Positions 1 through 35,228 of a stretch of 35,228 nucleotides of DNA are shown here, piece after piece. The DNA is from an uncultured Pirellulaceae bacterium. GTDB lineage: Bacteria > Planctomycetota > Planctomycetia > Pirellulales > Pirellulaceae. The DNA lies in the NCBI GenBank assembly GCA_937928215.1, contig CALFWL010000090.1:1-35228 (forward strand), read 5' to 3'. Each line of letters begins with the position of its first letter. Within the stretch, counting starts at the first letter, position 1. The position numbers and the translations under genes were made by a program. A model generated the notes under the pieces. It was not told the DNA's origin, made no database searches, and was given only the letters and a program-made list of their open reading frames with translations.

Positions 1-1139
1 TAGAGGCCAAACAGTTTGGCGGCCTGAGTGCTGCCGCAATCGACGAAGGTATTCAAGTCGATCTTCCCTGTCTTGACGCCGTGCGTGTACAGCAGGTTGA
101 TACGGTCCTCGACGGAGGGAATGCCGTTGGGGATTTTTGTGAAGTCATCGGCTCCCATTCTTTTCTGGTCTTCAAAATCGAACGGCGCGTGGTCGGTGGC
201 GACGGTCGAGATCGTGCGGTCGGCAATCGCGTCCCACAGCGGTTGCTGATTGCGAATATTTCGAATCGGCGGTGACATCACGTACTTCGCACCGTCGAAA
301 TTGGGCCGCTGAGCATACGTGTCGTCTAACACTAGGTACGGGATCACGGTCTCGATCGAAACATTGACACCGCGATCTCGCGCGGCTTTGGCGGCCTGAA
401 CCGCGGGTTCGCACGACGTGTGCACGACGTAAACGTGAGCGCCGGTAAGTTCTGCGAACGTCGTCAGATGCGTGACGCCAGAAGTTTCCACGGATTCTGG
501 ACGTGATGGCTCATGAAATTCGGGGCCGGTTTTCCCTTCGGCGATCAGTTGAGCCTGTTTGTTGGCGATCGCGGTGGCATTTTCGCAGTGAGCCGTGACG
601 ATTACGCCCAATTCCTTCGCCAGTTTCAGGACGCGATAGAGTTCGTCATCATCGACGGCAAACGCGCCGCGGTAAGCCAGAAAAACTTTCAGCGACGCGA
701 CGCCGCGAGAGACGATTTCGCGAATTTCGCTCTCATTCTGGTCGTTGATTTTTGACACGCCCATGTGGAACGTGTAGTCGACGGCAGCGAGTGAATCGGC
801 TTTCGATTTCCATCGTTCAAACGCGGCCAAAGGCGATTCGTCATATGCCGGACAGCACATTTCGATCAACGTGGTCGTGCCGCCGACCAACGCGGCTCGA
901 CTGGCTGACGCGTAGTCGTCCTTCGCGTAGGTGCCCATGAACGGCAAGTAGATGTGAACGTGCGGATCAATGAAGCCGGGGAAAACCAGTTTTCCCGACG
1001 CATCGATGACTTCTACGGAATCATCATCAACTTGCAGGTCCGGCCCGATTGCGGTGATGGCTTGGTCCGCCACGTGGATATCAGCCACGTAATCATCGGT
1101 GGACGTGATGATTCGTCCGTTCTTAATCAGCAAAGACAT
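1..1139 (-). CDS. hydA: Dihydropyrimidinase / D-hydantoinase family amidohydrolase (3' end outside window)
   Basis: This is a cyclic-amide hydrolase of the amidohydrolase superfamily, whose members open dihydropyrimidine, hydantoin or related rings in the cytoplasm with a binuclear metal centre. The visible 379 codons start at ATG 1139 and run off the left edge. Metal ligands expected for the family are all present: HVH at residues 60-62, a carbamylated-type lysine at 151 (SLKVF), His184 (TAHCEN), His240 (VHTS) and Asp316 (VATDHAP). The spacing fits dihydropyrimidinase/hydantoinase better than dihydroorotase. Allantoinase or phenylhydantoinase specificity cannot be excluded from sequence alone. 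No strong Shine-Dalgarno precedes the start. A small ORF lies 23 nt upstream on the same strand and may be co-transcribed. The family call is firm; the substrate is inferred. Confidence 0.9.
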   Translation of the reverse strand, partial: MSLLIKNGRIITSTDDYVADIHVADQAITAIGPDLQVDDDSVEVIDASGKLVFPGFIDPHVHIYLPFMGTYAKDDYASASRAALVGGTTTLIEMCCPAYDESPLAAFERWKSKADSLAAVDYTFHMGVSKINDQNESEIREIVSRGVASLKVFLAYRGAFAVDDDELYRVLKLAKELGVIVTAHCENATAIANKQAQLIAEGKTGPEFHEPSRPESVETSGVTHLTTFAELTGAHVYVVHTSCEPAVQAAKAARDRGVNVSIETVIPYLVLDDTYAQRPNFDGAKYVMSPPIRNIRNQQPLWDAIADRTISTVATDHAPFDFEDQKRMGADDFTKIPNGIPSVEDRINLLYTHGVKTGKIDLNTFVDCGSTQAAKLFGL

Positions 1140-1162
1140 CGTTCTTTTTTCTCGAGGGTGTG

Positions 1163-1387
1163 TCAGACGCGGTGCTTGTCCGCAATCGAAATGGCTTTTG
1201 AAGTAATCATTAACCCTTCGTCGACTTGGGCGGTGGGGCTGTCCAGCAGCCGAGCGACCAAGAGCCAGTTCCAGCTTCCGAAGGTGAACATGCTAACTTC
1301 GTGAATTTTCGCAGCCATGCCAGCGGTTGCTTCCACTTGGCCGGGCGTGATCTCGGCCGCATTTGTGCCGCGGGCGTCGGTAGCCAT
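1163..1387 (-). CDS. Small hypothetical protein upstream of hydA
   Basis: An ORF of 74 codons from ATG 1387 to TGA, ending 23 nt before the amidohydrolase start. I do not recognise the family. Third codon positions are mostly G or C, as in the confident neighbours, which favours real coding over chance. The protein is mildly amphipathic, with a Trp-containing central segment (FGSWNWLLVARLL, about residues 36-48) that could be a short helix, and it has no signal peptide or known motif. Its position suggests translation from the same transcript as the amidohydrolase. A longer overlapping frame (1210-1587) has an unnatural composition and looks like a shadow. No Shine-Dalgarno is evident, so the start is uncertain. 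Confidence 0.45.
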   Translation of the reverse strand: MATDARGTNAAEITPGQVEATAGMAAKIHEVSMFTFGSWNWLLVARLLDSPTAQVDEGLMITSKAISIADKHRV

Positions 1388-1711
1388 GCAGGGTAATAGA
1401 TTCCGAAAATCTGAGAATGCGGGCTGCGAGTCTTTCTCATGAGCATCCGCCCCGAAAGGCCGTCGTACTGGAAGCGACCAATATACAACATTTCAATTGT
1501 CTCGAATTCGCTGAATTTGCGTGTCGTTTTGATTGGAGCCAGGTCAAAGCGTCGCGGTCGTGTGGGGTTTGCAGGCTCCGTTGCCATTTACTCTTGGGGC
1601 CAGTCTGGGGTATCGTTGGGAAAGATAAACGCGTCTGCGTTGGATGGGGGCGGATGGAAAGACACCTTCATCGACGCTGTGCGAACTGATAATGCACCGA
1701 AAGTTGGATTT
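1388..1711. other. Divergent intergenic region
   Basis: These 324 bases separate the leftward small ORF/hydA pair from the rightward cytochrome lipoprotein and should hold promoters for both. Open frames cross it on both strands, including an in-frame N-terminal extension of the cytochrome gene, but their residue composition is not protein-like and the lipoprotein signal sequence marks the start at 1712. I see no convincing -35/-10 pair, hairpin or repeat here. Confidence 0.4.
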
Positions 1712-3367
1712 ATGAAACTCGCTTGGAATACTGGTCATTTCTTGCTTTGCGGGATTCTCGTACTTGGTGGTTTTGTGTCGACGGGTTGTGAGAATCCTCT
1801 CGCCGAAGCGAAGCTAGTCTTTGCTGGCGGAGCCGGCTCCGTTATGCAAAACCTGTTGGCAACTGTCTTGATTGCAGACACAAGCACGGCGTCGGCAGAT
1901 GACGAAACTTCCGATGCCGACGCGACAGCGGAAGGCTTGGTCAGCGATTGGGAACAGCCAGAGATCACGTTGTTCGTAACAGGTCGACAGCATGGTTATA
2001 TCGAACCGTGCGGCTGCACGGGGCTTGAAAATCAGAAAGGCGGTTTGATGCGCCGCCATTCAGCGCAGAGAGTACTCTTGGACCGAGGTTGGGACTTGGT
2101 TTCCATCGATGCGGGCAATCAAATCCGTCGCTTCGGTCAGCAGCCCACGATCAAGATGCGAAAGACGTTTGAAAGTCTTTGTCGAGTGATGGACTATTCG
2201 ATGGTTGGAATCGGTCCAGACGATTTGCGGACTCCTTCCATTGATCTGGTCCAAGCAATGTTCGATGCACCTGAAGGAGAGAACCCGTTTACTTGTGCGA
2301 ATGTCGTGATTGAGGAAATGGATGACGGAAGTCTGACCAATCAGTATCGTGTGATTGAAAAAAATGGTCACAAGCTGGGAGTCACCATGGTGCTGGGTGA
2401 CGAACACGTCCGTAAACTTCAAGACGTTGACGGAATCGATTTGGTGAACGCGACGGCCGCTTTGTCATTGGTAGTTCCTGCCTTGAAGAAGGCCGGTTGC
2501 GACATGCATGTGTTGGTGGCTCACGCGTCATTGGAACAGTGTCGCGAGCTGGCAAAACGGTTTCCCGAGTTTGATTTGCTGGTGACAGCCGGAGGGTCGG
2601 GGGATCCGACATTGCAGCCTGAAGTGATTGCAACGGGCGGCCGAGAGACTTCGATGATCCAAGTCGGCGTCAAAGGCATGTACGTCGGCCTGGTGGGAGT
2701 AAGCTGGGATCAAGGGCAGCCGATACTGAATTACGAACGCGTCCCGTTGGATGACCGATTTGCAGATTCTGCCGAGATGAAAAAAATGTTCACGTCGTAT
2801 CAGAAGGAATTGAAAAGTTTATGGTTGCGAGGAGCGTTGGACGACATTCGGCCTCGGAAGCACCCAAGCGGGAACACTTTTGTCGGCTCCGCATCCTGTG
2901 CCGATTGCCATGATGAAGAGTATGAAATCTGGGCAGAAGGCGTCGAAGGGGAAGGTGGCCCGCACGAGAAAGCGACTCGATCCTTGACGAACCCCGGCCA
3001 ACGAGCGTGGGTCCAGCGGCACTTTGACCCTGAATGCGTCAGTTGTCATTCGACCGGTTGGAATCCACAGGAGTATTATCCTTATACCACGGGCTTCGTG
3101 GATCTGAAAAAGCATGAAGCATTGCACGGCAACGGTTGTGAAAACTGTCACGGTCCCGGTTCCGCTCACGTGGCTGCGGAAAACGGAGACGTGGATGCGG
3201 ACGATGCGACGATAGAGAAACTTCGTCAGCAAATGGTTGTCACGCTGGCTCAGGCTCGCGAAGCGATGTGCATGAAGTGTCACGATCTGGACAATAGTCC
3301 GGACTTTGTTAAAGAGGGTGGTTTCGACAAGTACTGGCCGCATATCAAGCATGGCGGCAATGAATAA
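1712..3367 (+). CDS. Tetrahaem cytochrome c lipoprotein with UshA/5'-nucleotidase-like N-terminal domain
   Basis: A predicted 551-aa exported lipoprotein. An N-terminal hydrophobic stretch ends in a lipobox (FVSTGC, Cys26), which fixes the start at ATG 1712 rather than at upstream in-frame starts. Residues about 90-370 resemble the metallophosphoesterase/5'-nucleotidase fold: they begin ITLFVTG and carry a CGC motif (100-102) followed by KGGLMRR. The C-terminal third holds four haem-binding motifs, CADCH (396-400), CVSCH (442-446), CENCH (476-480) and CMKCH (520-524), resembling cytochrome c554-type modules. Similar two-part proteins are known in planctomycetes, but I know of no tested function; periplasmic electron transfer is inferred from the haems. 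The classic nucleotidase metal ligands (DxH, GNHD) are not evident, so the front domain may be non-catalytic. It is followed by 243 nt and then a kinase gene on the same strand. Confidence 0.85.
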   Translation: MKLAWNTGHFLLCGILVLGGFVSTGCENPLAEAKLVFAGGAGSVMQNLLATVLIADTSTASADDETSDADATAEGLVSDWEQPEITLFVTGRQHGYIEPCGCTGLENQKGGLMRRHSAQRVLLDRGWDLVSIDAGNQIRRFGQQPTIKMRKTFESLCRVMDYSMVGIGPDDLRTPSIDLVQAMFDAPEGENPFTCANVVIEEMDDGSLTNQYRVIEKNGHKLGVTMVLGDEHVRKLQDVDGIDLVNATAALSLVVPALKKAGCDMHVLVAHASLEQCRELAKRFPEFDLLVTAGGSGDPTLQPEVIATGGRETSMIQVGVKGMYVGLVGVSWDQGQPILNYERVPLDDRFADSAEMKKMFTSYQKELKSLWLRGALDDIRPRKHPSGNTFVGSASCADCHDEEYEIWAEGVEGEGGPHEKATRSLTNPGQRAWVQRHFDPECVSCHSTGWNPQEYYPYTTGFVDLKKHEALHGNGCENCHGPGSAHVAAENGDVDADDATIEKLRQQMVVTLAQAREAMCMKCHDLDNSPDFVKEGGFDKYWPHIKHGGNE

Positions 3368-3495
3368 GAATTCGCCCGATAACAAATGGTTGGTTGCAGT
3401 TTCATCTTGTTGGCACTGCATCGGTCATGAATCACGTCCAGTCGGTGACTTAATTGTCTGAAAGTTAGTTATCTGAAAGCCATCAGAGAGGTTCG

Positions 3496-3554
3496 TGAAA
3501 CTTGAATTTTTGGTTGGACCGGGTTTGGCTGTTGAATCCGGACAACAAGTTTCA
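3496..3554. repeat. Inverted repeat upstream of kinase gene
   Basis: TGAAACTTG (3496-3504) and its exact reverse complement CAAGTTTCA (3546-3554) flank a 41-nt centre containing CCGG twice. The repeat ends 56 nt before the kinase start. It has no T-tract, so it is not a typical intrinsic terminator. It could be an operator or a leader hairpin, or chance. Confidence 0.35.
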
Positions 3555-3610
3555 TGTTGTAGCGCAACGCCATCCCGAATGCTTATTCGTGTCAAACCAA
3601 GAGGAATGAC

Positions 3611-5233
3611 TTGAGCGATCCGACAGAAGATCGAAACTTGACCCATGACCTGACCGGTCGGCAATTGGGAGACTATTCCTTGCTGCGTCGGCTGGGGCGC
3701 GGTGGCATGGCCGACGTATACCTAGCGACTCAGCATTCGCTCAATCGTCAGATCGCGTTGAAGATCCTCAAGCCAGATTTGGCGAAAGACGAATCTTACG
3801 TGCAGCGTTTTCATCGCGAGGCTCAAGCCGCGGCGGCGTTGGTGCAGGCGAACATCGTTCAAATTTACGAAGTGGGCGAAGCAGAAGGGTTCCACTTTAT
3901 CGCTCAGGAATACGTCCAAGGACGAAACCTGAAGCAATACCTCGCTCGCAATGGCGCGGTGGCACCCGTGATGGCCGTCAATATCCTCAGCCAGAGTGCT
4001 CGGGCACTGCAGAAATCGGGCGAGCTGCATGTAATTCATCGGGATATCAAGCCCGAAAACATTATGCTTTCGAGCAAAGGTGAGGTCAAAATCACCGACT
4101 TCGGACTCGCGCGTTTGAACAACCAGACCATGGAAGACGCTTTGACTCAGGTTGGCATCACGATGGGGACTCCGTTGTACATGAGCCCTGAGCAAGTTGA
4201 AGGTGGCCCATTGGACACTCGCAGTGATATCTATTCGTTGGGAGTGACGGCGTATCACATGTTGGCTGGCCATCCGCCGTTCGATGGCGACAGTCCGCTC
4301 GCGATTGCGGTCCAGCAGGTGAAGGACCAGGCTCCGGCGCTGCAGACTTTGCGCCGCGATGTCCCGGAAGAATTATGTCAGATCATCCACCGCATGATCA
4401 GCAAACTCCCCGACGATCGGCCTGCCGATGCAAGGCAACTGCTGAGGGACTTGCAGAGTGTAAAAATCGATTTCGACAACGACTGGGAGACGATTCTCGA
4501 ACGTCTTGCGATCGCGGAAACATCTTCAGACAGCAGCGACTCGGTCGAGTCAACAAAGACAACCAGCACGCGTCTTGAAGCGACCCGGCTTCTTCAGGAA
4601 GCGATGAAGGGAAACCTTCGCCGAGGCAGCCGCGTGCCGACTTGGGCAAAGGTGTTCGCACTGCTGACCGTCAGCGGTGTGGCAGGGGTTGGGGCTGCCA
4701 CCATCAATCCACTGCCTGATCCGCTGAGTGTTGAGGAAATTGCCGAGAGTAGAATTCCTCGCGAAGAGTCGGTCGAAGCGCAGCTGGAGGCCGCTTACTG
4801 GGGGACCTACTCGCTTCGAAAAAATGACGACGATAAACGCGAAGACCACTGGCAAGCCGTGATCGACTATTTCCCGCTGGATCAGGCGGAAGAAGATCAT
4901 CGCAACGTGACCGAACTGGTTCACTGTCGAGCGTTAACTCGGTTGGGTGAACTGTACTTGGATCAACAGGAATACGAGAAAGCCAAACGGGTTTTCGAAG
5001 AGTTAACCAACTTGGACGACCGGCTGTCGAGCCATTATCGACTGATGGGGTTTGCCGGGTTGGCGGCTGTCCACGACAAGACTCCGTTAGATGAATTTCC
5101 CGGCGGCATCGATGAGCGAGACGACATGGTCCGCCAAGCGTTGGGTGAAATTCGCGGTCGTTATGAACTGCTCAACGCTTTCATGCGAGAAAAAGCGGAA
5201 GAAATTTTTGAGCGTTACCCGCCGGATTCGTAA
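3611..5233 (+). CDS. Hanks-type Ser/Thr protein kinase with membrane anchor and TPR-like tail
   Basis: A 540-aa membrane-bound protein kinase of the PknB type. The kinase domain spans about residues 20-285: glycine-rich loop LGRGGMADVY (28-37), ATP-binding Lys51, catalytic HRDIKPEN (143-150, Asp145), DFG (163-165) and SPEQ (192-195). All key residues are intact, so activity is expected. A single hydrophobic segment (about 345-365) anchors it, placing the kinase inside the cell and a roughly 170-residue tail outside. The tail contains a TPR-like helix pair (LGELYLDQQEYEKAKRVFEE). The start is TTG 3611, preceded by GAGGA five bases upstream; an ATG at 3606 meets a stop at once in its own frame. 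Substrates are unknown. It lies downstream of the cytochrome gene on the same strand, but the 243-nt gap argues for a separate transcript. Confidence 0.92.
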   Translation: MSDPTEDRNLTHDLTGRQLGDYSLLRRLGRGGMADVYLATQHSLNRQIALKILKPDLAKDESYVQRFHREAQAAAALVQANIVQIYEVGEAEGFHFIAQEYVQGRNLKQYLARNGAVAPVMAVNILSQSARALQKSGELHVIHRDIKPENIMLSSKGEVKITDFGLARLNNQTMEDALTQVGITMGTPLYMSPEQVEGGPLDTRSDIYSLGVTAYHMLAGHPPFDGDSPLAIAVQQVKDQAPALQTLRRDVPEELCQIIHRMISKLPDDRPADARQLLRDLQSVKIDFDNDWETILERLAIAETSSDSSDSVESTKTTSTRLEATRLLQEAMKGNLRRGSRVPTWAKVFALLTVSGVAGVGAATINPLPDPLSVEEIAESRIPREESVEAQLEAAYWGTYSLRKNDDDKREDHWQAVIDYFPLDQAEEDHRNVTELVHCRALTRLGELYLDQQEYEKAKRVFEELTNLDDRLSSHYRLMGFAGLAAVHDKTPLDEFPGGIDERDDMVRQALGEIRGRYELLNAFMREKAEEIFERYPPDS

Positions 5234-5318
5234 GATTGAAACGGCGTCGCATCAAACGGTTGATCTCGCAATTCAGAACGATGTCAACACGGCGTCACGG
5301 GTGAAAAAGTCGGAATGA

Positions 5319-5336
5319 CGCGAGGGTTTTCTCGCG
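5319..5336. terminator. Possible weak hairpin after kinase gene
   Basis: CGCGAG (5319-5324) and CTCGCG (5331-5336) can pair around a GGTTTT loop, 86 nt after the kinase stop and 36 nt beyond the end of the convergent gene. There is no U-tract on either strand, so a role as a bidirectional end signal is only tentative. Confidence 0.25.
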
Positions 5337-5371
5337 CCTGCCGCCTAACGCCATCGGCTGCTGCTTTGTGG

Positions 5372-5707
5372 CTATCGACTGGTGGATGTCAGCGGGTGAC
5401 TGGCCTGCTCAGCCACGCATGGCTGAAAATCGGTAAATCGCTTTCTAAGAAATAAACGCTCAAACCAATTCGGTCGACGCAGGTTGTAGTCGTCCGCCGT
5501 GATCACATGTCGCTTGCCGCGACGGGTCCGAAGCACTAGCGAACCGTTGGCCAAGACTCGATCAACGATCCAATATTTCTCGACGGTATACCGGTAGGTC
5601 TCACCTGATGAAGCCGGATTGACCAACTGGGCACGGTGTCCGGGTGATGTGCTGGACTTGTGTTTACGGTAAACGGCCCAGTCGCCTGCTTGCCATTCTT
5701 TCATCAT
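5372..5707 (-). CDS. Conserved-looking small basic hypothetical protein
   Basis: A 111-aa protein of unknown function. Residues about 4-75 read like a compact beta-rich domain: it opens with a W-x-x-GD-W segment, then YRYTVEKYWIVDRV and a strand/turn/strand stretch with VLRTRRGKRHVI. A basic Trp/Arg/Leu segment follows (RRPNWFERLFLRKRF). The composition, full of aromatic and arginine residues, is typical of a real protein, and it resembles small conserved planctomycete proteins, though I cannot name a family. Two adjacent ATG codons (5707 and 5704) can serve as start; GAGG lies just upstream. A tandem 22-nt repeat sits immediately upstream and may control it. No signal peptide or membrane segment is seen. 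Confidence 0.7.
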   Translation of the reverse strand: MMKEWQAGDWAVYRKHKSSTSPGHRAQLVNPASSGETYRYTVEKYWIVDRVLANGSLVLRTRRGKRHVITADDYNLRRPNWFERLFLRKRFTDFQPCVAEQASHPLTSTSR

Positions 5708-5726
5708 GATGAGCCTCTGAAAAATA

Positions 5727-5770
5727 TATCGCGTCGCAACTTCTTACGTATCGCGTCGCTACTTCCTACA
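5727..5770. repeat. Two tandem 22-nt repeats upstream of the 5372-5707 gene
   Basis: Copies at 5727-5748 and 5749-5770 differ at three positions by my reading; the shared core is TATCGCGTCGC-N-ACTTC-N-TAC. They lie 20-63 nt upstream of the ATG of the leftward gene, where promoter or operator elements would be expected. On the gene's strand an AT-rich TATATT follows directly, which could be a -10 element. Confidence 0.6.
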
Positions 5771-5946
5771 AGTCTTTACTAGATTTATCGTCAGGTCAAG
5801 CTTAATCGTATAACTTTTTTGATAACACGACTCTGGGAGCTGACGATAATTAGTGCTTGAGATCGTTTGGTTGGACGATCGAATGCTATCAAACGGTTGA
5901 AAGACGGACTTCAGAGGAAACTTTATAACAACAAGCTGAATCGCAA

Positions 5947-6426
5947 TTAGTTTGTCACATCGAGATGCTTGCACACAATCCATCGCTTGAATTCAATGCC
6001 ATCAATCATGATGTGCTCCGCCTGAGTGACTGTGAAACCGTTTCGCTCGAACAACGGACGGCTCAGAAAACTGGCTTCTGACCAAAGGGGAGTAAACCTC
6101 ATTTTGCTCGCGTAATCGACGACATGGCTGAGCAGAGCGGTACCGATCCCGTTTCTTGTTGCATCGGCCGCAACGTACAGACTGGCAATTCGCCCGCTGT
6201 CTTTAACTCCTGAAAAACCGACCGGCTGATTGGACGCGTCTACTGCGACGAAGGTTCGTCCCGTAGTCAGCATCGAATGAAATCGGTCGGTATCACGGGC
6301 CACCATCGCCCAAGCTTCGACCTGCTCAGGTGTATAAAGATCAGGTGCCCAGCGACGTACCGTTGCCTCGTACAAGTCTGCTAGTTGAGATTCGTCTGCG
6401 GGCCGGAATGGACGAATTTTAATCAT
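5947..6426 (-). CDS. GNAT family N-acetyltransferase
   Basis: A 159-aa acetyltransferase of the GCN5-related superfamily, transferring acetyl from acetyl-CoA to an amine. The fold is complete: the N-terminal strand IKIRPFRPAD, strand beta4 with IASLYVAAD (80-88), the acetyl-CoA pyrophosphate loop RNGIGT (91-96), and a C-terminal F-x-R-NGF segment (LFERNGFTVTQAEH). Overall it resembles YjaB/ElaA-type small cytoplasmic GNATs. The substrate is not predictable. ATG 6426 is the natural start because the family begins at this strand. It stands alone: 239 nt separate it from the next leftward gene and 256 nt from the M50 gene behind it. No regulatory signal is obvious. Confidence 0.88.
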   Translation of the reverse strand: MIKIRPFRPADESQLADLYEATVRRWAPDLYTPEQVEAWAMVARDTDRFHSMLTTGRTFVAVDASNQPVGFSGVKDSGRIASLYVAADATRNGIGTALLSHVVDYASKMRFTPLWSEASFLSRPLFERNGFTVTQAEHIMIDGIEFKRWIVCKHLDVTN

Positions 6427-6682
6427 GTATTCCGAGTCGAACTAAGTTCGACTTTCGCAGAAGTTGATTTTATTCGCGTTCTTGGCGATTTCTGATCTGC
6501 CATTTTCGAGGCAAGTGTCAACGATTCAGCCCAAAAAAACCTTCGTGTAGCGAGCTTATGAAAAAGCGCGAAAGGCGAACTAAGCACTCGCGAAACAATA
6601 AACTGCGGATTAGTAAGGCGATGAGGCTGCGAAATATGTGGGTGTCGAGTACTCAAATCCGCCATTCATCTCTTGGCGAGTG

Positions 6683-8959
6683 CTAAGAGCTGAAGTTCTG
6701 ATTGATCCACCACCATAATCTCGCTCCCAACGAACGATAACCGGTGAACAAGCGGGCTTCTCCGCTGAGGCCGATCTTCAGTGTCTGGTCGTGCTGCTGG
6801 AGTGGCGCCCGAGCGTAGAATTGAATTTCGTCCAGTTGGTAGGCTGCGACCATCTCGGCGACTAGATCGGGGATTCGCCTGGCTGCGTTAGGATCAATCT
6901 CAGGGCGCTCGTAATCTTCCCGGTGAATCGACTGATCCGTTTCACCAAGTGCTTGAACTGTTGTTTCGAGCAATTCATCCGGCTGGGAATGCAACCTGAT
7001 TTTGACTTCCTGATCCTTGCCGGCAAACTTGATTTGATCTTCGCTGAGAAAAATAATTGCGTGCCACTGGCTCAGATCAGCCACTTCACAGAAACGCTGC
7101 CCTCGCATCGCCGCGACATTTTCATGGTTTCCGTGGAGCAACGGGAGTGCGTCGACCTTTTGAACGTCATCCGGTTGCTCGCCCGGATGTCGATAAGGAG
7201 TCGGCAACACGGTGCCTGCAATCGAGCTGGTGATTTCCAGTTTCTCTGATCGAGCCAAGTGTTCCTGGTGAAGCCGTCGAAGTTGAAGAAGTTCCGAGTT
7301 GAGTGTCGCGATTCGTTCCAGCAATTCGGGTGACGCGGATGTGCCACCGGTGATGGCCGCCAGACGCTCGCTCTCTTTTTCGGCGATCTTGCCAGCCGAT
7401 TCGTTCAGCGTCAGTTCTAGGTCGATGTTTTGAAGCTTCGCCAGCACCTGACCTGGTGCGACTTGCTCGCCCGGTTCCACTTCGCAGGACTCCAGCTGAC
7501 CGCTTTCTTCAACGTAAACGGTTTCCATCGCCTCGGGCAACACGACCAGTTGGCAACGCAAATGGTGGGGCAGCGGGACTGCTAGAATCAGCGTGACCAA
7601 GCCAATAAGGGCGGCTAGGATCGTAAAGAAACGTAACTTTTTCACTTGATGCATCCGTCCGGGAACTGACATGTACTTGTATAGTTTGTAACCCGGCATC
7701 CCGACCATGCCGATCAGGGAAAACAAGGCGATTCCGGTTCCGATCGACTCCAAGCCGTAAGGCTCAAGCCAAGTGGTCAAAAAGTAGATGATGGAAAACA
7801 TGACAAACCATCGATAGCAGAATGCCGCGACGGTGAACGATGCGAACGCCCAAGGTCGGTTGGTCGGCATCAGTTGGTCATCGGGAATTTCGAGTCCCAG
7901 CCAGTGTCGCCCGAGCAAAGTCGTGAGTGCTTTGGTCGATTTTTGGTTGAGGTTCGGGATCTCAAGGAGGTCGCTGAGAATGTAGTATCCGTCAAACCGG
8001 AGCAGCGGGTTACCGTTGAATAGAATCGTACTGATGGAGCTGACCAACATTACTCGAATGGCAAGTTCTTGGACCAACCCTGGTTGGACGAACCACCAGA
8101 TGAACGTCGCGATCGTCGCGAGGATGACCTCGACGTACATCCCGGCGGCCCCGATGGCTGCACGATGCCATTTATTGTTCAATCGCCAGCTGTCGGAAAC
8201 GTTGCAATACAGGCAAGGCGTCAGCACCAGCAGCATGAATCCGATCTCATGGCACTCGCCCCCCAATCGTTTACAGGAAAGTCCGTGACCGAACTCGTGC
8301 ATGATTTTGGTCACAGCAAGGACGACGACCATCAAGTACCACTGGCTGGGATCGAACAACTGCTCAAACCCAGGCAGTCTTGACTGAAACGCGGTCCAGT
8401 TCATCAACACCGACAGTAAAGCGATCGACGCCATGATTGCCACGAAGATGGCAGCGGCTGGAGTGAAAATCCACCAAGTGTATTTGATCAGCCAGTTCAG
8501 GACACCTTCCGGGTCAACGCCTTTCCAGCGGATGGCCAAGATGTTGGAGAATGTTCCGAACAATTCCATGCGGCGATTCTTATCGCCACGTTTCATTAGT
8601 TCCCTGCCCTGACCCGGCACATTGGCAGTGACTAGGCTATCCTGGTGAAATCGAGTAAGCAGTTGTTGCAAATCATTGCGAGTGATTCGTTTCGGCGCGT
8701 ACTCGGCGTGGTAGGCGTCCTGAAGCGAGTCAATGGTCTGGTGCCCGTCGAGCAGTTTCAGCAGATAGAACACTTGCGGCGGAAGCTGGAAATACTTCTG
8801 CCCGAGCGGTTCTTTGATGACCCAGTATTCAACGCCTTGGTAGGTTTGTCTGTCGAAAGTCAGGTCGGGCCGCATCTTCATCTGCACCAGCGGGCCGGCC
8901 GGAGGTGCGGTCTTGACCGGTTGAGCGCCGGGTTGATCGGGATATTTGATGAGCGACAA
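6683..8959 (-). CDS. PqqD-like / M50 site-2 protease / HlyD fusion membrane protein
   Basis: A 758-aa polytopic protein joining three modules. Residues about 35-110 resemble a PqqD-type winged helix (FQLPPQVFYLLKLLDG, then a helical segment), the fold used as RiPP recognition element. Residues about 155-470 form an M50 intramembrane metalloprotease: HEFGH at 221-225 binds zinc, and NPLLRFDGYY supplies the distal ligand Asp323; six or more membrane helices surround these. Residues about 480-740 are an HlyD-like adaptor: a split biotinyl/lipoyl domain (ESGQLESCEVEPGEQVAPGQ), an alpha-hairpin coiled coil (about 545-595) and a beta-barrel part. Catalytic residues are intact. The start is ambiguous: TTG 8959 at the edge of a heptamer repeat, or ATG 8881 (residue 27). 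It follows the GAF/HlyD gene after 207 nt. Function in processing plus export is inferred. Confidence 0.88.
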   Translation of the reverse strand: MSLIKYPDQPGAQPVKTAPPAGPLVQMKMRPDLTFDRQTYQGVEYWVIKEPLGQKYFQLPPQVFYLLKLLDGHQTIDSLQDAYHAEYAPKRITRNDLQQLLTRFHQDSLVTANVPGQGRELMKRGDKNRRMELFGTFSNILAIRWKGVDPEGVLNWLIKYTWWIFTPAAAIFVAIMASIALLSVLMNWTAFQSRLPGFEQLFDPSQWYLMVVVLAVTKIMHEFGHGLSCKRLGGECHEIGFMLLVLTPCLYCNVSDSWRLNNKWHRAAIGAAGMYVEVILATIATFIWWFVQPGLVQELAIRVMLVSSISTILFNGNPLLRFDGYYILSDLLEIPNLNQKSTKALTTLLGRHWLGLEIPDDQLMPTNRPWAFASFTVAAFCYRWFVMFSIIYFLTTWLEPYGLESIGTGIALFSLIGMVGMPGYKLYKYMSVPGRMHQVKKLRFFTILAALIGLVTLILAVPLPHHLRCQLVVLPEAMETVYVEESGQLESCEVEPGEQVAPGQVLAKLQNIDLELTLNESAGKIAEKESERLAAITGGTSASPELLERIATLNSELLQLRRLHQEHLARSEKLEITSSIAGTVLPTPYRHPGEQPDDVQKVDALPLLHGNHENVAAMRGQRFCEVADLSQWHAIIFLSEDQIKFAGKDQEVKIRLHSQPDELLETTVQALGETDQSIHREDYERPEIDPNAARRIPDLVAEMVAAYQLDEIQFYARAPLQQHDQTLKIGLSGEARLFTGYRSLGARLWWWINQNFSS

Positions 8960-8963
8960 AGTA

Positions 8964-8991
8964 GTTTTCGGTTTTCGGTTTTCGGTTTTCG
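8964..8991. repeat. Four tandem GTTTTCG heptamers
   Basis: Four perfect copies of GTTTTCG lie directly upstream (on the minus strand) of the TTG start of the M50/HlyD gene. Together with the following 24-nt direct repeat they form a low-complexity spacer between two genes of one apparent operon. Copy number could vary between strains. Confidence 0.85.
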
Positions 8992-9006
8992 GTGTTGGGC
9001 TTGGGG

Positions 9007-9055
9007 TTTTCGGGAGGGGAAGGCTCTGTCATTTTCGGGAGGGGAAGGCTCCGTC
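9007..9055. repeat. Two direct copies of a 24-nt intergenic repeat
   Basis: Copies at 9007-9030 and 9032-9055 share TTTTCGGGAGGGGAAGGCTC and differ at a single base near the end (CTGTC versus CCGTC). A further pair, GGGTACAGG at 9071-9079 and 9092-9100, follows. The whole 207-nt spacer between the two HlyD-type genes is built of such repeats and I see no gene in it. Confidence 0.8.
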
Positions 9056-9166
9056 CGCCCCACTGAAAATGGGTACAGGTGAAAGTTGACAGGGTACAGG
9101 ATCTTGTGTTCGGTTTGACGCCTGAGGTCTTGCGTCTGCCGCCTGAATCCTGCCGCCCCTAAACCC

Positions 9167-11203
9167 TCAAAACAAAACTTTTGTCCGGACCCAGTCGTAG
9201 ACTTGATAGAAGCACCAGTACCATAGTTTCACTTCGCCGCATGAAACGCGAGCGGTTACGCCGGCACCGGGACGCAGTTCGCTCAGTTCATCCGGGTTCG
9301 CCCTGGCAGTCGCTCGAAACTCAGGAATGCCTTGGTCTGAAGGTTCGGCCCGGCTGGCAAGCTCCGTCAAGCTCGCATTCAGCCGAAGATTTGGATTCGT
9401 CTCGACAATGAAGCTAACATCCAAGGGCTTGTCCTCTGACTCCACGATGGCCCGGTTGATGTAACCGATTTTGTTTTGAGGAACTTTCAGCTCCAGCTGC
9501 CAATCGCCCTGCAGGTCGTCGACGGCAAGGACCGCTTGGTTGGCAGCCACGGGCAAACCGGGCAGCCGCCGTTTGGCGTCCCAAGTCACGACGGTACCGT
9601 CAATGGGAGCGTACAGGTTCAGGCGTTCTTTTTTCAGGTCGATCAAGCGCTGCTGGTCGATCAGGTTGGTTTTTCGTTTCTGATAAAGCTGCAACGTGCT
9701 GGTGACTTCCTGCATCTCAGCCGGATCATCAAAGCCTCGGGCCAGTTGATACTCGACCGATCGAATCTGCTGATCGAGCGTGATTAAACGGCCCTCGATG
9801 TCCTTCATCTGCAACTCAAGTTCCGGGCTGCGAAGCTCCAGTAACAGATCGCCTTGCTGCACGTTTGCGCGATTTCCCACGTGGACGGTTTCGACGATGC
9901 CTTCGGTCTGAGCAAAAATCGTACGTCGATTGGTTGGTTGCATCACGCCATCGACCTTCATCTCCAGATCCATCGGCCAGAACAGCATCGCCAGCGTCAG
10001 CAGTGCTAGGGCGACCAGCCCTGTCATCGTTTTGGCGAAATGATCTTGGAACAGAACTTTCTGGAGCCAGCCCATTCGCTTCCAAATAGGAAGCATGAAG
10101 ATTTCGCCATGCTGGCGAGCGTTTTCCAAAGCCAGTTGCGATTGGCCGACAATCAGTTTTGTGTCTTCTTCGATTGAGCCTTCGACCACGTCCTGATCGA
10201 AGTACTCGATGATCAACGCGCCCAATTTTTTTGGCTTTTTCTTGCGCCGACTTTTCATTTCAAGGTCAGGCGTTTCGGGCGGTTTCGCAAATAATGGCAA
10301 TACGACCAACGTGCGACTGTGAGCTTCATCCAAGTAGTCGTTGATTTTTCGGGCAACTTCCGGAGCGATCCCAGTGGTGTCTCCAAGGATCCAGAACGGG
10401 GCGTCCGCGCTAACGCTGGCCGTTGCAATTTTGCCCAGCTTTTTCACCACGTTGGCGCGGTTGTCGAATTTGTCTTGACTGCTGATCGCCAAAACCTTGC
10501 AGCGAGAACCGTTCCACCTAGCGACGCTGACGCGATCACACTTGAGCAGCCTGCGGGCTTCGTTTGCGATGGAGTACGCCGTTTCCTTGAAGTCGATCGA
10601 GCTGTGGGTTTCGTTGATGAAGTCCAGGCGTTCTGACCATGCGTCTGCGTGTTGGCTGAGTCTGGCCAGGTCCTGCTGCTCGTGCCACCGTTGAAACAGT
10701 TGCGAAACCTGGCTGAGGAAACGCAGGTAGCCGTCCTTCGCTTGCGCGCTGACGTTGCCGCGTTGCAGTAACTCCATCGCACCGTGACATTCTTTATTGC
10801 GATCATGAATCGGAGCCATCAGCAGCAGAAACGGTGGTTTTGCCTCGGCAGGGTTCTCAACGAACGCACTGCTGTCGATGCTTAATGGCTCGGCCGACTG
10901 CACGACCTTCATCAGTGCTCGCGAGTGTTGCTCATTTTCGGCTGACAGGACACTGCTGGCCAGCGAACTGGGGGATTCGCCCGATTTGTGCGTAATCACC
11001 GGGCCTTGGTTCCCGTTGACCTGCCACAGTGCGGCTCCAAACGCGCCGGTGATGTTGACGATCTGTTCCAAGACGGTGTTGCTGAACTTGTCGAAGTCCG
11101 CCTCCGAGCTTGCCAGTTCGCTTAGTTGCCGCACGGTTTGGCGGACCTCGTCACGGATTTCGTTCTGGGATCGTCCGCGTTGCGTTGTTTCGCCAGTTGA
11201 CAT
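9167..11203 (-). CDS. Tandem-GAF domain HlyD-type membrane adaptor
   Basis: A 678-aa protein with an unusual plan. The N-terminal 370 residues are predicted cytoplasmic and contain two GAF-like domains (about 30-165 and 200-365), folds that bind small ligands or act as sensors, joined by a helical linker. A Lys/Arg-rich patch (SRRKKKPKK) lies inside the second GAF. A single membrane helix (about 390-410) leads to an HlyD-like periplasmic part: a lipoyl half-motif (AQTEGIVETVHVGNRANVQQ), a coiled-coil hairpin (about 455-525), the second lipoyl half (LYAPIDGTVVTWD) and a beta-barrel. HlyD/EmrA-type adaptors link an inner-membrane pump to an outer-membrane channel. ATG 11203 lies 31 nt after the toxin stop, so co-transcription is likely. 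Coupling a cytoplasmic sensor to the adaptor is inferred; ligand and partner are unknown. Confidence 0.87.
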   Translation of the reverse strand: MSTGETTQRGRSQNEIRDEVRQTVRQLSELASSEADFDKFSNTVLEQIVNITGAFGAALWQVNGNQGPVITHKSGESPSSLASSVLSAENEQHSRALMKVVQSAEPLSIDSSAFVENPAEAKPPFLLLMAPIHDRNKECHGAMELLQRGNVSAQAKDGYLRFLSQVSQLFQRWHEQQDLARLSQHADAWSERLDFINETHSSIDFKETAYSIANEARRLLKCDRVSVARWNGSRCKVLAISSQDKFDNRANVVKKLGKIATASVSADAPFWILGDTTGIAPEVARKINDYLDEAHSRTLVVLPLFAKPPETPDLEMKSRRKKKPKKLGALIIEYFDQDVVEGSIEEDTKLIVGQSQLALENARQHGEIFMLPIWKRMGWLQKVLFQDHFAKTMTGLVALALLTLAMLFWPMDLEMKVDGVMQPTNRRTIFAQTEGIVETVHVGNRANVQQGDLLLELRSPELELQMKDIEGRLITLDQQIRSVEYQLARGFDDPAEMQEVTSTLQLYQKRKTNLIDQQRLIDLKKERLNLYAPIDGTVVTWDAKRRLPGLPVAANQAVLAVDDLQGDWQLELKVPQNKIGYINRAIVESEDKPLDVSFIVETNPNLRLNASLTELASRAEPSDQGIPEFRATARANPDELSELRPGAGVTARVSCGEVKLWYWCFYQVYDWVRTKVLF

Positions 11204-11234
11204 AAAGGGTTCCGGTCCGGAAAAAGCACAATGG

Positions 11235-11519
11235 TTATGAGGAAGTCACGTCTTGGCTGCCGCCTACGATTCGCAACACTTCGATCCCGTTTTCGACAGG
11301 ACGAAAAAGAATAATGTAACGGCCAACCGATGAGCTTCGGACGCCCGGGCCCAAGTCGGGGCGGGCAGTTGCCGCGGTTGGCATTCCTGCCAATAACTCA
11401 CATTTTTCTTTGATCCGTTTGCCCCAAGTTTGAGCCGCAACAGGTTTGTCCGCAGCAATGTAGTCGATGATTTGGTCGAGTTCGGCTTCGGCTCGCAGCG
11501 AAAACTTGAGCGTGGGCAT
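11235..11519 (-). CDS. ParE/RelE-superfamily toxin
   Basis: A 94-aa toxin-like protein of the ParE branch of the RelE/ParE superfamily; ParE proteins poison DNA gyrase, RelE proteins cut mRNA. It shows the family layout: an N-terminal strand (TLKFSLRAEAEL), a helix (DQIIDYIAAD), a second helix (WGKRIKEKCELLAGMP), and the strands GRYIILFRP and IEVLRIVGGSQDV. RelE catalytic residues are not obvious, hence the ParE lean. The start is ATG 11519, whose A is shared with the antitoxin's TGA stop (TGATG), a standard sign of translational coupling; an upstream ATG at 11531 would add four residues. It sits between a SecA-like gene and a GAF/HlyD gene, to which it has no evident functional tie. Confidence 0.85.
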   Translation of the reverse strand: MPTLKFSLRAEAELDQIIDYIAADKPVAAQTWGKRIKEKCELLAGMPTAATARPDLGPGVRSSSVGRYIILFRPVENGIEVLRIVGGSQDVTSS

Positions 11520-11746
11520 CAATCGGCCCATCCATGTTTTCGTTTTAGTTTTGCAAACACTTCCTTGCCATCAACGCTCATTCCAGCGTCCAATTGTTCG
11601 ATGCCCTCCTGAACCATCGCACGCAGGCGTTCCAGTTTGAGCAAACGAACCGCCTCGGATACGGCAGCCTCAGGAGACTCGAAGTGCCCTTCGGCGACCA
11701 ATTCTTCAAAGTATTGGGTTGTTTCGGTTGGTAGATTCAAGCTCAT
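11519..11746 (-). CDS. ParD-like ribbon-helix-helix antitoxin
   Basis: A 75-aa protein of the ParD/CopG type. Residues 1-45 match the ribbon-helix-helix DNA-binding unit (MSLNLPTETTQYFEELVAEG, then SPEAAVSEAVRLLKLE); the rest is a charged tail expected to wrap the toxin. Such antitoxins neutralise their partner and repress their own operon. ATG 11746 is chosen because GGAGG lies five bases upstream, one of the best ribosome sites in this window; a TTG at 11767 lacks such support. Stop and toxin start overlap as TGATG. A promoter-like sequence lies about 50 nt upstream, inside the gap after the SecA-like gene, so the pair can be expressed independently of that operon. Confidence 0.87.
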   Translation of the reverse strand: MSLNLPTETTQYFEELVAEGHFESPEAAVSEAVRLLKLERLRAMVQEGIEQLDAGMSVDGKEVFAKLKRKHGWAD

Positions 11747-11793
11747 TACATCCTCCGACAAACTCAAGTTGATCGACCCGTTTGCGCTGAACC

Positions 11794-11821
11794 ATTATAG
11801 GTCACCGTTTCCGGCTGAAAA
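11794..11821 (-). promoter_or_regulatory. Promoter-like sequence for the toxin-antitoxin pair
   Basis: On the minus strand TTTTCA (11821-11816) and a perfect TATAAT (11799-11794) are separated by 16 nt, upstream of the parD-like start at 11746. It lies in the 95-nt gap after the SecA-like stop. The -10 match is full and the -35 is 4 of 6. Confidence 0.5.
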
Positions 11822-11841
11822 CCTTTCAAACTTCGCAGACC

Positions 11842-13734
11842 CTACTCAAAGTTATCCAAAATCGGATCGAGGCCCATTTCTCGCTGGGATTTGGCCAGCA
11901 TCTTTTCGGTGTACATCAGGATTCGTCGCGATCGATAATGTTGCTTCTCCACCTTTTGCTGTGCTTTTTCGAACAGTCGAATCCAGTAGCTGGCTGTGCG
12001 GTCTTTACCGGTTGCACGCATGCGATCGGCCTTTTGTTTGCCAAATGCTGAATCCAGTAACTTATCTTCGGCGGCAATGTACAGCTGAACCGTGCCTGAA
12101 TCGCCCTGTCTGGCACAACGTCCAAACAGCTGGTGATCAATCCGGGCCGATTCGTGCATCTCGGTTCCGATCACGTGCATCCCGCCCAGCTCACGAACCG
12201 AGTCATCGATTTTGATGTCGGTCCCGCGACCGGCCATGTTGGTCGCGACGGTGATTTTTCCTTGCTCGCCGGCAGACGCCACGATATCGGCTTCGCGTTC
12301 GATCTGGCGAGCATTCAAGACTTCGTGTTCGATGCCGTCTCGTGTCAGTAGAGCCGAGAGTTGTTCCGACTTGGCGATCGAGCGTGTTCCGATCAGGATG
12401 GGCCGTCCGATGTCGTGTTGCTCTTTCACATCCGCGACGATCTGTTCGAATTTGTCCGCTTCATGGAACGAGTACTTGATCGGGTGGATGATGCGAATCC
12501 GTTTCTTATTAGTTGGAATGACCGTCACGCCCATGTGATAGATTTTTTTGAATTCACGCGATGAAGTGAAAGCCGTTCCCGTCATGCCGGCGATGTGAGC
12601 AAACCGACTGACGAAAGACTGGACGGTGATCTTGGCTTGGGTGTTTGTGTCCATCGTGATCTCGACGGACTCTTTGGCTTCGATCGCCTGATGGACACCG
12701 CGGCTCCAGCGCCGTCCCTCGCTGATTCGTCCGGTGGCTTCGTCCACGATTACAATTTCACCGTCGCGAACCACGTAGTCACGATCATGCTTGTAGTCGC
12801 GAAAGACCTGAATGGCTCGTTCCATGAAGTCGTACATTTCCAACAGTCCGACACCGGCCAATATCGGTGGTTTGGTAACTTCGCGAACCAAGGCGGTGCC
12901 TTCGGGCGTTAGGTCGACTTTGCGACGTTCTCGGTCGTACCAATAGTGATGTTCTTCTTCGAATTTTTCGGCGGCCATTGCCGACCACGTGTAAAGGGCT
13001 TTTTGTTGATCCTGAGTCTGTCCGTCTTCCGGAGCGGAAATGATCAAGGGCGTTCGCGCTTCATCGATCAGAATGCTGTCCGCTTCATCGATCAGCAGAA
13101 AATGAGGCGGCCGATGGACCGGCTTGGCTGTTGGAGCATCTGCGACCTCGCCCGCGCGACCTCCGTACCACAGCTCTCGCTGTTTCTGCTCGCGCTGCCC
13201 CGAGTGATCGCGCAGGAAGTCGAAACCGAATTCTTTCATCGTTCCGTAAGTCACGCTGCACGCGTAAGCGGCCCGACGCTGCTCGCGCGACATGTCGGAC
13301 TGAATGACTCCAACCGTCAACCCGAGCGATTGATACAACGGTTGGAGCGACTCGGCGTCACGTCGAGCCAAGTAATCGTTGCTAGTCGCTAGGAGGGCTC
13401 CTCGACCGGCAAGCGCGTGGACGAACATGGGCAGAGTCGCGGTGAGTGTTTTTCCTTCACCGGTTTGCATCTGGGCCACGTGGCCGTGGCACATGGCTTC
13501 GCCACCTTTCAGCTGTACATCATAGTGCTGCATCTTCAGCTGACGTTTAGCTGCGACTTGGACCAGCGCAAACCCTCGCACGATCAGCGGCAAAACATCG
13601 TCGTGCTGACGAGACTCGAAGCCCAGATCCAACGCGATATCAGACAGTTGCGAATCGGTCAGCGACTCGTAAGCCGCAGCCTGTTTCTTGATTTGAGAAA
13701 CGGACGAACCAAGTTGGACTCTGGCGAAGTTCAC
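11842..13734 (-). CDS. SecA-like ATPase lacking wing, two-helix-finger and C-terminal regions
   Basis: A 630-aa protein clearly homologous to the SecA motor. Walker A is MQTGEGKT (89-96, Lys95), the Walker B region is LIDEADSILIDEARTPLI (214-231), the crosslinking domain follows, and the second RecA fold carries GMTGTA and GRGTDIKI. Roughly 25 extra residues precede Walker B. Bacterial SecA is usually 800-1100 aa. This one ends just after the point where the long scaffold helix begins (KAQQKVEKQHYRSRR), so the wing domain, the two-helix finger and the zinc tail are absent. It therefore looks like an ATPase core with crosslinking domain and is probably not the housekeeping SecA. The start is GTG 13734; an in-frame stop lies 21 nt upstream. 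It heads a leftward set with the toxin-antitoxin and HlyD-type genes. Whether the short form is natural or a truncation is discussed in the findings. Confidence 0.9.
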   Translation of the reverse strand: MNFARVQLGSSVSQIKKQAAAYESLTDSQLSDIALDLGFESRQHDDVLPLIVRGFALVQVAAKRQLKMQHYDVQLKGGEAMCHGHVAQMQTGEGKTLTATLPMFVHALAGRGALLATSNDYLARRDAESLQPLYQSLGLTVGVIQSDMSREQRRAAYACSVTYGTMKEFGFDFLRDHSGQREQKQRELWYGGRAGEVADAPTAKPVHRPPHFLLIDEADSILIDEARTPLIISAPEDGQTQDQQKALYTWSAMAAEKFEEEHHYWYDRERRKVDLTPEGTALVREVTKPPILAGVGLLEMYDFMERAIQVFRDYKHDRDYVVRDGEIVIVDEATGRISEGRRWSRGVHQAIEAKESVEITMDTNTQAKITVQSFVSRFAHIAGMTGTAFTSSREFKKIYHMGVTVIPTNKKRIRIIHPIKYSFHEADKFEQIVADVKEQHDIGRPILIGTRSIAKSEQLSALLTRDGIEHEVLNARQIEREADIVASAGEQGKITVATNMAGRGTDIKIDDSVRELGGMHVIGTEMHESARIDHQLFGRCARQGDSGTVQLYIAAEDKLLDSAFGKQKADRMRATGKDRTASYWIRLFEKAQQKVEKQHYRSRRILMYTEKMLAKSQREMGLDPILDNFE

Positions 13735-13986
13735 AAAGAGATTTACTTGTTGTCAGGTGATTGCTAGCAGGCGAAAGATCGAACGCGGACTTGCGCGAAG
13801 TGAATTGGCCTCTTGATCTTGAATTATACGCGAAGGTGGACGTTTGAGCGGCAGTTTTTCGGCGGCCTGCCGGACGTTTGCTCGATTTGTGACCGTCTGA
13901 AACGTTTTGTCGGGCAGAGCGTTGAGTTTCTCTTGAGTAACCTCGGGCAAATCGCTACGCTCCCCCGGCTTTTTGCAGGTTTTCAC

Positions 13987-14514
13987 ATGGCAGATTTCGA
14001 TTTCAAACGCAGCAGCAAGCGATGTTCGGTGACCGATCGCACATTTGCTCCAGGCGAGAAATATGTTTCGGCTTTGATTGAAGCTGACGACAACCTTGAA
14101 CGCTGCGACTTCAGCCTAGAAGAATGGAAGGAGCCACCGGAAAACTGTGTCGGGTGGTGGAGGACTCAGGTGCCCGAGGCGACCGAAGGCCGAATCTTTT
14201 GGGCTCCGGATGAGGTGCTGCTGAGCTACTTCGAACATCTGAGCCAGGCACCGGGTCACGAGGATGTGGCCTACGTGATGGCGTTGCTGATGGTGCGAAA
14301 GAAATTGTTCACGCTGGAGGAGTTTGTCGAATCGCCGTCCGGTCAGCGAATGGTCGTGCTCAACCGCCGAGCGAAGGAAACGTTGGAGGTCGACGTGATT
14401 GATTTGCCTCCCGATCGCTTGGCTGAGATTCAGACCGAGCTAGAAGAGAAACTTTTTACCGATCAGCCGCTTGATCTGGAAACTCCGGATGGAAACGACG
14501 AACTTGATGAATAA
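13987..14514 (+). CDS. Conserved-looking hypothetical protein, 175 aa
   Basis: An acidic protein that I do not recognise as a named family. It opens with FKRSSKRCSVTDRTFAPGEKYVSAL, reminiscent of a small zinc-ribbon-like or strand-rich start but with only three cysteines in all (13, 40, 54). A Trp-rich stretch follows (CVGWWRTQVP, about 54-63), then a helical segment with LLMVRKKLFTLEEF, and a Glu/Asp-rich tail. No signal peptide or membrane segment is seen, so it is probably cytoplasmic. ATG 13987 is preceded by GCAGG nine bases upstream; codons further upstream in frame do not look coding. Its stop overlaps the start of the lipoprotein gene by 8 nt, so the two are probably co-translated. 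Confidence 0.75.
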   Translation: MADFDFKRSSKRCSVTDRTFAPGEKYVSALIEADDNLERCDFSLEEWKEPPENCVGWWRTQVPEATEGRIFWAPDEVLLSYFEHLSQAPGHEDVAYVMALLMVRKKLFTLEEFVESPSGQRMVVLNRRAKETLEVDVIDLPPDRLAEIQTELEEKLFTDQPLDLETPDGNDELDE

Positions 14515-15406
14515 ATCAACTGACAAGATGTTCATCATACGTCGGCGAGCCCAGATGGTTTTGGTGTTCGCGTTTCTTCTGGCCACGCAAACCGGTTGTC
14601 AGCTGTTCGCTCGATTTGGGCAGCGGACACCAATGGCTCCGGTGGTGTTTCAGAACACGCCTTCCAAGGAGCAATTGCTTCAGACGTTGAATGCTCAAGC
14701 ATCGTCGGTGCGGCAGCTTTCGACCAATGTCAAAGTTTCGATGGATGGGATGCCCAAACTGCGAGGCACTTTGCAGATGGAGCGTCCGGGGCGGTTGCGG
14801 TTGAAGGCCGGTTTGATGGGGGTGTCGGAATTGGGAGTCGATGTCGGCAGCAATGACCAGCGGTTCTGGGTTTGGGTGCGAGCTTCGATTCCCGGCGAGC
14901 GACCTGCGATCTACTTTGCCAATCATGCCCAATGGCAAAACAGCCCGATCCAGCGAAGCCTGCCGCTCGATCCGGCGTGGTTGATTGATGGAATTGGCCT
15001 CGTGGACTTCAAATCGAACGAGATCCATGAAGGTCCATTTGTGGATGCTGACGGTCGTTTGAAATTGATTACGGTTCGGCAGACGGGCTCCGGGCGACAG
15101 ACTCGCGTGACGCTGATCGATCCTCGGTCGGCTCGGATCGAGCAGCAAGCGGTGTACGACGCGGGCAATCGACTGTTGGCCTATACGAATTCGACCGATT
15201 ACCGGGTCAATCAGGACACTGGCGTCAGTCTGCCGCACCGAATCGAGATGCATGTGTATCAGGATGGAGGGCAGGAGATGAAAATGGTCGTTGACGCGGG
15301 CGATTACTCGATAAACGCGCTGTATGGAGACCCCGAAAAAATGTGGGCCATGCCGACGCCTGCCGATGTCCCGGCCGTGAACTTAGCCGAAGTTTCAGTG
15401 CGTTAA
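14507..15406 (+). CDS. LolA/LolB-fold-like lipoprotein (DUF4292-like)
   Basis: A 299-aa predicted lipoprotein. A basic N-terminus (IIRRR) and hydrophobic core (MVLVFAFLL) end in lipobox ATQTGC, with acylated Cys31. The mature part consists of alternating strands, for example STNVKVSMDG, LRGTLQMERPGRLRL and FWVWV, in the pattern of the open beta-barrel LolA/LolB fold used to shuttle lipids or lipoproteins in the periplasm; similar DUF4292-type lipoproteins occur widely. Membership is inferred from pattern, not alignment. The start could be ATG 14507, overlapping the previous gene by 8 nt, or ATG 14528; both keep the signal peptide. It pairs with the unknown 175-aa gene in a short operon. Confidence 0.78.
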   Translation: MNKSTDKMFIIRRRAQMVLVFAFLLATQTGCQLFARFGQRTPMAPVVFQNTPSKEQLLQTLNAQASSVRQLSTNVKVSMDGMPKLRGTLQMERPGRLRLKAGLMGVSELGVDVGSNDQRFWVWVRASIPGERPAIYFANHAQWQNSPIQRSLPLDPAWLIDGIGLVDFKSNEIHEGPFVDADGRLKLITVRQTGSGRQTRVTLIDPRSARIEQQAVYDAGNRLLAYTNSTDYRVNQDTGVSLPHRIEMHVYQDGGQEMKMVVDAGDYSINALYGDPEKMWAMPTPADVPAVNLAEVSVR

Positions 15407-15822
15407 TCGCCAACGAAACGCCGACGAATCGCTTAAAGGATCGAGTGGGAATGACTCGCCGAATTGATTTCGTGAACCTGAATTACTACTGACCGGTCTA
15501 ACTGGTTTTGCCGATCGAAAGCCGGTAACTTGAAGGTTCGCGAGTCCGAATGCGGTACGACGGGTTCAGGTGCAAGGCTCGAATGCCGAAAAGAAAGTTG
15601 TTTGGGATGACGACTGCCGGATTAATCGGCTACGGTTACCTTGACACTGAGTTTTCCCATTTTTACTATTATCCGGGACAGCAGACGAGCAACGTCGACT
15701 TAAACGGTCGACGTTTGGCGGAAATTGCCAGCCAGCTTTTTGCCCGGCTTGGCTACGGGCTGTCATACTGAATCGACCTTAAAAAATCCGGTGGTTAGTC
15801 GCCATCGTCAGGAGAAACCAAA
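15407..15822. other. Intergenic region before ferredoxin
   Basis: These 416 bases separate the lipoprotein gene from the ferredoxin gene. A 73-codon plus-strand frame (15550-15771) and an antisense frame exist but neither has a ribosome site or recognisable motif, so I do not call them. Near the right end is a promoter-like pair for the ferredoxin gene. I see no tRNA or terminator. Confidence 0.45.
15740..15769 (+). promoter_or_regulatory. Candidate fdxA promoter
   Basis: TTGCCC (15740-15745) and CATACT (15764-15769) are 18 nt apart, 54 nt upstream of the ferredoxin ATG. The -10 and its downstream bases (GTCATACTGAATCGA) nearly match those found upstream of thiC at 33064, which makes a promoter more credible. 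Confidence 0.45.
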
Positions 15823-16104
15823 ATGACTCATGTTGTTGCTGAACCTTGTGATGGTTGCCGTTACACCGATTGCGTTGTTGTCTGCCCTGTGGAGTGTTTC
15901 TACGAAGGCGAGACGATGCTGTACATTCATCCTGACGAGTGTATCGATTGCGAAGCCTGTGTGCCTGAGTGCCCCGTGGAAGCGATCTTCCACGAGGATG
16001 ACGTGCCAGAAGAATGGCAGAGCTTCATTCAAATCAATGCCGACAAGTCGGAAGAATGTGAAGTGATCACCGAGCGCAAAGAGCCGCTGAAAAAAGACGA
16101 TTAG
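15823..16104 (+). CDS. fdxA: 7Fe ferredoxin (3Fe-4S / 4Fe-4S), FdxA type
   Basis: A 93-aa acidic ferredoxin and cytoplasmic electron carrier. The nine cysteines at 9, 12, 17, 21, 25, 40, 43, 46 and 50 match the spacing of Azotobacter vinelandii ferredoxin I exactly (offset by one). By that comparison Cys9, 17 and 50 would bind the [3Fe-4S] cluster and Cys21, 40, 43 and 46 the [4Fe-4S] cluster. The conserved VPEEW motif that starts the C-terminal arm is present at about 63-67. The start at ATG 15823 has AGGAG eight bases upstream. It appears to be a single-gene transcript, with its own promoter candidate upstream and a strong hairpin terminator 34 nt after the stop. Confidence 0.95.
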   Translation: MTHVVAEPCDGCRYTDCVVVCPVECFYEGETMLYIHPDECIDCEACVPECPVEAIFHEDDVPEEWQSFIQINADKSEECEVITERKEPLKKDD

Positions 16105-16137
16105 TGATTTCGCATTGATTGAGATTTTTGAAACACA

Positions 16138-16172
16138 AAAGCCGGCTCGTTGGAGCCGGCTTTATTTGTGTT
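16138..16172 (+). terminator. Intrinsic terminator of fdxA
   Basis: A perfect 11-bp stem, AAAGCCGGCTC (16138-16148) with GAGCCGGCTTT (16153-16163), closes on a GTTG loop and is followed by a T-rich run (ATTTGTGTTTTTT). It lies just after the ferredoxin stop. It also lies beyond the end of the convergent DUF4328 gene and, being symmetrical with A-runs on the left, may work in both directions. Confidence 0.9.
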
Positions 16173-16277
16173 TTTTGTCGATCTCCTGCTCATACGGATT
16201 GATCACTTGATCATCCTGTTGGCCACGATTTCGAATGCCGGTACCCACCAAACGTGGTTGATCATTGATCGCTGAGA

Positions 16278-16994
16278 TCACCTCAGAGTTTTTTTGGCCG
16301 CTGAATTTTGCAACCCTAGGATATGCCCGAGAATTTGAGTCAGAAGGAAGCCGCTTGCGATTAACAGAATTCCGGAAATCCAATGGACTGCCAACCCGCC
16401 CACGCCGAAGTCGATACCTTTTAGTTCTGCGCGACTGACACCACGTTCAATGATGCCACCAATCAACCAACACGCCCACCATGGCGCGAGCAAGCCCAAT
16501 GGTTCGGCGCTCTTCCACGCGCCGTCAGAAGGATTTGTACTTGCCATTTGAATCTCTTTCATGGCGGAATACGGTCGAAACAGATTGATGATTGGGATAA
16601 ACCAGACCCCAACGGTCCAGCCTGGCGTAAACTCCATACTTGTAGCCCCCAAGGCCCGGGCGTTTTTGCTGCTGCGATGCATGAACATGCACGTGACAAT
16701 CGCGGTGAACAGCAATGCGAGCCCGCTGATGATCGTGCTTCCGGTTATTCCCAATATTAGTAACTGCTCAGTAGTGTCTGACAATTCGGCTTCCATATCG
16801 TTGAAAGATGGATAGCGAAGTGTACCTACCGTCGTCATCATCAAAGTTGCGATTCCTGATATTCCGTAACACCAAACGCCTATCTTGGCCGCCGTCACAA
16901 GTCCTTCGGTAGAGCGGAATGAGTACTGGCCTTCACGCCGTGAAGACGGAATGGGATCGGTTGTGACTGGAGATGAATACGGATTGTCTGACAT
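16278..16994 (-). CDS. DUF4328 membrane protein
   Basis: A 238-aa integral membrane protein with the DUF4328 signature (TPGWTVGVWFIPIINLFRPY, then MKEIQMAS). Four hydrophobic segments are visible, near residues 40-60, 85-115, 125-150 and 195-220. The N-terminus MSDNPYSSPVTTDP is of the short soluble type often seen on planctomycete membrane proteins. The function of the family is unknown. The preferred start is ATG 16994; a GTG at 17063, which overlaps the stop of the upstream kinase gene as GTGA, would add 23 residues. The tight link to that kinase suggests one operon and perhaps that the DUF4328 protein is a target or partner of the kinase (inference). A convergent terminator lies 115 nt beyond its stop. 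Confidence 0.85.
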   Translation of the reverse strand: MSDNPYSSPVTTDPIPSSRREGQYSFRSTEGLVTAAKIGVWCYGISGIATLMMTTVGTLRYPSFNDMEAELSDTTEQLLILGITGSTIISGLALLFTAIVTCMFMHRSSKNARALGATSMEFTPGWTVGVWFIPIINLFRPYSAMKEIQMASTNPSDGAWKSAEPLGLLAPWWACWLIGGIIERGVSRAELKGIDFGVGGLAVHWISGILLIASGFLLTQILGHILGLQNSAAKKTLR

Positions 16995-17059
16995 GAGTTC
17001 TATCGCAGCAAATTGAAACGAAAAAGTTGGTCTGAAAGAAGTGCTAGAGTTTATCGATT

Positions 17060-18721
17060 TCACGATCCGCCATGTAGCAGAGCGGTTTGTCTGACTGCGA
17101 TCGGATGAAAAATGAACATAGGAATCCCGGATCGTACGGGCGCGGACGATCGCATTTTGCTTATGTCATGGACCGTCCAGTCGCGAGTTGCATCGATTGC
17201 ATCCAATCCTGTCTCAACGCTCTCGTACACCTCGAACACTGCCGGATCGCGACCTTTCACATCGGCCATCGAAACTGCGACAAAAACCACTGCGATCAAA
17301 ATCAAGAACATGATGGCGATCATTACGGGAACGATCCACTTGTGCTTTCGGGTCGTTCGGGCAATCTTGCGAAATGACTTGGAGCGTACAAACGAGGACC
17401 GGGAACCGCTGGGCTCGTTTAATGAACCACCGCTATCGTGGTGAATGTTACTGGATGAGCCTCGGGCCTTGCTGCTGGCGGAACTTCCACTGGTGTCGAT
17501 CGCGAAAACGGCCGAGTCCACTTGAGGATCGGTCGGATGCCTCGCTTGCGCGCCGGCCTGATCCGATGGGTCGGTGGAGCTGGGGGGCAGCAAAGAAGAA
17601 ATAATCGTTGCGTCGGCGGGTGGGACCGTTTTCAACACAAAAGTGCCTTGGCTGGCCGTTTTGTCCAAGCCAATGCAGTGTTGTCGGCCTGTTTCTTGCC
17701 ACGCTCTTAGTTCCTGCACCAGATCGTTACACGATTGATAGCGTGCCTCGGGCAGTTTTGCCATCATCGCGAAACAGATGTCAGACAAAGGCTGAGAACA
17801 CTCGGGGCGGCTTTCTTGAATCGCTTGGGATCGTTGGGTCTGGTGCATCGCAATACGTTGGGCCAACGTTCCCTTGGGAAACGGCGGATGTCCGGTCAAC
17901 AGGTAATAAAGCGTACAGCCCATCGAGTAAATGTCCGCTCGATGATCGACCTCGTGGCTGTTGACGGCCTGCTCGGGAGACAAATAGTCTGCGGTTCCCA
18001 TGACTCGTTCGTTGTACAGTACGGTCAGCGACTCGTCGTCCTCGCCCAAATCGAATAGCGCCAGACCAAGATCCAGAATCTTAACGGTGCCGTCGGCCAT
18101 CTGAAGCAAGTTGGCAGGCTTGATGTCGCGATGGACTAGTTCGCGGTCATGAGCATGTTGCAGACCGGAACAGGACTGAATGATGGCCTCGACCGCTTCA
18201 TGGATCGGTAGCGGACCTTGGTCTTTGACTCGTTGGTACAGGTCGGTACCTCGGACGTGTTCCATGACCATATAGTGCGTGTCTGCCTCGCTGCAAATGT
18301 CGTAGATGCGAACGACATTCGGATGGTTTAAGCTGGCGGCAGCTTTTCCTTCACGATAGAAGCGGTCGAGGTAGCTGGGATCGGTCGCCTTCTTGCGAGG
18401 CAGCACCTTGATGGCGCGACGGTGACCGGAAATGATGTGCTCTGCCAGATAGACGGTGCTCATGCCACCCGCGCCAAGGAGCCCAAGCAATTTGAATTTG
18501 CCCAGAAAGAAGCCCTTGTACTTGCCCAGCATCAATTTCTCGCAGTGCCATTGGGTGATCAGGCCGGAATCGACCAAGTGGCGGGTTAGCTGACTGAGTG
18601 CGACAGTTTCTCCGGCGGCCTTTTGAGATAGCTTGGCCAGAGTATCCTTAAGGCTCTCGTCTTCCACGATCCCGCTCTTGTCGAGCAACTTCAGGAAGCT
18701 CTTTGCGCTGGGTACGGGCAT
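17060..18721 (-). CDS. Planctomycete-type Ser/Thr protein kinase (DLG variant) with C-terminal membrane anchor
   Basis: A 553-aa kinase. An N-terminal helical region of about 70 residues (LLDKSGIV, then QLTRHLVDSGLITQWHCEKL) precedes the catalytic domain; this segment is typical of planctomycete kinases. Catalytic elements are GAGGMSTVYLAE (83-94), Lys105, HRDIKPANLL (197-206, Asp199), DLG (217-219) in place of DFG, and SPEQ. Asp217, the metal-binding residue, is kept, so activity is expected. A Ser/Thr/Pro-rich linker leads to one membrane helix (about 456-478), leaving about 70 residues outside. It starts at ATG 18721, 64 nt from the divergent DUF2064 gene. Its stop overlaps a possible GTG start of the DUF4328 gene, suggesting a two-gene operon. 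Confidence 0.92.
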   Translation of the reverse strand: MPVPSAKSFLKLLDKSGIVEDESLKDTLAKLSQKAAGETVALSQLTRHLVDSGLITQWHCEKLMLGKYKGFFLGKFKLLGLLGAGGMSTVYLAEHIISGHRRAIKVLPRKKATDPSYLDRFYREGKAAASLNHPNVVRIYDICSEADTHYMVMEHVRGTDLYQRVKDQGPLPIHEAVEAIIQSCSGLQHAHDRELVHRDIKPANLLQMADGTVKILDLGLALFDLGEDDESLTVLYNERVMGTADYLSPEQAVNSHEVDHRADIYSMGCTLYYLLTGHPPFPKGTLAQRIAMHQTQRSQAIQESRPECSQPLSDICFAMMAKLPEARYQSCNDLVQELRAWQETGRQHCIGLDKTASQGTFVLKTVPPADATIISSLLPPSSTDPSDQAGAQARHPTDPQVDSAVFAIDTSGSSASSKARGSSSNIHHDSGGSLNEPSGSRSSFVRSKSFRKIARTTRKHKWIVPVMIAIMFLILIAVVFVAVSMADVKGRDPAVFEVYESVETGLDAIDATRDWTVHDISKMRSSAPVRSGIPMFIFHPIAVRQTALLHGGS

Positions 18722-18785
18722 GATGAGTTACTAAATTTCAGGCCGGTTGCGTGAGCGAAAACAGAATAAACTCAAGGAGCGTCAG

Positions 18786-19562
18786 TTGAATCAAATTGGA
18801 CTTTTCGCCAAATTCTGGCAACCGGGTCGCGTAAAAACAAGACTTGCGAAAGACCTTGATGATAAGGCGGCTTGCCAAATATACCAGTACTTTCTGTCTC
18901 ACTTGATCAATCGACTGAACAATGTCGGAGATTGCAGAACCATCGTTTACAGTCCCGCAGATCGAAAAACCGACTTTCAAGCTGCCGCCGGAGCGTGTTG
19001 GAAGACGTTTCCTCAATCCGACGGTGACTTGGGACAACGGATGAAGCGGTATTTTGAGCATACTTTGCAAGTGGACGTAGACGAACACGATACAGACGCG
19101 GTCGCTCAAATTTCTGAAAAGTCCAGCGTGACACCTGATCTGGCAAACGTGGCTGGCAAAACGGCTGGCAAAACGATTGTGATCGGATCCGATTGCCCTC
19201 AATTGAGCCCCGATGACATGGAGCATGCGTTCGCCCGGCTGGATCATGAGCCCGTGGTGTTGGGCCCCAGCAACGATGGAGGCTACTACTTGATCGGGAT
19301 GCGAAACGAATGCGTCAACGTCTTTGAGAACATCGATTGGAGCACGGAACGAGTCCTGATGCAAACTCGAAGCAGGCTCGAATTACTAGGAGTCGGCTGG
19401 ACAGAGTTAGACACGAAAAGCGATATCGATAATCTGGAGAGCTTGCTGGGCTTTCATTCCGACGCAAAAGAGACGAGCCAACCGGGCGCCCCGGATTTTG
19501 TCCTGCTGGGAGCGATCGATGGTGTGCTCGCGGAGCATCGTCGGCAGAAAGGTCGACGATGA
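18786..19562 (+). CDS. DUF2064 / TIGR04282-type glycosyltransferase (rSAM/selenodomain-associated transferase 1)
   Basis: A 258-aa nucleotidyl- or glycosyl-transferase-like protein with a GT-A-type fold. Family motifs are FAKFWQPGRVKTRLA (residues 7-21), IGSDCPQLSPDD, and GPSNDGGYYLIGM. In other bacteria such genes sit with radical-SAM and selenodomain proteins or in cofactor and carbohydrate loci; the substrate is unknown. The start is TTG 18786: AAGGAG ends six bases upstream and homologues begin at this strand, so the longer TTG 18747 reading is not preferred. About 30 extra residues before the SDCP motif include an exact 12-nt duplication giving AGKTAGKT. The stop overlaps the next gene as ATGA, so the ThiO-like oxidase is translationally coupled. 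Confidence 0.85.
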   Translation: MNQIGLFAKFWQPGRVKTRLAKDLDDKAACQIYQYFLSHLINRLNNVGDCRTIVYSPADRKTDFQAAAGACWKTFPQSDGDLGQRMKRYFEHTLQVDVDEHDTDAVAQISEKSSVTPDLANVAGKTAGKTIVIGSDCPQLSPDDMEHAFARLDHEPVVLGPSNDGGYYLIGMRNECVNVFENIDWSTERVLMQTRSRLELLGVGWTELDTKSDIDNLESLLGFHSDAKETSQPGAPDFVLLGAIDGVLAEHRRQKGRR

Positions 19563-20728
19563 TCAGGACAGTCATTGTTGGCGGCGGAGTGGTTGGTTTG
19601 TCGTTGGCGTACGAGTTGGCATGCCGAAACGAACACGAGGCACCCAATCGCGAGATCGTTCTGATTGATTCCGGCGCGTTCGGTCGCAAGGCGTCCAATT
19701 CCGGAGCTGGAATTCTGCTGCCGTCCAATGGACAGACCGCTATTCACCCGTTTGATCAGCTGGAGGCAATCGGCAACAACCTGCACGAAAGTTGGTCGGA
19801 ACGACTGAGGGCAGAAACCGGAATCGATAACGGCTTTCGAAAATGCGGTGGATTGTACATCGCTCGGACCGTTGGTGAGATCGCATTGTTGGCGGGAACG
19901 CTGGAACATTGGCGGCAGCGCGAGATCGAATTTGAAACGTTGACCCAGGACCAACTGGTGCGGAAATTTCCGATCTTCAAAGAATCAGTCGAGCAAAGTG
20001 ACCGATTCAAATCCGTTTTCGTTCCCAGTGAGTACCAGTTTCGCAATCCCGACCATCTGGCGGCCTTGGTCGACGCGTGCAGACGGCGTGGTGTCCAATT
20101 GCACGAGTGTGTCGGGCCGACAGAATTGGAAATGCAGCACGATCGAGTTGCGGCAGTAAAGTCGGCTTCGCGACGATGGACGGGAGATCAGTTCTGCCTG
20201 ACCGCAGGGCCGTGGACATCGGCATTGTGTGAACTGATGCATCAGGATTTGCCGATGCAACCGGTGAAAGGCCACATCGTGCTATACAAGCTTGCTCAAC
20301 AGAAGTTTGTGCCAGTCGTGAACGAAGGGTCAAGATATCTGGTCCCTCGCGAAGACGGTCACGTGCTGGCCGGATCGACCATTCAGGAAACGGGTTTTGA
20401 TGACTCGATTGCCCTAGGTGAAGTTGATGGCCTGAGAGCGTGGACGGGCAGCGTGTTGCCTCTGCTTGACGAAAGCAAGGTCGTCGATTGCTGGACTGGG
20501 TTGCGACCGGGAACGTTTGATGGATTTCCCTACATGGGCCCGATCGCTAGTGCCAGCAACGCGTTTGTTTCGACCGGTCATTTCAAAGCGGGTTTGCAGT
20601 TGTCTCCCGCCTGTGGTGTGGCGATGGCGGATCTGATGGATGGATTGGAGCCGGTGGTCGATCTGACGCCTTTTGCCGTCTCGCGCGTCAGTGATCGGTA
20701 CTACAGCAAATCAACTGAAAACAAATGA
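19559..20728 (+). CDS. thiO: FAD-dependent amino acid / glycine oxidase (ThiO-like)
   Basis: A 389-aa flavoprotein of the DAO family. The N-terminal FAD-binding fold is clear (VIVGGGVVGLSLAYEL, about 5-20), with a second dinucleotide contact at SNSGAGILLP. The C-terminal part has the family's YLVPREDGHVLAGSTIQETGFD and the flavin-proximal WTGLRPGTFDGFPYMGP, followed by STGHFKAGLQLSP. This pattern is characteristic of glycine oxidase ThiO, which makes iminoacetate for the thiazole of thiamine, but related oxidases share it. It overlaps the preceding DUF2064 gene by 4 nt. Its 3' end overlaps the convergent glycosyltransferase by 28 nt. thiC lies 13 kb away under a TPP riboswitch; no such switch precedes this gene. 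Confidence 0.82.
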   Translation: MIRTVIVGGGVVGLSLAYELACRNEHEAPNREIVLIDSGAFGRKASNSGAGILLPSNGQTAIHPFDQLEAIGNNLHESWSERLRAETGIDNGFRKCGGLYIARTVGEIALLAGTLEHWRQREIEFETLTQDQLVRKFPIFKESVEQSDRFKSVFVPSEYQFRNPDHLAALVDACRRRGVQLHECVGPTELEMQHDRVAAVKSASRRWTGDQFCLTAGPWTSALCELMHQDLPMQPVKGHIVLYKLAQQKFVPVVNEGSRYLVPREDGHVLAGSTIQETGFDDSIALGEVDGLRAWTGSVLPLLDESKVVDCWTGLRPGTFDGFPYMGPIASASNAFVSTGHFKAGLQLSPACGVAMADLMDGLEPVVDLTPFAVSRVSDRYYSKSTENK

Positions 20729-22347
20729 ACCACGTCACCATCGTCGTTGCGTTCCTGAATTTGCAACTTCCGTGAGGGCTCTGAGGGTAGTCGGTCGGAC
20801 AGAGCCTGCTCGACTTCCTGCAGAATGCTATTCACGGTTGAATCGGTGCCGCGAATCAGCAACCACCCTCCCCTGCTTCGAATGATATTTTGGATTAGCT
20901 CGTCCGAAAGGCGTGGCGACTTATGAGTCGGGCACGGAAACACCTGACGCCCGGCAAGGCTGCCAGATCGGTGAATGTTGTAAGCCGGGAACCGTAGATA
21001 TTCTTGAAACCGAGGATCGAGATCGGTCGCGGCTTCAGCGTCTTCGATAACGTTGGCGAATAGTAGTACCGGTCGAGGATAAAGCTGTCGATCTGTCGTG
21101 GTTGTCAACACAGTTTGCGTGAGAGAATCCCAATCTTCGTGTCGCAACACGGGTAACGTCTGACGATCCACCAATTGACGACTGATTTCATCGTTGGTGT
21201 ATGACGACCAAGCGATGATCCCAACTGCGACTGTTTTCAACGCAATCCCGGGCGTTCGACCGACCATCATTCCTGCAAAGATCGCGAACGCGGGTGTTCC
21301 AATGACTGTGTAGCGGAACAACGCGAGCGGAGCGATCTGCAGATAGTGAACCCCGGCGACTGCGACGATTGGTGTAATCGCCCAAGTGAACACGAAAAGA
21401 CTGAGTCTGTTTCGTTGAGAATTTTCTTGCTCCGAAGTTTCGGTCGACCCAAGAAACTTTTTCGTCAGGCCACCAACCAGGAGCAGCCCAAGAGGCAACG
21501 CAAGCCAAAAGAGCAATGGCTCCTGCGTTTCAGCCAGGACCCAGGCAGGCGACGACAAATCGGCCCAATTCGATTTGCGGCCCAACACTTGCGCCAGACT
21601 CAGTATGCCCGGCAAGCAGCCTGTGATCGCGGCGGCAAATGAGAGCAGCAGTGGTTTGAAGAAGAGGTGGACGTGATCTTTCTGTGAGTCGTCTCGAAAC
21701 AAGAACTTGCCGACCACCCAAAGCGTGATCGCCTCAGCGACAAACAACCAGATGCTCATGAGGTGGCAATAGAACAACGCAATCGACAGCAGCGTCAGCG
21801 CGGACCATTTTGTAGGTTGGGTCAAACGGCCTTTCAAACGATTTTTTTCTGGCGATGGCAGCCAACCAACAAGATGTACGAATAGACCAGCGTGCAACAA
21901 GCCTAGCAGTTGCATCAATGCGTACGGTCTTGCTTCGGTGCCGTAGAAAACGAAACGCCAATCCAGTGCGATGATCAAGCACGTCACCAGAACGCCGAGG
22001 AGTGATTTCGAACCTCGCCAGGTGAGCCAGCCAGCGACTCCGACCAGACCGGTTCCCGCCAGAATGGAAACCAGCCTCAACGATAATTCGCTCTGCCCAA
22101 AAAGCCGCACGCTGACCCATGTCAGCCAGAAGAACAACGGGTTCTGGTTTCCGTCAGCCGCTCGGCCAGCGACCTGAGTCAGCCCATCGGCAACCGTCCA
22201 CGCAGTATGCCGTTCATCCAGCCACAACGAATCACCTGTCGCAATCGTCCAACGAATGCCAAGTGCGACTGCGGCAATGAGTGCCGTCAACAAAAAGAAG
22301 TTCCGGTTTGGTGAAACGTCCGCCGGTTCAAATTCCGAATTCCCCAT
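20701..22347 (-). CDS. GT-C (GT39/ArnT-like) membrane glycosyltransferase
   Basis: A 548-aa polytopic protein with about ten hydrophobic segments in residues 15-390 and a soluble C-terminal domain of about 150 residues. The first loop has the GT-C acidic pair (SLWLDERHTAW, Asp44-Glu45) and an NQNPLFFWLTW motif like the HPP-type segment of dolichyl- or undecaprenyl-phosphate sugar transferases. It probably moves a sugar from a polyprenyl-phosphate carrier to an acceptor outside the inner membrane; donor and acceptor are unknown. It follows a polysaccharide-type ATPase gene by 84 nt, suggesting a cell-surface glycan role. ATG 22347 lies inside a repeat of GAATTCGG-like units, which supplies the first codons. 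The 3' end overlaps the thiO-like gene by 28 nt. Confidence 0.82.
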   Translation of the reverse strand: MGNSEFEPADVSPNRNFFLLTALIAAVALGIRWTIATGDSLWLDERHTAWTVADGLTQVAGRAADGNQNPLFFWLTWVSVRLFGQSELSLRLVSILAGTGLVGVAGWLTWRGSKSLLGVLVTCLIIALDWRFVFYGTEARPYALMQLLGLLHAGLFVHLVGWLPSPEKNRLKGRLTQPTKWSALTLLSIALFYCHLMSIWLFVAEAITLWVVGKFLFRDDSQKDHVHLFFKPLLLSFAAAITGCLPGILSLAQVLGRKSNWADLSSPAWVLAETQEPLLFWLALPLGLLLVGGLTKKFLGSTETSEQENSQRNRLSLFVFTWAITPIVAVAGVHYLQIAPLALFRYTVIGTPAFAIFAGMMVGRTPGIALKTVAVGIIAWSSYTNDEISRQLVDRQTLPVLRHEDWDSLTQTVLTTTTDRQLYPRPVLLFANVIEDAEAATDLDPRFQEYLRFPAYNIHRSGSLAGRQVFPCPTHKSPRLSDELIQNIIRSRGGWLLIRGTDSTVNSILQEVEQALSDRLPSEPSRKLQIQERNDDGDVVHLFSVDLL

Positions 22348-22362
22348 TCCGAATTCCGAATT
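22327..22362. repeat. AATTCCGAATT-type short repeats at the glycosyltransferase start
   Basis: The motif ATTCCGAATT recurs three times (near 22332, 22346 and 22353) around the start codon. On the coding strand this reads as units of AATTCGGAAT and supplies codons 2-7. Slightly further upstream (about 22374-22405) the motif TGTGTTCCGAGA also occurs twice. Confidence 0.7.
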
Positions 22363-22431
22363 AGAACTACTAGGTGTGTTCCGAGACTGATGTGTGTTCC
22401 GAGATTTGACTCGGTGCGAACCGTCCTTGGA

Positions 22432-23829
22432 TTACGCCGCTTCCTGCTGGCGGACTGAGTTTTGAGCCAACACAAATCGCTCCAATCCTAGGGACTGCAA
22501 GCGGCGTTGCAGCGAGTTGAGCCCATTGGCGTTGTTGTCGGCTCCGATCAGCAACGCCGAATCGATCAGTAGTTCCGGGCGACTGAGTTCAGACAGCAAT
22601 TGACTGCCGGGACCAAAATCCATCACGATCCAGTCAAAATGACTTTCTACCTTGCCAAGAAACGGGCCCAATGAATCGAACAGGCAGCGAGGGTAGTCGG
22701 ATCGAGCCTCGATCGGTGACATCGGCATCACACACAAATTGGTCCGTTGTGAGCGAATGATGACTTCTGCCGGAGTGTCATTTCGTTCGACGGCGGTGAG
22801 CCAAGACAAGCCATGCTGCAAGCCGACTTGTGTGGTCAGGTTGGGGCTATTGAGATCCGCGTCGACCAGCAGGACTGACTTTCCGCACGCGACTGCCCAG
22901 CGAGCGATGCTGATCGCAATCGTGGAAGTCCCTTCGCCTCGCCCTGCACCGGTGACCGCCAAGCGGTTGCTCGGGCGAGTCTCATCGTCATTGCTAACGT
23001 TCAAAACATGATCGAACAGGTGCTGCATGGCATCCGAAGCCGTGGCAATCATCTGATTCGACAGCGTCGGCCAGCGAAAATCCTCGACATCCCACGCCGC
23101 GACTTCAACAGGTGGTCCATTCGAAGAGTCAATTGGCGAGTCGACGGGGCGCGAGATGTTGACTGAAGGTAGTTTTTCTTTGAGCTGTTGGTCTGGCAGA
23201 TCGGTTAGTGTCGACGCGATCGCCACACCGATGTCGTCAATCATCTGACGCTGGTAGGCAGCATCCTGCTGTCGCTGTTGTTCCGTCTGGAAACCTTCTT
23301 TAGGAAAACGGTCGGTCGGCAGATGCGGAGCTCGCAACTTATGGAGTGCATCGTTGAAATGCTGGATGGTCTTTGAGTTTATCTGTGAACCTTCGGATGC
23401 GTGGCTGTTGTCTGTGCGTTGCAGCCGAGTATTCGAATCGTCTTTAGATTCTTCAGATGCTTCGGGTCGGCTGTCGGCTGGAAAGCCGATCTGGGGTGAG
23501 TTTACTGGGTGCGGCTGAAAATGGGGCGTTGATGGATCCGCGGATGCCGAAGGAGTCGCTGGTGGAGCGTTTTTGTCCCGAATGCTGGTGCGGAAGGTCA
23601 CCTCGGGCCGGGATGTCTGGCAAGCATCGTTGGCGGTTTGCCGAATTCTGGCGACATAATCGTCCAATTGAACTCGACGCTCGCAATCGTCAGAAACAGG
23701 TTGCTCGATCGAAGCCGCCGACCGGACGACAGCGGCGACACCGGGGCCTTGATGGGTCGCGTAGGCTTCCTTCGCGGCTCGACGGCGAGCGGAAGGATCC
23801 GGTTTTGGTTGAAAATGGATAGGTTTCAT
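22432..23829 (-). CDS. CpsD/BY-kinase-like P-loop ATPase with degenerate Walker A
   Basis: A 465-aa protein with a long, polar, Pro/Ser/Gln-rich N-terminal half without clear domains and a C-terminal ATPase domain (about 245-460) of the CpsD/CapB bacterial tyrosine kinase and MinD-like class. The P-loop reads TGAGRGEGTSTIA (293-305), where active BY-kinases have GEGKST, so the conserved lysine is Thr. The A' motif LLVDADLNSPNL and the Walker B-like WIVMDFGPG remain. No C-terminal tyrosine cluster is present. Relatives control polymerisation and export of surface polysaccharides. Start: ATG 23829 (MKPIHFQPK) or ATG 23889, 20 codons earlier. It is followed by a GT-C glycosyltransferase. It may have lost kinase activity and act by binding. 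Confidence 0.78.
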   Translation of the reverse strand: MKPIHFQPKPDPSARRRAAKEAYATHQGPGVAAVVRSAASIEQPVSDDCERRVQLDDYVARIRQTANDACQTSRPEVTFRTSIRDKNAPPATPSASADPSTPHFQPHPVNSPQIGFPADSRPEASEESKDDSNTRLQRTDNSHASEGSQINSKTIQHFNDALHKLRAPHLPTDRFPKEGFQTEQQRQQDAAYQRQMIDDIGVAIASTLTDLPDQQLKEKLPSVNISRPVDSPIDSSNGPPVEVAAWDVEDFRWPTLSNQMIATASDAMQHLFDHVLNVSNDDETRPSNRLAVTGAGRGEGTSTIAISIARWAVACGKSVLLVDADLNSPNLTTQVGLQHGLSWLTAVERNDTPAEVIIRSQRTNLCVMPMSPIEARSDYPRCLFDSLGPFLGKVESHFDWIVMDFGPGSQLLSELSRPELLIDSALLIGADNNANGLNSLQRRLQSLGLERFVLAQNSVRQQEAA

Positions 23830-24022
23830 GGCTTGAATTCCAGCATGTGCAGCTTGGCACTTGATCAGGGGATCGGCCGCGTATTCCATCAGATGACAAA
23901 TCGGCCAAGAGACTCGACTTGAATCCGAGCTCGATTTGACGTGTCATAACGCCGCGCATCGTGTTAATCGGTTCGGATTGTGAGCATCTTGAGCCTTGGA
24001 TAAAGTGGACGGACGTTTACGG

Positions 24023-24028
24023 TATAAT
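24023..24028 (+). promoter_or_regulatory. Possible -10 element for metH
   Basis: A perfect TATAAT lies 81 nt upstream of the metH start. No good -35 stands 16-18 nt before it (TTGGAT at 23996-24001 is 21 nt away). No cobalamin, SAM or SAH riboswitch consensus was seen between 23890 and 24109. Confidence 0.35.
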
Positions 24029-24109
24029 CAGTGGGTGTCCTCTGCGACATCAATCAAATCGCTAGCAGTTTACTGAAATCAATTCGACAAAGCGGAACGA
24101 GCAAACTCT

Positions 24110-27100
24110 GTGTCAACGATCGAACAACAATCCCTCAGCCAGGTGTTCCTGGAGCGGCTGGAGAAAGAAATCCTGATCCTCGACGGAGCCATGGGCTCGA
24201 TGATCTACGGCTTGGGGCTAACCGAGGAGCAAGTGCGGGGGGAGCGATTCAAGGATCATCACAAGGATCTGAAGAACTGCACCGACATCATGGGGCTGAC
24301 CAACCCCGATGCGATCACCGGCTTGCATCGCCAATATCTGGAAGCCGGTGCGGACATTATCGAAACGAATACGTTTAACGCCAGTCCTGTTGGCTTGGCC
24401 GATTTCGATTTGCCTGTCGAGGTCGTGCGAGAAATCAATATCGCTGCGGTTGCTAACGCGCGTAAGGCCACCGACGAGTTCACAGCGCTTACACCTGATC
24501 GCCCACGATTTGTGGCAGGTTCGATCGGACCGACCTCTCAGCAAACCGCGATCAGTACGAACGTGGAAGACGCTTCCTTTCGTGGCATCACGTTTGAGGA
24601 AATGGAAGTTTCTTATTACGAACAAGTCAAAGCATTGGTTGAAGGTGGGGTTGATATTCTGTTCCCTGAAACCGTGATTGATACGCTCAACCTGAAAGCG
24701 TGCCTGTTCGCGATCGATCGCTACTTTGAAGAATCCGGCAACATCGTACCGGTGATGGTTTCCGGTACCTTTGCGGAATCGGGTTCGACGTTCGTTTCCG
24801 GCCAAGTCGTCGAAGCGTTCTGGAATTCAATTTCGCACTTCCCGATGACCAGCGTCGGCATGAACTGTGCGCTGGGTCCGGACATCATGCGTTCGCACAT
24901 CGAAGAACTGTCGAAGGTGTCGACGCCCTACATCAGTTGCCACCCCAACGCGGGTACGCCCAACGAAATGGGTGAGTTTGATCTTGGGCCGGAAGAAATG
25001 GCGGCCACCATCAAGGAGTGGGCGGAAAACGGCTGGTTGAACATCATCGGCGGCTGCTGCGGCACGACGCCCGCTCATATCAAAGCCATCGCCGACGCCG
25101 TACAAGGGCTCGCGCCTCACAAACGAAATGAGATCGAGCCGTTGACCCGCCTGTCGGGTTCGCGCCCGTTAAACTTAAGGAAAGACGCCAACTTTCTGAT
25201 GGTTGGCGAACGCACCAACGTCACCGGCAGTCGCAAGTTCGCTCGGCTGATTCGTGAAGGCGACTTCGAAGAAGCCATCGAAGTTGCTCGCGACCAGGTC
25301 AACGGCGGTGCGGCTGTCATCGACATCAACATGGACGACGCGTTGCTCGACGGCGAAGAAGCGATGGGCAAGTACCTGCGTCTGTTGGCGGGTGAATCTG
25401 ACATTACCGCCGTGCCGATCATGATCGACAGCAGTAAATGGTCGGTCATCGAAGCCGGTTTACGCAGCGTGCAAGGAAAAGCGATCGTTAATTCGATCAG
25501 CTTGAAGGAAGGTGAAGAAGAGTTTCTCGAACGAGCCAAGCTGGTCCGTCGTTATGGAGCCGCTGCGGTTGTGATGGCGTTTGACGAAGAAGGGCAGGCC
25601 GTTGAAGCGGACGACAAGGTTCGTATCTGCAAACGAGCGTACGATTTGCTGGTCAACGAAGTGGGGTTCCCGCCCGAGGACATCATCTTCGACCCGAACA
25701 TCCTGACCGTTGCGACAGGGATGAGTGAGCACGATAACTACGCCGTGAACTTCTTCGAGGCGACCAAGGAAATCAAAAAGATTTGCCCCGGAGCAAAGAT
25801 TTCTGGCGGCGTGTCGAATGTTAGCTTTAGCTTTCGCGGAAACAACACGGTCCGCGAAGCGATCAATGCGGCTTTTCTCTACCACGCGATTCAGGCGGGG
25901 CTCGACATGGGCATCGTCAACGCGGGGCAGCTGGAAATCTACGAAGAAATTCCGAAGGAGCTGCTGGGCTATGTCGAAGATGTTTTGCTCAACCGCCGTC
26001 CCGACGCCACCGATCGATTGCTCGAGTATTCCGAATCAGTCAAAAGCAGCAAGAAAAAAGGCAGCGGCGAAGACTTGGCTTGGCGCGAAGGGACGGTGGA
26101 GGAACGTTTGTCTCACGCCTTGATCAAAGGTATTGATAAGTACGTCGTGGAAGACACCGAAGAGGCTCGACAGAATTACGACCGTTGTTTGCATGTCATC
26201 GAGGGCCCCATGATGGACGGCATGTCGATCGTGGGCGATCTGTTTGGCAGCGGCAAGATGTTTCTTCCACAAGTCGTCAAATCGGCTCGCGTGATGAAGA
26301 AAGCGGTTGCTCATTTGCTGCCGTACATGGAACAGGAAAAGCTCGAAGACGGCGGCGAAGCTCAGTCGTTCCGCGGCAAAGTGCTGATGGCGACGGTCAA
26401 GGGCGATGTCCATGATATCGGCAAGAACATCGTCGGCGTGGTGCTGGGCTGCAACAACTACGAGATCATCGATCTGGGAGTGATGGTTTCGTGCGACAAG
26501 ATTTTGGACGCGGCCGTCGAGCACGGTGTCGACATCATTGGCTTGTCTGGTTTGATCACGCCAAGCCTGGACGAGATGGTTTACGTGGCCAAAGAGATGA
26601 AGCGGCGCGAAATGAATATCCCGCTGCTGATTGGTGGTGCCACAACCAGCGACAAACATACGGCTGTCAAGATCGCTCCACAGTACGACAACGCAGTGGT
26701 GCATGTGCTTGACGCGTCTCGCAGTGTGGGGGTGGTGGACAAACTGGTCAGTGACGACTTACGAGAGGGGTATTTGGCTGAGAATGTCGCCTTGCAGAAG
26801 AAGCTGGTCGACAGTTTCGAAGAACGACAGATGGCTTTGGTGCCGTACGAGCAGGCGTTTGCCAATCGTTTTCCAACCGACTGGGACACGATCGACGTCG
26901 CCAAACCGTCATTCACGGGGGCTCGTACCATTGGTTCGACCACTGATTGCGAAGAGCAAATCACCTTGGCGGAAATTGCGGAGTACATCGATTGGACGCC
27001 GTTCTTCATGTCTTGGGAATTGCATGGCAAGTACCCGAAGATCCTGACAGACGAAGTCGTGGGCGAAGAAGCGACCAAGCTATTCGCAGATGCTCAAGCG

Positions 27101-27829
27101 ATGCTAAGAAAGATCATTGAAGAAGATTTGCTGACCGCTCAGGGCATTTACGGTTTCTGGCCGGCTGCTTCGGATGGTGATTCGATCATTATTTACACCA
27201 ATGAGAGTCGTACCGCCGAACGAACTCGGTTCCACACGCTGCGTCAGCAGTGGGAACGCAAAGGTCAGAAGAGTTTTCGTTCACTCGCTGACTACATCGC
27301 TCCAGTTGATAGCGGGCGCGAGGATTATCTCGGCACATTCGCGGTCACGACCGGGCATGGCTGCGACGAATTGGCGGCAGAATACGACGCCGATCACGAC
27401 GACTATAACAGCATCATGGTCAAAGCCTTGGCCGATCGCCTAGCTGAGGCCTTTGCGGAACTGTTGCACCATCGTGCTCGCGTTGTTTGGGGGTTCGGAT
27501 CCGACGAACAATTATCCAACGATGAGATGATTGCCGAGAAGTACCGGGGGATTCGCCCGGCGGCTGGCTACCCGGCCTGCCCGGACCATACGGAGAAGGC
27601 AACGCTTTGGGAATTACTGGACGCCGAAGCAAAGACTGGAATCAAGCTGACCGAGTCCTACGCTATGTGGCCCGGTGCGGCGGTCAGCGGTTTGTATTTC
27701 TCGCATCCCGAAAGCCGCTACTTCGCGGTCACCAAGATCACGAAAGACCAGTGTGAGCACTACGCGAAGCTCAAAGGGATTTCAGTCGAAGAGTGCGAGC
27801 GCTGGTTGTCACCAATTCTGGGATATTGA
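24110..27829 (+). CDS. metH: Cobalamin-dependent methionine synthase
   Basis: A 1239-aa full-length MetH, moving a methyl group from 5-methyltetrahydrofolate to homocysteine through methylcobalamin in the cytoplasm. All modules are present in order. The homocysteine domain (1-335) has zinc ligands Cys253, Cys316 and Cys317 (GGCCGTTP). The pterin domain (about 360-630) has [13 protein letters not shown] and [15 protein letters not shown]. The cap domain covers about 660-750. The cobalamin domain has [15 protein letters not shown], with axial ligand His768. The reactivation domain (about 920-1239) has [12 protein letters not shown] for SAM binding. Length and motifs match the E. coli enzyme. 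The start is GTG 24110, without an obvious Shine-Dalgarno. It is flanked by unrelated leftward genes, so it is probably monocistronic. Confidence 0.98.
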
Positions 27830-27892
27830 ATTTCGAGTAGCCGTCTCAAGTGCTTGCGGAAAGTTGGGGCGACCGTTCTGCAGCTCGGAATC

Positions 27893-28015
27893 GAGCTTCG
27901 TGAGAACCCGTTTCGTTATCTTCTCGTTGATCCCATGCATCTTTCAGTGGCCGAGAGATCAGCGCCGAGAGGTGCCGACACACGTCGCCCACGCGAAGAA
28001 ATGGAGCGCTCGCCA
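27893..28015 (-). pseudogene. Remnant of an EcKinase-like phosphotransferase (C-terminal part)
   Basis: Read on the minus strand, 41 codons align without gaps to the C-terminus of the intact phosphotransferase gene at 28902-29897: WRALHFFAWA against [10 protein letters not shown], and KMHGINEKITKRVLTKL against [17 protein letters not shown]. By hand count 19 of 41 positions are identical. Two in-frame TGA stops (27961-27959 and 27946-27944) both fall exactly where the intact copy has Trp (TGG). No start, catalytic core or proper end is visible. It is a decayed paralogue or remnant of an ancestral tandem copy, separated from the living copy by the YHS gene. Confidence 0.75.
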
Positions 28016-28050
28016 TCCCGATCCGGATTTGCCAGTTGGTTAAGTTAAAT

Positions 28051-28074
28051 AAAAAAGGCCAGCAAGAGCTGGCC
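28051..28074 (-). terminator. Intrinsic terminator of the YHS-type gene
   Basis: On the minus strand GGCCAGC (28074-28068), loop TCTT and GCTGGCC (28063-28057) are followed by six T residues (28056-28051). It lies 40 nt after the stop of the 28114-28653 gene, a clear intrinsic terminator. Confidence 0.9.
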
Positions 28075-28113
28075 TCAAGAGAGTTTTTGATTGATTCGAT
28101 CTCGCGGATTTTT

Positions 28114-28653
28114 TTAGCTTCCCAATCGCTTCCAGTTTTGTTCCGCTTTGTTCAAATTCCCCGCTTCGTCGCGGTTCCAAAGCTCAATTGCGTCGACCTT
28201 GGCGTTTTTCAGGAACAGCATGAGACGTCCATTGACGATTTTGAAACGCTCAGGGTCGACTGGAAAACGCTGCCCCATCGATACACCCACAGCACACCAG
28301 CCTCCGTACGCAGGAATGAATTTTTCTGGATCGGCAATGAAGGCCTGACGAGCGTTCTCGTTCACAAACCAATACGTTATCCCGTTGTAGTCGTGCGAAA
28401 ACTGCGGCGTTCCCTTAACTGCTTTGTTAGCCGCGAAGTAACAAACAGGGCAGTAACCTTCAATCGCAACACCGTTGCTGGGTACGTTGTATCCGTTGGT
28501 GAATGCCCGCGATGTTGGCTTGGCGGCCATGGTTTTCTCAGCCATCTTCTTGTTAGATCCGCCCTTATTTCCGCTCTGTGCTTGAGCCTGTTCAATATTT
28601 CCAAGCATGGCGAGACATGCGATTGCCGTAGCGATTTTTGCGAGTGATTTCAT
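28114..28653 (-). CDS. Secreted YHS-domain protein with CPVC motif
   Basis: A 179-aa exported protein. The signal peptide is residues 1-25 (MKSLAKIATAIACLAMLGN, cleavage after AQA). A Lys/Ser-rich linker follows, then a YHS-like domain (about 60-150): the segments KAVKGTPQFSHDYNGITYWF, ARQAFIADPEKFIPAYGGWCA and VNGRLMLFLKN match the family that often binds or handles metals in the periplasm. Where common relatives have GYDPVAYF this protein has GYCPVCYF, giving a CxxC pair (Cys68, Cys71) besides Cys120. Its start is ATG 28653 and a strong terminator follows. It is 248 nt downstream of a leftward phosphotransferase gene, so co-transcription is uncertain. Metal or redox function is inferred. 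Confidence 0.85.
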   Translation of the reverse strand: MKSLAKIATAIACLAMLGNIEQAQAQSGNKGGSNKKMAEKTMAAKPTSRAFTNGYNVPSNGVAIEGYCPVCYFAANKAVKGTPQFSHDYNGITYWFVNENARQAFIADPEKFIPAYGGWCAVGVSMGQRFPVDPERFKIVNGRLMLFLKNAKVDAIELWNRDEAGNLNKAEQNWKRLGS

Positions 28654-28901
28654 AGCAGTGGTAAGCCTTTGTTCTGATTGAGAATCTGATCGTTTTCGCT
28701 CATGCGATTGAGCGTTATTTGTGTTCTCGGTTTAGACGCGAAGGCAAGGCTCGCCTTACGGGGAATTGTGAAAACTCTTCAGGCGATGTGATAGCGAACA
28801 TGGTTTCAACTCGCAGCGATAGAAAGTCGTATCCCTAGTTGTCGCGATCAAAGCTAGAGGTTTTTGCATTCGTCTTACGTTACAAATCAGCCAAGATTTG
28901 T

Positions 28902-29897
28902 TCACGTGTCAAATGCGAGGGTTTGCAACACCTGCTTTGTCACCCGTTCGCTATATTCGTGCATCTTCCAATGGCCGGGGGACCAGCCCGACAGAAAACG
29001 ATAAAAATCGGCCCATGCAAATGGGTAGAGCGATCGCCACTCGGATTCCAAATCAGCAAACGGGCAAGGTTCGGCTGAAGAAAGTTTGCATTCTCGTGCT
29101 TCCACGGCCGTCTTCAGATGGCAAAAGTAACGGTCAAGCAATTCCTGCTCTCGCTGTTTGCATTCACGCTCGTTGAAACAGCTGCTGATGAAGTAGGCGA
29201 CATCCTTCATGCCGCAGCCTCCTCCAACGTATTGAAAGTCGACCGCAGCGACTTGATCGTCTTTGGAAAAGCAGAAGTTCGCCAGCTTTGCATCGCCATG
29301 GACGATGGTTTGGAACCGGGCGTCATTTAGACGTGCGTCGATCTCAACAGCAGCTTTCTTGAGGGCCCCATCTTCCATGGCTGCCAGTTCGCAGGGCCGA
29401 GTCTCCAGATGCCAGTAAGTTCCGACCGGCCAGAGACCTGCGTGCCTTGAAACGCCACAAAGTTGCGTATCTACGAGAAAGGTCGCGTGGAAATTCGCCA
29501 ACCATTTGAGGCACGCGTCCAGTTGTGCGTCATTGACCGACTGTCGGCGGACCCAGAACCCGGCCGCATCAAGATCTTCAAGAATGATCAGCCAAGTCGA
29601 ATCAAGTTGTTCTCCGGCGACAAAGTCGGGAACTTGGCAATCGCATCCGCAGCGACCTGAGAAGTTTCGATACCAATTCAGCTCGACTTCGTAGGACTTC
29701 AGTTTTCGCTGATGAGAAACGTCGCTCGCCCAGCCGTACTTGTGATCCGGATCCTCTGGAGGGCAAACGTGTTTTACAATGACGGTTTTGCCGTCGTGTT
29801 GCTCGCGCTCCAGCAGGCTGACTCTGGCGATTTCGCCATATCCGCTCCAGAGGGTTTGGATCGATTCGACCAATTCAACGCTGCAAGAGTCAGTCAT
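28902..29897 (-). CDS. EcKinase/CHK-like aminoglycoside-phosphotransferase-fold kinase
   Basis: A 331-aa small-molecule kinase of the protein-kinase-like fold, related to ecdysteroid kinase-like, choline kinase and DUF1679-type proteins. Key parts are Lys42 (VIVKHV), the [13 protein letters not shown] helix, ILEDLD (105-110), the catalytic loop [10 protein letters not shown] (199-208, Asp202 and Asn207) and the metal-binding [17 protein letters not shown] (Asp220). All catalytic residues are intact. Bacterial members are poorly characterised and the substrate is unknown. The start is uncertain: ATG 29897 fits where homologues begin (the LWSGYGE region soon follows); ATG 29933 or TTG 29984 would extend it. 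A decayed copy of its C-terminus lies about 0.9 kb downstream at 27893-28015. Confidence 0.82.
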
Positions 29898-30299
29898 CCT
29901 GGCGATTTCGTCGATTCGAATATCAAGTTGCATTGAAACGAGTACCGAAGAAGATCTTTGACAATCCAGTGAATTTGAACGCAAAGTCCTTGTGCTTTGT
30001 GACGATCAAAAATTCGAACTGGGCAAAAACGTAATCTCAGAAACGCAATCTATTGGGTGGCAGTAACGAATGTAGACGGCAAACCAGAATGTTTCGATGT
30101 GACAAGCACTTGCCGTGGTTCTGCGCGTCTTGGCGACCTTGCAGCTTTGCGTTTCGATATCGGACTTGATGCAGGTCGGAGATCTGACATTTGAAAGGAT
30201 CCGGAAAGTGCTTTCACCAGCTTACCATAACTCGTATAACTTTCTGACATTCAAGATCAAGAAGAAGCGACCACAAACCAAAGACCACAAGAGAACTTG
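29898..30299. other. Divergent intergenic region before phosphofructokinase
   Basis: These 402 bases (less if the phosphotransferase starts earlier) separate divergent genes. A TATAAC at 30235-30240 could be a -10 for the phosphofructokinase gene, but no good -35 precedes it. Frames of about 60 codons on both strands lack ribosome sites and motifs. No hairpin or repeat stands out. Confidence 0.4.
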
Positions 30300-31442
30300 A
30301 TGAGCAAGACGATCGGAATTCTGACCGCCGGCGGAGACAGTCCAGGGCTCAACGCAGCCATTCGCGGCGTGGGAAAGTCAGCCATCGCCGGATTTGACGC
30401 CCACATGTTGGGATTTCTCGACGGATTCAAGGGTCTGATCGAGAATCGCATGAGGCGATTGACGGGCGAAGAGCTGTCAGGAATTCTGACCGTCGGCGGC
30501 ACGATTCTTGGGACCAGTCGAGACAAACCTCACAAGATGTCGGTTGGTAATAAGGTCATGGATCTGACTCAAGTGGTTGTCGAAAACTACGAACGTCATC
30601 ATCTGGATTGTCTGGTCTGTATCGGTGGCGGAGGGACTCAGAAGAATGCGTTTCGCTTAGCCAACGCGGGATTGAACGTGATCACGTTGCCCAAAACAAT
30701 TGATAATGACGTCTGGGGCACCGACGTGACCTTTGGCTTTGACACGGCGTTGGGGATCGCCACCGAAGCGATCGATCGCCTTCACAGTACCGCTCACAGT
30801 CACCATCGCATCATCGTGGTTGAAGTCATGGGGCATAACACTGGATGGCTGGCGTTGGGAGCCGGCATCGCGGGCGGAGCCGATGTGATTTTGATTCCAG
30901 AGATTCCGTACGACGTAAATGCAGTGGCTGAATCCATCCGTCGGCGCAGCCAACGCGGCAGCCGCTTCAGTATCGTTGCCGTTTCAGAAGGAGCGATGTC
31001 AATCGATCAAGCAAAGCGATTTCAGGATGCGTCTGAGTCTCTAGCGAAAGCCAAAGCAAGCGACGATAAGGGATCGTCAGCAGCCAAGAAGCAAGCGAGG
31101 GTTGAGTTGGAGAAGGTTGAGAGCAGCCGAGATGGTAACACGCTGCGTTTGTCGGAAGAGCTTGAAGAATTGACGGGTCTTGAGTCCCGAGTCACGATTC
31201 TCGGGCACGTACAACGGGGCGGAACACCATCGGCAGCCGATCGGATTCTAGCCACTCAGCTGGGAACCGCTTGTTCGAAGCTGATCCATGACGGGCAGCA
31301 CGGCATCATGGTGGCACTCAGGGGAGATCAGGCCGTTCCAGTTCCACTTACCGAAATCGTGGGTAAACGAAAAACGGTACCGACCGATCACTCATGGATT
31401 CAAGCGGCTCGCGACGTGGGCGTTTGCTTGGGTGACGTTTAG
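30300..31442 (+). CDS. pfkA: 6-phosphofructokinase (PfkA family, G104/K124 type)
   Basis: A 380-aa phosphofructokinase that phosphorylates fructose 6-phosphate in glycolysis. Motifs are [13 protein letters not shown] (11-23), [11 protein letters not shown] (107-117), the catalytic PKTIDND (131-137, Asp135), [10 protein letters not shown] (178-187) and [14 protein letters not shown] (302-315). The two residues that separate ATP from PPi users, E. coli positions 104 and 124, read Gly112 and Lys132, the mixed set found in several ATP-using bacterial enzymes, so ATP is the likelier donor. Asp103 of E. coli, which helps bind magnesium, is replaced by Gly111. An Ala/Lys/Ser-rich insert (about 240-282) is likely helical and surface-exposed. 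The start is ATG 30300 (a TTG precedes it in frame). Three bases separate its stop from that of the convergent thioredoxin gene. Confidence 0.93.
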
Positions 31443-31445
31443 CAA

Positions 31446-32606
31446 TTAATTTCCGGCTTTTTCGGCTTTCAGTTGATCAAGATAAGGCTTAACCCGATGC
31501 TCCAGATCACCGGCGTTCTTAACCGCGATTTCCTGTGTCTCGATCGCCTTGTCAAGATTGCCTTGCAAATGAAACAGGTGGGCAACGGTATCGAGCACGC
31601 TGGTGTCGTCCGGGCTGGACTTAAGCGCGATTTGAGCGGCCTTCATCGCTGCGGCTAACAATTCTGGCGCGACTTCTTCGCCACTTTCGACCGTTTCAAC
31701 CGCCGACCAGGCTAACTCATTGAGTGCATCAGGAGATTGTTTCAATTGTTCGGTGCCTGCTTCGAATGCTTCCACCGCTGCGGCACCTTTCATGGTCAGA
31801 GCCTGTTGAGCACGAATCACCAGCAGTCGATCACGCATTGGAGCGTACTTGTCGTTCTCGATCAGTTCAGCCAAGATTTTCAGCGCACCCTCGTCGTCTC
31901 CCTCACCAAGTTTTTGGTCGACCATTACCATTGCCTCGTCCAGCTCACCCATGATCGCCATCATGGCCGCTTCCTGTTCGCGTTTCTTGATCAACTCTTC
32001 CTTGAACGCATCGCGATCCCAAGTGTTAGCGATAATTTCCTGCAACGGCTTTTCCATTGACATCGGATGTCCCGTCCACTCGATCTGGCCGGACTTGCCG
32101 ACAATAAAAGCAGTAGGGATCCCATTCTGCCCAGCTGCTTCCATATAGTCGCGACTGGTTGATCCATCTGGATCGGTCGTCAGGCAGTAGACGCTGGTCA
32201 AATCACCGTACGTCACTTCATCTTCACCTCGGACGTTCTTCTCCAGAAACCTGTTCACAGTTTCCAAGTCCTCGTCACTGACGCTGATGATCTGGACTCC
32301 GTCGTCGTAGTATTTTTCCTGAGTCTCAGCTAGATGCGGCATGCTGGACACACAGGGTCCACACCACGTTGCCCAGAATTCGACCACGTAAACTTTGCCG
32401 TCTTCAAAATCAGTTACCTTTTCGAATGCTCCGTCGCGATCGCTGACCCAGTTTTCGATATTCAGCGCGGGGGCTGTTGAGCCGATATCCAGCGTGATGG
32501 CGTCGTCGGGCTGTATCGCAAGAGCTGATCCTGCGACCAAAATGCCAGCGACGGCAACCAAGGACGTGAACAGTGATGTGTAGCGACTGAAAAGGAAAAA
32601 ATTCAT
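31446..32606 (-). CDS. Secreted TlpA/ResA-like thioredoxin with C-terminal helical-repeat tail
   Basis: A 386-aa exported protein. The signal peptide covers about residues 1-30 (LFTSLVAVAGILVAGSALA). The thioredoxin fold (about 40-190) carries WATWCGPC with active Cys82 and Cys85, the family FWATWC context and the cis-proline segment NGIPTAFIV. This is the TlpA/ResA/AhpC-TSA type, acting on periplasmic disulphides or cytochrome assembly. The rest (about 205-386) is acidic and helical, with TPR-like repeats (LDTVAHLFHLQGNLDKAIET), probably for protein binding. The start is ATG 32606; a GTG at 32618 is also possible. A link with the haem lipoprotein elsewhere in the window is conceivable, but distance gives no support. 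Its stop is three bases from that of the convergent pfkA. Confidence 0.9.
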   Translation of the reverse strand: MNFFLFSRYTSLFTSLVAVAGILVAGSALAIQPDDAITLDIGSTAPALNIENWVSDRDGAFEKVTDFEDGKVYVVEFWATWCGPCVSSMPHLAETQEKYYDDGVQIISVSDEDLETVNRFLEKNVRGEDEVTYGDLTSVYCLTTDPDGSTSRDYMEAAGQNGIPTAFIVGKSGQIEWTGHPMSMEKPLQEIIANTWDRDAFKEELIKKREQEAAMMAIMGELDEAMVMVDQKLGEGDDEGALKILAELIENDKYAPMRDRLLVIRAQQALTMKGAAAVEAFEAGTEQLKQSPDALNELAWSAVETVESGEEVAPELLAAAMKAAQIALKSSPDDTSVLDTVAHLFHLQGNLDKAIETQEIAVKNAGDLEHRVKPYLDQLKAEKAGN

Positions 32607-33043
32607 GTTGGTTCGCACTGGATTCCTCAGCGATTGTTATGGTTCAAACTGGCTTGAATGTCGATTCGCTAACCAGCGAGTCAATCAGCATTTTATTCGG
32701 ACGCGGCAAGGTGCGGCAACCTTTCTTTCCATCCCCAACGTTTTGACGAATCGAAACACGCCACTCGGACCGTTTTTCGGTCAAAGGATGTTGCCAGTAT
32801 GACCAAGTTTGGCCAATACCGCGTTGGGTTACTGACGGTTACCAACCGCCGGTCGGGAAATTCTTGGCGGGATGGGCAGGATTGGCCTGATAATAGCGAA
32901 CTTGCAAGAATAATGACAAATTGGAGCCCGCGTTGCATTCGAGCAATCGATGCGGATCGCTTGATTTCTTCGAAACAGGGGGCTCTGGATTCTGGATTTG
33001 TTGACGCGTCTTTCGGCATGTGTCTACCGCGCAGCTTGCAACC
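32607..33043. other. Divergent intergenic region, thioredoxin gene to thiC promoter
   Basis: About 437 bases without a convincing gene. Frames of 60-120 codons exist on both strands (for example minus 32693-33052) but their composition is poor and they run into the riboswitch region. I see no repeat or hairpin; it should contain the leftward promoter for the thioredoxin gene. Confidence 0.4.
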
Positions 33044-33071
33044 TTGACCCAAAATTGCTTCCCGTCATACT
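33044..33071 (+). promoter_or_regulatory. Candidate thiC promoter
   Basis: TTGACC (33044-33049) and CATACT (33066-33071) are separated by 16 nt. The -35 is 5 of 6 and the -10 is 4 of 6 against sigma-70 consensus. The predicted transcript start, about 33078, falls just before the riboswitch, as expected. Confidence 0.6.
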
Positions 33072-33078
33072 GAGTCGA

Positions 33079-33168
33079 TCGCAGGGGTGTCCCACTGGGC
33101 TGAGAGTTCTGGCGTTTTCGCCGAAACAACCCTTCGAACCTGATACGGATCATACCGACGAAGGGAGC
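33079..33168 (+). promoter_or_regulatory. TPP riboswitch (THI element)
   Basis: The leader of thiC carries the TPP aptamer: GGGGTGTCCC and GGGCTGAGAG (pyrimidine-sensing arm, about 33084-33107), a variable GGCGTTTTCGCC hairpin (33111-33122), then ACCTGATACGGATCATACCG and GAAGGGAG (pyrophosphate-sensing arm, 33139-33167). This matches the consensus CTGAGA ... ACCTGAT-x-x-GGAT-x-AT-x-CC-x-GCG-x-AGGGA with few changes. It represses thiC when thiamine pyrophosphate is plentiful. The expression platform in the next 80 nt shows no classic terminator, so control by hiding the ribosome site is likely. Confidence 0.95.
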
Positions 33169-33237
33169 GAGGAGGCTGCGTTTTTTCTCTTGCGATAGCC
33201 GTTCTCTCTTGCTGAGTTTGTTTTTCCTGGTCGCTAA

Positions 33238-35228
<1,991 letters not shown>

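Follow-up and report, generated by a model that had tools for sequence, protein, structure and literature searches.

A PqqD/RRE, M50 protease and HlyD adaptor fusion in an uncultured Pirellulaceae bacterium, and a likely cargo class of large surface proteins with a LEPR-type N-terminal tag

Proteins that combine M50 and HlyD domains have been described in the secondary SecA_DEAD loci of Kamneva, Poudel and Ward (2015, PMC4452313), in which they are encoded together with a short SecA and a GAF-HlyD protein. According to the accessible portion of that paper, these loci comprise SecA without the SW domain, M50-HlyD, GAF-HlyD and sometimes an OEP, and are distributed among Planctomycetes, Proteobacteria and other groups; SecA_DEAD was suggested to serve as the ATPase and M50 as the pore, while the broader role was termed “completely unknown”. 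Methylobacterium extorquens AM1 is one laboratory strain with such a locus (genes META1p2399-2402 in that paper). The words PqqD and LEPR do not occur in its main text. A second precedent is provided by the daptides, where fusions of an RRE to a site-2 protease are co-encoded with precursors containing ELExMEAP and, in the accessible portion of PMC10036551, are assigned the removal of the leader. The LEPR-XLL motif is already a named NCBI domain (NCBIfam NF012209), as an annotation only; the accessible portions of the papers that mention this domain name no export route for it, and the open-access literature searched, likewise accessible in part and a weak negative, yielded no link between LEPR proteins and a fusion of the kind described below. 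Here we analyse a stretch of 35,228 nucleotides (the window) from an uncultured Pirellulaceae bacterium, which contains a locus of the secondary SecA_DEAD type; to the loci as published we add an RRE domain, a count of zinc-site conservation and a link to LEPR-type cargo.

The open reading frame at 6683..8959 on the minus strand of the window is a single open frame with a TTG start codon, and encodes a protein of 758 aa in which a PqqD/RRE domain, an M50 site-2 protease and a HlyD-type adaptor are fused, as confirmed by Pfam and NCBIfam searches, an AlphaFold2 model (63 aligned sequences, mean pLDDT 85.2) and VIA-align comparisons with the whole model. The same frame is present at 90% identity in a second genome (G020), where it is interrupted by a contig end. 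Short direct repeats (TTTTCGG units and one 24-nt pair) are located directly upstream of the fusion start, at 8964-9055.

The N-terminal domain (residues 25-112; 8624..8887, minus strand) has a winged-helix fold in the models, with strands at residues 27-59, three helices within 61-106 and a further strand at 110-112, a pattern characteristic of RREs. VIA-align places it on the RRE of the lasso-peptide protein TbiB1 in complex with a leader peptide (Z 10.1), and when the domain is folded alone, Foldseek ranks TbiB1-leader complexes first (E 1.9e-4), TfuB1 (6jx3) third and PqqD (5sxy) eighth with a probability of 1.00. The relationship is less evident at the level of sequence: Pfam PqqD matches residues 47-109 with E 4.8e-4 and 20.9 bits, so that the window protein stays under the family cut-off of 23.4, although PqqD is detected at E<=0.01 in 10 of 21 fusion family members and one relative matches TIGR03859 (E 1e-5, also under the cut-off). 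The membrane part (approximately residues 163-401; 7757..8473, minus strand) consists in the model of long helices with a beta hairpin at residues 238-253. It contains the M50 core, with a Pfam Peptidase_M50 match at residues 211-372 (27.3 bits against a cut-off of 27.2) and a structural match to RseP over residues 203-398 (Z 10.3, rmsd 3.5, 161 aligned). In common with RseP and other site-2 proteases it has an HExxH motif and a distal Asp, represented here by HEFGH (residues 221-225; 8285..8299, minus strand) and by the third zinc ligand D323 within NPLLRFDG (7991..7993, minus strand), but it differs from them in that no PDZ domain is seen in the membrane part, an RRE precedes the core and an adaptor follows it. 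The adaptor (residues 462-758; 6686..7576, minus strand) is of the HlyD/MacA periplasmic type, with lipoyl-like and barrel domains and a short helical hairpin (512-538 and 544-572). Pfam HlyD_D23 and HlyD_3 both match residues 616-674 under their cut-offs; the assignment is carried by VIA-align to MacA (residues 463-741, Z 16.8, 227 aligned) and by the adaptor profile A2, which matches MacA structures with E 6e-17. The order of the helices and the match to RseP suggest a topology in which the RRE would be cytosolic, the zinc site would lie near the cytosolic face and the adaptor would be periplasmic.

These results bear out a sequence-only reading of this DNA, which had proposed peptide-recognition-like, protease and adaptor modules in that order and had placed the PqqD-like domain at residues 35-110, close to the modelled span. 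That reading also pointed to an intact HEFGH...D zinc site, and no loss of its ligands was encountered among homologs: H221, E222, H225 and D323 are retained in all 161 distinct relatives of at least 650 aa, a figure in which D323 is partly selected for, since 80 named loci were gathered with the pattern NPL[LM]R[FY]DGY, which includes the Asp motif though not HExxH (other loci were gathered by whole-protein similarity). Such conservation bears on the proposal that the M50 domain mainly serves a type I-like exporter as its pore or scaffold in the inner membrane, with proteolysis secondary or lost. A pore role was put forward in the accessible portion of PMC4452313, the clusters share no other recurrent gene for an inner-membrane channel, and the fusion model contains several long helices; a mere pore would nevertheless have no need of the zinc-site residues, and we regard this proposal as unlikely.

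The description of this single polypeptide as unusual does not survive comparison with other genomes. Fusion matches were found in all 60 genomes sampled in the order, including the host, which has five copies, as well as in 46 of 199 genomes across the phylum and in Proteobacteria. There is also precedent in print, again from the accessible portions of the sources, in the RRE-M50 fusions of PMC10036551 and the M50-HlyD proteins beside short SecA of PMC4452313. Taken as a whole, the earlier interpretation is thus partly supported.

The closest NCBIfam relative of the fusion is the daptide protease family MpaP/DapP (NF041824, daptide_HExxH), which gives the strongest match, over residues 31-405 (E 5.7e-52). 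In both, a site-2 protease is fused behind an N-terminal RRE, and the partner precursors of the daptide enzymes, in the accessible portion of PMC10036551, carry an ELE-type leader motif. The window protein nevertheless scores 177.1 bits against an equivalog cut-off of 300, and the daptide substrate is a small RiPP; moreover, the daptide model has 379 positions, which leaves no room for an adaptor. The RRE fold and this family match would suit a daptide-like system for the maturation and export of a small peptide, but no RiPP-modifying enzyme was detected beside the fusion among the window proteins scanned, and the motif-bearing genes of the linked clusters described below encode large proteins. 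We consider a RiPP pathway very unlikely and rank it below export of large proteins. The LEPR leaders have an L-E core in common (one reads ELEERIAP), and its resemblance to the daptide precursors is suggestive only.

Upstream of the fusion, a conserved partner gene at 9167..11203 (minus strand) encodes a 678-aa protein with GAF and HlyD adaptor domains assigned by Pfam, and further upstream, at 11842..13734 (minus strand), lies a gene for a short SecA-like ATPase of 630 aa, recognised by Pfam, NCBIfam and its sequence, with SecA_DEAD, preprotein cross-linking and P-loop domains. The Walker A motif (QTGEGKT), DEADS and GRGTD are intact in the latter, and no match to the SecA scaffold/wing domain (SecA_SW) was obtained. 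A SecA_DEAD protein without SecA_SW adjoining M50-HlyD and GAF-HlyD genes identifies the window cluster as a secondary SecA_DEAD locus; TolC, a third adaptor and a LEPR gene are all missing from it, and none of the selected window ORFs of at least 150 aa has a LEPR motif in its first 130 residues. Of the four SecA_DEAD genes present in the host genome, one is an open frame 1,237 aa long and the other three measure 636-706 aa. In the window, the SecA-like gene is separated from the GAF-HlyD gene by a gene for a ParE-type toxin and a small ORF that overlaps it (11235-11531 and 11519-11767, minus strand), the small ORF being an antitoxin by position, with no Pfam match; only approximately 140 bp separate the two flanking genes in G020 (L150), so the ParE pair looks inserted in the window. 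Other genes in the window include one at 1439-3367 (plus strand), whose 642-aa product matches the UshA-like (seleno)protein model NF041198 under its cut-off and has a cytochrome c554-like stretch at 486-572, and two Ser/Thr protein kinase genes at 3611-5233 (plus strand) and 17060-18721 (minus strand), relatives of each of which occur in 8 of the 80 named loci.

The partner genes recur to differing extents in the 80 named loci, many of which end at contig ends. A GAF-HlyD-labelled ORF is present in 56 of them, in 49 cases on the same strand and within 6 kb of the fusion, and our own profiles label a third adaptor in 53, a DUF3467 protein in 19 and a SecA-like protein in 10. The small DUF3467 protein recurs in named and other clusters alike (L072, L077, L166, L167, L217 and others) and was confirmed by Pfam in the two cases examined. 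SecA-like genes accompany the fusion in 10/80 window-type loci, 14/40 other planctomycete loci (L172-L211) and 7/12 plasmid loci, which indicates that a gene for the motor is not invariably located close by.

These clusters resemble type I secretion systems (HlyB-HlyD-TolC) in possessing a HlyD-type adaptor, TolC in related clusters and large surface cargo. In contrast to type I systems, no ABC exporter gene adjoins the fusion where examined, and a SecA-like ATPase is present in some clusters. No ABC exporter gene was found beside the fusion among the window proteins scanned; ABC ATPase families appear within the fetched 22 kb in 7 of the 80 named loci, none adjoining the fusion, and the importer-type ABC genes of one plasmid record (H13) are approximately 8 kb away, again with none adjoining it. 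The type I secretion signal is usually C-terminal, whereas an N-terminal signal is proposed for the cargo of the fusion. Site-2 proteases often act in regulated intramembrane proteolysis, and the fusion could in principle cut a membrane-bound regulator while its GAF-HlyD partner senses a signal, as the GAF domains of the partner and the kinase genes of the window might suggest. The fused and adjacent adaptors, together with TolC in related clusters, favour export instead; a signal-transducing protease seems to us highly improbable and is also ranked below the export model.

Related clusters point to a likely class of cargo, namely large surface proteins with a LEPR-type N-terminal tag. The host itself has a complete paralogous cluster on contig C20, which encodes TolC, a SecA-like protein, HlyD, GAF-HlyD, the fusion and a DUF4347/cadherin-like giant; the giant contains LEDRVLYSA at residue 91, and its maximum N-terminal hydropathy is 1.51, with no strongly hydrophobic stretch. 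Similar arrangements are found on plasmids. We sampled 12 of 81 fusion-matching plasmid records, picked for variety among the 30 matches listed, and in 11 of the 12 the cluster includes an ORF of approximately 3,400 to 16,000 aa with a LEPR motif near its N-terminus. These represent ten Alphaproteobacteria and one Betaproteobacterium (H22), the others being H1, H2, H7, H8, H9, H12, H13, H15, H19 and H29; H7 and H9 were each read as two pieces, with frames in agreement. No motif ORF was found at the remaining locus (H27). LEPR-XLL proteins are named by the records’ own annotation in H1, H13, H15 and H29, whereas in H2 the motif precedes the annotated start, within the same open frame. The LEPR gene of H13 spans the record origin, and another large open frame lies between it and the GAF-HlyD gene. 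SecA-like proteins without a SecA_SW match are encoded in H1, H7, H8, H9, H12, H13 and H29. A putative helicase near the fusion in H19 was rejected as a SecA candidate, being of the restriction type.

Several annotations in these regions deserve comment. Some SecA-like ATPases in plasmid records, which have no SecA_SW match, are annotated as “prepilin peptidase” (L165:18020-20044, L166:17168-19084) or “DEAD/DEAH box helicase”. In a plasmid of Azospirillum sp. TSA2s (L168/L171) the open frame of the giant extends approximately 450 codons upstream of the annotated start, and this extension contains LEPRFMFDA; the gene may be mis-started. An open frame of approximately 8,700 codons that runs to a contig edge (L223, G089:C12:1-20000; L175) adjoins a cluster of DUF3467, GAF-HlyD, fusion, SecA-like and adaptor genes.

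In Planctomycetes the motif gene is found inside the cluster in several families. A strict first motif expression gave four N-terminal matches and missed variants, and broader expressions were then used. Scanning of 44 planctomycete loci, taken from among the phylum-wide fusion matches, two of which (L178 and L185) had no selected M50 ORF and were excluded, revealed a motif ORF in 9/42 loci (11/365 ORFs), a proportion biased upward because six regions (G219, G231, G166, G214, G093 and G096) had been chosen after a same-contig LEPR match. The planctomycete expression misses G093 (LEDRILLSG), and as a control it gave 0 matches in 177,663 residues beyond position 130. Among the window-type loci (L066-L145) only 2 of 794 ORFs match, of which that in L090 is plausible and that in L098 looks like chance; a fusion approximately 42% identical to the window protein (G180, L203) is accompanied, at a distance of 0.7 kb, by an ORF with a looser motif. 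A midpoint-rooted tree of 161 fusions, from which the partial L198 was left out, places 18 of 21 LEPR-linked tips in one half of 38 tips. The window fusion belongs to the other half, of 123 tips, which has three linked tips (L037, L049 and L090).

The association extends to whole genomes. NF012209, run at E<=10 with its family cut-off, is exceeded in 25 of 199 genomes, and 22 of these carry the fusion as compared with 46/199 overall (p 1.2e-13); the three others are G103, G223 and G224. At the default E the model detects nothing in the host because it has only 24 positions. With a 31-row motif model, the fusion is present in 21 of 21 positive genomes at E<=1e-3 and in 24 of 28 at E<=1e-2 (of the same 199); after removal of the 13 genomes that donated rows, the corresponding figures are 8/8 (p 4.6e-7) and 11/15. 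Fisher p values across these comparisons range from 6e-16 to 9e-7 and treat genomes as independent, uncorrected for phylogeny. Of the 46 fusion-bearing genomes, 25 lack a match to the motif at E<=1e-3. Within the order, motif matches occur in 60/60 genomes, with 725 at E<=0.1 (median 9) against a chance expectation, given the E-value, of approximately 6, and the host has 11 LEPR-type matches at this threshold. The motif is located at residues 15-122 of an ORF in 30 of 30 fetched loci, counted from the first possible start codon, often behind an Arg-rich stretch, and the highest 15-residue hydropathy across the 31 listed leaders is 1.75. A degenerate DNA pattern, LE.R.L/F.L/F.(S/A)A, proved uninformative when applied to the 199 genomes, its reversed control matching about equally often in many of them; in the host it gave four matches, at residues 37-62 of ORFs.

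It could be argued that LEPR genes and the fusion co-occur merely because both are found in lineages with many large surface proteins, the cargo leaving by another route. In favour of this explanation, phylogeny is uncontrolled in the genome counts and window-type clusters are mostly unlinked; against it, motif genes lie within the cluster itself, on plasmids from Alpha- and Betaproteobacteria as well as in planctomycetes of several families, and we judge it to be quite unlikely.

We therefore favour, with moderate confidence, a model in which an exporter for large surface proteins uses the fusion as its receptor, its leader peptidase and its adaptor in the inner membrane. RREs bind leaders and the daptide enzymes offer an RRE-protease precedent, on which basis leader binding, cutting and hand-over are proposed. 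In the scheme that we infer for binding, cleavage, energy source, pore and topology, the leader at the N-terminus of the cargo would lack the hydrophobic core of Sec signals, would often be rich in Arg/Lys and would end in a sequence resembling LE-x-R-x-L-L-(S/A/D)-A. The cytosolic PqqD/RRE domain would bind this leader, and the M50 domain, whose zinc site is presumably near the cytosolic face, would cleave at or near the motif. The periplasmic HlyD part, GAF-HlyD and other adaptors would connect to a TolC channel, and the short SecA-like ATPase, where present, would push the chain. Given the shared architecture and partners and the presence of LEPR-type genes elsewhere in the genome, the window copy may act on LEPR-type proteins encoded elsewhere in the host. 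The suggestion of the sequence-only reading that one polypeptide might recognise, cut and hand over a substrate is still the best model and rather probable, now with a candidate substrate class, binding and cutting being conjectural steps within it.

Joining the locus described in 2015 with LEPR yields a testable hypothesis as to the tag, the reader and the cutter for large surface proteins, and provides candidate cargo for each of the 60 genomes sampled from the order. If it is correct, recognition by RREs would be extended from small peptides to giant proteins. More tentatively, and with the odds clearly against it, these systems could constitute a separate secretion route in Planctomycetes and Proteobacteria, in which a short N-terminal LEPR leader, with no relationship to Sec or Tat signals, is recognised by an RRE and cut in the membrane by a polypeptide that also forms the periplasmic adaptor, while giant proteins are driven through this complex towards TolC by a SecA motor that lacks its scaffold/wing domain. 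Were such a route to exist, a single polypeptide would combine the roles of receptor and signal peptidase with a share in the channel, and it would be needed by many of the surface proteins of planctomycetes.
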